64,000 nucleotides of DNA, taken from contig QPIL01000115.1 in assembly GCA_003666325.1 (NCBI GenBank), forward strand, positions 1-64,000, written 5' to 3'. This document shows positions 1 through 64,000 of this stretch, piece after piece; the first letter of the stretch is position 1; every line of letters starts with the position of its first letter. A model generated the notes under the pieces. That model was not told the DNA's origin. It searched no databases and was given only the letters and a program-made list of their open reading frames with translations. The stretch comes from Methylococcales symbiont of Iophon sp. n. MRB-2018. GTDB lineage: Bacteria > Pseudomonadota > Gammaproteobacteria > Methylococcales > Methylomonadaceae. The position numbers and the translations under genes are program-made.

Positions 1-141
1 TAGTCCTAAGTCCTAAGTCTTTAGTCTTTAGTCTTTAGTCTTTAGTCTTTAGTCTTTAGTCTTTAGTCTTTAGTCTTTAGTCTTTAGTCTTTAGTCTTTA
101 GTCTTTAGTCTTTCGTCTTTCGTCTTTCGTCCTTCGTCTTT
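1..141 (+). repeat. Heptanucleotide tandem array (CTTTAGT / CCTAAGT / CTTTCGT variants), about 20 units, starts outside window
   Basis: Direct reading of 7-bp periodicity; ends ...CCTTCGTCTTTTTTAA. Confidence 0.97.
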
Positions 142-157
142 TTTAAAGATTGACTAC

Positions 158-1180
158 TCAATCATACAAAAACATCGCATCACCGTAACTAAAAAAACGA
201 TATTGCTGTTTTATAGCATGTTGATAAGCTGTCTTAATAGGGTCATACCCTGCAAATGCAGAAATCAACATTAATAATGTAGATTCTGGCAAATGGAAAT
301 TAGTTAACATGGCATCTACTGATTTAAAACCATAACCAGGGGTAATAAATAAATCTGTATCCCCCATTCTTGCTTGTAGTTGACCTGTTATAGATGCTGA
401 CTCCAAGGCTCTAACGGAGGTGGTTCCTATTGCAACTATTCGCCCTCCTTTTGTTTTAGTTTTCTGGACAGCATCCACTGTGCTTTGACTCACTGAATAA
501 TATTCCTTATGCATAATATGCTCAGATAGTTCATTCACTCTAACTGGCTGGAATGTTCCACTACCTACATGCAATGTTACGAATGCTTTAGAGATACCTT
601 TTTGTTCTATCTTTTTAATGGTTGCTTGATCAAAATGTAACCCTGCTGTTGGTGCGGCAACTGCACCAGGCTGTTTTGCAAAGACTGTTTGATACCGGCT
701 AATGTCTTCTGTATTATCTTCGCGTGTTATGTATGGAGGTAATGGAATATGACCTATTTGCTCTAGTATTTCTAGCACGCTTTGTGCGGAGGTAAATCTC
801 AACTTAAATAAGTCAAAATCTCTGCCTGTGACTTCGCATTCATAACCATTTTCAAGCTCTAAAATAGTATTTTCTTTAGGTGATTTACTGGAACGAATAT
901 GAGCGAGTGCATGTTGTTGGCCGATCACTCTCTCAATCAATAACTCGACTTTACCCCCTGTTTTTTTCTTACCATATAAGCGTGCAGGAATAACTTTGGT
1001 ATCATTTAGAATTAATAAATCATTCTCATTAAGTAAATTGACAAAATCGACAAAGTTCTGGTCTTTTAGCTCCCCCGTCAATTTTTGCATACTGAGCAAT
1101 CGACTTTCTACTCTATTGGCTAATGGTTTTTGGGCAATTAAATGCTCAGGCAAATGATAATTAAAATCACTTTTCTTCAT
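158..1180 (-). CDS. queA: S-adenosylmethionine:tRNA ribosyltransferase-isomerase
   Basis: MKKSDFNYHLPEHLIAQKPL..., GAVAAPTAGLHF, TNFHLPESTLLML motifs. Confidence 0.97.
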   Translation of the reverse strand: MKKSDFNYHLPEHLIAQKPLANRVESRLLSMQKLTGELKDQNFVDFVNLLNENDLLILNDTKVIPARLYGKKKTGGKVELLIERVIGQQHALAHIRSSKSPKENTILELENGYECEVTGRDFDLFKLRFTSAQSVLEILEQIGHIPLPPYITREDNTEDISRYQTVFAKQPGAVAAPTAGLHFDQATIKKIEQKGISKAFVTLHVGSGTFQPVRVNELSEHIMHKEYYSVSQSTVDAVQKTKTKGGRIVAIGTTSVRALESASITGQLQARMGDTDLFITPGYGFKSVDAMLTNFHLPESTLLMLISAFAGYDPIKTAYQHAIKQQYRFFSYGDAMFLYD

Positions 1181-1245
1181 GTTACTGGGTAAATTATGCA
1201 GTTCGGGCTTGTTTTATAGAAAAATTAATTTATATTGAAGTCTCA

Positions 1246-1743
1246 TTATGTAAGTGCAGTCAAGGCACATTCATAATCAGGTTCATCAGCTATTTCTGCA
1301 ACTAACTCTGTATAGATGATATTGTCATTTTCATCAGCGATGACAATTGCACGAGCAGCCAGCCCTTGTAAAATGGTATCCGCTATTTTTACACCATAAT
1401 CTTCTGCAAAACTTGATCTAAATGTTGAAAGAGGAATCACATTTTTTAAGCCTTCTGCTTCGCAAAATCGACCTTGAGCAAAGGGTAAATCTGCTGAAAT
1501 AATTAACACTACTGTATTTTTTATTTTGCTGGCTTTTTGATTAAATATTCGTGTTGATGCTGCACATGTAGGTGTATCCAGACTAGGCAATATGCTCAAT
1601 ATTTTTCTTTTTCCAGCATAGTTTGCTAAAGATATATTTTCAAGCTTGCCATTAACTAATGTAAAGTCTGGGGTTTTATTTCCTACTAAAGGTAATTCAC
1701 CTGATGTATTTAACGGTTTACCTTGGAATGTTATTGTTGCCAT
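1246..1743 (-). CDS. tpx: Thiol peroxidase
   Basis: SLDTPTCAAST peroxidatic Cys motif and ISADLPFAQGRFCEAEGL. Confidence 0.95.
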   Translation of the reverse strand: MATITFQGKPLNTSGELPLVGNKTPDFTLVNGKLENISLANYAGKRKILSILPSLDTPTCAASTRIFNQKASKIKNTVVLIISADLPFAQGRFCEAEGLKNVIPLSTFRSSFAEDYGVKIADTILQGLAARAIVIADENDNIIYTELVAEIADEPDYECALTALT

Positions 1744-1786
1744 TTTTTTTCCTTTTTTTATATTAAGTTTAAATATTCAATTATAG

Positions 1787-1842
1787 GGTATAAGAGCCGC
1801 TGCACTCCCTTCGCCATTCCTGCATGTTCTAAGCAGAGCCGT
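1787..1842. repeat. Fragment of dispersed element A joined to element B
   Basis: ggtataagagccgctgcactcccttcgccattcctgcatgttctaagcaga matches the core of the A copy at 24.7 kb. Confidence 0.75.
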
Positions 1843-1844
1843 AG

Positions 1845-2070
1845 GGTGCGTTCCACGCACCAGATCTAATCAAAAATCAAGGGATCTTTAGTCCTGAGTC
1901 CTGAGTAGTTCTGGTGCGTGGACAGAGATTGTTCCAGACAATCTTACTGCATTTCCACCATCCTTGGCAGTCGCAGAGATTGTTCCAGACAATCTTACTG
2001 CATTTCCATCATCCTTGGCAGTCAGCAGATCCGTAGGGTGCGTTCCACGCACCAGATCTAATCAAAAATC
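1845..2070 (-). repeat. Dispersed element B: two ~51-52-bp hairpin units flanked by GGTGCGTGGAACGCACC palindromes
   Basis: agagattgttccagacaatcttactgcatttccaccatccttggcag repeated at 1924 and 1975; flanking gggtgcgttccacgcacc at both ends. Confidence 0.92.
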
Positions 2071-2075
2071 AAGGG

Positions 2076-2193
2076 GTCTTTAGTCTTTAGTCTTTAGTCT
2101 TTAGTCTTTAGTCTTTAGTCTTTAGTCTTTAGTCTTTAGTCTTGAGTCTTGAGTCTTGAGTCTTGAGTCTTGAGTCTTGAGTCTTGAGTCTTG
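2076..2193 (+). repeat. Heptanucleotide tandem array, CTTTAGT block followed by CTTGAGT block
   Basis: Direct reading; overlaps the 3' end of the neighbouring minus-strand CDS. Confidence 0.97.
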
Positions 2194-4267
2194 ATCCCCT
2201 TGCGAGAATAATTAAAATAGTTATAAGAAAAATAACAAGAAACAAAGGCCAAAAAATAGCCTTATTCCACTGCTCTCTTTTTTCTCTTCTTAATTTATCA
2301 TCAATCCGTGTATATTTTAATCGGTTATTTGCCATTAAATTAGGTTTTAAATTCTTATACCAGCTATGGAAAAGTGAAAAACTCTTAGGGTAAAAGCCAA
2401 ACACCCAAGGTGCATCATGCCTGATAATTTCTTGCATTTTTTGTACAATTTCCAGACGTTTCTCGTTATTATCTATATTACGCATTTGTTCAAATAAGTG
2501 ATCAAACTCGGTATTATGATAATTTGCTGCATTTTCACCCCCCTGTTTAACCTTTCCATTTGCACTATAAAGTAAAAAAAAGAAATTTTCTGGGTCGGGG
2601 TAATCCGCATTCCAGCCCCAAAAGAATAGTTGCTCACTTCCATTACGCATTTTTTCTTGGAAACGATTGTAATCTGTTCCTCTTATAATTAAATTAATAC
2701 CCAATTTTGCAAATTGCTTGCGGTACCAATTCATTCTTGATCTATCATCTATACTGATTGAAGTGGTATCAAAATAAAGCATTAATGCTTTATTTGTCTT
2801 TGGATCTACCCCTTGTGGGTATCCAGCTTCTGTCATTAATTCTTTAGCTTTAGCTATCGCTTTACGCTGATATTTTCCATTAATCCAGTCATAAATGTAG
2901 GGGTTAATCCCTTCTTTTTTTTCTTGATGACCAAAAATACCGAGCGGTAATATGCCTTGGGCTGCTACCCCTCGCCCATTCATAAAAATGGAAATATATT
3001 CTTCATAATCCAGTGCTATTGAAATAGCTTGTCTAAGCTTTCGTGCCCGTTCTGAATCACCGCCAACCAAAGGATCTAACATATTGAATCCCATATAAAA
3101 AATAGAGGTAGTCACCGATGTTTGAAGTTGGATGCCTTTTTGTTTCATTAATGTTGTTAATTGCGCATTCCCTGCTCCACTAAATTGTACTGCTTGGTCA
3201 AAACTATCAGAAGAAATTCCTGAAGCATCATAGTACCCTTGCAAAAATTTATTCCAATAAGGAATCGTCTCTTTCTCTAAGGTATAAATAACTTTGTCGA
3301 TAAAGGGTAATAATTTTCCTGCGTCTTCAAGTAATCCTTGTTCTTTATCTTCTGGCTCTCCATTTATCGGATAAGTATCTTTATGATAATTAGGATTTTT
3401 AGCAAGAATCATGCGTCTATTGGGATTATTTTCTTCCAAGTAATAAGGCCCTGTTCCTATCGGAAACCAGTCTAGTGTTATATTTTTATCTATTAAACCT
3501 TTTTGCGAATAAAAAACATCGGCTTCCCAAGGCATTGCAGCAAAAAACGGCATGGCTAGCCAGTACATAAATTGCGGGTATTTACCTTTAATTCTAATTT
3601 TATATTGGTATCGACTTAATACTTTAACACCTGATATTGATAGGTCTTTGATAGCTAATTTATCGTGATTTGCCATTTTTTTGCTAAATTCATCAAAGCC
3701 AAAAATATAATTCCGCATAATTTCTCTAATGGGTGATTGGATTTTTGGATGGGCTAATCGTTTGATTTGATAGACATAATCAATGGCTTGTAATTCTCTA
3801 GTAGCAATAGATGAAAAATCTTGAATGGTATTAATGTCTGCCAATTTCAAACTATTTAATTGATGATTATTAGGGTCAAAAGCGGGATGGGGTTGATATT
3901 TTATGCCAGCTTTTATCTCAATCAAATAATCAGTATAAGCAACTTCTGAATCTAAATAATCGGCGGTCAGCTTTTCATTATTTTTATTAAAATAACTAAT
4001 CACAGGCATATTGATAGCTGTTAATGGCTCCAACTGATAGGGTCTTTTAAGATAATGATATTGCAAAGGCGGCTCATATATTTGAGCAATAAAAGTATAT
4101 TCATTGGCGCTATAAGCAACCGCTGGGTCTAGATGTTTGGGACGTTCAGAAAAAGAAGAATACAAGGTTGATATTCCCTCTTCACTTTCTGCATACGGAT
4201 TATTTAACTGTGAAAATTCACAACTTGTTAAAATTAACATCAAAATAATGAAATAAATATTCTGCAT
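2129..4267 (-). CDS. Family 5 extracellular solute-binding lipoprotein (peptide ABC transporter) with C-terminal TM and repeat-encoded tail
   Basis: MQNIYFIILMLILTSCEF lipobox; SBP_bac_5-like body; C-term WPLFLVIFLITILIILARGSRLKTQDSRLKTQDSRLKTKD; start moved to internal Met of the 2129..4294 ORF. Confidence 0.85.
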   Translation of the reverse strand: MQNIYFIILMLILTSCEFSQLNNPYAESEEGISTLYSSFSERPKHLDPAVAYSANEYTFIAQIYEPPLQYHYLKRPYQLEPLTAINMPVISYFNKNNEKLTADYLDSEVAYTDYLIEIKAGIKYQPHPAFDPNNHQLNSLKLADINTIQDFSSIATRELQAIDYVYQIKRLAHPKIQSPIREIMRNYIFGFDEFSKKMANHDKLAIKDLSISGVKVLSRYQYKIRIKGKYPQFMYWLAMPFFAAMPWEADVFYSQKGLIDKNITLDWFPIGTGPYYLEENNPNRRMILAKNPNYHKDTYPINGEPEDKEQGLLEDAGKLLPFIDKVIYTLEKETIPYWNKFLQGYYDASGISSDSFDQAVQFSGAGNAQLTTLMKQKGIQLQTSVTTSIFYMGFNMLDPLVGGDSERARKLRQAISIALDYEEYISIFMNGRGVAAQGILPLGIFGHQEKKEGINPYIYDWINGKYQRKAIAKAKELMTEAGYPQGVDPKTNKALMLYFDTTSISIDDRSRMNWYRKQFAKLGINLIIRGTDYNRFQEKMRNGSEQLFFWGWNADYPDPENFFFLLYSANGKVKQGGENAANYHNTEFDHLFEQMRNIDNNEKRLEIVQKMQEIIRHDAPWVFGFYPKSFSLFHSWYKNLKPNLMANNRLKYTRIDDKLRREKREQWNKAIFWPLFLVIFLITILIILARGSRLKTQDSRLKTQDSRLKTKD

Positions 4268-4385
4268 AATGTTTGATTTATATGAGTTAAACACCTTTAC
4301 TATCGAATAAATTAACTGAGCAAGGTATACTTTGAGACCTTACTTTAAAACTAATTCTATCAAACAAATAGCTCAGGAGATAAAA

Positions 4386-5168
4386 ATGGGGTTTATGCAA
4401 GGCAAAAAAGTTCTCATTGTCGGTTTGGCAAGTAACAAATCTATCGCATGGGGAATCGCAAAAGCCATGCACCGTGAAGGTGCTGAGCTTGCTTTCAGCT
4501 ATCAAAATGAAAAATTGAAAGATCGCGTTATTAAAATGGCAGGGGAATGTGATTCAAACATTACTATAGAGCTTGATGTTGCCAATGATGAACAAATTAA
4601 CACCGTATTTACAGAGTTAGGTTCACACTGGAATGGCTTGGACTGTATCGTACATTCAGTCGCTTTTGCTCCTCGTGACGCTTTGGATGGTGATTTTGTT
4701 AATGCTACTACTCGCGAAAACTTTGCTATTGCGCATGATATTAGTTCTTACAGTTTTACTGCCTTAGCCAAAGCGGGTAGGAATATGATGAAAGGTCGTA
4801 ATGGTTCTCTTTTAACCCTGACCTATTTAGGCGCGGCAAAGGCAATTCCTAACTATAATGTTATGGGGCTTGCTAAAGCCAGTTTGGAAGCCAATGTCCG
4901 GTATATGGCAGCAGCCCTAGGTGAAGAAGGTACTCGTGTTAACGCTATATCAGCAGGGCCAATTAGAACTTTGGCTTCAGCAGGTATTAATAATTTTAGA
5001 TCTATGTTGAGTAAAGCAGCGGATACAGCACCGATGAAACAAAATGTAACCATTGAACAGGTAGGGAATGCGGCTGCCTTTATGTGTTCTGACTTGGCAT
5101 CGGGTATTACTGGTGAAATCACTTACGTTGATGGTGGATACAATATAGCTGGAATTGTAGCAGGTTAA
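4386..5168 (+). CDS. fabI: Enoyl-[acyl-carrier-protein] reductase (NADH)
   Basis: [40 protein letters not shown]...; RBS caggag upstream of 4386 (track ORF starts at 4332). Confidence 0.95.
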
Positions 5169-5233
5169 AATTTTGGTGTTTTATGCTTATTAACAGCCAC
5201 AGCTTGCATAAAACCATTTTCAAAACTCATTAT

Positions 5234-5503
5234 ATGACTAACACTGAGATTTTAGGTTATTGTGCGGCATTTTTGACCACATCTTCTTTTTTACCGCAAG
5301 CTTTTTTAACCTTAAAAACAAAAGATACACATTCCTTGTCCTTGAGCATGTATAGCTTGTTTACAACGGGAATTTTATTTTGGTTGCTCTATGGCATTCA
5401 AATACAAGATTATGCCATTATTATTGCTAATTCTATTACCCTTTTATTGGCATCAATGATTCTTGGATTCAAAATTTATAATGTGATTTACAAAAAAGGG
5501 TAA
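5234..5503 (+). CDS. SemiSWEET/PQ-loop small transporter
   Basis: EILGYCAAFLTTSSFLPQAFLTLKTKDTHSLSLSMYSLFTTGILFWLLYGI. Confidence 0.85.
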   Translation: MTNTEILGYCAAFLTTSSFLPQAFLTLKTKDTHSLSLSMYSLFTTGILFWLLYGIQIQDYAIIIANSITLLLASMILGFKIYNVIYKKG

Positions 5504-5552
5504 TACCATATTCAATAATCAAGAAGTCGGAGTAATTGATTAAATCAAGAGG

Positions 5553-5569
5553 GTCTTTAGTCTTTAATC
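5553..5569 (+). repeat. Minimal heptamer array (about 2 units) at the 3' end of the bfd-like gene
   Basis: atcaagagggtctttagtctttaatcc; leader resembles element B atcaaaaatcaaggggtctttag. Confidence 0.7.
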
Positions 5570-5754
5570 CTCATTTGTAATATATCCATCACCTCCACAT
5601 CACAAGAACCACAGCCAGTAGAAGCACCTGTAGCAGATGCTATTTTATCCAAATCTTTAGCACCTTTATTAATTAACTCTATTATCTTAGCTTTTGTTGT
5701 TCCTGTACAAGTACAAATTACTTGATCATTTTCGCTTGGTTCATATTCATTCAT
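5557..5754 (-). CDS. BFD-like [2Fe-2S]-binding domain protein
   Basis: VICTCTGTTKAKIIELINKGAKDLDKIASATGASTGCGSCDVEV, four Cys pattern CxC...CxxC. Confidence 0.88.
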   Translation of the reverse strand: MNEYEPSENDQVICTCTGTTKAKIIELINKGAKDLDKIASATGASTGCGSCDVEVMDILQMRIKD

Positions 5755-5963
5755 AAAAAGCTCTTCATTTTATTCCAGTCATTAAAATAACCCATTAATG
5801 AACGCACATGGAATAAGTTATGTTAACGAAGTTATTTTATGCACGTCCCAAAGACTTTTTTATTAATTTAACAGGGTTGCAAAGGGTGCATTATAATCAA
5901 TTATGAATTTAAAGCGTTAATTTATAAAGTGTAGCTCTATTAATCCTTATCCTTAAACCTTGC

Positions 5964-6809
5964 ATGAAACACCCAATAAAAGTTGAACTTCCCTATTTTG
6001 ATCATTTACTAGAGGCGCTACAAGAACATAATGATGACTTGGAAAAAAGCTTTGGTCGTCATGTACACTGGGGATATTGGGAGCATCCTAATCTAGCCAC
6101 ATTATCCCCCGATGATTTTGCAGAGGCAGCTGAAAACCTAAGTATTGAAGTCTGTCATGCCGCTGAAATTAACGATAATAAAAAAATACTGGATGTTGGT
6201 TGTGGGTTTGGTGGCACCATTGCCTATTTGAATGAAAACTTTAATAAGCTTGAATTATTAGGGCTTAATTTAGATGATCGCCAACTTCGCAGAGCTATTA
6301 ATAAGGTACGTCCTACTGCGACTAATAAAATCCAGTTTCAGCAAGGTAATGCTTGTGCTCTTCCTTTCCCTGATAATTCATTTGATGTGCTTTTAGCCGT
6401 TGAATGTATCTTTCATTTCCCTGATAGAGAAATATTTTTTCAGGAAGCCTTTCGGGTATTAAAACCAGGAGGACATTTAGCATTATCTGATTTTGTCCCG
6501 ACTCCCGCCTTCTTACCAATAACAAAATTAAAATTGCCATCGCCTTTTGGGCAGGGGTTTTATGGGCAATGCAATGTGCAGTGCAGCTCTGAAGGGTATA
6601 GAAAACTGGCTAAAAAAACAGGCTTTAATATAAAAATAGAAAAAAACATCAGCAAAAACACTCTGCCTACCTATAGTTATTTAAGAACTATGGGTATGAA
6701 AGAAGGTTATAAAAATATTAGTGCAGCCATAGAAACTTTAATTGTTGAGGTAGTGAGTCGTACAGGGTTATTAAAATACCTCGTTCTTTCTTTTCAAAAA
6801 CCAATGTAA
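5964..6809 (+). CDS. Class I SAM-dependent methyltransferase
   Basis: HVHWGYWEHP, ILDVGCGFGGT, FDVLLAVECIFHFPDRE, FRVLKPGGHLALSDF motifs. Confidence 0.88.
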   Translation: MKHPIKVELPYFDHLLEALQEHNDDLEKSFGRHVHWGYWEHPNLATLSPDDFAEAAENLSIEVCHAAEINDNKKILDVGCGFGGTIAYLNENFNKLELLGLNLDDRQLRRAINKVRPTATNKIQFQQGNACALPFPDNSFDVLLAVECIFHFPDREIFFQEAFRVLKPGGHLALSDFVPTPAFLPITKLKLPSPFGQGFYGQCNVQCSSEGYRKLAKKTGFNIKIEKNISKNTLPTYSYLRTMGMKEGYKNISAAIETLIVEVVSRTGLLKYLVLSFQKPM

Positions 6810-6857
6810 TTTTGAGCTGTCACTTTTATCCTGCAAAATATTTTCTGATTTTTAATA

Positions 6858-7145
6858 AGCAGTCATCCCTTAAAAATACAACAACCATCTGATTTATAAC
6901 AATAAATTAAACAAAAACCATAGAAAAAAACAAGCAGTATTTGGTAAAATAACGGCTATTTCTTGGTCGTTCAAAATCAACCCAAACACAGAGCAACTAA
7001 ACCTCTTTCATTCAGAGTTATTTGTAGAAGAGGGTATAAGATCCGCGTCACTCCCCCAAGTTCTAAGCAGAAATCCAGGTATTTAAAACTAGATTCCCGA
7101 TAACAGACTTCGGGAATGACGTGTAGTAACACAGGTTCCAGTTAC
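6858..7145 (+). repeat. Dispersed element A (copy 1), followed directly by heptamer array
   Basis: aagcagtcatcccttaaaaatacaacaaccatctgatttataac...gattcccgataacagacttcgggaatgacgtgtagtaacacaggttccagtta, matches copies at 24.5, 36.2 and 57.1 kb. Confidence 0.93.
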
Positions 7146-7350
7146 TTTAGTCCTGAATCCTGAATCCTGAGTCTTTAGTCTTTAGTCTTTAGTCTTTAGT
7201 CTTTAGTCTTTAGTCTTTAGTCTTTAGTCTTTAGTCTTTAGTCTTTAGTCTTTAGTCTTTAGTCTTTAGTCTTGAGTCTTTCGTCTTTAGTCTTGAGTCT
7301 TTCGTCTTTCGTCTTTCGTCTTTCGTCTTGAGTCCCGACTCCCGACTCTT
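7146..7350 (+). repeat. Heptanucleotide tandem array, about 29 units, the longest in the window
   Basis: Direct reading: CCTGAAT, CTTTAGT, CTTGAGT, CTTTCGT and CCCGACT variants. Confidence 0.97.
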
Positions 7351-7414
7351 TTGACCTCTAGGTTTAGAGATTTAGTATATAATGCCGTGCTAATTTACTG
7401 TAAGAGTTTTTAAC

Positions 7415-8671
7415 GTGGAAATTGTGCAATACATGAACAAACTGGGCCAGCAAGCAAAAAAAGCAGGTCGTGAAATAAGCAGGGTAGACTCAGGTAAAAA
7501 AAATGAGGCGCTATTAAATATAGCCAAGTCTTTATCGGATAGTAGAGATAAACTAGCCATTGAAAACAATAAAGATCTTATTGCCGGTAAAGAAAATGGA
7601 TTGGATGCCGCTTTACTCGATCGTCTTCAACTGACAACGGCTAGAATTGATGCCATGATCGAAGGTATTCATCAAATTGCCGCATTAGCTGACCCCGTTG
7701 GCACAATCACAGATCTAAGTTATCGCCCCAGTGGTATTCAAGTGGGACAAATGCGAGTCCCCTTAGGTGTTATCGGTATCATTTATGAGTCTCGTCCAAA
7801 CGTCACCATTGATGCAGCCGCTTTATGCCTAAAGTCTGGTAACGCTTGCATATTAAGAGGCGGTTCTGAAGCTATTCATTCAAATCAAGCCATTGCCCAT
7901 TGTATTACCGAGGGACTGGAAGCCACTGGCTTGCCCAGCACAGCCGTTCAGGTCGTTGCAACCACAGACCGTGCAGCAGTCGGCGCACTTATTACCTTAG
8001 ACAAATATGTTGATGTTATTGTGCCGCGTGGAGGCAAAGGTTTAATTCAACGTATCAGTAAGGAATCAAGTATCCCTGTGATCAAACATCTGGATGGCAT
8101 TTGCCATGTTTTTATTGATAATGAAGCCGATATTGAGAAAGCCATCAACATTGCTTTTAATGCTAAAACACATCGTTATGGCGTTTGTAATGCAATGGAA
8201 ACATTATTGATAGCAGAACACATTGCAGCCAAAGTTTTACCGATACTGGCAAAAAAATACCAAGCAGAAGGTGTTGAATTACGTGGCTGTCTTAAAACCT
8301 GCTCGTTAATTACCGATTGTATTCGTGCTACAGAAGAAGATTGGGATACTGAATATTTATCTGCCATATTATCAATAAAAATTGTCGATGATATTGATAT
8401 GGCTATTGAACATATCAATCAACACAGTTCTGCCCATACAGAATCTATTATTACTGAAAATTACAACTTAGCCAGACGATTTTTAAGGGAAGTAGATTCA
8501 AGTTCGGTTATGGTGAATGCCTCCACTCTATTCGCTGATGGTTTTGAATATGGACTGGGGGCTGAAATCGGCATAAGTACAGATAAGCTTCATGCGCGCG
8601 GTCCAGTAGGGCTTAATGGCTTAACCTCATTAAAATATGTGGTTTTAGGTGATGGACAAATTAGAGTTTAG
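7415..8671 (+). CDS. proA: Glutamate-5-semialdehyde dehydrogenase
   Basis: [54 protein letters not shown] start. Confidence 0.96.
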
Positions 8672-8762
8672 ATAAGGTCTCAAAGTAATTAAGGATTTCG
8701 AGCAGCGCACAAGCAATAGATGGTCACACAATAAACAAGCACCTAGGCATAATTAATTTAAC

Positions 8763-9386
8763 ATGATTGGCATTTATGGCGGTACATTTGACCCCATCCA
8801 TTTTGGGCACTTACGCTCCGCTTTAGAAGTTAAAGAATGTTTTTGTTTAGATGAAATTCGTCTACTCCCCTGCGCACAACCTGCACTCAAGGAGTATCCA
8901 AACACCACATCTGACAAACGCCTCAAAATGATAGAGCTTGCCATTCAAGATCAGGAAAGTCTGAGAGTCGATAGCCGTGAACTTAACAGACCCGGTATTT
9001 CTTACATGGTTGATACACTTCGATCAATAAGAAATGAGATAAGCAACACCTCTTTGCTACTTTTTATGGGAACAGATGCTTTTAAAGAGATAACATCTTG
9101 GCAGCAATGGCAATCTTTATTTGATTATGCACATGTTATCGTCATAACACGACCGAATTACCAACAACAACCGCTTAATGAATTTTTAACCTTAAAATTA
9201 ACGCAGAACAAAGAAGATTTAACTAAAAAACCCACTGGCTTTTTATTTTTTCAGACGGTAACGCAATTAGATATTTCTGCAACGGCTATTAGAGAGTTAA
9301 TAGCAAATAATAAAAATCCAGCTTATTTACTGCCCAAGCAAGTAATTGATTATATTAAAGTTCACAAGCTTTACACTGATAACTAG
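8763..9386 (+). CDS. nadD: Nicotinate-nucleotide adenylyltransferase
   Basis: GIYGGTFDPIHFGHLRSALE and ISATAIRELI. Confidence 0.95.
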   Translation: MIGIYGGTFDPIHFGHLRSALEVKECFCLDEIRLLPCAQPALKEYPNTTSDKRLKMIELAIQDQESLRVDSRELNRPGISYMVDTLRSIRNEISNTSLLLFMGTDAFKEITSWQQWQSLFDYAHVIVITRPNYQQQPLNEFLTLKLTQNKEDLTKKPTGFLFFQTVTQLDISATAIRELIANNKNPAYLLPKQVIDYIKVHKLYTDN

Positions 9387-9426
9387 GCATACTAATTGCC
9401 TAATAAAATACAGATAGAGAAACGCA

Positions 9427-9783
9427 ATGCAAACAAAAAAATTATTAAAAATGATTGAAGCCGTTCTGGATGCGAATAAAGGGCAAAATCTCACGGTGAT
9501 AGATGTGCAAGGCAAAACCAGTGTGACTGATTACATGATGGTTGTTACAGCAACCTCAGAACGCCATGCCAAAGCTTTATGCAATCATGTATTAGAAAAA
9601 GCAAAGGAAAACAACTTCACCCCGCTGGGCGTTGAAGGAGACCAAGGTTCAGACTGGGTTTTACTGGATTTAGGCGATGTAATTTTACATATTTTTACTG
9701 CCCAAGCGCGTGAGTTTTACCAGTTAGAAAAACTATGGTCTATTGAAAGATTAGAAGAGCAGAGTGGTGAACTTGACAGATAA
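9427..9783 (+). CDS. rsfS: Ribosomal silencing factor RsfS
   Basis: VIDVQGKTSVTDYMMVVTATSERHAKAL, DWVLLDLGDVILHIF. Confidence 0.95.
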   Translation: MQTKKLLKMIEAVLDANKGQNLTVIDVQGKTSVTDYMMVVTATSERHAKALCNHVLEKAKENNFTPLGVEGDQGSDWVLLDLGDVILHIFTAQAREFYQLEKLWSIERLEEQSGELDR

Positions 9784-9898
9784 GGACTCAGGACTCAGGA
9801 CTCAGGACTCAGGACTAAAGACTCAAGACTCAAGACTCAAGACTCAAGACTCAAGACTCAAGACTCAAGACTAAAGACTAAAGACTAAAGACTAAAGA
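9784..9898 (-). repeat. Heptanucleotide tandem array (GACTCAG / GACTCAA / GACTAAA), begins immediately after the rsfS stop
   Basis: TAA stop at 9781-9783 followed directly by ggactcaggactcagg... Confidence 0.97.
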
Positions 9899-10155
9899 CC
9901 CCTTGATTTTTGATTAGTTCTGGTGCGTGGAACGCACCCTACGGATCTTCTGGGGATAACCCTAGAAGTAGGGTGCGTTTGCCCACCAAGGATGGTGGAA
10001 ATGCAGTAAGATTGTCTGGAACAATCTTTGCTGACTGCCAAGGATGGTGGAAATGCAGTAAGATTGTCTGGAACAATCTTTGCTGACTGCCAAGGATGGT
10101 GGAAATGCAGTAAGATTGTCTGGAACAATCTCTGTCCACGCACCAGAACTACTAA
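9899..10155 (+). repeat. Dispersed element B with three 52-bp hairpin units
   Basis: gccaaggatggtggaaatgcagtaagattgtctggaacaatct starts at 9987, 10039, 10091 (exact 52-bp period); flanks ggtgcgtggaacgcacc / cgcaccagaac. Confidence 0.95.
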
Positions 10156-10211
10156 GCTAAAAGTTAACTCCAAATAAAAATCAAAAAAATTTGCCTTTTA
10201 AGACAGTATCT

Positions 10212-10268
10212 GGATTCCTGCTTAGCACATGAAGAAATGACGGAGGGAGTGAAGCGGCTCTTATACTT
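10212..10268 (-). repeat. Fragment of element A (inverted) flanking element B
   Basis: ggattcctgcttagcacatgaagaaatgacggagggagtgaagcggctcttatac is the diverged reverse complement of the A core. Confidence 0.7.
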
Positions 10269-10385
10269 TGACTGACTACGAGTGTTGCACTTATGATGTA
10301 AATTCAAGATTTAATTTTTACAAGAAAGTTAAATTTATCTCAATAACATGAAAGAACAAGTCTTTTTTCTATCCTATTAAAAATA

Positions 10386-12047
10386 ATGGCTCAATACATA
10401 TATTCTATGAACCGAGTGGGCAAAATTGTCCCACCTAAAAAATATATCCTTAAAGATATATCCTTGTCTTTCTTTCCTGGCGCAAAAATTGGCGTACTGG
10501 GTTTAAATGGTTCGGGTAAATCAACTTTACTTAGAATTATGGCAGGATTGGATACCGAAATTGAAGGTGAAGCCATTCCTCAAAAAGGAATTAATATTGG
10601 TTATCTTCCCCAGCAGCCCGAATTAGACCCTAACAAAGATGTCCGTGGTAATGTAGAAGAAGGCGTTGCCGAAATTAAAGCCATTGTTGATCGCTTTAAT
10701 CAAGTTAACCAAGCCTTTGCAGATCCAGATGCTGATTTTGATGCTTTACTCGCCGAACAAGCAGAATTGCAAGAAAAAATTGAAGTAGCGGGAGCATGGG
10801 AGTTAGAAAGAACCTTGGAAATTGCAGCAGATGCCTTACGTCTCCCCCCTTGGGATGCAGATGTAACTAAACTATCTGGCGGAGAACAACGCCGTGTTGC
10901 ATTATGCCGTTTATTACTTTCTAAACCTGACATGTTGTTACTGGATGAACCTACTAACCATTTAGATGCTGAATCGGTAGCTTGGCTGGAGCGATTTCTT
11001 CATGGCTACTCAGGTACTGTGGTTGCTGTTACCCATGATAGATATTTTCTTGATAATGTAGCAGGCTGGATTCTTGAATTAGACAGAGGCATGGGTATTC
11101 CGTGGGAAGGCAATTATTCCAACTGGCTTGAACAAAAAGAATTACGCTTGGCACAAGAGTCCAAACAAGAAAGCTCACGTCAAAAAGCATTAAAACAAGA
11201 ATTAGAATGGGTAAGATCAGGCCCTAAAGGCCGTCATGCAAAAAGTAAAGCTCGCTTGGCACGATTTGACGAACTCTCCTCCAAAGAAGTACAAACACGC
11301 AGTGAAACCCAGGAAATATATATCCCCCCTGGCCCACGCTTGGGTGATGTTGTGATCGATATTGAAGCAATTAGCAAAAGTTTTGGCGATAAGTTATTAG
11401 TTAACGACCTCAGTTTTAAACTGCCACCAGGTGGAATTGTCGGTATTATTGGTGCCAATGGCGCGGGTAAAACCACACTGTTTCGTATGATGGCAGGTTT
11501 TGAACAGCCAGATTCTGGCACAGTGACTTTAGGTAAAACCGTTAAACTCGCCTATGCTGACCAAATGCGCGATGATTTGGATGCTAATAAAACGGTTTGG
11601 GAAGAGATTTCTGATGGATTAGACATGGTCACTGTCGGGAATTATCAAACGCCTTCTCGTGCTTATCTGGGACGTTTTAATTTTAAAGGTGCAGACCAAC
11701 AAAAACATGTTGGTCATTTATCAGGTGGTGAACGCAATCGCGTACATTTAGCCAAATTATTAAAAAGTGGCAGTAATCTTTTATTGCTTGATGAGCCAAC
11801 TAATGATCTGGATGTAGAAACATTACGCGCTTTGGAAGAGGCTATTCTGGCATTTCCTGGTTGCGCTGTTGTCATTTCGCATGACCGCTGGTTTTTAGAC
11901 AGAATTACTACGCATATACTGGCATTTGAGGGTAACAGCGAAGTGGTTTGGTTTGAAGGTAACTATGCGGATTATGAAGTAGATCGCCATAAACGCTTAG
12001 GGACTGATGCGGATAACCCACATCGTATAAAATACAAAAAAATCTAG
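10386..12047 (+). CDS. ettA: Energy-dependent translational throttle protein EttA (ABC-F ATPase)
   Basis: Two ABC domains, [51 protein letters not shown]. Confidence 0.95.
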
Positions 12048-12133
12048 TGCCAATACAGGGGTCTCAAATTGAACGATTAAATCATTATCACCATCAACTA
12101 AACTGGCTATGAGAAATATAAAACCGTTACTCT

Positions 12134-13306
12134 TTATCCTTTTTTACCATCAATCCTGACTGAACTCAAAATCGGCGTATAAATAAATACGAATAAAGCA
12201 AAGGCTGCTAGCCAGCAGTAGCTCGAAATCAATAAAAATGTATTAAAGCCCGTTGGTAAAATGGCGGGTAGTAATATCCGAGAAACAGCCGCTAAATTGA
12301 TTAAAACAAACGCTACAGCAATAGTGTTAGAGGCTTTAAGCCTTCTACCCGTGTGCCCTAAAGAGACTCTTGCCATCATTCCTAGAGTAATCACACCAAT
12401 ACCTCCTACGGTAAAAGCGTGTATAGCCAACGATGTCGAGACTAATGATACAGAAGCCAAAGCAACAAACACAAAGCCAAGCATAATCCATGCATAACCC
12501 ATATAAAGTACCCATAGCAGCGGTACATACCAAATTCTTTGCACATACCAACCAGCAACTCTAACAAAATTAGCAATAACAGCTACAATCGCACAAATGG
12601 TTAAAACAATACCGCTAACATCAAAAATCAGCAAGCTAAACACCAGCGTACTTAATCCTATTGCCAGCTTATCCATAAAAGGGTTACGTATAGCCATAAC
12701 ACCATGTAATCCTTTTTCAGTAAAAAATGGAAAGACCTTTCCTGCAATCACTAAAATCGTCATCACTATAATGGCTATAACAATATCTAAACCTAATCTT
12801 GTTGAGCCAACACTAAAGCCTAAAATTTCGGCATGAATAAAGAAATTACCCAAAGCTATCATTGCAAGTAGTGCTACAAAAAATAGATTTTTAATATTCC
12901 CAGACTGAATAATAGGTTTTGCTACAAAATACGCTAAAACAGGTAAAAATGAAAAATCAACCAATGCGATTAAAGGGTCGGGTAATAATTTTGCATAAAA
13001 AGGAAGTAATCGTCCATAAACCCACAGCAGACAAAGTCCAGCCAAGGGGACACCCTTTATCGTTTCAACAGATGTCCAGTTTTGCACGGCTGTTAATAAA
13101 AACCCAGCAATAACAGCGACTGAATATCCCAATAACATTTCATGAGCATGCCAGATTGTTCGGGGATAATAATTATCCATAAGCAGTGAACCATCAAAAA
13201 TGGATGCCCATAAAGCAATTAAAATCATTGCAAATAAGCCCGCCAGTGCAAAAAAAACTCTAAAACCCAAAGCAAACAGGGGGAAATCTATTATTTGTTT
13301 ATTCAT
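12134..13306 (-). CDS. NnrS family multi-TM protein
   Basis: FALGFRVFFALAGLFA, YYPRTIWHAHEMLLGYSVAVIAGFLLTAVQNWT. Confidence 0.9.
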   Translation of the reverse strand: MNKQIIDFPLFALGFRVFFALAGLFAMILIALWASIFDGSLLMDNYYPRTIWHAHEMLLGYSVAVIAGFLLTAVQNWTSVETIKGVPLAGLCLLWVYGRLLPFYAKLLPDPLIALVDFSFLPVLAYFVAKPIIQSGNIKNLFFVALLAMIALGNFFIHAEILGFSVGSTRLGLDIVIAIIVMTILVIAGKVFPFFTEKGLHGVMAIRNPFMDKLAIGLSTLVFSLLIFDVSGIVLTICAIVAVIANFVRVAGWYVQRIWYVPLLWVLYMGYAWIMLGFVFVALASVSLVSTSLAIHAFTVGGIGVITLGMMARVSLGHTGRRLKASNTIAVAFVLINLAAVSRILLPAILPTGFNTFLLISSYCWLAAFALFVFIYTPILSSVRIDGKKG

Positions 13307-13422
13307 GGTGTTTGCTCTAAGCAGTCTACCTCAGCATTTAAAAATCCCGCAATTACACCCAATTCTCTATTAAAAGATCCTTAAAGATATTTGAATAGAG
13401 ATCTCAGATCTACTACAACTGA

Positions 13423-14400
13423 TCACTGAAATATCGCTTCAAATGAAAAACCGCTCACTTCAATAATTTCTTTTAATCTTTTTAAAGCATCCATTTGAAT
13501 TTGTCTAACACGCTCCCTTGTTACACCCAACTCTTGTGCTACCTTTTCTAGGGTCGAATTTTCATAGCCACAAAGTCCGTAGCGACGACAAACGACTTCC
13601 CTTTGTTTATCTGTTAATTGGTAAACCCAGTGAATAATATTGTTTTTAATATTATCTTCCTGAAGTAGTTCGGTAGGTGAATGATTTTTTTCATCAGAAA
13701 TTGAATCAACTAATGGGCTTTCAAAATCCTTACCAGCAGGGACATCGACAGAGGTTACTCGCTCATTTAGCTTTAACATCTTTTGTACAGTCTTTACAGG
13801 CTTGTTTAAATAATCAGCAATCTCCTGCATATTGGGTTCATGGTCAAGCTTTTGGGTCAAATATCGTTGGGCTTTAACATGAATATTGATTTCTTTAATA
13901 ATATGAATCGGTAAACGAATAGTCCGTGTTTGATTCATAATGGCACGTTCGATGGTCTGTCTTATCCACCAGGTTGCATAGGTTGAAAAGCGAAAACCAC
14001 GTTCGGGGTCAAATTTTTCAACCGCTCTAATTAAGCCTAGATTACCTTCTTCAATTAAATCCAGTAAAGGAAGCCCTCTATTTAGGTATCTGCGAGATAT
14101 TTTAACCACTAATCGTAAATTACTTTCAATCATGATCTTTCGTGCTTCCTCATCACCTTTTAAAGCACGTTTGCCGTATATTTTCTCTTCATCTGCTGTT
14201 AGTAACTTGGATTTACCTAATGCATTAAGATAAACCCTTGTTGCGTCAATAGGCTGTGATTTTTTTGCGTATTCTATATCGATGCTAGTTATTTGAGGTT
14301 CTTCAATTAAAGTTGGGGCATTGCTAGGCATGTCGCTTCCAAAATCAACAGTATCGAGAGAGCCATCATGAGATGGCATATCTAATACTTGTTCAGTCAT
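13423..14400 (-). CDS. rpoS: RNA polymerase sigma factor RpoS
   Basis: [97 protein letters not shown]. Confidence 0.95.
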
Positions 14401-14436
14401 ATTCACTCTCCTAAACACAATAGCAAAATAAGTAAA

Positions 14437-15228
14437 TTATTTCGGTAAAAGATGCAACGGATTTACCGGTTTTCCATTTTTTCTAATTTCAAAATGTAAC
14501 GAGGCTTGCTGTCTTCCAATACGGCCAACTTCAGCAATGACTTGTCCTTTTTTTACAGTCTGACCTTCTTTTACTAATAAACGGCTATTATTTGCATAAG
14601 CACTAAGATATAAATAATTATGCTTAATAATTAATAAATTACCGTAACCTGTTAATCCTGAACCGCTGTAAACCACTTTCCCAGACGCTGCCGATTTTAC
14701 TTTTTGACCTATATTCCCGGCTATATCAATTCCTTTGTTTTCTGCTTGAGAAAACTGTTTTAAAATATCACCTTCCAGCGGCCATTGCCAGTAGAAGTTT
14801 AACACCTTTTTATTATTATTTGAAATTGTTACAGTTTTTTGTGCAATTTTATTTTTTACTTTAACTTTTTTAATTTTTTTATAGGGTCTAATGTGTTTTT
14901 TAAGACTTTGTTTTGGTTTAAATAGTTTGATTTTTTGACCAATTTTCAACAAATAAGGAGGAGGGATTTTATTCCACTTGGCGAGTTTTTTATAGCCACT
15001 ACCTGACCTAAAACCTATAGAATACAAGGTATCACCTTGCTCTACTGCATGATATTTTTCTTTTTTTAATGACTCTTTGTGAAAGTTTCGGACTGATGCA
15101 TAATTATTTGTTGTAGTAGTACAAGCACTCCCAAAAAAAATAAAAAAAAGACATACTAATAAAGTTAATAAAATACCTTTATCAATCCATCCTCTTTCTT
15201 TATCATCCTGCAAACGGCATTGTCTCAT
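14437..15228 (-). CDS. nlpD: NlpD-like LysM/M23-domain lipoprotein
   Basis: LysM HAVEQGDTLYSIGFRSG; C-terminal degenerate M23; adjacent to rpoS. Confidence 0.88.
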   Translation of the reverse strand: MRQCRLQDDKERGWIDKGILLTLLVCLFFIFFGSACTTTTNNYASVRNFHKESLKKEKYHAVEQGDTLYSIGFRSGSGYKKLAKWNKIPPPYLLKIGQKIKLFKPKQSLKKHIRPYKKIKKVKVKNKIAQKTVTISNNNKKVLNFYWQWPLEGDILKQFSQAENKGIDIAGNIGQKVKSAASGKVVYSGSGLTGYGNLLIIKHNYLYLSAYANNSRLLVKEGQTVKKGQVIAEVGRIGRQQASLHFEIRKNGKPVNPLHLLPK

Positions 15229-15728
15229 TTATTTTTTAATAATATTTCTTTAGCTTGATTGATTTGGACTGCCAGATAATCTGACCCTCCACGGTCTGGG
15301 TGTAATTTTTGAATTAGCTTTTTATGGCTTAAAATTATCTGTTGCCTAGAAGCTAGTGGGTCTAACCCTAGAACCTCATAGGCTTGCTTTACCGTCATTT
15401 TCCCCGCTTTATTAACTTGCTCTGTTGATGATTGCTTTTTATTCATGCTAAACACGCGCCACAAGTGATGTAACTGTGGTAGGTAACGGGCAAGCCGAGG
15501 CAACACCCTCAAAGCGAATGCGAATACCACACTAAATAAAGCAAAAAACCAATTTAACCGTCCCGTTATTGCTAAAAAAAGCAGACTCAAAATAAGCAGA
15601 AACAGAGCTGACTTTTTAACGATTAAAGAGATTACTTGAGGAGGTGTTTTTATAAATTTTCGTAATAGATAAAAAACCAGAATAATAATGGCTAAAACTA
15701 GATATATCCTGAACAAGAGTAGCTCCAT
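15225..15728 (-). CDS. DnaJ-domain membrane protein
   Basis: N-terminal TMs, C-terminal AYEVLGLDPLASRQQIILSHKKLIQKLHPDRGGSDYLA. Confidence 0.88.
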   Translation of the reverse strand: MELLLFRIYLVLAIIILVFYLLRKFIKTPPQVISLIVKKSALFLLILSLLFLAITGRLNWFFALFSVVFAFALRVLPRLARYLPQLHHLWRVFSMNKKQSSTEQVNKAGKMTVKQAYEVLGLDPLASRQQIILSHKKLIQKLHPDRGGSDYLAVQINQAKEILLKNK

Positions 15729-15776
15729 TTAAAAACACTTTATTTTGAGTGCTTTTTTACCAGGTCAATTCAATAC

Positions 15777-15933
15777 CAGACTTCAACATAACGAAGGAAC
15801 GGATAAAAAAGGCTAGAAGTTTTCCACCTTTCAGCCAAAATAACGTGCAATAGCACTATTACATTTATATTTTGACTAAAACCTGAAAAATTTTATCACT
15901 TTTTTTGTCCGTCCAAGTTATGCTGAGGCCTCA
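15777..15933. mobile_element. MITE-like inverted-repeat element, copy 1 (left end degraded)
   Basis: cataacgaaggaacggataaaaaaggctagaag...cactttttttgtccgtccaagttatgctgaggcctca; aligns to the copy at 30717-30876. Confidence 0.75.
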
Positions 15934-16022
15934 CATTATAAACAAACCGAGCGATTAAGTTATTATCTAGGATAATACATGTTTTATTTTAAACATCTCG
16001 ACTATTCTATATTTTTTGATAA

Positions 16023-16574
16023 ATGAAAAACGCCCAGATACCCATTTTAGGATTTGCTGCATACAGTGGAACAGGTAAGACCACCTTATTGACTCAATTG
16101 ATACCGTTGTTACAAAATTCAGATATTCGTGTTGGCTTAATAAAGCACAGTCATCACAATTTTGAAATTGATAAACCCGATAAAGATAGCTATCGCCTAA
16201 GAAAAGCGGGGGCATCTCCCGTCATGCTGGTCTCCAATCATAAACGCGCTATTATCACTGAATTTGAATCTATTATTGAACCTAAATTAGATATTCAGTT
16301 AAAATTTTTCGACCAATCAGAACTGGATTTAATATTGGTAGAAGGTTTTAAGGCAGAAAATTTTCCTAAAATTGAGCTTTACCGCCCGGCATTAAATAAT
16401 CCATTATTATTTCCCAATGACCCAAGCATTATTGCTATCGCAACAGATAAAAAAATCGCTCAGTTATCGGACTCTTTTGGTTCTAAATCAATGTATCCTG
16501 CTCTTCTTGACATCAATAATCCTGCCGAAATTTGCTCTTTTATTATGGGTGATTTTTTAAGGGCTACAAAATGA
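16023..16574 (+). CDS. mobB: Molybdopterin-guanine dinucleotide biosynthesis protein B
   Basis: ILGFAAYSGTGKTTLLTQLIPLL, GLIKHSHHNFEIDKPDKDSYRLRKAGA. Confidence 0.92.
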   Translation: MKNAQIPILGFAAYSGTGKTTLLTQLIPLLQNSDIRVGLIKHSHHNFEIDKPDKDSYRLRKAGASPVMLVSNHKRAIITEFESIIEPKLDIQLKFFDQSELDLILVEGFKAENFPKIELYRPALNNPLLFPNDPSIIAIATDKKIAQLSDSFGSKSMYPALLDINNPAEICSFIMGDFLRATK

Positions 16575-17833
16575 TTGATTCTTGTGGCATTGAGCCTTTT
16601 AATCAAAAAACCAGCACACTAATAACTATTGAACAAGCATTGGATAATATTAATGATGCAATAACTTCTATTAATGGTAGTGAGCGGGTCATACTAAAAA
16701 ATGCTTTGGGGCGAGTTTTATCTGATTCTGTCTATTCAGCAATAAATATCCCTCCAGATACAAACTCGGCAATGGATGGTTATGCCTTTTCCAGCACTGA
16801 TATTTTACCTAATAAAGCTTTTTCATTATCATTAATAGGCACCTCATGGGCAGGAACACCTTATGAAAAACCACTTAAATCAGGTCAATGTATAAGAATT
16901 TTTACGGGTGCTGTTGTTCCGATTGGTGCTGATAGTGTCATTATGCAGGAGCATATTCAAAGTAATGGATCAAGCATTATATTTCCTGAGTCTACATACG
17001 CTAATGAAAATATTCGCCACATTGGATCAGATATTAAGCAACAGCAGGTACTCTTGTCCGCTGATAAAAAACTGAATAGCAGTGATTTAGGTTTGTTGGC
17101 ATCTGCAGGTATTTATGATGTTTCTGTCACTAGAAAATTGAACATTGCCTTTTTGTCGACTGGCGATGAATTAACTGCCATTGGAGAAACATTAAAACCA
17201 GGACAAATTTATGACAGTAACCGTTACACATTAAACGCCTTACTGAATGATAACTGTATAAACATAACTGATTTAGGGGTATTGAAGGACGATAAAAAAA
17301 CTATAAAAGAGACTCTGCTTGCTGCCTCAAAAACAGATGATGTCATTATTTCTACAGGAGGTGCTTCTGTTGGAGAGGCTGATTACATAAAAGAACTATT
17401 AGATGAATACGGTCAGGTTAATTTTTGGAAAATTGCCATTAAACCAGGCAAGCCACTTGCTTTTGGTAAAATAAATCATTGTTATTTTTTTGCCCTACCT
17501 GGCAATCCAGTTTCAGTCATTACCACTTTTAATAAAATAGTATCGCCTGCCTTACGGCTTTTAACAGGCGAGAAAACTATCAAAAAAAATATTCAATTAA
17601 CGGCTATTTGTAGCAGCACATTAACAAAAGCAAAAGGTCGACAGGAATATCAGCGAGGAATATTGACTCAAAACGCATCAGGTGAGTTCTTTGTAGAGTC
17701 CGCAGGAAAACAAGGATCAAACATTATGAGCACAATGAGCCGCGCTAATTGTTATATTGTTTTAGCCATAGAATGTGAAAGTATTTCAGTAGGACAAACA
17801 GTCACTGTAGAACCCTTTGAGCTATCCATTTAA
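16571..17833 (+). CDS. moeA: Molybdopterin molybdenumtransferase
   Basis: PPDTNSAMDGYAF, IRIFTGAVVPIGADSVIMQE, STGDELTAIGE, FALPGNPVSVITTF. Confidence 0.93.
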   Translation: MIDSCGIEPFNQKTSTLITIEQALDNINDAITSINGSERVILKNALGRVLSDSVYSAINIPPDTNSAMDGYAFSSTDILPNKAFSLSLIGTSWAGTPYEKPLKSGQCIRIFTGAVVPIGADSVIMQEHIQSNGSSIIFPESTYANENIRHIGSDIKQQQVLLSADKKLNSSDLGLLASAGIYDVSVTRKLNIAFLSTGDELTAIGETLKPGQIYDSNRYTLNALLNDNCINITDLGVLKDDKKTIKETLLAASKTDDVIISTGGASVGEADYIKELLDEYGQVNFWKIAIKPGKPLAFGKINHCYFFALPGNPVSVITTFNKIVSPALRLLTGEKTIKKNIQLTAICSSTLTKAKGRQEYQRGILTQNASGEFFVESAGKQGSNIMSTMSRANCYIVLAIECESISVGQTVTVEPFELSI

Positions 17834-17958
17834 CGGGTTCTTGTTAAAAACAACAGGTTTTATTTTTTTGTTGCGAGTTGACTAAGGAACGTGCAGGTAA
17901 ACCTGAACCCGTGATTTGTCTTTGGGTGTGCATTCCTATGTACAGTAACAATCTCTAT

Positions 17959-20449
<2,491 letters not shown>

Positions 20450-20471
20450 ATTTTTGACTGTCCACTCGCAC

Positions 20472-20501
20472 AAAACGCCCCGTTAAAAACGGAGCGTTTT
20501 T
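20472..20501. terminator. Hairpin between hflC and hisZ (bidirectional intrinsic terminator-like)
   Basis: aaaacgccccgttaaaaacggagcgttttt. Confidence 0.6.
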
Positions 20502-20558
20502 GCTGTCTTTCAACTTTCTGTACAACACTTATCTGTGCATACAGCTTAACTTAGTCAC

Positions 20559-21416
20559 TTATTTCTGCCGTTTAAAATACTTAAAGAAATCAGAATCTGG
20601 CTCTACTACTAACATATCACCTTTATTTCTAAATGTTTCTTTGTAAGCATTCATACTCCGATAAAAAGTAAAAAACTCAATATCTTCTCCATACGCTTTA
20701 GCATAAGTATCAGCTGCTACTGCATCACCATTACCTTTTAATATTTCAGCATCACGAAACGCATTAGCAAGAATAATCTCACGTTGTTTATCAGCATCAG
20801 CACGAATACGTTCTGCTGCTTCCTTACCTTGAGATCTAAATTCTCTGGCTACTCTTTCCCGTTCCGCTTCCATTCTTCGATAAACTGAAGAGCTTACCTC
20901 GCTAGGTAAATCAATACGCTTAACTTGCACATCAATAATTTTCACACCTAATTTCTCAGCAATAGGTGAGGCTAAAGCGATCAATGACGTTCGAATTACA
21001 GTGCGGTCACTGGACACTAATTGTTTAATTGTTCGCTTACTAAATTCACTACGAAAAGCATCTTTAATAATCTGGTCTAAACGCACATTGGCTTGTCCAA
21101 CATCACCTGCTACAGCGGTATAGAAAGTCTTTACATCTGCAATTTTCCATTTAACAAATGAATCAACAATGACGTTCTTCTTTTCTGAAGTTAGGAAACG
21201 CTCAGGCTTTGAATCCAAAGTTAAAATCCGCGCATCAAATTTCTTTACATTATTGATAAACGGCATTTTAAAATGCAAACCCGGCTTAAAGTCAGATGCT
21301 ATCACTTCCCCTAATCGAAATTTAATAGCTCTTTCTGTTTCAGTCACAGTAAAAACCATAGATGAAATCAGGAAAAAAAGTATGCCTGCCCCGACTAATA
21401 TTTTATTTTGTCCCAT
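20559..21416 (-). CDS. hflC: HflC membrane protease modulator (SPFH)
   Basis: VFTVTETERAIKFRLGEV; paired with hflK. Confidence 0.94.
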   Translation of the reverse strand: MGQNKILVGAGILFFLISSMVFTVTETERAIKFRLGEVIASDFKPGLHFKMPFINNVKKFDARILTLDSKPERFLTSEKKNVIVDSFVKWKIADVKTFYTAVAGDVGQANVRLDQIIKDAFRSEFSKRTIKQLVSSDRTVIRTSLIALASPIAEKLGVKIIDVQVKRIDLPSEVSSSVYRRMEAERERVAREFRSQGKEAAERIRADADKQREIILANAFRDAEILKGNGDAVAADTYAKAYGEDIEFFTFYRSMNAYKETFRNKGDMLVVEPDSDFFKYFKRQK

Positions 21417-21417
21417 C

Positions 21418-22608
21418 TTAGCGTCCTCTCACATCACGGCCACGATTGGAGGTCCGTATTTTATTATCACTGTTTGTTGATCTTTTTACCCTTGTTGGAG
21501 ACGGGCTATTAGTTACATCTCCTGTTCTCATTGTTGATGTTTGATTACCTAACTTATCCAACGGCAAATAAAGTAAATTATTACCGCCTTTAACATCAAT
21601 CATGACTGTAGATGTTTTACTTAGCACTTGCTCCATAGACTCAAGATAAATCCTTTGTCTAGTTACTTTAGGTGCTTTTTTATACTCTTTTAACAATTGA
21701 GAAAACCGACTCACTTCACCTATTGCCCGTGCGATCACTCTTTCTTTATAGGCTTCTGCTTCCTGTACCCTTCTTGAGGCAGCACCGCGTGCAACAGGTA
21801 CCACTTCGTTTGAATAGGCTTCAGCCTCATTAATCAAGCGTTGTTCATCTTCCCGTGCTTTAATGGCATCTTCAAAGGCACCCTGAACTTGTTCTGGTGG
21901 TTGAGCATCTTGCAGGTTAACCGTAGTAATTAAAATCCCAGATTGATAAGAATCCATGACTTTTTGAATTTCTGTCTGAATACCAGCAACAATTTCACTA
22001 CGTCCTTCCGTTAACACAAAATCCATTGTGCTACGACCAATGACACCGCGCTCAACACCTTCTGTGACTTGTTTTAATGTCGCCGTAGGATTGAGTACGT
22101 TAAAGGCATAGTCTTTTGCATCTTTAACTTGATATTGCACTGCCAGACGAACATCAACTATGTTTTCATCTTTAGTCAACATTAAAGCTTCTCTAGGCAC
22201 CGAGCCTACACCTTGACGACCACCAGAACGGTAGCCCACTTCGACAACCTGTACATTTTGTACATCTACAATCTGTACTGCATCTATGGGTGTTGGGAAG
22301 CGCCAATTCAAACCTGGCTGCGTTGTTAATGTATAGGCTCCGAAACGTGTTTCAACCCCTCTCGTTCCTTCATTTACAATATAAAACCCACTCAATCCCC
22401 ATAAAACGAATGCGCCAATAATAAGAAACCCTAGGCCTTTTACTGCCGCACCTCCGGAATCTCCACCATCTGCACTTCTTCCACCAAAAATACCGCCTAA
22501 TTTTTCTTGGAGAGAACGAATTACTTCGTCTAAATCAGGGGGGGCATTCTCATCTTTACGACCACCCCAAGGGTCTTTTTTATCGCCACCAGGCTCATTC
22601 CAGGACAT
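21418..22608 (-). CDS. hflK: HflK membrane protease modulator (SPFH)
   Basis: MSWNEPGGDKKDPWGGR, GFYIVNEGTRGVETRFGAY. Confidence 0.94.
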   Translation of the reverse strand: MSWNEPGGDKKDPWGGRKDENAPPDLDEVIRSLQEKLGGIFGGRSADGGDSGGAAVKGLGFLIIGAFVLWGLSGFYIVNEGTRGVETRFGAYTLTTQPGLNWRFPTPIDAVQIVDVQNVQVVEVGYRSGGRQGVGSVPREALMLTKDENIVDVRLAVQYQVKDAKDYAFNVLNPTATLKQVTEGVERGVIGRSTMDFVLTEGRSEIVAGIQTEIQKVMDSYQSGILITTVNLQDAQPPEQVQGAFEDAIKAREDEQRLINEAEAYSNEVVPVARGAASRRVQEAEAYKERVIARAIGEVSRFSQLLKEYKKAPKVTRQRIYLESMEQVLSKTSTVMIDVKGGNNLLYLPLDKLGNQTSTMRTGDVTNSPSPTRVKRSTNSDNKIRTSNRGRDVRGR

Positions 22609-22772
22609 GTATTGCTCCATACAAATTTTAAATTTTAAATTTACAGTTTACGACTCTATACGATCAAAGCTTTTCATTTTGAAGCCCCATTCTAACGTAT
22701 ATTACTTAATCAAATGCATTAAAATAGAATATATAGGTAAAAAAATTAATTACCAATAAAAAATACTAATTT

Positions 22773-22829
22773 GAGACCTCAGCATAACTCTGGACGGATA
22801 AAAAAATGATAGAATTTTTTAGGTCTCAA
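22773..22829. mobile_element. Miniature (internally deleted) copy of the MITE-like element, ~57 bp
   Basis: tgagacctcagcataactctggacggataaaaaaatgatagaattttttaggtctca. Confidence 0.6.
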
Positions 22830-22844
22830 TTTATTGTCACTTTT

Positions 22845-23609
22845 TCACATTAAAGCTAAAAGTTGATCTAAAATTTTACCGTTCGTTGCTAATATTTGCT
22901 TAGGAAACACGCCCTTATTGCCTTTAAAGTCAGTCACCGTACCGTTTGCTTCCTTTGCAATCAGTGCGCCTGCTGCCACATCATACAAATTCAATTCCTG
23001 CTCCCAAAAAGCATCTACTTGTCCGTCGGCAACCAGACATAAATCCATAGCTGCAGAACCAAATCTTCGTTGCCCCGTAGTTTTTTCTGCAATTCGTGCA
23101 AATCGATTCAGGTTATTTTCTACCAAATAGGATCGCAAACAAGCAAAACCCGTTGCAATCATTGAATCAGCTAAACTGGTCTCAGTCGAGACTGATATAG
23201 CTTTGCCATTTTTAACAGCACCTTTACCTTTACTGGCAATATATAAATCATCTAAAGCAGGTGCATAGACTGACCCTGCCATAAGCTCTTGCTCAATCTC
23301 CAGTGCCACACTAATAGACCAAAAATACTGACCTTTAGAAAAGGAGTGGGTTCCATCAATAGGGTCAACAATCCATCGGTTGGTTTGATCATCCGACTGC
23401 CCACTTTCTTCTCCCCAAAAACCATATTGAGGATAGGCTTTAGCCAACGCTTCTTTTAAAAAAGCTTCTACAGCAATGTCCGCATTTGTTACCAAATCTC
23501 GAGAACTTTTTCTATTAATAGCAATATTATCTAAATCATTAAAGTATCGTAAGGCTATTGAACCCGCTTCACGCATTATATTTTCAAGCACTAGCAAAGA
23601 AATGGACAT
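22845..23609 (-). CDS. Inositol monophosphatase family protein
   Basis: DLVTNADIAVEAFLKEAL, FWGEESG, WIVDPIDGTHSF, LYDVAAGALIAKEANGTVTDF. Confidence 0.92.
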   Translation of the reverse strand: MSISLLVLENIMREAGSIALRYFNDLDNIAINRKSSRDLVTNADIAVEAFLKEALAKAYPQYGFWGEESGQSDDQTNRWIVDPIDGTHSFSKGQYFWSISVALEIEQELMAGSVYAPALDDLYIASKGKGAVKNGKAISVSTETSLADSMIATGFACLRSYLVENNLNRFARIAEKTTGQRRFGSAAMDLCLVADGQVDAFWEQELNLYDVAAGALIAKEANGTVTDFKGNKGVFPKQILATNGKILDQLLALM

Positions 23610-23769
23610 ATTTGAAACCTATTTATTAAATAAAAAAACACCAAATTATCGAAACCTACACGCACAATTAATTTTCAAAAAGGGGGGTTATATTCCGACA
23701 TCTCTATCATTCTAATAGGATTGGATAAGCCTATATTATCAATCTATTAACCATTATATAGGTCATTTA

Positions 23770-24483
23770 TTACTCATTAATTACTTTAAATTTTATTTCA
23801 TTCAACATCTGAGTTTTTTCATCTACCACCCTGACCATCCATGCCCCAGCTACTGTAGAATGTATAACTTTACTGGTTGCAATTCTCCATCTATTGCCAA
23901 GTATTTTAAATTTCTTTGCATAAATGGGTTTGTTTTTCCAAAACCACTGATGAAAAACAATCTGTCCCTTCATATTCACTAATTCAGTAAAATAAAACAC
24001 AACGGTTGCTTTACTTTTATTAACAGTAACAAATGAGCCAATATTATCAATAGGCTCTTTATTACGCATACCTCTTGTCAATAAAGCCCTTGCTACTCTT
24101 GGGTCGTTCAATACTTTAGGAGATTGTTTTATTACCTCGATCACTTTATCCTGAACATTAATATCTGTTTTAATAGCCATACTTTTTACTTCAGGCATAT
24201 TTTTATCAATATATTCAGCACTGTTAATGCCCACCTTAGCGGGTAAATTTATCGTTGCTGCCACTAAATTGTTCGGCTGATCAAACGGTAACTTTTGCAC
24301 TTCAGAATTTTCTGCCGCACCTTCAAAAAAATAAATGAAAAATACAGTAAAACCCATGAGTAATAATATTAAAGCAGTCCATAGCCGTTTCGTATTCCAT
24401 TCTTGAATCATTTTCGGTTCAGACTTTTCTCTCCTCGCACCTTGATAATTTATTTTAAGGACAACCTTATTGTCTTCATTCAT
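23770..24483 (-). CDS. DUF2914-domain membrane-anchored protein
   Basis: Single N-terminal TM, C-terminal VVFYFTELVNMKGQIVFHQWFWKNKPIYAKKFKILGNRWRIATSKVI. Confidence 0.75.
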   Translation of the reverse strand: MNEDNKVVLKINYQGARREKSEPKMIQEWNTKRLWTALILLLMGFTVFFIYFFEGAAENSEVQKLPFDQPNNLVAATINLPAKVGINSAEYIDKNMPEVKSMAIKTDINVQDKVIEVIKQSPKVLNDPRVARALLTRGMRNKEPIDNIGSFVTVNKSKATVVFYFTELVNMKGQIVFHQWFWKNKPIYAKKFKILGNRWRIATSKVIHSTVAGAWMVRVVDEKTQMLNEIKFKVINE

Positions 24484-24498
24484 AAACCCACCTTATCT

Positions 24499-24817
24499 AG
24501 CCAACCCTTAAAAACACAACAACCATCTGATTTATAACAATAAATTAAACAAAAACTATAGAAAAAAACAAGCAGTATTTGGTAAAATAACGGCTATTTC
24601 TTGGTCGTTTTGCTGATAAAACATACTAACAAAACCAACCCCAAACACAGTGCAACTAAACCTCTTTCATTCAGAGTTATTTGTTGAACATGGCATAAGA
24701 TCCACTCCGCTCCCTCCGTCATTCCTGCATGTTCTAAGCAGAAATCCAGGTGTTTAAAACCAGATTCCCGATAACAGACTTCGGGAATAACGTGTGGTAA
24801 CACAGGTTCCAGTTACT
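24499..24817 (+). repeat. Dispersed element A (copy 2)
   Basis: acccttaaaaacacaacaaccatctgatttataac...cgggaataacgtgtggtaacacaggttccagttac. Confidence 0.95.
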
Positions 24818-24876
24818 TTAGCCCTTAGTTCTTAGTTCTTAGTTCTTAGTTCTGAGTTCTGAGTCCTTCGTCTTTT
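24818..24876 (+). repeat. Heptanucleotide tandem array (CTTAGTT / CTGAGTT / CTTCGTC), about 8 units
   Basis: Direct reading; ends CCTTCGTCTTTTTTAA exactly as in the array at 1-141. Confidence 0.95.
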
Positions 24877-25201
24877 TTAAGTGTTGACTAGACTTTTATT
24901 TTTAACTTACCACAGTTTGTTTCCATTTTACTGCACAAGACACGGCGCAAATATATCCATCTAGCCTTGGTGACAGCATTTCTGCTGGCAACAGTCTTGA
25001 AAAACAAGGTGGAAATAATTTATACATTGTGATTTGTTAATAGCCATAAAACTTAATTATGCTTACAATTAATGAATTTTACTCTACCATTTACTTTGTA
25101 TTTGCTAATGTACCATTTTTTATCTAGTCTTTAACTTGATTCAGCTAATCCATTTGCAAAAAAACGTGACCCACACCCACTATTAAAAGCTAGGAAATAA
25201 A

Positions 25202-28030
25202 ATGAGCAACCTGCTAAAACAGTTTCAAGAATCATCAGCATTTTATGGCGGCAATGCCACTTTCATTGAGGGTTTATATGAGCAGTTTCTTGATGACCCT
25301 GATGCCGTATCAGAAAGCTGGCGAGAAAAATTCATTTCTCTTGGTAATGGAACAAGCCATGAAATCGCACACAGCCCGATAGTTGATCGCTTTGAAAAAT
25401 TAGCAAAAAGCACGCAAGGAAGATTAGCAAAAACACAAGGCTTTACTGAAGAAAGTGTTAAAAAGCAATCCGCTGTCGCCAGACTGATAAATCACTATAG
25501 AATGCGTGGACACCAAATAGCAACAAACAATCCTTTAGGAAACGCAATAAAAACGCGACCTGACCTTGAGTTCTCATATTATGGTTTAGCCGAACCAGAC
25601 ATGGACACTTACTTTGATACTGATTCACTTTATGGTGTTGACAAGCTGCCTTTAAGAAAAATCATTTCCACCTTAAAAGAAATCTATTGCGGTAGCATCG
25701 GCAGTGAATATATGCATATTCCAGATGCTGATACAACGCGCTGGATAAAAAACAAATTAGAAGGGAAAAAATTAGACGCTACAACGCATTGTAAAGAAAA
25801 GAAAACATACTTATTAAAAACTTTAACTGCAGCAGAAGGCATTGAAAAACATTTACATCGTAAATATGTTGGACAAAAACGTTTTTCTTTGGAGGGTAGT
25901 GAATGCCTAATCCCTGTTCTGGATGAATTAATTCAAACTGCTGGTGACAAACATGTCAAAGAAATTGTTATCGGCATGGCACACCGTGGACGCTTAAATG
26001 TATTAATCAATATATTAGGTAAAAGTCCTGCTCAATTATTTGGGGAGTTTGAAGGTACTCATACCTCATCACCTAGTGCATTAACCGGTGATGTCAAATA
26101 TCACATGGGTTTTTCCTCAAATATAGCCACCCTAGAAGGCTCAGTACACTTAACATTAGGTTTCAATCCCTCTCATCTTGAAATTATCAATCCTGTGATT
26201 GAAGGCTCTGTGAAAGCCAGACAAGATAGAAGGGGCAAGGGCAGTGTGAATGCTATTATCCCCATTTTAATTCATGGTGATGCTGCTTTTGCTGGACAAG
26301 GCATTGTGATGGAAACTTTAAATATGTCAGAAACACATGCGTTTTCTACCGGTGGAACCATTCATATTGTCATTAACAATCAAATTGGTTTTACCACTAG
26401 CAATCCATTTGATGCCAGATCCACACTTTATTGCACAGATGTTGCTACCATGATTCATGCACCTGTTTTTCATGTGAATGGTGACGATCCTGAGGCAGTT
26501 ATATTCGTTACCCAATTGGCACTTGAATATCGAATGAAATTTAACAAGGATGTGGTGATTGATCTGATCTGTTATCGCCGACTGGGACATAACGAAGCGG
26601 ATGAGCCTGCCACTACCCAACCAATGATGTACAAAACCATCCGCAAATTGCCTTCTGTTCGTGAAATATATGCGAAACAATTAATAGATGAAAAAATATT
26701 GACAGAACAAACCGCTCAACAAATGGTTGCAGATTACCAGCAATTATTAGATGAGGGGAAACCCGTATCCCGTCCCGCTTTAGATGACTCCGCCTATCAC
26801 TACTCTGGACAATGGCAACGATATGAAGGTCAGGATTGGACAGTGCCTTGCAACACTCAAGTCTCACTTGATGAAATTCGTTTGTGTAGTGACAAAATAC
26901 ACCAATTACCAGCAGAGTTTGAATTACACCCTCGGGTTGCAAAAGTGATGGAAAACAGATTAAAAATGTCAGCGGGGGCATTACCTATAGACTGGGGTTT
27001 TGCAGAAAACTTGGCTTATGCCACGCTCATCACTCAATGCAAAGGCATCCGTTTAATAGGTCAGGACGTAGGACGTGGTACATTTTCCCATCGCCACATT
27101 GCTTTGCATAATCAACTCAATGGCGAGACTTATTTTCCCATCCAACACATTGCTAAAAACCAAGGTCGCGCACAAATTTTTGACTCTTTATTATCAGAAG
27201 CGGGTGTACTTGGCTTTGAATTTGGCTACAGTTCAACAGAACCAGAAAAACTGGTCATTTGGGAAGCTCAATTTGGTGATTTTGCCAATGGCGCACAAGT
27301 TGTGATCGACCAATTTATTAGTTCTGCTGAAACCAAATGGGGGCGTTTATGCGGTCTGGTTATGTTATTACCTCACGGTTTTGAAGGTCAAGGTCCTGAA
27401 CACTCCTCAGCCAGACTTGAACGCTATCTACAGTTGTGTGCAGACCATAATATTCAAGTCTGTTGCCCCACAACACCTGCACAAATATTTCATCTTTTAA
27501 GACGCCAACAACTACGCCCTTATCGTAAGCCGCTTATTGTCATGAGTCCGAAAAGTTTACTCAGACACAAACAAGCTGTGTCAACGCTGGAAGATTTGAC
27601 AGACGGTGAATTTCAATGTGTCATTCCTGAGCAAAGCGAAATAGATCCTCAACAAGTAACCCGTATTGTCATGTGTTCTGGTAAAGTCTACTATGATCTA
27701 ATAGAAACTCGTAACAATGATAATCTCAAACATATTGCTATTATTCGTATTGAACAACTATATCCGTTCCCTAATGATTTATTTACCGCTGAAATTGACA
27801 AATACCCTCATATAAATCAACTGATCTGGTGCCAAGAAGAGCCAAAAAACCAAGGTGCATGGTATCAGTCAAAACATCATTTCTACGGCAATATAAATAA
27901 AAACATCACTATCTATTACGCAGGAAGAGCAGCTTCAGCAGCACCTGCTGTAGGTAGTCTTAGTGCCCATATTAAACAACAAAGAGCCGTCATTCAGGCA
28001 GCACTTTATGATACCAACGAAGGAAGTTAA
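25202..28030 (+). CDS. sucA: 2-oxoglutarate dehydrogenase E1
   Basis: [61 protein letters not shown]. Confidence 0.97.
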
Positions 28031-28031
28031 G

Positions 28032-29252
28032 ATGAGTATTAAAATTCTGGTTCCCAACCTCCCTGAATCCGTTGTTGATGCGATGCTTTCTACCTGGCAT
28101 AAACAGACAGGAGACTTTGTTAATAAAGGTGAAAATCTGATTGATCTTGAGACCGATAAAATTGTATTAGAAGTGCCTGCTCCAGAATCTGGCATACTTA
28201 GTAAAATACTACAGAAAGAAGGCGCTACCGTAGTAGGAGGTGATGTCTTAGCCATTATTGAGATTAAAGACTCAGCCGAATCTATAAATCCTAAAACAAT
28301 AGAAAAAGCAACTGAAGATATTCCTCTTAGCCCTGCGGTCAGGCGTTTAATCCAAGAAAAAAATATTGACCCCCAAGCCATTCTCGGCTCAGGAAAAAAA
28401 AGACGCTTAACCAAGGCTGATGTTTTAGCATATATTGAAAAAAATTCAGCACAAGTAACGTCTGCCTCAACCCAGACAACCCAGACAAAACCCGTTACCA
28501 CTAAAACGCTAACAAACACATCGAATACAAGCGCAAAGGTAAGCACCAACTTTCGTCCAGAACAACGTGTACCAATGACACGTCTGCGCGCCAAAGTGGC
28601 AGAACGTCTGCTACAAGCTCAACGAAATGCCGCGATGTTGACCACTTTCAATGAAGTTAACATGCAAAGCGTTATAGACCTAAGAAACCAATACAAAGAT
28701 CGTTTCTTAAAAAAGCATGAGATTAAATTAGGTTTCATGTCTTTTTTTATTAAAGCATCAATTGAAGCACTAAAAAAACACCCCGCTATCAATGCTTCAA
28801 TTGACGAAAACGACATTATTTACCACGGGTATTATGATATGGGCATTGCCGTATCAACCCCTAGGGGTCTAGTAGTCCCGGTAATAAGAGATGCTGATCA
28901 ACTCGACTTTGCTGGCATTGAAAAAAGCATTTTTGACTATGGTAGCAAAGCAAGAGATGGTGCCTTGAGTTATGAAGATTTAACAGGAGGAACATTTACC
29001 ATTACCAACGGTGGTATTTTTGGCTCAATGCTATCAACACCTATTCTTAACCCCCCGCAATGTGCCATTCTAGGCATGCATACTATTAAAGAACGTCCTG
29101 TGGTAGAAGGCGGTGAAATTGTTATCCGCCCCATTATGTATCTTGCTCTCTCTTATGATCATCGTTTAGTTGATGGAAAAGACGCCGTTCAGTTTTTAAT
29201 TACTATCAAAGAGTGTCTTGAATCACCTGCTCATTTACTACTAAACATATAA
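28032..29252 (+). CDS. sucB: Dihydrolipoamide succinyltransferase E2
   Basis: Lipoyl [31 protein letters not shown]; catalytic [16 protein letters not shown]; start at 28032, not 27963. Confidence 0.95.
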
Positions 29253-29260
29253 CTGAGAGT

Positions 29261-30706
29261 ATGACTAAGCCACAACAAAAATATGATGTTATTATCATCG
29301 GTGCAGGACCTGCCGGCTATGTTGCTGCCATTCGTTGCGCCCAACTAGGGTTAAAAACAGCCTGTATTGATAACTGGAGTAATAAAAAAGAACAGTCCAG
29401 TTTAGGTGGCACATTTGTTAATGCTGGCTGCATTTCTTCAATGGCGTTACTAGAATCATCAAAAATCTACAACTTACTAAATCATGACATAGCATTACAT
29501 GGGATTTCCCTTGAGAATTTGCATATTGATCTTAAACAAATGATCAGACGCAAAGATTCAATTATCAACTCACTAAGCGAGCACATTGCCATGCTTTTTG
29601 CTCGTAATAATATTGACTGTATTCATGCACAAGGGAAATTAATCGCACCAGGTCAAGTAGAAATCATAGAAATCAATAGTCAGAAACAATCTATATTGGT
29701 TGCAGATCATGTTGTCTTAGCCACGGGTTCCCGTCCGATCGAACTACCTTGTGCAAGCATTGATAATAAATTTATTATTGACTCAACTCAGGCATTAAAT
29801 TTAAAAAAGACAGCTAAAAAACTGGGTATTATCGGTGCGGGCATTATTGGTCTTGAATTAGCAGGGATATGGAACTGCTTAGGCTCTGAAGTTATTTTAC
29901 TGGAAGCACAAGAATTATTTTTAACTGCCACAGATGAACAAATTGCTGAACAGGCTTATCAGGTTTTTAGCCAACAAGGGCTTGATATCAGATTAGGTTC
30001 GCGTGTTATCTCTACTAAAGTTGTTAACAAAAAGGTCATTGTTGAATATCAGGATAGTGAAGGCACCCACTCCATCAAACTTGATCAATTGATAGTCGCT
30101 TCTGGTCGACAAGCTAATACAGCTAAGTTAGCTACAGAAGAAGTAGAGCTGTTACTTGATGAAAGTGGTTTTGTCCACGTTGATGAAAACTGCTGCACTA
30201 CTATTCCTGGCGTATACGCTATAGGAGACTTAACAACATTAGGCCCTATGCTGGCACACAAAGGACTGGAAGAAGGTATATTTGTCGCAGAAAAAATCGC
30301 CGGACAGAATAATCCAATTAATTATGACATTATTCCCAGCGTTATTTATACCTCCCCTGAAATTGCCTGGGTAGGTCAATCAGAACAAGCTTTAAAAGCC
30401 GTAGGAGAGAATTATAAAGTAGGTATTTTTCCCTTTACAGCCTCTGCTCGCGCTCAAGTTGCAGGCAAGACAGAAGGGCTGGTTAAAATCATCACCCATG
30501 CAGAAAGTGATGTTATTTTAGGGGTACACATTCTTGGAGAACAAGCTTCAGAGCTTATTGCTGAAGCCGTATTAGCGATGGAATTTTCTGCCAGTGCAGA
30601 AGACCTAGCAAGAACCATCCATGCCCATCCATCCATATCAGAAGCGTTACATGAAGCCGCTCTTGCCTTAGATAGTAGAGCTTTGCATTTGCCTCCAGAA
30701 AATTAA
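29261..30706 (+). CDS. lpdA: Dihydrolipoamide dehydrogenase (E3) homologue with altered active site (FxxxxC)
   Basis: IIIGAGPAGYVAAIRCAQLG; LGGTFVNAGCISSMALL in place of GGTCLNVGCIPSKALL; LGIIGAGIIGLELA; AIGDLTTLGPMLAHKGLEEG; HAHPSISEALHEAAL. Confidence 0.88.
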   Translation: MTKPQQKYDVIIIGAGPAGYVAAIRCAQLGLKTACIDNWSNKKEQSSLGGTFVNAGCISSMALLESSKIYNLLNHDIALHGISLENLHIDLKQMIRRKDSIINSLSEHIAMLFARNNIDCIHAQGKLIAPGQVEIIEINSQKQSILVADHVVLATGSRPIELPCASIDNKFIIDSTQALNLKKTAKKLGIIGAGIIGLELAGIWNCLGSEVILLEAQELFLTATDEQIAEQAYQVFSQQGLDIRLGSRVISTKVVNKKVIVEYQDSEGTHSIKLDQLIVASGRQANTAKLATEEVELLLDESGFVHVDENCCTTIPGVYAIGDLTTLGPMLAHKGLEEGIFVAEKIAGQNNPINYDIIPSVIYTSPEIAWVGQSEQALKAVGENYKVGIFPFTASARAQVAGKTEGLVKIITHAESDVILGVHILGEQASELIAEAVLAMEFSASAEDLARTIHAHPSISEALHEAALALDSRALHLPPEN

Positions 30707-30716
30707 ATCTTGCCAA

Positions 30717-30876
30717 GAGACCTCAGCATAACTTTGGAACGGATAAAAAAGGCTAAAAGTTTTTCATCTTTCAGCCAAAATAACGCACAATAGCGCATTA
30801 TTACACTTGTATTTTGACTAAAACCTAAAAAACCCTATCACTTTTTTTATCTGACCCAAAGTTATACTGAGGTCTC
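30717..30876. mobile_element. MITE-like element, ~160 bp with ~34-bp imperfect terminal inverted repeats
   Basis: Left GAGACCTCAGCATAACTTTGGAACGGATAAAAAA; right end reverse complement GAGACCTCAGTATAACTTTGGGTCAGATAAAAAA (30 of 34 identical). Confidence 0.85.
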
Positions 30877-30927
30877 AAAAAGAAAAGCAAACGATAAGGG
30901 TTTAGTTTACATTAATGTAGTGGTTTT

Positions 30928-31224
30928 TTATCTTCTTGGCGCGGTGCTTTTTTCCTTTTTTTGTTCTGGTTTTTTGCGATAGATTACGATTATTTGACCA
31001 ATGGATTGAACCAGTTCAGCTTTTGATTCTGTAATGATTTGATCTCGTATCAGAACTCTTTTATCCCGCTCAGCGCGAATTTTTATTTTGATAAGTTGGT
31101 GAGTATCCAAAGTTATTTCAAGTTCTTGTAGTACAGATTTTGTAAGACCTGATTGCCCCACTATCAAGACAGGTTTTAATAAATGGGCTTGGGTCTTAAA
31201 TTGTTTTAACTGGGCAGGATTCAC
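30928..31224 (-). CDS. yhbY: YhbY-type CRM-domain RNA-binding protein
   Basis: HLLKPVLIVGQSGLTKSVLQELEITLDTHQLIKIKI. Confidence 0.92.
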   Translation of the reverse strand: MNPAQLKQFKTQAHLLKPVLIVGQSGLTKSVLQELEITLDTHQLIKIKIRAERDKRVLIRDQIITESKAELVQSIGQIIVIYRKKPEQKKEKSTAPRR

Positions 31225-31270
31225 TCTATTTCCTATTAACGAAAATAATTGATTTTACACTACAAACAGT

Positions 31271-31888
31271 ATGGCACGTAGCAAAAGCAGCAATCAATGG
31301 ATGCAAGAGCATTTTGATGATGAATATGTAAAAAAAGCCCAGGCTTTTGGTTATCGCTCTCGTTCCATTTTTAAATTGATGGAAATTCAAGAAAAGGATC
31401 AAATTATTAAACCAGGGATGAATGTAATTGACTTAGGTGCTGCACCTGGCGGCTGGTCGGAGTATGCGAGTAAAATTGTAGGCAAAAAAAATAAAGTGGT
31501 TGCTTTGGACTTATTACCAATAGATCCTATTCATGGCGTAGACTTTATACAAGGTGATTTTAGGGAAGAAGAGGTATTGCAGGCTTTATATAAGGTTATC
31601 AACGGTGTGCCAATTGACTTGCTTATGTCAGATATGGCACCTAATATGAGTGGAAATAAAGTGACGGATCAACCTCACTCGATTTATTTAGCTGAATTAG
31701 CGCTGTATACAGCACAAACGGTGCTTACTAAAGGAGGAACTTTTTTGATTAAAATGTTCCAAGGAGCTGGTTTTGATGAATATAAGAAACAAGTGGCATC
31801 TTCCTTTTCTAAGGTAATCATCAGAAAACCAAAATCATCCAGGGCAAGAAGTAACGAAGTATATATTTTAGCTAAAGGGTTTAAATAA
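31271..31888 (+). CDS. rlmE: 23S rRNA (uridine-2'-O-)-methyltransferase
   Basis: YRSRSIFKLMEI, VIDLGAAPGGWSEYA, LLMSDMAPNMSG. Confidence 0.96.
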   Translation: MARSKSSNQWMQEHFDDEYVKKAQAFGYRSRSIFKLMEIQEKDQIIKPGMNVIDLGAAPGGWSEYASKIVGKKNKVVALDLLPIDPIHGVDFIQGDFREEEVLQALYKVINGVPIDLLMSDMAPNMSGNKVTDQPHSIYLAELALYTAQTVLTKGGTFLIKMFQGAGFDEYKKQVASSFSKVIIRKPKSSRARSNEVYILAKGFK

Positions 31889-32038
31889 ATAAATTTAGCT
31901 ATATATTCATAGTAATAATTGTGTGTGATTATTGAAATGAAACCTATTTTATTGTGGCTAGCGTTACTTAAAATGTTTTTTTGATATGATTGCTTGGACT
32001 TTCAAACATGAGGGCCGTTCCGGTCAGGGGCGCGTAAC

Positions 32039-33976
32039 TTGAACGATATGTTTAAAAATGTAATTTTATGGGTTGTTATTGCCGTAGTTTTAATGTCGGT
32101 TTTTAATAACTTTGGAACTCGCTCAACACGTAGTGATAGTTCGATCTCTTATTCTCAATTTCTTGACTCAGTAAAAGCAGGTCAAGTCCAACAAGTTGTG
32201 ATTGACGAGCATTCTATTGTTGGGAAAATGCAGACGGGAGAGAAATTTAAAACCTATGCTCCTGATGATCTGCACTTAGTCGATGACTTATTGGCGAATG
32301 CTGTTGAAATCAAAGCTAAACCCCCTGAAGAACCATCAATGTTAATGACGCTTTTAGTATCATTTGGTCCCATTTTATTATTGATTGCTGTTTGGGTGTT
32401 TTTTATGCGCCAGATGCAAGGTGGTGGCGGCGGTCGAGGCGGCCCCATGGGTTTTGGTAAAAGTAAAGCTCGGATGCTGGATCAAGAGCAGAATAAAATA
32501 ACTTTTGCTGATGTTGCTGGTTGTGACGAAGCGAAGCAAGAAGTTGAGGAAATGGTTGATTTCCTTAAAGACCCTGGTAAATATCAAAAATTAGGGGGTA
32601 ATGTGCCTCGTGGTGCATTAATGGTTGGACCTCCCGGGACAGGTAAAACATTATTAGCCAGAGCTATTGCTGGTGAAGCCAAAGTACCTTTTTTTACTAT
32701 TTCTGGTTCAGATTTTGTTGAAATGTTTGTCGGTGTGGGTGCATCTCGCGTACGAGATATGTTTGAACAAGCCAAAAAACATGCGCCCTGTATTTTGTTT
32801 ATTGATGAGATTGATGCAGTAGGTCGTTCTCGTGGTGCAGGTTTAGGTGGTGGAAATGATGAAAGAGAACAAACATTAAACCAGCTTTTAGTTGAAATGG
32901 ATGGTTTTGAAGGTCATGAAGGTATTATTGTTATTGCTGCCACTAACCGTGCTGATGTTTTAGATAAAGCTTTATTACGTCCAGGTCGTTTTGATCGACA
33001 AGTTGAAGTGGGATTGCCTGATATCAAAGGTAGAGAGCAGATTCTTCAAGTACACATGAAGAAAGTTCCAGCAGATGAAGACGTTAAAGTTAAATATATT
33101 GCCCAAGGAACACCTGGTTTTTCAGGAGCAGATTTAGCTAATTTAATCAATGAAGCAGCTTTGTTTGCGGCACGTCAAAATAAACGATTAGTTGATATGA
33201 CTGATTTGGAAAAGGCAAAAGACAAGTTAATCATGGGTGTTGAACGTAAATCCATGGTCATGGATGAAAAAGAAAAAAAGATGACGGCTTATCATGAGGC
33301 GGGACATGCGATTGTTGGGAAAATTGTGCCAGAGCATGATCCTGTTTATAAAGTCAGCATCATGCCTAGAGGTCGTGCTTTAGGTGTGACCATGTTTTTA
33401 CCAGAAAAGGATCAATACAGTGCTAGTAAATGTAAACTAGACAGTATGATTTCCAGTTTATACGGAGGTCGTATTGCCGAAGAACAAATTTTTGGTTGGG
33501 AACAAGTCTCAACAGGTGCACAAAATGATATAGAACGTGCGACTGAATTAGCTAGAAATATGGTGACTAAATGGGGTTTGTCGCGTGTATTGGGCCCTTT
33601 GTCTTATGGTGAAGAAGATGGTGAAGTATTCTTAGGTCATTCTGTCACACAAAATAAATCTATTGCAGAAGGCACTGCCTGTACAATCAATGAAGAAGTC
33701 AGAAAAATCATTGACATGAATTATAAGCGGGCAGAGCAGATTCTTAGGGACAATAAAGATATTTTGCATACAATGGCTGAAGCTTTAATGAAGTATGAAA
33801 CCATTGATAAATATCAACTTGAAGATTTGTTGAACAGAAAACCTGTCAGAGAACCCAAAGGCTGGAATGATACACCACCCCCTTCAGATGGCGATGTTAA
33901 GGCTGATGGTAAAGATGAGAACAAAGACGCTAAAAGTGATGACGCATCTATAGATGGTGCGGCAGAGCATAATTAA
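32039..33976 (+). CDS. ftsH: ATP-dependent zinc metalloprotease FtsH
   Basis: [32 protein letters not shown] start. Confidence 0.97.
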
Positions 33977-34000
33977 TAAGTGATAGAACCAAAAAAGAGA

Positions 34001-34029
34001 GGAGAGGGTTAAAACCTCTCCTTTTTTTT
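34001..34029 (+). terminator. Rho-independent terminator after ftsH
   Basis: ggagagggttaaaacctctcctttttttt. Confidence 0.85.
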
Positions 34030-34063
34030 GTAAAGTAGAAAACCTGATAGCTGGAAATGTTCA

Positions 34064-35398
34064 ATGGAAAAAAAATATTTTGGTACCGATGGAATAAGAG
34101 GTAAAGTTGGTATAGCTCCAATCACTCCAGATTTTATGCTTAAACTGGGCTGGGCAACGGGTCGTATATTTGCAGAAGAAGGGCATGGTTTTGTATTAAT
34201 TGGTAAAGATACCCGAATCTCTGGCTATATGTTTGAGTCTGCACTTGAAGCAGGTTTGTCTGCGGCAGGTGTAGATACTCGGTTATTAGGGCCTATGCCA
34301 ACCCCTGGGATAGCTTATTTAACCCAGACATTAAGAGCAAAAGCTGGAATTGTTATTAGTGCTTCACATAATCCTTATTATGATAATGGCATCAAGTTTT
34401 TTTCGGCAAGTGGGCGTAAATTATCTAGTGCAATTGAACATAAAATTGAAAAATACATAGATTCTCCAATGACTACAGTAGACTCTTCTAAACTCGGTAA
34501 AGCCAAACATCAGGTGGATGCAGCCGGGCGTTATATAGAGTTTTGTAAATCAACAGTCGCTACAAACATAGATTTTAAAAGCCTTAGAATAGTCGTTGAT
34601 TGTGCACATGGAGCGACTTATCACATAGCACCGCATGTTTTTAGTGAAGTGGGTGCAGAGGTTGTAACAATAGGTGCTGAACCAAATGGCCTAAACATTA
34701 ACGAAGAATGTGGTGCGACTAAACCCGAATTATTGGCTGAGAAGGTTATTGAGTTCCGTGCTGATTTAGGCATCGCATTGGATGGTGATGGTGATCGATT
34801 GACAATGGTCGACCATAAAGGGGAAATTGTTGGCGGTGATGAATTACTTTATATTATTGCAAAATCAAAACAGCAAGCAGGGGAATTAAAAGGGCATGTT
34901 GTTGGTACCTTAATGTCAAACCTTGGAATGGAGCACGCCTTAAAAAAAATAGGTATTAAATTGCTCCGTTCTAATGTAGGTGATAGATATGTGATGGAAA
35001 TGCTACTCAATAATCAGGCAACTCTCGGTGGCGAGGGATCTGGTCATATTATATGTTTAGATAAGACCACAACGGGAGATGGCATAGTCGCAGCGCTACA
35101 GGTATTAGAAGAAATACAAAAAAGCGGAAAAAACTTACATGAATTGAAGTCAGATGTGGATAAATATCCACAGCTATTATTGAATGTTAGAATTAACAAA
35201 AAAGTTAATTTGGATAAAATTGAGAGTATTAATAAAGCCGTTGCCACTGTCGAAAAGCAGTTAGCAGATAAGGGCAGAGTATTACTTAGAGCGTCAGGTA
35301 CAGAGCCTTTGATTCGTGTGATGGTCGAAGGTGAAAATGAAGCAGATGTGGTTCAGTATGCTAATTTTCTTGTCGATGAAGTTAAGAAAGCGGTTTAA
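34064..35398 (+). CDS. glmM: Phosphoglucosamine mutase
   Basis: [32 protein letters not shown]. Confidence 0.97.
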
Positions 35399-35504
35399 TT
35401 GTTTCATCTGAATCCACTTTAAAAGTAGATTTGGTTTCTTGTTATTTTAGGGTTATATATTGAATATGGTATTATTCCCCCCCTTTTTATGAGTCATATT
35501 AAAT

Positions 35505-36230
35505 ATGTGTTTTAGTGCAAATATGTCGCTTGGATTAGGTTTAGCTGGGCTAATGGCTTCCAGTGTGACTTTTTTAGATAAAAGTGAGCCTATGTGGGTT
35601 CGTGTTGCACGAGCTTACGCTATTCTCCACTTCTCTTTAATGGAGTTTATTCAATATTTTGCTTATCCAGTTGCGGATCAATGCGGCTATGGGACAAATC
35701 TGTTTCTAAGTGAAATATCAACCTATCATATTAGTCTTCAAGCATTAGCCATCATGCCAGCATTAGCGACTTATTCATCAGATAAAACCGCATTAAAAAA
35801 AGCAACTCTGTTAGCCATGTGTTTAAGCGGTAGTTTTCTGGTTTTTAACTTTCTTCCCTCACAATGGCATTTATTTGATATGACAGCTAATTTCATAGGA
35901 GATTTTGTAGCCTGTATTTTTATGGGTAAATATCATGTAGGTTACAATATTCCAAGTGCATTTGGTTTAGTAGTGAACTGGGGCTCATTTTTTGGATTAG
36001 CACTTAGTGGTTTTGTCTGGAAACATAATTGGAGAATTGCGAGTTATCATCTGGCTGGTTCAATTTTCACCTTATTTGTACCGCAGTGGTTTTTTGGTGT
36101 AACAACGGGAGAAGCGGCTGCGATGTATTGTTTTTATTCAATACCTCTAACAATGAGTTTTATGCCTTGCTTTAACAAATATTTTATTGCAAAACCGCCA
36201 GAAGTTCAGGGAGAGTTTGCCTCCTCCTAG
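35505..36230 (+). CDS. Uncharacterised multi-TM protein with MCFSAN N-terminus
   Basis: Long hydrophobic ORF with no antisense conflict; MCFSANMSLGLGLAGLMASSVTF. Confidence 0.75.
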   Translation: MCFSANMSLGLGLAGLMASSVTFLDKSEPMWVRVARAYAILHFSLMEFIQYFAYPVADQCGYGTNLFLSEISTYHISLQALAIMPALATYSSDKTALKKATLLAMCLSGSFLVFNFLPSQWHLFDMTANFIGDFVACIFMGKYHVGYNIPSAFGLVVNWGSFFGLALSGFVWKHNWRIASYHLAGSIFTLFVPQWFFGVTTGEAAAMYCFYSIPLTMSFMPCFNKYFIAKPPEVQGEFASS

Positions 36231-36239
36231 AGGATTGAC

Positions 36240-36560
36240 TAAGCAGTCATCCCTTAAAAACACAACAACCATTTGATTTATAACAGTAAATTAAACAAAA
36301 ACCATAAACAAAACAAGCAGTATTTGGTAAAATAACAGCTATTCCTTGGTCGTTTTACTGATAAAACATACTAACAAAATCAACCCCAACCCCAACCCCA
36401 GAGCAACCAAACCTCTTTCATTCAGAGTTATTTGTTGAAAATGGTATAAGATCCGCGTCACTCCCACATGTTACAAGCAGAAATTCAGGTGTTTAAAACT
36501 AGATTTCCGACAACAGACTTCGGGAATGACATGTAGTAACAGAAGTTCCAGTTACCTTAG
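36240..36560 (+). repeat. Dispersed element A (copy 3)
   Basis: aagcagtcatcccttaaaaacacaacaaccatttg...cgggaatgacatgtagtaacagaagttccagttac. Confidence 0.94.
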
Positions 36561-36592
36561 CCCTGAGTCTTGAGTCTTGAGTCTTGAGTCTT
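36561..36592 (+). repeat. Heptanucleotide tandem array (CTTGAGT), about 4 units
   Basis: ccctgagtcttgagtcttgagtcttgagtctttttaa. Confidence 0.93.
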
Positions 36593-36832
36593 TTTAACCC
36601 ATATTCTGTGATTTTATTTGACACTATCCTTATAAAGCGGTATCTTGCATTTTTAAAAAGAGTCCGCTTGGCATCACAAATTTTGCCGTTTTGTGTAAGT
36701 CATTGAATTTAAGCAGTAGATTTTTTTAAAATTATTCTTTACATGATAGTGAATAATTTTTTTATAAAAGTCACAAAAATAGGCTAAGATAACAATTTAA
36801 CATTTTAACATTTATAGAATAAGGAATTAGTT

Positions 36833-37183
36833 ATGAAAATTGTACACATTTTAATCCCCATCGTTGCTTTTGTGCTATTAGCTTGTGAAGATCCATCAAC
36901 AGAAAGCATTGTTGAGTCCGCTACTCCAAAGACTGAAACTGCTATTCCAGCGGCAACAATGGCTGAAGAAGTTAAGGTTGAAGCGACAACAAGTGAAGCT
37001 GTTGAAAAAGTAGTGGATATGGATATGGATATGAAGATGGATAAAAATATGAATATGGATATGAAGATGGATAAAGATATGAATATGGAAATGAATATGG
37101 ATAAAGCAGAAACTGTAGAAGCCACTGAAGATATGATGATGACTGAAGAGGTTGATGCTAGCAAAATGGAAGCTACTAAATAG
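36833..37183 (+). CDS. Small lipoprotein with Met/Asp/Lys repeat
   Basis: Lipobox VLLAC; DMDMDMKMDKNMNMDMKMDKDMNMEMNMDK; 30-bp DNA period. Confidence 0.75.
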   Translation: MKIVHILIPIVAFVLLACEDPSTESIVESATPKTETAIPAATMAEEVKVEATTSEAVEKVVDMDMDMKMDKNMNMDMKMDKDMNMEMNMDKAETVEATEDMMMTEEVDASKMEATK

Positions 37184-37362
37184 TCAACCCTTAAAAACAT
37201 CATAACAGTTTGATTTATAACAATAAACAAAACAAAATACATAGATAAATCAAACAGTATTTGGTAAAATAACACTTATTTATTGGTTGTTTTTCTGATA
37301 AAAATAGACTAACAAAATAAACCCCAAACACAGGGCAACTAAACCTCTTTCATTCTGAGGTC
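37184..37362 (+). repeat. Truncated element A (copy 4), ends at a CTGAGGTCTC motif
   Basis: acccttaaaaacatcataacagtttgatttataac...gcaactaaacctctttcattctgaggtctcg. Confidence 0.88.
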
Positions 37363-37471
37363 TCGTATTAATGGTTGCCCGTGCCTAGAATTTGAAAAAG
37401 TGGCTAGTAATGGCGGATATTTTTTATTTAGGTTTTTAGGGTTAACTAAGTAAGAACGTCTGTTTGAATAC

Positions 37472-37515
37472 AAAACCAGTCAACATGGCAGACCATGTTT
37501 GACTGGTTTTTTTTT
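37472..37515. terminator. Hairpin terminator downstream of rsgA
   Basis: aaaaccagtcaacatggcagaccatgtttgactggttttttttt. Confidence 0.75.
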
Positions 37516-37517
37516 GC

Positions 37518-38396
37518 TCAAAGCGTTGGTATTTTTTCTCTTAATTTTAAAAAACGCTGATAACGTAATGTTGAAATATCTCCTGTTTCAGCAGCTAATC
37601 TAACGGCACAGCCCATGTCCTGAACATGACGGCAGTCATTAAACTTACATTGTTCAAGTAGTGGTTGAAACTCACGGTACCCCCATGCTAACTGCTTTTC
37701 AGTTAAATCTGCTAAGCCAAAAATAGCAACGCCAGGGCTATCTATTAAATCCCCCCCTTCAGGCAAATGATAAAGTGTTGCGGCCGTTGTGGTGTGTCGC
37801 CCATGTTTAGTAATTTTAGAAACGGTATTTGTCTTTAACTGCTTATCAGGTATTAATACATTGGTTAAAGAAGATTTACCGACTCCAGATTGTCCGGTAA
37901 AAATATTAGTATAGTTGTTTAAAGCTATTTTTAATTCTGTAATACCACTGTTTTCTGACGCACTCACTCTATGGATGGGGTATGACAGTGATTGATAGGG
38001 TTGGAGCTGGTTTTCTATTTGTTCAGATTGTAAGTCCACTTTATTAAACACTAAAACAGCAGCTATGTTTTTGTTTTCACAAATTGCTAGGTATTGATCA
38101 ATGAGCAGAAAGTCGCAAGCAGGTTCAACTGCAAATACAATATAAACTTTATCAATATTGGCTGCTACTGGACGTGTTTTATTATTTCTACTAGGTCTTT
38201 GCAATAAAGATCGTCGAGGTAAAAGCTGTTCAATTCGACCTTGATCAGATGATGTTTTAGATATCATCACCTGATCGCCTACCGTGACTGTTTCTAGTTT
38301 ACGGCGAGTTTGACATAAATAAATTTTTTCTGAGGACTCAACAGCGATTCCTTGTCCTAAATGCGATATAACAAGTCCTTGTTGTAACTCAGTCAT
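37518..38396 (-). CDS. rsgA: Ribosome small subunit-dependent GTPase A
   Basis: VFNKVDL, TGQSGVGKSSLTNVL, DSPGVAIFGL, CKFNDCRHVQDMGCAV. Confidence 0.96.
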   Translation of the reverse strand: MTELQQGLVISHLGQGIAVESSEKIYLCQTRRKLETVTVGDQVMISKTSSDQGRIEQLLPRRSLLQRPSRNNKTRPVAANIDKVYIVFAVEPACDFLLIDQYLAICENKNIAAVLVFNKVDLQSEQIENQLQPYQSLSYPIHRVSASENSGITELKIALNNYTNIFTGQSGVGKSSLTNVLIPDKQLKTNTVSKITKHGRHTTTAATLYHLPEGGDLIDSPGVAIFGLADLTEKQLAWGYREFQPLLEQCKFNDCRHVQDMGCAVRLAAETGDISTLRYQRFLKLREKIPTL

Positions 38397-39646
38397 TATG
38401 CTGTTTGCATTTTGGATTCCAAGTGTGCAATACGAATAGCAGCGGGTGGATGGCTGTAATGAAAGGCAGAGAATAAAGGGTCAGGAGTTAAAGTGCTAGC
38501 ATTTTCTTCATACAGTTTGACCAAACCACTGATCATTTTGCTGGGTTTAGCATTTTGTGAAGCGAAATCATCGGCTTCAAATTCAAACTTACGTTGAAAG
38601 TAAGCACTAATAGGTTGCATAAAAATAGTGAAGACAGGAGACACCAGCATAAACAACAAAAGTGCGGCAGCATTTGAATGGGTATCAACACCTAAACCAC
38701 TAAAAAACCAGTCTTGAGTGATTAACCAGCCTAAAACAGCAAAACTGCATAATGTGGTGATAGAAGATGCAATGAGCATTTTTATGACATGTTTACATTT
38801 AAAATGGCCTAATTCGTGAGCTAAAACGGCTTCAAGCTCTTCATCATCTAACGATTCGATCAAAGTATCATAAAATACAATTCTTTTATTACTACCAAGC
38901 CCTGTAAAATAGGCATTACCATGTCCTGAGCGTTTAGAACCATCCATAATATAAATACCATTACTACTAAAGCCACAGCGGTTTAATAAACTTTGAATTC
39001 GATCCTTTAAAGAACCTTCTTCCATAGGCGTAAATTTGTTAAATAAAGGAGCAATTAGTGTAGGGAAAAGCCAGCTCATTAATAAAGAAATACCCATCAA
39101 AATAGCCCAAGCGTATAACCACCATAAAGAGCCTATACTATCCATTACCCAAATCAGCAATGCCAAAATAGGGGTGGCAATCACTATGACTAATGTTAAG
39201 GAAATCAGTTGATCTTTAAAAAACTGAGCAAGCGTACTTTTGTTAAAGCCAAACTTTTCTTCAATGACAAAAGTACCATATAAGCTGGTGGGAATTTCAA
39301 CCACAGTCATAACTAGAAAGATAGTAGCGATAGCCGCTAAATCAGCCATCATGGGCGATAAGTTGAAAGATGTCCAAAAATCAAAAGCAAGACTAATTCC
39401 ACCACCTAAGGTTAATAAAAGCAGGAAAACGATACCAATAATGCTATCGACATCGCCTAACTTACCTTTTACTACGGTATAATCGGCAGCTTTTTGATGA
39501 GCATCAAGAGCAACCGTATCTTTAAATGCTTCAGGAACAGCTTCTCTATGGTTTAAAACAAATGATTTTTGACGAATAGAAAGCCAAAATTGGATAGTAT
39601 AAGAAAAAACTAAAGCGATTAAAAATATAACTGTGAATGTATGCAT
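38396..39646 (-). CDS. M48 family metallopeptidase (Ste24-like)
   Basis: AVLAHELGHFKCKH; FEFEADDFA. Confidence 0.93.
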   Translation of the reverse strand: MHTFTVIFLIALVFSYTIQFWLSIRQKSFVLNHREAVPEAFKDTVALDAHQKAADYTVVKGKLGDVDSIIGIVFLLLLTLGGGISLAFDFWTSFNLSPMMADLAAIATIFLVMTVVEIPTSLYGTFVIEEKFGFNKSTLAQFFKDQLISLTLVIVIATPILALLIWVMDSIGSLWWLYAWAILMGISLLMSWLFPTLIAPLFNKFTPMEEGSLKDRIQSLLNRCGFSSNGIYIMDGSKRSGHGNAYFTGLGSNKRIVFYDTLIESLDDEELEAVLAHELGHFKCKHVIKMLIASSITTLCSFAVLGWLITQDWFFSGLGVDTHSNAAALLLFMLVSPVFTIFMQPISAYFQRKFEFEADDFASQNAKPSKMISGLVKLYEENASTLTPDPLFSAFHYSHPPAAIRIAHLESKMQTA

Positions 39647-39739
39647 GGGTGTCTTATTAAACAGGTTGATTTTAAGGATTAGCTATACAGATTAGCCAAT
39701 GCTACAATTTATTGCAACTCTCTTCATTATGGAAACGAA

Positions 39740-40285
39740 ATGGCAGTGGATTCTAGCAACTTAATCTGGATTGATCTAGAAATGACAGGACTTGATCCTG
39801 ATAATGATTTAATTATTGAAATTGCAACGATAATTACCGATAAAAATCTAAACATACTTGCAGAAGGCCCAGTGTTAGCGGTGCATCAACCTGATGTTGC
39901 CATAGCAGCCATGGATAAATGGAACCAGACGCATCATGGACAATCTGGACTGATTGAGCGCATCAAAGCATCAAGTCTTGATGAAGCAGAAGTCGAAAGA
40001 CAAACGCTTGAATTTTTACAGCAATGGGTGCCAGCCGATAAGTCACCTATTTGCGGCAATAGTATTTGTCAGGACAGACGGTTTCTTTATCGCTATATGC
40101 CCAAACTGGAAGCTTATTTTCATTATCGTAATCTGGATGTTTCGACCTTAAAAATATTGGCTGGGCAGTGGGCACCCGAATTATTAGAGGGTTTTAAAAA
40201 GAAAAGTGCGCATCAAGCTTTAGCCGATATTATTGAGTCTATAGCAGAATTAAAATATTATCGCGAACACTTTATTAAGTATTAG
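39740..40285 (+). CDS. orn: Oligoribonuclease
   Basis: [43 protein letters not shown]. Confidence 0.97.
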
Positions 40286-40353
40286 GAGAGCAGATGCAAA
40301 GGTTAAGGTTAACAAGAGCTTAACAGCTCAAGCCTGTTTCTTTTGTATTTTTA

Positions 40354-41067
40354 ATGTATATGAATCAAATTGTTGCAGTTGCTTTGGGTGGAGCTTTTGG
40401 TGCTGTATTTCGTTTTCTTATTACCACTGGGGTTTATCAGTGGCTGGGGCGTGGTTTTCCCTATGGCACATTAACCGTTAATATTATAGGTTCGTTTTTA
40501 TTAGGTTTAATGACAGAAGCCTTATTGTTGCAGCGTGTTGCTTTATCAATGGAATATCGTTCAGCGATTTTAATTGGTTTATTGGGTTCTTTAACGACAT
40601 TTTCGACATTTTCTTTAGATACATTATATTTAATTGAACAAGGTCAGATTAGTAAAGCATCGCTCAATATAGTGTTAAATGTTTTTGTCTGTCTTCTGGC
40701 TGTCTGGATAGGTTTAGCAATAACAAAAACCTTGTTCCTATATGCTGATGGTAGCTTGCCCCTCATAGGAGGGCATTATCCGTATGCCTTACTTGCCATC
40801 AACTTTCTAGGTGCATTGCTTATTGCTTGTGTGAGTGCAATATTATTAACTAAAACTAATCTGACGTTAGCATATAGTACAAGCATTAATGTTATTTTAA
40901 TCGGCATCTTTATCACCCTATCCAGTCATTATTTAGTACTCTATTTTGTTGAACAAGGACATACTTTTGAATCGCATTTCAAAGCTATGGCTATTTCGTT
41001 AAGCAGTAATATTATATTTTGTAGTATTGCCTTATGGATGGGCAGACTCATAAGCAAACAAATTTAA
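40354..41067 (+). CDS. crcB: Double-length CrcB/Fluc fluoride channel (internal duplication)
   Basis: First half canonical (GGAFGAVFRF, GTLTVNIIGSFLLG, GLLGSLTTFSTFSLD); second half PYALLAINFLGALL...INVILIGIFITLSSHYLVLYFVEQG aligns to TM2-TM4 of the first half. Confidence 0.88.
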   Translation: MYMNQIVAVALGGAFGAVFRFLITTGVYQWLGRGFPYGTLTVNIIGSFLLGLMTEALLLQRVALSMEYRSAILIGLLGSLTTFSTFSLDTLYLIEQGQISKASLNIVLNVFVCLLAVWIGLAITKTLFLYADGSLPLIGGHYPYALLAINFLGALLIACVSAILLTKTNLTLAYSTSINVILIGIFITLSSHYLVLYFVEQGHTFESHFKAMAISLSSNIIFCSIALWMGRLISKQI

Positions 41068-41190
41068 AACGTAGCTTACGGCAATGTGCGTTTTCCTTAA
41101 AAGTTCAAAATGAAGTGAGTAAGCAATACCCATCCTGTATGATCATCCTGCTCTTTTGAACCTGTTTTTCTTTTTATACTTTTTTGGTAA

Positions 41191-42468
<1,278 letters not shown>

Positions 42469-42664
42469 TGAACCCTCTTAACATCAAAAAATAAGAGTTA
42501 ATAGCGCATCTAAATTATAATTTTAATTGCTTTTAAGCCCGATTGCTCTGAGAGTTACGGTAGCTTATAAATGATCGATATTTGACTATGTTATAATTTC
42601 ACATTGTGCTACAGGCTCCTGTAGTCACTTTACTTTTGAGTACACATATAAGTACATAATATTA

Positions 42665-44260
42665 ATGAGTCGTTATACAACCCCATCACATATCAGTGAA
42701 TTAGCAAGGCGTAGAACATTTGCTATTATTTCCCACCCCGATGCGGGTAAAACCACCATTACTGAAAAATTATTACTTTTTGGAGGTGCTATTCAGTTGG
42801 CAGGCTCGGTCAAAGGTCGTAAAGCAGAACGGCATGCAACATCTGACTGGATGGAAATGGAAAAAGAAAGAGGGATTTCTGTGACTACCTCAGTCATGCA
42901 ATTTGATCATAATGATTGCATACTCAATTTATTAGACACACCTGGGCATGAGGATTTCTCAGAAGACACCTATCGTACATTAACGGCTGTGGACTCAGCC
43001 TTAATGGTGATTGATGTCGCTAAAGGGGTAGAAAAAAGAACCATTAAATTAATGGAAGTATGTCGATTAAGAACCACGCCTATTTTGACGTTTATTAATA
43101 AAATGGACAGGGAAGGAAAAGATCCTATTGAATTATTAGATGAAGTCGAATCGGTTTTAGATATTAAATGCGCACCGATGACTTGGCCTATTGGTATGGG
43201 GAAACGATTTAAAGGGGTCTACCATCTTTATAAAGATGAAGTTCTATTGTTTAGTGCGCAACATGCAGGAAAAATTGTTAAAGCAGAAGTGATTAAAGGA
43301 CTTGATAACTCAAAGTTAGATGAATTACTGGGTGATCAGGCTGATGAGCTGAGGGAAGAGATAGAGTTAGTTAAGGGAGCAAGCCATGAATTTAATCTGG
43401 ATGAATATTTAAACGGACACTTAACCCCCGTCTTTTTTGGTTCGGCGATTAACAATTTTGGCATTATAGAATTGTTAGATGCCTTTACTGAATATGCGCC
43501 AATTCCAAAACCTAGAATGGCTGAACAAAGGGAAGTTTCACCTGAGGAAGAAGATTTTTCTGGTTTTATTTTTAAAGTACAGGCCAATATGGATCCTGCG
43601 CATAGAGATCGTGTGGCTTTTATGCGTATCTGTTCTGGCGTGTTTGATAAAGGTATGAAGTTGAACCATGTGCGATTAGGCAAGCCTATTCAAGTGAGTA
43701 CGGCGATTACTTTTCAAGCAGCAACACGTAAAAATATAGAAGTTGCCTATCCTGGTGATATTATCGGTTTACATAATCATGGCACTATTGCGGTGGGAGA
43801 TACATTTACCCAAGGTGAAAAATTAAAATTTGGTGGGATTCCATTTTTTGCTCCTGAATTATTTAGACGTGTGGTGTTAAAAGACCCGCTTCGAGCTAAA
43901 GCCTTACAAAAAGGTTTAGTGCAATTAACCGAAGAAGGAGCAACGCAATTATTTAAGCCGTTAAAAAATAACAACTTGATTTTAGGGGCAGTAGGCGTGC
44001 TTCAATTTGATGTTACTGCTCATAGGCTCAAAGCAGAATACAATGTTGAATGTGTTTATGATGCTGTGGGTATAAATACAGTGCGTTGGGTGAGTTCTGA
44101 TGACCCAAAAAAACTGGAAGAATTTAAGAAAAAAGCGTTTGATAACCTCGCGGAAGATAGTGGCGGGTTTCTAGTTTATTTGGCGACCAGTCGGGTTAAT
44201 TTGCAAATAACGGAAGAACGATGGCCGGATATCACCTTTAATTCAACAAGAGAATTGTAA
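42665..44260 (+). CDS. prfC: Peptide chain release factor 3
   Basis: [39 protein letters not shown]. Confidence 0.97.
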
Positions 44261-44269
44261 AAAGTATCT

Positions 44270-44335
44270 AATAAACCCTTAAAAACACAACAACCATCTG
44301 ATTTATAACAATAAATTAAACAAAATACATAGACA
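44270..44335 (+). repeat. Truncated element A (copy 5)
   Basis: aacccttaaaaacacaacaaccatctgatttataacaataaattaaacaaaatacatag. Confidence 0.9.
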
Positions 44336-44424
44336 AAGAATAAAGGGAACGCTACCCTTTTTTTGATAGTTTATCAACATGGTGTCCAGTCAAGTGAGGG
44401 AACTTCAAAAATTAAAACCACTAA

Positions 44425-44463
44425 AAACCCCCGCCTATTTTCATTGAAACAGGTGGGTTTTTT
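44425..44463 (+). terminator. Hairpin plus T-run upstream of the small coiled-coil ORF
   Basis: aaaacccccgcctattttcattgaaacaggtgggtttttt. Confidence 0.65.
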
Positions 44464-44477
44464 ATGCCCTATTTTGT

Positions 44478-44837
44478 ATGTTACAATGCAATATGGACAC
44501 CGATAAAACACCCCTTAATAAAACTAAAGTAGATGATATGCTCATCGAAATGATTACCCCTAAGGTTAAAGAAATTGAGGAAAAGTTTGGCAGAGGTGAG
44601 GGACTCACACAGGCTGATATTCACACCCTACTTAAATCACAATACAACCACATCAATCACCTGGATTTAAAGCTCAACGAAGTCGTGGCAGATGTTGCCA
44701 GTTTAAAAGGTGAGTTTGAATTATTAAAAAAAGACATAGAAATCATTATTCAAAAAGCACTTAACAAGAATATGATGACCTTAATTATCGTCATGGGTGC
44801 GTTTTTAACCCTATCAAAAATCATTGATAAATTTTAA
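44478..44837 (+). CDS. Small hypothetical protein, predicted coiled coil plus C-terminal TM
   Basis: MLIEMITPKVKEIEEKFGRGEGLTQADIHTLLKSQYNHINHLDLKLNEVVADVASLKGEFELLKKDIEI...MMTLIIVMGAFLTLSKI. Confidence 0.6.
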   Translation: MLQCNMDTDKTPLNKTKVDDMLIEMITPKVKEIEEKFGRGEGLTQADIHTLLKSQYNHINHLDLKLNEVVADVASLKGEFELLKKDIEIIIQKALNKNMMTLIIVMGAFLTLSKIIDKF

Positions 44838-44882
44838 TTTATTCTTTGAGATCACCGCATTAACCCAGTTCAAATTAAAGAG

Positions 44883-45082
44883 CCGTAGGGTACGTTTGCC
44901 CGCCAAGGATGGTGGAAATGCAGTAAGATTGTCTGGAACAATCTCTGCTGACCGCCAAGGATGGTGGAAATGCAGTAAGATTGTCTGGAACAATCTCTGC
45001 TGACCGCCAAGGATGGTGGAAATGCAGTAAGATTGTCTGGAACAATCTCTGCCCACGCACCAGAACCAATCAAAAATCAAGG
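44883..45082 (+). repeat. Dispersed element B with three 52-bp hairpin units
   Basis: caaggatggtggaaatgcagtaagattgtctggaacaatctctgctgaccgc at 44904, 44956, 45008. Confidence 0.95.
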
Positions 45083-45127
45083 AGTCTTTAGTCTTTAGTC
45101 CTGAGTCCTGAGTCCTGAGTCCTTAGC
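45083..45127 (+). repeat. Heptanucleotide tandem array, about 6 units
   Basis: agtctttagtctttagtcctgagtcctgagtcctgagtcc. Confidence 0.95.
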
Positions 45128-45134
45128 CCCTCTT

Positions 45135-45527
45135 TTACTCTTGTTTAAAACGATGAATCTGACGTCTTTGTTTTTTATTGGGTTTATGTTCTCGCTCTGA
45201 ATGGCTTATTAGAGTGCGTTGTTGTTTATATTGAATAGCTTGTTGTTGTCTTTTAAGGATACTTTCAGGGGATTCTTGGTAGCATAAAACAGCTTCTTTA
45301 GCGGGGCGACGGTGACTGTTAATGGCGAGCACAGTTAAAGTCCATTGGTAGGGTTCTTTAGTAATAGTCAGCTCAGTACCCGTTTTAACTGCTTTTGAAG
45401 GCTTGCAACGTTGACCATTCAAATGTACTTTTCCGCCTGAAACAGCTTCAGATGCTAGACTTCTGGTTTTAAAGAAACGGGCAGTCCATAACCATTTGTC
45501 AATACGGCACGCTTGTAATTCAGCCAT
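45135..45527 (-). CDS. hslR: S4-domain RNA-binding heat shock protein (Hsp15)
   Basis: CRIDKWLWTARFFKTRSLASEAVSGGKVHLNGQRCKPSKAVKTG. Confidence 0.93.
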   Translation of the reverse strand: MAELQACRIDKWLWTARFFKTRSLASEAVSGGKVHLNGQRCKPSKAVKTGTELTITKEPYQWTLTVLAINSHRRPAKEAVLCYQESPESILKRQQQAIQYKQQRTLISHSEREHKPNKKQRRQIHRFKQE

Positions 45528-46302
45528 TGATGTCTGCCGTTTCTTTTTTTCTGCAACCTCTAATCATTTCTCCTCGTTGTCGATAAGGATTGTGAGAAAT
45601 TAGGATTAAAGAAAGGTAATTCACTTTTGTGCCGTGTAAACTTAAAATATCGTGAACTATTCGTTCTTCTGGCGCCCCAGCTTTTTCTATAAAACAACTA
45701 TTGCTAAGTATTTTTTTTTCTTCTAAAAGATCAATAATGTCATCTAGGATTGGTTTTACTTTGAGTAATACTAAAGTATCAAAATCGTTCAATAATGATT
45801 CGATCATTGCTAAGCCATAGCCTGCTGGAATGATAGCTACGGTGTCATCGGTATCAGCCAGTGGCATTTGTGCCCGTGCTGCGGCAGCATTAAACGAGGG
45901 AACGCCAGGGATGGTTTCTATTGAATATGAATCATTCAGCGCTTTGACGGTTTTTGCTAAATGTTGAAAAGTGGAAAAGGTGGATGCATCGCCTTCCACT
46001 AAAAAAACAACATCTTGGTTTTTGTCTAAGATTTCAACAACTATTCGTGCGGCTTGCAACCAGTATTTTGCTAATATTTCCCTGTTATGTGTCATCGGGA
46101 ATATTAAAGGGATACTATTTTTAGGCTCTGATAAACCAGCTTGCAAGGCAATTTGTAAAGCATAACTGGTTTTATTTTTCTTTTTAACGGGGTATGTCCA
46201 GTAGCAATCTGATTGTAATAATTGCCATGCCCGGCGGGTCATTAAATTGGGATCGCCAGGGCCTAGTGAAACGCCATAAAGTTTTCCGCTTTTTTTAGTC
46301 AT
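45520..46302 (-). CDS. cobI: Precorrin-2 C20-methyltransferase
   Basis: GKLYGVSLGPGDPNLMTRRAWQLL; VVFLVEGDASTFSTFQHL; ATGA overlap with cobL. Confidence 0.9.
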   Translation of the reverse strand: MTKKSGKLYGVSLGPGDPNLMTRRAWQLLQSDCYWTYPVKKKNKTSYALQIALQAGLSEPKNSIPLIFPMTHNREILAKYWLQAARIVVEILDKNQDVVFLVEGDASTFSTFQHLAKTVKALNDSYSIETIPGVPSFNAAAARAQMPLADTDDTVAIIPAGYGLAMIESLLNDFDTLVLLKVKPILDDIIDLLEEKKILSNSCFIEKAGAPEERIVHDILSLHGTKVNYLSLILISHNPYRQRGEMIRGCRKKETADING

Positions 46303-47573
46303 AAGACTTGCCTTTGTGCAGAAACAATCCATACGGGGTTTTCTGCTTTGAGTCTGTTCATATTTAATATAGCTTGGCTACGTGAAGCTTGAAGCTGGGT
46401 AATATCCCAGATAGCCTGTTGTTTTTTTAGGGTTTCAATGGCAGTAGCCAGGTTTTCTACTGTGACAAAATTCATTACCAGCCAGCCATCTGGATTTAAT
46501 TGTTGTAAACATAGGTTAATTAACGGGGCTAATTCACCTCCTGTACCGCCTATAAATACTGCATCAGGCTTAGGCCAGTTTTCCATGCCTAGAGGTGCTT
46601 TATTATTAATTAAGTGATAGTTATATACCTCAAAATTTTCGGCATTGGTGCTGGCGATTGCAAAATCAGCACTGTTTTTTTCTGCGGCATAGACATAGCC
46701 ATGTGAGCAGATGCGAGCCGCTTCCAGACCTACTGCACCAGAACCCGCACCAATGTCCCAGACGATACTATGGGTTTTTAATTGCATACGCGCCAAAGAA
46801 ACTGCACGTACTTCGCGTTTAGTAATCAGACCTTTATCAGGTTTTCGTTGCAAGAAATCACTATCTTGAACACCAAAAATAATTTTTTCGGTAGTTTTTT
46901 TCTGGCGTTGTAATATGACGATATTATTGCCATTAAAATTTTGTTCAGCAATAGACTCAATATTGCTACGGCTTATCACTCTTTCATCATCAGACAATAA
47001 ATTTTCTGCAACGCTAATAGTAAATTGGTCGCTAATGTTTGCAATTAACATCATCCGTGCAATACGATCAGGAGTGTTGTCAGGGCTGGTTAAAACAGCC
47101 AGTTTGTCATGATTAAAGATTGCTTGTAATAGTGGGTATAAACCATGACCTACGCCTGCGCCTTTGCTCCATTCTCCTGCATCTTTACTATGCACAGAGA
47201 CAATATGTGCATCTTGCCACGCAATACCCATGCGTGCAAAGGCCAGTTGGATGGAAGAAATATTAGGGACAACGTGTAGCTGTTCATGGGGCAGTTTTTT
47301 ATACAAATAACTTGCGATACCATGACAAAGTGGATCGCCTGTGGCAAATACGACGATGTGTTGGTTTTGTGCTATGGCTTGTGAAATCCAAGTAGCGACT
47401 TGTGACAAGTGTCCGCTTAAATCTTTTTGTTGGGCATGGCTGATATGTTCAGCAAATAAAGTTAAAGTACGACGGCTTGCAATAATAAGATCAGCATTTT
47501 CTATTAACTTTAATGTGGCAGGTGTCAGTCCCTGAATGCCATTGTCCAATACGCCAATAATATTACAACGCAT
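46299..47573 (-). CDS. cobL: Precorrin-6Y C5,15-methyltransferase (CbiE/CbiT fusion)
   Basis: N-terminal tetrapyrrole methylase plus C-terminal CbiT VWDIGAGSGAVGLEAAR. Confidence 0.92.
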   Translation of the reverse strand: MRCNIIGVLDNGIQGLTPATLKLIENADLIIASRRTLTLFAEHISHAQQKDLSGHLSQVATWISQAIAQNQHIVVFATGDPLCHGIASYLYKKLPHEQLHVVPNISSIQLAFARMGIAWQDAHIVSVHSKDAGEWSKGAGVGHGLYPLLQAIFNHDKLAVLTSPDNTPDRIARMMLIANISDQFTISVAENLLSDDERVISRSNIESIAEQNFNGNNIVILQRQKKTTEKIIFGVQDSDFLQRKPDKGLITKREVRAVSLARMQLKTHSIVWDIGAGSGAVGLEAARICSHGYVYAAEKNSADFAIASTNAENFEVYNYHLINNKAPLGMENWPKPDAVFIGGTGGELAPLINLCLQQLNPDGWLVMNFVTVENLATAIETLKKQQAIWDITQLQASRSQAILNMNRLKAENPVWIVSAQRQVL

Positions 47574-48673
47574 TAATGTTCCTCATAATGTCCTAGTTTT
47601 TCTCCATCAAAATCACAGATTAAAATGGTGTACTTAAAAGTTTTAGGGTATCGTGCCTGCAATGTGTTAACTACACGCTTAGACAAGGCTTGATAGAAAG
47701 CATCGTTTAAGCCGAGTTCTTGCATACATTCACCCGCAAATCTGGCTGTTTCTCCATCACTTATGGCTTGGCATATATCTGCTTTAGCACCGACAGAAGC
47801 TGCTATGTCGGCCAATAACTGAGTATTCACGGGATTTCTGCGAGCATGAGTAATAATCTCACCTTGTGCCATTTTAGTAATCTTACCGACCATACCGCCA
47901 ATAATAATATGAGAAATACCGCTATCCCTAGCAGCGTCTAATGCAGGGCCTAAGAAATCACCCATTTGTACAAAACAGGCAGGCTCCAGTTTAGGTAATT
48001 CTCGAATAGTAAATTTTTCAGTACGCCCACCTGTCGTTAATACTACAGTATCTAACTGCTGTCTGGCTGCAACTTGAACGCCTTGTACAACACTGGCTCG
48101 AAAAGCGGCAGTAGAATAGGGATGAACAATACCGGTAGTACCTAATATGGAAATACCATCAATAATGCCTAAGCGATCATTCAAAGTTTTTTTAGCCATT
48201 TTTTCACCGTCTGGTACGGAAATGGTGACTTTTAAGCCTTGCTCTCGTAATAATTCGCTTGCGATCTCACGAATATTATCCTCAATATTCTGTCTTGGTA
48301 CAGGGTTAATGGCAGGGCCCCCAACTTCAAGCCCTAAGCCACGCATAGTGATGGTACCGACACCTTTGCCAGCGGTTAAAATAATTTGCTCTGCTTGCTC
48401 AGGTAAATATTCAATATCTACGGTTAAATGTGCTTTATGAGTGCAGTCAGGATCATCACCCGCATCTTTAATCACCACAGCATGTGCGACTGATGGGCCA
48501 GACAAGCCTTCTGTGACATCAAATTTTACGCGTTGACCATTAGGTAATAGAGATTCTATTTGTTCAGGCACCTGTCCTGTCAGCAAACCAATAGCGGCTG
48601 CTCTTGCAGCGGCGGCAGAACAGGCACCGGTGGTAAAACCTTTACGTGTCCCTTTGGGCTTTTTAGCTTGCAT
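47573..48673 (-). CDS. cbiD: Cobalt-precorrin-5B (C1)-methyltransferase
   Basis: KGFTTGACSAAAARAAAIGLLTG, GTTGIVHPYSTAAFRASV. Confidence 0.94.
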   Translation of the reverse strand: MQAKKPKGTRKGFTTGACSAAAARAAAIGLLTGQVPEQIESLLPNGQRVKFDVTEGLSGPSVAHAVVIKDAGDDPDCTHKAHLTVDIEYLPEQAEQIILTAGKGVGTITMRGLGLEVGGPAINPVPRQNIEDNIREIASELLREQGLKVTISVPDGEKMAKKTLNDRLGIIDGISILGTTGIVHPYSTAAFRASVVQGVQVAARQQLDTVVLTTGGRTEKFTIRELPKLEPACFVQMGDFLGPALDAARDSGISHIIIGGMVGKITKMAQGEIITHARRNPVNTQLLADIAASVGAKADICQAISDGETARFAGECMQELGLNDAFYQALSKRVVNTLQARYPKTFKYTILICDFDGEKLGHYEEH

Positions 48674-48678
48674 TCGGG

Positions 48679-49341
48679 CTACTTGGTTTGGGCTTCGGCC
48701 AACGCCAAAAGTGCATGAACGGCAGCAACAACCAAGGTTGACCCGCCTTTGCGACCGTGAGTAATAATCCAGGGGATATTATCTAATTGTTCCAGCGCAG
48801 CCTTTGATTCTGCGGCAGAAACAAATCCTACGGGCATACCGACAATTAAAGCAGGTTTAATATGGTCTTCTTTAATCAAGCGAATGACTTCCAATAGAGC
48901 GGTGGGGGCATTACCAACAGCTACAATACTATTATCCAGTAATTGTGCTCGATGTGCTTTACGCATGGCTTGCACAGCCCGGGTTGAATTTTCAGCTTTT
49001 GCTGTCGTTATGACATCTGCATCAGCAATAAAATGATGGCTGTTAACGCCAAAATGGCTGAGTCTGGGTTTAGATAGACCCACACAAATCATTTCTACAT
49101 CAGCAACAATAGCTGCACCAGATAAAATAGCGGCAAGACCTGCTTCAACAGCATGAGGATGAAAACGCGCTAAACCATTAAATTCAAAATCGGCAGTAGC
49201 ATGAATCATGCGTCGCACTATATGCCATTGTGCCTCTGTATAGTGATGTGTTGCTATTTCTTGGTCAACGATAGCAAACGAATCATGTTCAATTTTTTGA
49301 CCTGCCTGAGTCATTTGCTCAGTGATAATGTTTGTATTCAT
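48679..49341 (-). CDS. cobH: Precorrin-8X methylmutase
   Basis: RRMIHATADFEFNGLARFHPHAVEAGLAAI, GNAPTALLEVIRLI, GMPVGFVSAAESK. Confidence 0.94.
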   Translation of the reverse strand: MNTNIITEQMTQAGQKIEHDSFAIVDQEIATHHYTEAQWHIVRRMIHATADFEFNGLARFHPHAVEAGLAAILSGAAIVADVEMICVGLSKPRLSHFGVNSHHFIADADVITTAKAENSTRAVQAMRKAHRAQLLDNSIVAVGNAPTALLEVIRLIKEDHIKPALIVGMPVGFVSAAESKAALEQLDNIPWIITHGRKGGSTLVVAAVHALLALAEAQTK

Positions 49342-49457
49342 AGTGAAATTTAATTGAAGGCTATAAGCCGAATAGGGGAGTGATCTATTTTATAAGCAAA
49401 ATAAATAGAGGGCGGGGAAGTTTAGAAAGTCCAGTTGTTGCTAAAAATTGTTTTTGC

Positions 49458-50435
49458 TTATGATAGACGCACCCTAGGGTCGGCAAAGGTATAAGAAATA
49501 TCCGTCAATAACAGACCAAAAATATACAGTGCTGAACCTAAAAAAACCATAGATCGAACAATAGCAAAATCCTGACGGTTGATAGCATCAATAGTGTAAC
49601 TACCCAAACCTGGAATACTAAAAAAAGATTCCATAATCAAACTGCCCATGAATAATAACGGTAATATCGCAACAACGCCAGTTAATATGGGGATCATAGT
49701 GTTTTTAAGTACATGCTTGAATAGCACTTGTGTTTCCGTTAAACCTTTTGCCTGGGCTGTGCGGACATAATCTTTTTCTACCTCTTCAAGGAAAAGGGTT
49801 CGATACCAACGTGCCCCTGAGCCTATACCAGAAACTACCGAAATAACGACAGGTAAAATGAGGAACTTAATGGCTGATAGCCCGGTGTCATATCCAGACA
49901 CAGGAACCAATCTGAGTAATTTTCCAATAAAAAATTGACCACCTATGATGTAAAACAGAGAAGAAATGGACATTAGAATGACGCACAAAACGATACTGCT
50001 AAATTCCAGATAAGAGTTTCTAAACAACACCATCATCAATGCGACAGAAATATTAACCAGTAAGCCAACGATTAAGGAGGGTATAGCAATACTTAAACTT
50101 GGCCACATGCGCTGTTTAATATCGGTAGCAATATTTCTACCACTATCCGACAATCCAAAATCAAATAAGAACAAGCCTATGGATTTTTTATAAAAAATAG
50201 TTTCTGTCCATTTTTTATCAGATTCCGCTTGCTCATTCCACAATAAAGGTAAATCGTAGCCATGTTGGTGCTTCCAGTTTTGAACGGCCTGCTCAGTAAC
50301 ATGTTTGTGTCCTAATTGCATACGAGCCATGTCATCTGGACTATTGACTACAAAAAACAAGATAAAAGTCAGTATATTCACTCCCATTAACAAAGGAAAC
50401 GCATACAAAAAACGACGGATAATATATTGAATCAT
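49458..50435 (-). CDS. OppB/DppB-type ABC transporter permease
   Basis: MIQYIIRRFLYAFPLLMGVNILTFILF; VRTAQAKGLTETQVLFKHVLKNTMIPILT. Confidence 0.92.
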   Translation of the reverse strand: MIQYIIRRFLYAFPLLMGVNILTFILFFVVNSPDDMARMQLGHKHVTEQAVQNWKHQHGYDLPLLWNEQAESDKKWTETIFYKKSIGLFLFDFGLSDSGRNIATDIKQRMWPSLSIAIPSLIVGLLVNISVALMMVLFRNSYLEFSSIVLCVILMSISSLFYIIGGQFFIGKLLRLVPVSGYDTGLSAIKFLILPVVISVVSGIGSGARWYRTLFLEEVEKDYVRTAQAKGLTETQVLFKHVLKNTMIPILTGVVAILPLLFMGSLIMESFFSIPGLGSYTIDAINRQDFAIVRSMVFLGSALYIFGLLLTDISYTFADPRVRLS

Positions 50436-51032
50436 TGGCTAGGCATTAAAGTAAATTGGATGCGTATTTTATCTACTGGATTATGAACGCTTATACACTC
50501 TGAATGGATAAAAAATATAATTCTTATCAATAAGTAAACTTATATTTCTTATAAACACACAAGGCATAAAATAGGCACTATACCACCATTTATTCTTGAA
50601 AATGGTATAACATGGATAGCTGAATGAGCTTGGCTAGTATTTATTAAAGATAATAGAACATTAGGATGAGAACTCATTACTTTTGATGCTAAGGATATTT
50701 CTAGTACAGTAAAAAAGCAATATTCTATTTTGCTTATTTTGTTTTTGTATGCTTAAATCGCTTTGAGATTTTGTTGGCTGTGACTACTGTAATAGCAGTA
50801 GCTAATTAGCATTAATTAAACTCTATTTTTTGGAGGAATCCTTAAGTTTGTTTTGTAGTTGCCTCACTATATGATATTACTTAAGGTATACAGTTAATTT
50901 TTCAATAACCTGTTTGTTTTAGCCATGAAAATGGCTGGATTAATGTGGTAGAGAATGCTTGGTTGTTGAACATTTTGTTTGTTTATTCCTTAGGTAAATT
51001 ATTTTTGGGGTAATGTTTTGGAGATTTAGATT

Positions 51033-51560
51033 ATGAATAGTCTTACTGCGCTCTCTTTGAGTATTGGTGTTTTGGCTGGCTTAGCTACTTTTTTAGCCGT
51101 AGGGCCTTTGAGTGGTGTTTTTTTGATTTGGGCTACAACAATTTCTTGGGCGGCCTATTTTGCTCTAGGTGGTGATGATACAGCAGCAAAGAACACTATA
51201 ATATGTAGTATTTTTGGTGTTTTCATGGCAACTTATGCTGCCGTTGAAATTACTAATATAGCGCCTGATGCAACACTGGGCTTTCCTGCAATGGCTGCAA
51301 TTATAGTTTGTGTTACCGTGGTAGTCTCGTGTTTGGCGGCTAACATTCCAGCGTTGGCAACTATTCCTGCAACAGTATTGGGATATTCGGCAACGTTTGC
51401 TTATCTTTTACAAACACCTGACATGCTAACAGCAGACGTTCTATTAAATCTTGAATGGAACAATCCTTGTTTGTTGATTTCGTTTTCTTTGGCACTAGGC
51501 GTAGGTTTTGGTATAGCATCTGGAAAACTAGCGGCTATGTGGACTACAATAGAAGATTAA
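51033..51560 (+). CDS. DUF1097-like membrane protein
   Basis: LSIGVLAGLATFLAVGPLSGVFLIWATTISWAAYFALGGD. Confidence 0.75.
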   Translation: MNSLTALSLSIGVLAGLATFLAVGPLSGVFLIWATTISWAAYFALGGDDTAAKNTIICSIFGVFMATYAAVEITNIAPDATLGFPAMAAIIVCVTVVVSCLAANIPALATIPATVLGYSATFAYLLQTPDMLTADVLLNLEWNNPCLLISFSLALGVGFGIASGKLAAMWTTIED

Positions 51561-51569
51561 GGGCTTATA

Positions 51570-51608
51570 TGTAAGCTGGGTGGAATATTTGACATAGCCC
51601 AGCTTACA
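51570..51608. terminator. Convergent-gene hairpin, 11-bp perfect stem
   Basis: tgtaagctggg...cccagcttaca. Confidence 0.75.
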
Positions 51609-51633
51609 TTAGTAATTTTTAATACCAGTCTCG

Positions 51634-52857
51634 TTATTTAGTGGCACCGTAATGAGAATCAATATAACGTATAACCAGTTCCTGAAACTCTTCAGCAATT
51701 TTATTCCCCTTTAAAGTGACGGTTTTCTTGCCATCTTCATAAACAGGAGCAACGGGTATTTCACCCGTACCGGGTAAGCTAATTCCTATATTAGCATTTT
51801 TGCTTTCTCCAGGACCATTGACAACACAGCCCATAACAGCGACCTCCATCTCTTCCACACCTTTATATTTTTTCTTCCAAATAGGCATGTGGGAACGTAA
51901 AAAGGATTGAATTTCCTGGGCCAGTTTTTGAAAATAGTCACTGCTTGTTCGTCCACAGCCAGGACAAGCAATAACCATAGGAGTAAATGAGCGAAAGCCC
52001 ATAGTTTGCAACATTTCTTGAGCAACAATGACTTCAGTTGTTCTGACACCGCCAGGTTCTGGGGTTAAAGAAACACGAATGGTATCTCCAATACCTTGTT
52101 GCATTAGTACAGATAAGGCAGCGGAAGATGAAACGATACCTTTAGAGCCCATGCCTGCTTCTGTTAATCCTAAATGTAATGCGTAATCACAGCGTGAGGC
52201 AAGGTCTTGATAAATGCTGATAAGCTCCTGTACGTTACTAATTTTACAAGACAAGATAATTTTATCTTTTCCCAAACCATATTCCTCAGCCTTAGCAGCA
52301 CTTTCTAGTGCAGAAATCACGATAGCTTCACGGGTAATAACAGGTAATTCATCGGGCTTGTCTTTTAATCTGTTTTCATCTAAAAGTCTTGTGAGAACGG
52401 ATTGATCCAGACTCCCCCCATTAACGCCAATACGAACGGGTTTATTGTATTGGCAGGCAAATTCAATCATTTGCTGAAACTGAGGGTCACGATTTTTACC
52501 ACGCCCAACATTGCCCGGATTAATTCTGTATTTTGCCAATATTTCAGCGCATTCGGGATACTTGGCTAAAAGTTTGTGTCCATTAAAATGAAAATCACCG
52601 ATTATAGGAACAGAATAACCTTTTTGTATTAATTGATTGTGAATCTCAGGCACGGCTTTTGCAGCTTCTTCTGTATTGACGGTGACTCTCACTAATTCTG
52701 AACCAGCAATAGAAAGCTCCATTATTTGTTGGACAGATTTAGCAACATCAGCAGTATCCGTGTTAGTCATGGACTGCACAGCAATGGGGGCGCCGCCACC
52801 CACTTGAATATTACCAACCATAACGGGCTGAGTTTGTTTTCTTGGACTAATTGACAT
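51634..52857 (-). CDS. ispG: 4-hydroxy-3-methylbut-2-enyl diphosphate synthase
   Basis: [46 protein letters not shown]. Confidence 0.97.
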
Positions 52858-53117
52858 GATTTTTTCTAAAGATTATTAACAGTGTTTATTATTTTAAACC
52901 CACTAAGATTTAGCTAATATAAGCAATAATTATACTCCATACGTGTTAAGCAAAGAGTTAAATTATGAGGATAAATTGTTTTTCTAATATTCATCCAGTG
53001 TTCGAGTCTTGGAAACCCCTGATAATGATGCCGAGATAAGCTAGCACAATAAATAAACACTTCGGCTTACGCAGGAATTTATTCACCTTTAAGGCACAGC
53101 ATTAAGGTACAACATTG

Positions 53118-53291
53118 ATGCTGAAAGATTTATTTTTTAAATCTAAAACAACCAATAAAACAGCACAAGGAGCAGCTATGTGTTGGCATAAACTGGCAAT
53201 AACCATTGCCAAAAACAGCAAAATAAACGGTGTCAATAAAATTTCAGAAAGTAGCATTGAATTATTAGCCCACTTATTATTTGTTGTTTAA
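53118..53291 (+). CDS. Possible 57-aa ORF upstream of xoxF (not in track)
   Basis: MLKDLFFKSKTTNKTAQGAAMCWHKLAITIAKNSKINGVNKISESSIELLAHLLFVV; weak RBS only. Confidence 0.2.
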   Translation: MLKDLFFKSKTTNKTAQGAAMCWHKLAITIAKNSKINGVNKISESSIELLAHLLFVV

Positions 53292-53614
53292 TGCTAATTG
53301 GTCTTTGACCAGTGACAAAAAATATTTCATTAAAAAAACCAATAATAATAAATGATTCTTGTATTTTCATACACTTAGGATTAATTACACGCCTGACTTT
53401 ATGCTATCAAAACATAATCAGTAAAAAGCAAACAACTTTACTATTGACTTTTAGAGAAAAATCATTCAATTTAACACTCTGGAATGGCTATTCCTGTTAA
53501 ATTATTCTTAACCATAAAAAGAACAAAAAAGAAAGCCATCCATTAACTAATATTAGTCTAAAACATAACATAAACCGTATTCTGTCTTGTGGCAGATTAC
53601 TCTGGAGAAAACAT

Positions 53615-55468
53615 ATGAAGAAGCCTTTAAAGAGCTTGCTGCTTGCTTCAACTGTCGCTGCTCTACTTTCTGCACCTGTAGTTTCAACTGCAAACCGTGG
53701 TGTTGAAAGCCTAACCAAAAACCCAGCTAACTGGGCAACTTGGGGTGGTGACTACGCAGGTACTCGTTACAGCAAACTAGATCAAATCAACACTAAAAAC
53801 GTTAAAACCTTACAACCAGCTTGGTCTTTTTCTACGGGTGTACTTCGTGGACACGAAGGTGGTCCATTAGTGATTAATGATATTATCTACATCCACACAC
53901 CTTTTCCCAATACTGTTTACGCTTTAGATCAAGCGACCCAATCAGTAATTTGGGAATACACACCAACAATGGATGCAGATGTAACTATTCCTGTGATGTG
54001 TTGTGACACAGTAAACCGTGGATTAGCTTACGGTGACGGAAAAATATTCCTACAACAATCTGATACCGTTTTAACAGCATTAGATGCTAAAACAGGTCAA
54101 CGTATCTGGAGCGTACAAAACGGAGACCCTAAATTGGGCATGACTAACACTCAAGCACCTTTAGTGGTTAAAGATAAAGTTATCACCGGTATTTCTGGTG
54201 GTGAATTTGGTGTTCGTGGTTTCTTAGCTGCTTATAACATCCGTACCGGTCAACTGGAATGGAAAGGTTACAGCATGGGGCCTGATGGCGATACCCTAAT
54301 CAACCCTAAAAAAACAACCGCTTGGAAAGACGGTAAAGTTCAACCTGTAGGGCCAAACTCAAGTTTAAGCACTTGGGAAGGCGACCAATGGAAAATTGGT
54401 GGTGGTACTACATGGGGCTGGTACAGTTATGACTCAGATTTGAACCTTATATATTATGGTTCTGGTAACCCATCTACTTGGAATCCCACACAACGTCCTG
54501 GTGACAACAAATGGTCTATGTCTTTATGGGCTCGTGATGCCGATACAGGTGAAGCAAAATGGATTTACCAAATGACACCACATGATGAATGGGATTTTGA
54601 TGGTATCAACGAAGTACCTTTAGTTGATCAAAAAATCAAAGGTAAAATGCGTAAAACTCTCGTGCATTTTGATCGTAACGGTTTTGGCTATACATTAGAT
54701 CGTGTTACTGGTGAACTATTAGTTGCTGAAAAATTTGACGCATCAGTTAACTGGGCAACTCACGTTGATATGAAATCAGGTCGTCCACAAGTTGTTCCTG
54801 AAATGAGTACAGAACAAAACGGTGAAGACGTAAACACAGTTGGTGTTTGTCCTGCTGCATTGGGTTCTAAAAACCAACAACCTGTTTCTTACTCCCCACA
54901 AACTAAATTGTTCTACATTTCAGGCAACCACTTATGCATGGAATACGAACCTTTTGAAGTTTCATACACAGCGGGGCAACCATACGTTGGTGCTACTTTA
55001 ACCATGATGCCAGCAGGTGCTGATGTTATCACCGGTAAAAAAGACGGCTCAACTAACTTAGGTCAGTTTACTGCATGGGATGCAACAACAGGTAAAATTA
55101 AATGGTCTAACAAAGAACAATTCTCTGTTTGGTCTGGTTCAGTTGCAACAGCGGGTGGCGTAGTTTTCTACGGCACACTTGAAGGTTACTTGAAAGCAGT
55201 TGATGCTACAACAGGTAAAGAATTGTATAAATTCAAAACACCTTCAGGCATCATTGGTAACGTAAATACTTGGTCTTACAAAGGCAAACAATATATTGGC
55301 GTATTATCAGGTATTGGTGGCTGGGCTGGTATCGGTATCGCTGCTGGCATTGATGACGGTACTGATGCTAGTAATACTGAAGGCTTAGGTGCTGTTGGTG
55401 CATACAGAAGTTTAAGTGCTTTCACCAAATTAGGCGGTACATTCACTGTATTTTCTTTACCAAACTAA
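53615..55468 (+). CDS. xoxF: Lanthanide-dependent PQQ methanol dehydrogenase XoxF
   Basis: Signal peptide, vicinal CCDTVNRG disulfide, W-motifs, [11 protein letters not shown] (DxD signature of Ln-dependent enzymes). Confidence 0.95.
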
Positions 55469-55500
55469 TTTTGAGTTACTAAAACTTAAATAACAGTCTA

Positions 55501-55533
55501 AAGCCCTAGTCGATTTATCGACTAGGGCTTTTT
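55501..55533 (+). terminator. Strong intrinsic terminator after xoxF
   Basis: aagccctagtcgatttatcgactagggctttttt-like, ~14-bp perfect stem plus T-run. Confidence 0.88.
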
Positions 55534-55616
55534 AATGCCTGTGACTTTTAAAAGAACGGCCCTAGTATATCCAGCTTTGTATTATAATTACAATTCAGTC
55601 ATCATCAACTAAGTCA

Positions 55617-56471
55617 ATGAAATCACTCTCTATTCAAAACAAATTACTTTTCACATTATTGTTTGCAAGTTTTTCTTTTAACAGTTTTGCAACTGAAAAA
55701 TTCAGAGTCTGTGCAGACCCTCTCCACCCCCCTTACTCCACAAAAGCAGAAGAGGGTTTTGAAAACAAAATAGCAACATTGTTTGCCAAAGAACTCGGTC
55801 AAGAACTTGAATACTACTGGTTCCCTCAACGTATCGGCTTTATTCGTAATACGCTCAAATCCCAAATAGATAATACTGAGCAATATAAGTGTGATGTAAT
55901 TATGGGTCTTCCGGTGGGTTTTGACTTTGCTAAAACAACAAAACCTTATTATCATTCCAGTTATGTCTTATTGATAGCAAAAGGTCGTGGCTGGGATGAT
56001 ATAACTCAACCCTCTCAATTATCCAATCTTTCTTTGCAAAGAGAAGAATCTCTAAAAATCGCCATGTTTGATCGAGGCCCAGGCACTACATGGCTACAAA
56101 AACAAGGTTTATTGGACCAAGGCATTCCCTATCAAACAATGACAGGTGACGATAAAAACAATGTTGCCATGCAAATAGAAAAAGATTTAAAAGCAGAAAT
56201 AATTGATATGGTCATACTCTGGGGACCTATGGCGGGTCACGTTGTCTCGCAAAGCCCTAAAGACAGTTATCACCTTATCCCCATGCAATCAACCGCTGGT
56301 ATAAAATTTGATTTCTCTATGGCGATGGGCATTCGCTATGGAGACAATAAAAGAAAAGACTTACTCGAAAGACTTATTGAGAAGAATAAAGAAAAGATGC
56401 AAAGGATTATTTCAGAATACAATATCCCTTTATTACCAATCCCTGAGCAAAAAACCAGAGACGATGACTAA
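55617..56471 (+). CDS. xoxJ: XoxJ-like periplasmic substrate-binding protein associated with quinoprotein dehydrogenase
   Basis: Signal peptide; FRVCADPLHPPYSTKAEEGFENKIATLFAKELGQELEYYWFPQR; directly downstream of xoxF. Confidence 0.88.
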   Translation: MKSLSIQNKLLFTLLFASFSFNSFATEKFRVCADPLHPPYSTKAEEGFENKIATLFAKELGQELEYYWFPQRIGFIRNTLKSQIDNTEQYKCDVIMGLPVGFDFAKTTKPYYHSSYVLLIAKGRGWDDITQPSQLSNLSLQREESLKIAMFDRGPGTTWLQKQGLLDQGIPYQTMTGDDKNNVAMQIEKDLKAEIIDMVILWGPMAGHVVSQSPKDSYHLIPMQSTAGIKFDFSMAMGIRYGDNKRKDLLERLIEKNKEKMQRIISEYNIPLLPIPEQKTRDDD

Positions 56472-56639
56472 ATTAAACAACATTAACTAAATGAGTTGGG
56501 ACTATGTCATTTTATATGAGCACTCAAATTCCAGTTTTCCATTATTTGGCATAAACCCAAATAGCTGGCTGCCCTCAACATAATTTTGATGATAATTCGA
56601 CATAAATCCCATGTAGAGTATGCGCATTGTATATCCCTC

Positions 56640-57060
56640 CCCCTTCGGAGAGGGCTTAAAAGCCCTTGCTTGCTGAGGAGGGGAGGGTGGGGAGAATCTA
56701 AATAAACTACTGCATATAAAGTAGATTTTTTTGATTTCCCCTCACCCTCCGGAGAGGGCTTAAAAGCCTACCACCCCTACGTTTTATCAACATGGTATGC
56801 AATACAAGAACATGTAGGCGCGCCCCCACCCACTATTCCTATATTTCCAACAACAGCAAGAACGTAGGGGCGAGTGCCTCTGCTCGCCCGCTCTTCCACT
56901 ATAAAAAACAAAATCCGAGGGAACCTCGCCCGCTATTCCATCTCTAAAGCCTTCCCTTGCTGGGGAGGGGAGGGTGGGGAGGTTCTAAATAAACCACTGT
57001 ATTAATAAAGTATTTATTTTTTTATTTTCCCTCACCTTGACTTATATCATTTTTAAAAAT
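56640..57060. repeat. Mosaic of GC-rich intergenic repeats (two copies of CTTGCTGRGGAGGGGAGGGTGGGGAG...CTCACC plus GTAGGGGCGAG...CTCGCCCGC)
   Basis: Pairs at ~56669-56746 and ~56956-57036; ggagagggcttaaaagcc at 56647 and 56751. Confidence 0.85.
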
Positions 57061-57081
57061 AAACGATATAATCGAGTACTT

Positions 57082-57386
57082 AGCCAACCCTTAAAAACGC
57101 AACAACCATCTGATTTATAACAATAAATTAAACAAAAACCATAGGAAAAACAAGCAGTATTTGGTAAAATAACACCTATTTATTGGTCGTTTTTCTGATA
57201 AAAACATACTAACAAAATCAACCCCAAACAGAACAACTAAACCTCTTTCATTCAGAGTTATTTGTAGAACATAGCATAAGAACCGCGTCACTCCTGCCTG
57301 TTCCAAGCAGGAATCCAGGTATTTAAAACTATATTCCCGATAACAGACTTCGGGAATGACGTATGGTAACAGAGGTTCCAGTTACT
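57082..57386 (+). repeat. Dispersed element A (copy 6)
   Basis: agccaacccttaaaaacgcaacaaccatctgatttataac...cgggaatgacgtatggtaacagaggttccagttac. Confidence 0.95.
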
Positions 57387-57486
57387 TGAGTCCTGAGTCT
57401 TGAGTCTTGAGTCTTGAGTCTTGAGTCTTGAGTCTTGAGTCTTGAGTCTTGAGTCTTGAGTCTTTCGTCTTTAGTCTTTAGTCTTC
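57387..57486 (+). repeat. Heptanucleotide tandem array (CTTGAGT-rich), about 14 units
   Basis: Direct reading. Confidence 0.97.
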
Positions 57487-57499
57487 TTTAAGCCGTGAA

Positions 57500-58957
57500 C
57501 TACCTACCAAACAATCTAATTAAATGAGTAAGACGTTTAACCTGCTCTTCAGTTAATTGCTCCCATTCAAAACGCCAAGACCAATTACCTTCAGAGGTGC
57601 CAGGCACATTCATCCTATCTTCCGAGCCCAGCTCTAAAATATCCTGCATAGGAATAATAGCCAAATTAGCCACTGATGCCAAAGCCACACCTATCAGGGT
57701 AAAAGGCATCGCTGTTTGCGAAAATCCTAAATATTCATATATTCGATGTTTCTCATGATCATGCAAGGAGTTAAACCAGCCCAGTGTAGTGTCATTATCA
57801 TGCGTCCCTGAATAAACCACACTATTTTGCACATGATTATGTGGTAAATACACATTATCCGCATTACCATCAAAAGCAAAATGTAGAATTTTCATTCCTG
57901 GCAAATTAAATTCATTCCTTAAATCATCCACTTCTTGAGTAATAACTCCAAGATCTTCCGCCACTAAGGCAATTGAACTACATTCTTTTTTTATCACCTG
58001 AAGAAGCTCCTTACCTGGAGCAGCCACCCACTGTCCATTAATAGCGGTATATTCACTGGCAGGAATCTCCCATGCTGACTCCAGTCCACGAAAATGATCA
58101 ATACGCACAATATCAAATAACTCATCCTGCGTTTTGATTCTATCTATCCACCATCTAAATTGAGTTTTCTGCAAATACTTCCAATCATAATGAGGATTAC
58201 CCCATCGCTGTCCTGTTGCAGAAAAATAATCAGGCGGCACACCAGCAACTACAGACATATCCCCTGATTTATCTAACTTGAAAACCTTCCTATTTGCCCA
58301 GACATCAGAACTGTCATAGGATACAAAAAATGGAATATCACCAAACAACAGTACATTTTTACCCCTCGCATAAGTCCTTAATTCAATCCATTGAGAAAAA
58401 AACACAAACTGCTCATATTTAACATTCTCAATTGATGAATTTAAACGCGATACTGCTTTCTTAATGGCTGCTGGCTTTTTGTTTTTTAAAGGTTCAGGCC
58501 ATTGGTTCCAGCAACTATTTTCAAGCTCTTGTCTCAGCACAAAAAATAAAGAAAAATCATCCAGCCACTCCGCTTTTTCTTTGCAGAACTGTTTAAAGTT
58601 TTTTTTCTCTTGAGAACTTGCGAATTTTTGGAAATCTATAAAGGATTGACTGAGTAAGTCATTTTTACTTAAAACGTCATGCCATTGATCTTGCTCATTG
58701 CTACCCAGCCATCCTTTATCCAGTAACCATTGAATATTGATAAAAGCAGGATTCCCAGCGTGTGCAGAAAGACATTGATAAGGCGACCCATCACTATGTG
58801 GCATTCCCAAGGGTAAGGTTTGCCAAACAGTCACCCCAGAATTATGAAGAAAATCAACAAAGTTATAGGCTTGCTGCCCAAAATCGCCATCGCCTCCTGG
58901 CAAGGAGGATATATGCAGTAATACACCAGCTCTACGGCTGGCTATAGGTGAACTCAT
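57500..58957 (-). CDS. malQ: 4-alpha-glucanotransferase
   Basis: RRAGVLLHISSLPGGDGDFG, IVRIDHFRGLESAWEIP, VVYSGTHDNDTTLGW. Confidence 0.96.
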   Translation of the reverse strand: MSSPIASRRAGVLLHISSLPGGDGDFGQQAYNFVDFLHNSGVTVWQTLPLGMPHSDGSPYQCLSAHAGNPAFINIQWLLDKGWLGSNEQDQWHDVLSKNDLLSQSFIDFQKFASSQEKKNFKQFCKEKAEWLDDFSLFFVLRQELENSCWNQWPEPLKNKKPAAIKKAVSRLNSSIENVKYEQFVFFSQWIELRTYARGKNVLLFGDIPFFVSYDSSDVWANRKVFKLDKSGDMSVVAGVPPDYFSATGQRWGNPHYDWKYLQKTQFRWWIDRIKTQDELFDIVRIDHFRGLESAWEIPASEYTAINGQWVAAPGKELLQVIKKECSSIALVAEDLGVITQEVDDLRNEFNLPGMKILHFAFDGNADNVYLPHNHVQNSVVYSGTHDNDTTLGWFNSLHDHEKHRIYEYLGFSQTAMPFTLIGVALASVANLAIIPMQDILELGSEDRMNVPGTSEGNWSWRFEWEQLTEEQVKRLTHLIRLFGR

Positions 58958-60267
58958 GTTAATTTAATTTCCCCCGGCTTATCTAACCTAATTAAATGTC
59001 TTTGCTGCCCTAACATTTCGGGTGTCACCAGTACCACTCCACCTGAACTCACTTTAAATCGTTTTTCGTCCTCAGCTTTATCTTCACCAATAATTGTACC
59101 TTCAGGAACAAAACAACCTTTTTCGATAATAGCCTTAGTAATCCGACAATTCCTACCGATCACTGCCTCTGGCAAAATAACGGAGTCCTTAACAATCGAA
59201 TATGAATTGACTCGCACATCAGAAAAAAGCAAGGAATGTTTAACTGTTGCACCAGAAACCACACAACCGCCAGAAACCATAGAGTCAACAGCAGAGCCTG
59301 TTCTATCATTATCATCAAAAACAAATTTAGCCGGCGGGTTTTGTGCTTGATAAGTCCAGATAGGCCAATGTTTATCATACAAATTCAATTCAGGATCAAC
59401 ACCAATTAACTCCATATTTGCTGACCAATACGCATCTAATGTACCCACATCACGCCAGTAACTTTGCTCCCCTTGTAAATTCAGGAAAGGATAGGCATTA
59501 ACATTAAAATCATCAATCACTGCTGGAATAATGTCATGACCAAAATCACGTGTAGAGCCATCCGTTTGCGCATCTTTAATTAATTGTTCAATCAAAAACG
59601 CAGTATTAAAGATATAAATACCCATTGATGCTAAGGCAATATCAGCTTTACCAGGCATGGACGGTGGATTTTCTGGCTTTTCCACAAAGGCCTTAACCAT
59701 TCTATTTTTATCAACATGCATAACACCAAACTCCTTGGCCTCCTCCAGTGACACCTCAAGACAACCAATAGTTAAGTCAGCTCCTTGACTTGCATGATCT
59801 GCTAGCATGTGACCATAATCCATTTTGTAAATATGATCACCTGCAAGAATCAACACATGCTTGGAATTTTGGCTTCTCAACATATCAATACTTTGGTAAA
59901 TAGCATCGGCTGTACCTTCATACCAGCCACCACCTTGTGCAGTTTGTTGTGCGGGCATTAAATTAACAAACTCACCAAACTCACCTCTTAAAAATCCCCA
60001 GCCTTGCTGAATATGTTTAATCAGTGGATCGGCCTTATACTGCGTTAAAATACCAATTCTTCGGATACCTGAATTAATACAATTAGATAAAGGAAAATCG
60101 ACAATTCTAAATTTGCCACCAAAAGGAACCGCAGGTTTAGCTCGCCAGTCAGTCATTTGATGCAAACGAGTACCTCGACCCCCTGCTAAAATTAGTGCTA
60201 CAGTACCTCGTGTTAGCTGGCTAACAAAACGATCTTGCGTTGGTTCATTTGAATTTGCCATATACAT
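58954..60267 (-). CDS. glgC: Glucose-1-phosphate adenylyltransferase
   Basis: ALILAGGRGTRLHQMTDWRAKPAVPFGGKFRIVDFPLSNCINSGI. Confidence 0.96.
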   Translation of the reverse strand: MYMANSNEPTQDRFVSQLTRGTVALILAGGRGTRLHQMTDWRAKPAVPFGGKFRIVDFPLSNCINSGIRRIGILTQYKADPLIKHIQQGWGFLRGEFGEFVNLMPAQQTAQGGGWYEGTADAIYQSIDMLRSQNSKHVLILAGDHIYKMDYGHMLADHASQGADLTIGCLEVSLEEAKEFGVMHVDKNRMVKAFVEKPENPPSMPGKADIALASMGIYIFNTAFLIEQLIKDAQTDGSTRDFGHDIIPAVIDDFNVNAYPFLNLQGEQSYWRDVGTLDAYWSANMELIGVDPELNLYDKHWPIWTYQAQNPPAKFVFDDNDRTGSAVDSMVSGGCVVSGATVKHSLLFSDVRVNSYSIVKDSVILPEAVIGRNCRITKAIIEKGCFVPEGTIIGEDKAEDEKRFKVSSGGVVLVTPEMLGQQRHLIRLDKPGEIKLT

Positions 60268-60429
60268 TCCCCTGTTAAGTCTTTACCTAAAAGTTACTAT
60301 TGAATATAAATCAAACAGTTCGCAGACAATTGACTCTGCATATTCAATTTATTCAATATTAAAGCTGAAAATTTGTTAAAATCCAGTGCAATCTATTCTA
60401 CTACAAACCACTACTACGGGGCATTGTAA

Positions 60430-62604
60430 ATGACCAATATCGTAAAAACAAACCCATTAGATGCTGATTTTATTAAAATTTCTGAAGCAAAGCACCATGA
60501 TGTATTTGCAATTCTAGGTTGTCATAAAACAGATAAAGTTAGCACAATCACACTGTATCTTCCTTATGCTGAGACAGTTACATTAGGTTCAAAAGGTCCT
60601 GCATTTGAGAGAGTACCTGACTCTGATTTTTTTCAGTATCAAACATCAAAAGATATTTCTGAACACTACCAACTGGTGATAACGGATAAGGAGGGTAATG
60701 ATTCTCTTAACTATGACCCTTATGATTTTGGCACTATTTTACCCGAATTTGACCAACATCTTTTTGCCTCAGGAAATCATTGGAATATCTATAAAAAACT
60801 AGGCTCACACTTACACAAAGAAGATTCAATTAAAGGAGTATATTTTGCAGTTTGGGCACCCAATGCTCAACGTGTCAGTGTTGTAGGGGATTTTAATCAC
60901 TGGGATGGTCGATGTAACCCTATGCGTAGCCTTGGCAGCAGTGGTATCTGGGAAATATTCATTCCCCAACTAAACGAAGGCTGTTGTTATAAGTTTGAAA
61001 TAGTAAACATTCAAACGGGGGAAATCATGGTAAAAACCGACCCCTATGGACAACAATTTGAATTCCGCCCTCAAACAGCCTCTATAGTCGTTGATGAAAC
61101 AAAATACCAATGGCAAGACAGGCATTGGATGGAACATCGTAAAAACCACGACTGGATGCAAGAAGCCATGTCCGTCTATGAAGTCCATCTTGGCTCATGG
61201 CGACGTGATCAGCAAGGTAATTTTATGAGCTACCAACAATTAGCCACTGAATTAGTTGACTATGTAAAAGAAATGGGCTTCACCCATATTGAGTTATTAC
61301 CCATTACCGAGCATCCACTTGATATGTCTTGGGGTTATCAGACCACAGGATATTTTGCCCCCACAAGTCGACATGGCACAGCGGACGATTTTCGTTATTT
61401 TGTTGATATTTGCCACCAAAACAATATTGGTATTATTCTGGACTGGGTACCTGCGCATTTTCCCAAAGATGCCTTTGCACTGGCAAAATTTGATGGCACA
61501 GCACTTTATGAACACCAAGACCCTCGTAAAGGTGAACACCGTGACTGGGGCACATTAATATATAACTACAGCCGCAATGAAGTTAAAAACTTCCTCTTAG
61601 CCAGTGCTAATTTTTGGTTAGAAGAATATCACCTTGACGGGTTAAGAGTAGATGCCGTGGCTTCCATGCTCTACCTAGATTATTCTCGCGAAGAAGGTGA
61701 CTGGGTGCCTAATATGTATGGTGGTAATGAAAATCTGGAAGCCATTGATTTCATGTGCCACATGAACTCGATTACCCATGAGCAACATCCTGGCACAGTT
61801 GTTATTGCAGAAGAATCCACATCATGGCCTCAAGTGACACGCCCAACATGGACAGGTGGCTTAGGCTTTTCCATGAAATGGAATATGGGCTGGATGCACG
61901 ACATGCTGTCATATATGCAACAAGATCCAGTGCATAGAATGCACCATCACGAGCATCTAACTTTTGGCATGTTATACGCATTCTCAGAAAACTTTGTACT
62001 GCCTTTTTCTCACGACGAAGTAGTACACGGCAAAGGCTCCATGCTGAATAAAATGCCAGGTGATGATTGGCAGCGTTTTGCTAACTTACGTCTTTTATAT
62101 ACCTTTATGTTCACCTACCCAGGTAAAAAACTTTTATTTATGGGCTGTGAGTTTGGACAAGGCACCGAGTGGAACTTTAATCAAGCACTAGACTGGTATG
62201 TTTTGGATTATCCATCCCATAACGGTTTAAAAACTCAGATTAAAGACCTGAACAAACTTTACACTAGCCATCGAGCCTTATACCAGCACGACTTTGAAGA
62301 GAAAGGTTTTGAATGGATTGATTGTAATGATGTTAGCCATTCAATCATCAGCTACAGACGTAAAACAGATGAAGAAGAACTTATTGTGATATTAAATTTT
62401 ACCCCTGTCCCTAGGAATAACTACCGTATTGGTGTTCCTGCTGAAGGTAACTACACTGAAATTTTCAATTCAGATTCCAGTTATTATGATGGCAGTAATT
62501 CTGGAAATGGCAGCGTGTGGTCAGAGCCAACAGCATGGATGAACTTACCTCACTCCATCAGCGTGACACTTCCCCCACTAGCTGGTATCGTCTTAAAATT
62601 ATGA
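60430..62604 (+). CDS. glgB: 1,4-alpha-glucan branching enzyme
   Basis: [54 protein letters not shown]. Confidence 0.97.
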
Positions 62605-64000
62605 AAAAAATCCTTTTTGCAAGCAGTGAAGTCCACCCACTCATTAAAACAGGAGGACTAGCAGATGTAGCAGGTAGCTTACCCAGAGCCTTGGCTGAAA
62701 TCTCCCAAGACATCAGAGTTATTTTACCTAATTATTCCTCCTTAAAAAAAACGGAAGACGTCCATTTTATTAGCTCAGTGCGGGTTAATAATCAGGATGC
62801 CAATATTCTGGAAACACGCCTGCCTGACAGCAATGTTATTGTCTGGCTAGTCGATTGCCCCGCCTTATTTGATTTTCCTGGAAACCCCTATGTCGATGAG
62901 ACAGGAAACCCTTGGGAAAACATTGCAGATCGCTTCGCTTTGTTCAGCCGAATTATTGTAGAAGTTGCGATGAATAGAGCCCACCTAGACTGGCAACCTA
63001 ATGTAGTACATTGTAATGACTGGCAAACAGGATTAGTCCCCGCTTTATTATCTATTGAAAGTAATACACCTTCTACCGTGTTTACAATTCATAATATGGC
63101 ATATCAGGGTATGTTCCCCGAAAGCACTTTTGCAGATCTTAATTTACCCAGACAATTGTGGCACCCGAATGGACTTGAATACCATGAAATGCTATCGTTT
63201 ATTAAGGGTGGATTAGCCTATGCTGATCGAATAACGACCGTTAGCCCAACCTATGCACTAGAAATACAAACGCCAGAATACGGTTATGGACTAGAAGGTT
63301 TATTAAGCCATAAATACCATGTTTTAAGTGGCATCATCAATGGCATGGACTTAGATCAATGGAACCCTGAAGCTGACACCTCCATAAGCGAACCCTATTC
63401 AGTAAAATCATTAGAAAAGAAAGCCATCAACAAAACTTCTTTACAAGCACGATCTTCACTTCCTGTTAACAAATCCGTTCTTGTATTCGGTTTAATTAGC
63501 CGATTAGTAGAGCAAAAAGGGGTGGATTTATTGATTGATTGCCTTCCTGAAATGGTCGAAATGCCTTTACAGTTAGTTTTACTGGGGAGTGGCGATAAAA
63601 GCGTAGAACAAAAATTGATGAATTTTGCACGCCTCTACCCTAAAAAAATTTCTGTCACTATCGGTTATGATGAATCCTTAGCGCATCAAATTGAAGCAGG
63701 TGTTGATGTTTTCCTTATGCCTTCACGTTTTGAACCCTGTGGTTTAAATCAAATGTACAGCCAACGCTATGGCACCATCCCCATCGTCAGAGAAACCGGA
63801 GGACTGGTTGATACCATTGAAGATGCTTTACCTAAAAGCCTAGCTAATAACACAGCCACTGGTGTTTCGTTTAAAGAAGCCAGTGGCGGTGCTTTATTAG
63901 AAGCCATTAAAAGAACCATGCTGCTATATAACGACAAAAAAACCTGGAAAAAAATCCAGACTACGGCAATGGGAAAAGATTTTTCATGGAAAAATAGTGC
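62601..64000 (+). CDS. glgA: Glycogen synthase, 5' part (runs off window; absent from ORF track)
   Basis: ATG at 62601 in ATGA overlap with glg[34 protein letters not shown]. Confidence 0.95.

What the first reader, a model, noticed from the sequence alone, without database searches (positions are those of the whole stretch)
24499..24890. Dispersed ~310-bp element A: fixed body plus variable heptamer tail plus fixed end
Four near-complete copies (6858, 24499, 36240, 57082) and two truncated ones (37184, 44270) share CCCTTAAAAACACAACAACC...TTCCCGATAACAGACTTCGGGAA...GGTTCCAGTTAC followed directly by a heptamer array. In two cases the array ends in the same boundary CCTTCGTCTTTTTTAA-G-TTGACTA (array at 1-141 and array at 24818-24876). 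Ends TTAAAAA...TTTTTAA are complementary. No transposase is present, so it looks non-autonomous, with an expandable internal or terminal microsatellite, an unusual bacterial architecture.
Basis: partly seen in the sequence, partly recalled or inferred. Interest (0 to 1): 0.62.

Follow-up and report, generated by a model that had tools for sequence, protein, structure and literature searches.

The report
IS5-derived MITE carrying expandable heptamer array
A small gene-less jumping element, cut down from an ordinary IS5-type transposon, has spread through the genome of a methane-oxidising bacterium related to sponge symbionts, carrying a 7-base repeat that has expanded at dozens of sites but is rare in a 95%-identical sister genome.

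Summary
The 24499 element is one of about 40 or more near-full copies in its genome; the left part has 88 and the right part 72 pattern hits. Its outer ends are 15-bp inverted repeats (GTCAACCCTTAAAAA). They enclose three modules: the left end of an IS5-family insertion sequence, a two-hairpin CGTC-REP-like module, and a heptamer array just inside the right end. The near-complete parent insertion sequence, with a DDE transposase, is present in a syntenic sister genome (G001, Methylococcales symbiont of the sponge Hymedesmia); in G000 only transposase fragments were found. Exact TANNTA duplications flank 9 of 21 paired copies. Seventeen of 18 syntenic sites carry nothing A-like in G001, and the reported copy has a clean empty site lacking body and array together. 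It is therefore a MITE. Array expansion is lineage-specific: 1281 heptamer 27-mer hits against 20 in G001 and none in 57 of 60 relatives, in a genome with an intact-looking mutS and no detected reverse transcriptase. MITEs with internal tandem repeats are known (BrickBuilt in Porphyromonas, IS5-like ends), so this is a new variant of a known kind. Regulatory function and current mobility are untested.

The parts
24494..24499 (+). left target-site sequence TATCTA (G001 empty site: TACCTA)
   Evidence: only TA remains on the right side (24889-24890)
24500..24514 (+). left terminal inverted repeat GCCAACCCTTAAAAA
   Evidence: pairs with 24874-24888; family consensus GTCAACCCTTAAAAA
24500..24682 (+). 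L module: left end of the parent IS5-family element (terminal repeat, promoter region, start of the transposase reading frame with ATG changed to ATA)
   Evidence: 85-91% identical to the left ends of G001 insertion sequences L040, L044, L046; ATA in 43 of 51 scored G000 copies, ATG in 5 of 5 in G001
24717..24792 (+). R module: two 8-bp-stem hairpins in opposite orientation bounded by CGTC and (A/G)ACG, CGTC-REP-like
   Evidence: sequence; DNA fold z = -2.0; 72 pattern hits in the genome; partial matches (query about 214-310) in other genomes of the genus
24806..24817 (+). conserved junction GGTTCCAGTTAC before the array
24818..24872 (+). heptamer array, units AGTTCTT, AGTTCTG, AGTCCTT, CGTCTTT
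24874..24888 (+). right terminal inverted repeat TTTTTAAGTGTTGAC
6861..7352 (+). copy of A with array 7147-about 7350; right terminal repeat not recognisable
36245..36592 (+). copy of A with short array 36559-36592; right terminal repeat not recognisable; nothing A-like at this site in G001
37183..37446 (+). internally deleted copy of the parent insertion sequence: left end joined to the transposase C-terminal remnant and right end; TSD TAAATA/TAAGTA (5 of 6)
   Evidence: remnant compared by eye with L046
44274..44337 (+). left-end fragment (query 5-68)
57083..57500 (+). copy of A with array 57387-57483 and degenerate right end TTTAAGCCGTGAAC
1..157 (+). right portion of an array-bearing copy cut by the contig start: array 1-134, right terminal repeat about 139-157

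Best explanation
[quoted passage not shown] It arose by internal deletion of an IS5-family insertion sequence, captured an older palindromic CGTC-REP-like segment (R) and a short heptamer run next to the right end, and was mobilised in trans by the parent's DDE transposase. Shown: terminal repeats and left-end sequence shared with the parent, 6-bp TANNTA target duplications, G001 sites that lack the element, and a G001 copy of the whole composite with only four heptamers. Inferred: mobilisation by that transposase; capture of R; growth of the heptamer run at each locus after insertion by replication slippage or unequal recombination (neighbouring units are more alike than chance); spread of arrays beyond A by nesting with element B and by deletions that removed the right terminal repeat. 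No regulatory role was found or is needed.
For: Body copies >=41, L hits 88, R hits 72. Parent insertion sequences in G001 with the same left end, ends GTCAACCCTTAAAAA/TTTTTAAGGGTTGAC, DUF772 and DDE_Tnp_1 domains, best NCBIfam model IS5 NF033578. Exact TANNTA duplications in 9 of 21 paired ends against 1.5 expected by shuffling, none of 100,000 shuffles reaching 9. Clean empty site for the reported copy, lacking body and array together; 17 of 18 syntenic sites without any A-like sequence in G001. Composite with TSD TACATA and four heptamers in G001 C4, and the same layout with about seven in G000 C47. Heptamer 27-mer hits 1281 in G000, 20 in G001; 655 of 922 neighbouring units identical against 415 expected within arrays. 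Tandem arrays of other periods are raised far less in G000 (69 against 34, versus 89 against 8 for heptamer multiples).
Against: No intact transposase was found in G000, and the two G001 copies whose frames were listed carry in-frame stops, so current mobility is doubtful. Many array-bearing copies lack a recognisable right terminal repeat. Two empty sites, including the reported one, show only a 2-bp TA duplication instead of 6 bp. Slippage alone does not explain why this motif family expands so much more in G000 than in G001; mutS is intact-looking in both. The direction of change (insertion in G000, not loss in G001) was not polarised with an outgroup at each site.
Confidence: 0.86

Rival explanations
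1. The heptamer array is the real mobile or amplifying entity: a dedicated process, for example telomerase-like reverse transcription or array-directed recombination, adds heptamers at element ends and breaks, and element A is only a frequent neighbour.
For: Arrays follow A, B and other sequences, usually in a fixed orientation with a variable right junction; the expansion is mostly confined to one motif family. The right terminal repeat is often lost at the array.
Against: No RVT_1 reverse transcriptase found in G000. Most arrays start at an A or B tail. Runs of identical units fit slippage or recombination. At the reported site body and array are absent together in G001.
Confidence: 0.07
2. 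The element is retained as a regulatory or transcript-end module (REP-like terminator or binding array), and its transposon ancestry is incidental.
For: The R module folds into hairpins somewhat better than shuffles; copies are nearly all intergenic (1 of 55 overlaps an ORF). Heptamer repeats have been proposed to act in translation in marine Beggiatoaceae (PMC4679880).
Against: No orientation rule relative to genes: 17, 15, 12 and 10 in the four contexts. Distances to start or stop codons are spread widely, no site is shared with the sister genome apart from one with R alone, and no Rfam family matches.
Confidence: 0.1
3. SINE- or LINE-like retroposition: fixed body, variable 3' repeat tail, 5' truncations.
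For: Several copies keep the 3' end and array but lack 5' sequence.
Against: 3'-truncated copies are also common; terminal inverted repeats, TANNTA duplications and a DNA-transposon parent exist; no reverse transcriptase found in G000.
Confidence: 0.01
4. Assembly artefact: arrays and copies are collapsed or chimeric repeats in a draft assembly.
For: Draft of 123 contigs; some contigs begin inside arrays (window start, C12, C18).
Against: Dozens of copies sit between distinct unique genes that are syntenic with G001, with target duplications and individual sequence differences (mean pairwise identity 92%). Array lengths longer than a read remain uncertain.
Confidence: 0.02

Closest known systems
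BrickBuilt MITE of Porphyromonas gingivalis (PMC4596501)
   Same: Intergenic non-autonomous element of about 19 copies with distinct leader and tail, internal direct tandem repeats of variable number, terminal repeats like IS5-family ISPg1, a TSD seen by filled and empty sites, and many copies with degraded ends.
   Different: 23-nt unit and 4-bp TSD, with no transposase remnant recognised in the element; here a 7-nt unit, TANNTA TSD, an identified parental insertion sequence in a sister genome, an added REP-like module, and far higher array counts.
IS5 family insertion sequences (NCBIfam NF033578, Pfam DUF772 + DDE_Tnp_1)
   Same: Terminal repeats and the left 184 bp are shared with the parent copies.
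   Different: Element A has no transposase; its start codon is changed to ATA in most copies.
CGTC-tagged REP palindromes / dRS3 (PMC3733652)
   Same: The R module has CGTC next to 8-bp stems beginning with AT, a CCA tail after the first stem, and two units in opposite orientation.
   Different: Loops are 9 nt instead of the usual 4-5 nt, and R is embedded in a MITE.
TAACTGA heptamer repeats of marine Beggiatoaceae (PMC4679880); GGGAATC and GGGGATT repeats of Xanthomonas and Nostoc (PMC4692102)
   Same: Abundant intergenic heptamer arrays in single lineages.
   Different: Different motif; here a MITE vehicle and parental insertion sequence are demonstrated.

Membership tests
Bacterial MITE | Terminal inverted repeats at both ends | tested here: met
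   GTCAACCCTTAAAAA / TTTTTAAGGGTTGAC, including the reported copy; the right one is lost in many other copies
Bacterial MITE | Target-site duplication | tested here: met
   Exact TANNTA in 9 of 21 pairs against 1.5 expected; the reported copy shows only TA
Bacterial MITE | No transposase gene in the element; many dispersed, mostly intergenic copies | tested here: met
Bacterial MITE | Related autonomous element with the same ends | tested here: met
   G001 L040, L044, L046, L048; the copies checked carry in-frame stops
Bacterial MITE | Empty sites in relatives | tested here: met
   reported site and 16 other syntenic sites without A-like sequence in G001
Bacterial MITE | Transposition observed in cells | not testable with these tools
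   needs an experiment
IS5 family (parent) | DDE transposase matching IS5 models | tested here: met
   NF033578 E = 8e-82 (275.5 bits, cut-off 275) for the C-terminal part; DUF772 for the N-terminal part
IS5 family (parent) | Intact reading frame | tested here: not met
   The frame is broken between the two open parts in L044 and L046
CGTC-REP (R module) | CGTC tag, 8-9 bp stem starting AT, CCA tail | tested here: met
   sequence of window 24717-24792 compared with PMC3733652
CGTC-REP (R module) | Loop of 4-5 nt | tested here: not met
   loops are 9 nt
RAYT-mobilised REP | REP repeats flanking a Y1 transposase gene | tested here: not met
   four Y1_Tnp hits in G000 but no R sequence around them

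The most novel reading that the evidence does not exclude
A heptamer-specific amplification process acts in this lineage: arrays are generated or extended at element ends and double-strand-break junctions by a dedicated mechanism, so the array, and not the MITE, is the expanding genetic entity.
Probability: 0.07. Interest if true: 0.8.

Novelty: new variant of a known kind. Interest (0 to 1): 0.42.

Why it matters
Two syntenic genomes about 95% identical differ by a factor of about 60 in heptamer-array hits, with the vehicle, its parent transposon and many empty sites visible. That makes a natural experiment on how a MITE can seed a genome with microsatellites, and on what decides whether a bacterial heptamer run stays short or expands. 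It also offers a concrete origin for heptamer arrays reported elsewhere without a known source.

Tried and rejected
Rfam at gathering thresholds: no match in the window. RAYT mobilisation of R: Y1_Tnp genes exist but carry no R repeats around them. Telomerase or reverse-transcriptase origin of arrays: no RVT_1 hit in G000. Loss of mutS as the cause of expansion: mutS has an 858-codon open frame in G000 and G001; mutL was not tested. General slippage: other tandem repeats are not increased comparably, 69 against 34 arrays, versus 89 against 8 for heptamer-multiple periods. A first TSD test removed copies with equal flanks as duplicates and gave a weak P of 0.03; it was replaced with all paired copies, a list compiled by hand. 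YTAR (CTAG) was considered as TSD because it fits the reported site; TANNTA fits the family better. Possible birth of L+R at 57082, where G001 has a solitary R in the same intergenic region: flanks differ, so probably an older, independent R element.

Full report
What is there. The reported element is real and belongs to a large family. In the window, blastn with the 24499 copy finds full copies at 6861, 36245 and 57082 and partial ones at 37182 and 44274. Thirty-six full copies in a 765-kb sample have a mean pairwise identity of 92%.

Ends and insertion. Pairing left and right ends over the sampled contigs gives 15-bp terminal inverted repeats GTCAACCCTTAAAAA / TTTTTAAGGGTTGAC. The reported copy is exactly 24500-24888. 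Flanking 6-bp sequences of form TANNTA are identical in 9 of 21 pairs, 1.5 expected after shuffling, none of 100,000 shuffles as good (the pair list was compiled by hand). The closest genome, G001, is about 95-96% identical and syntenic over most of the window stretch compared. At the reported site G000 reads CCTTATCTA[element]TAGACTTT and G001 CCTTACCTAGACTTT: body and array are both missing, with a 2-bp TA overlap and not the 6-bp duplication. One other site (C70:46104) shows the same TA-only junction. Of 18 copies with both flanks placed in the sampled G001 stretches, 17 have nothing A-like there; the exception, 57082, has an R segment only, in a different surrounding. Insertion in G000 is the natural reading, but loss in G001 was not excluded site by site.

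Parent. In G001, L040, L044, L046 and L048 start with the same about 184 bp and continue into a DUF772 + DDE_Tnp_1 transposase whose best NCBIfam model is IS5 NF033578; the unit in L046 is about 1562 bp with the same terminal repeats and TSD TAACTA. Element A thus contains the left end of this insertion sequence, including the start of the transposase frame, with ATG changed to ATA in 43 of 51 scored G000 copies. The two G001 copies whose frames were listed are broken between the two parts of the gene; G000 has only fragments. Window 37183-37446 is a separate deletion derivative that still holds part of the transposase C-terminus and the right end.

R module. Window 24717-24792 has two 8-bp stems with 9-nt loops in opposite orientation (the first stem is mismatched in this copy), flanked by CGTC and AACG. 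It resembles CGTC-tagged REP dimers (PMC3733652) except for the loop length. Partial matches (about query 214-310) occur in other genomes of the genus that lack the rest of A, so R is probably older and was captured. Y1 transposase genes are present in G000 but are not flanked by R.

Arrays. Units follow [A/C]GT[C/T][C/T]T[N]. The 765-kb sample has 97 arrays of at least three units; 37 follow an A tail and 31 a B tail, and 22 end in a recognisable right terminal repeat, while many others run into polyT or unique DNA. Adjacent units are identical in 655 of 922 cases against 415 expected within arrays. Heptamer 27-mer hits number 1281 in G000 (38 in the reversed control), 20 in G001, 15 in G005, 25 in G015 (one array of a different motif) and none in the other 57 genomes. 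Tandem Repeats Finder finds 89 heptamer-multiple arrays in the G000 sample and 8 in G001, other periods 69 and 34. In G001 C4 the composite already carries four heptamers before the right end, with TSD TACATA. The simplest account is a short run present in the dispersing composite, extended later at individual loci. mutS is intact-looking in both genomes and no reverse transcriptase was found in G000, so neither offers an explanation for the lineage difference.

Context. In the sample 1 of 55 L-bearing copies overlaps a predicted ORF, and copies lie in all four orientations relative to flanking genes (17, 15, 12, 10), so no regulatory position rule appears. The 24499 copy lies 16 bp from the start of a DUF2914 gene and about 300 bp before a 2-oxoglutarate dehydrogenase E1 gene that starts at 25202.

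Organism. A scan of named genomes returned one record, QPIN01000051.1, Methylococcales symbiont of Hymedesmia sp. n. MRB-2018 isolate N1, contig length 54391, the length of G001:C4. The window genome is therefore inferred to be a close relative among methane-oxidising sponge symbionts; its 2.09 Mb and the window's 38.0% GC agree with the 2.0-2.2 Mb and 37.7% published for the Campeche sponge symbionts (PMC6474228). Its own name was not shown.

Comparison with the known. BrickBuilt of P. gingivalis is a MITE with an internal tandem repeat and IS5-like ends (PMC4596501), so the plan is known. New here are the 7-nt unit, the composite with a REP-like module, the visible parent, and the scale and lineage specificity of the expansion.

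Noticed in passing
window 1832-2196, 9785-10140, 44885-45123: Element B (GATCCGTAGGGTGCGTT...CACGCACCAGAACTAATCAAAAATCAAGG), often with 2-4 internal 52-bp repeats, also precedes heptamer arrays and is sometimes nested between A's array and right end.
   Followed up: partly
window 15777-15914, 22773-22820, 30717-30880: Another repeat of about 160 bp (GAGACCTCAGCATAACT...), with more than 25 G001 matches; presence/absence differences between G000 and G001, for example at C105:60484, look like clean insertions.
   Followed up: no
L044, L046 (G001 parent insertion sequences): The transposase frame is interrupted in the same region in these copies, raising the question of how they amplified.
   Followed up: no
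window 37014-37106 (ORF 36833-37183): Coding 30-bp tandem repeat that the aligned G001 gene lacks; the ORF's stop codon in G000 is supplied by the inserted element's TAG.
   Followed up: partly
L031 downstream of the composite (G001 C4): A CRISPR-like array with repeat TTTCTAAGCTGCCTGTGCGGCAGTGAAC lies next to the G001 composite; the same 28-nt repeat occurs in G000.
   Followed up: no
G015:C2:955592-955786: A distant family member has one long perfect GGTCTTT heptamer array.
   Followed up: no
L113 (G000 C59), 1572-1638: A 67-bp mini-element: two terminal repeats around about three heptamers, the smallest form seen.
   Followed up: no
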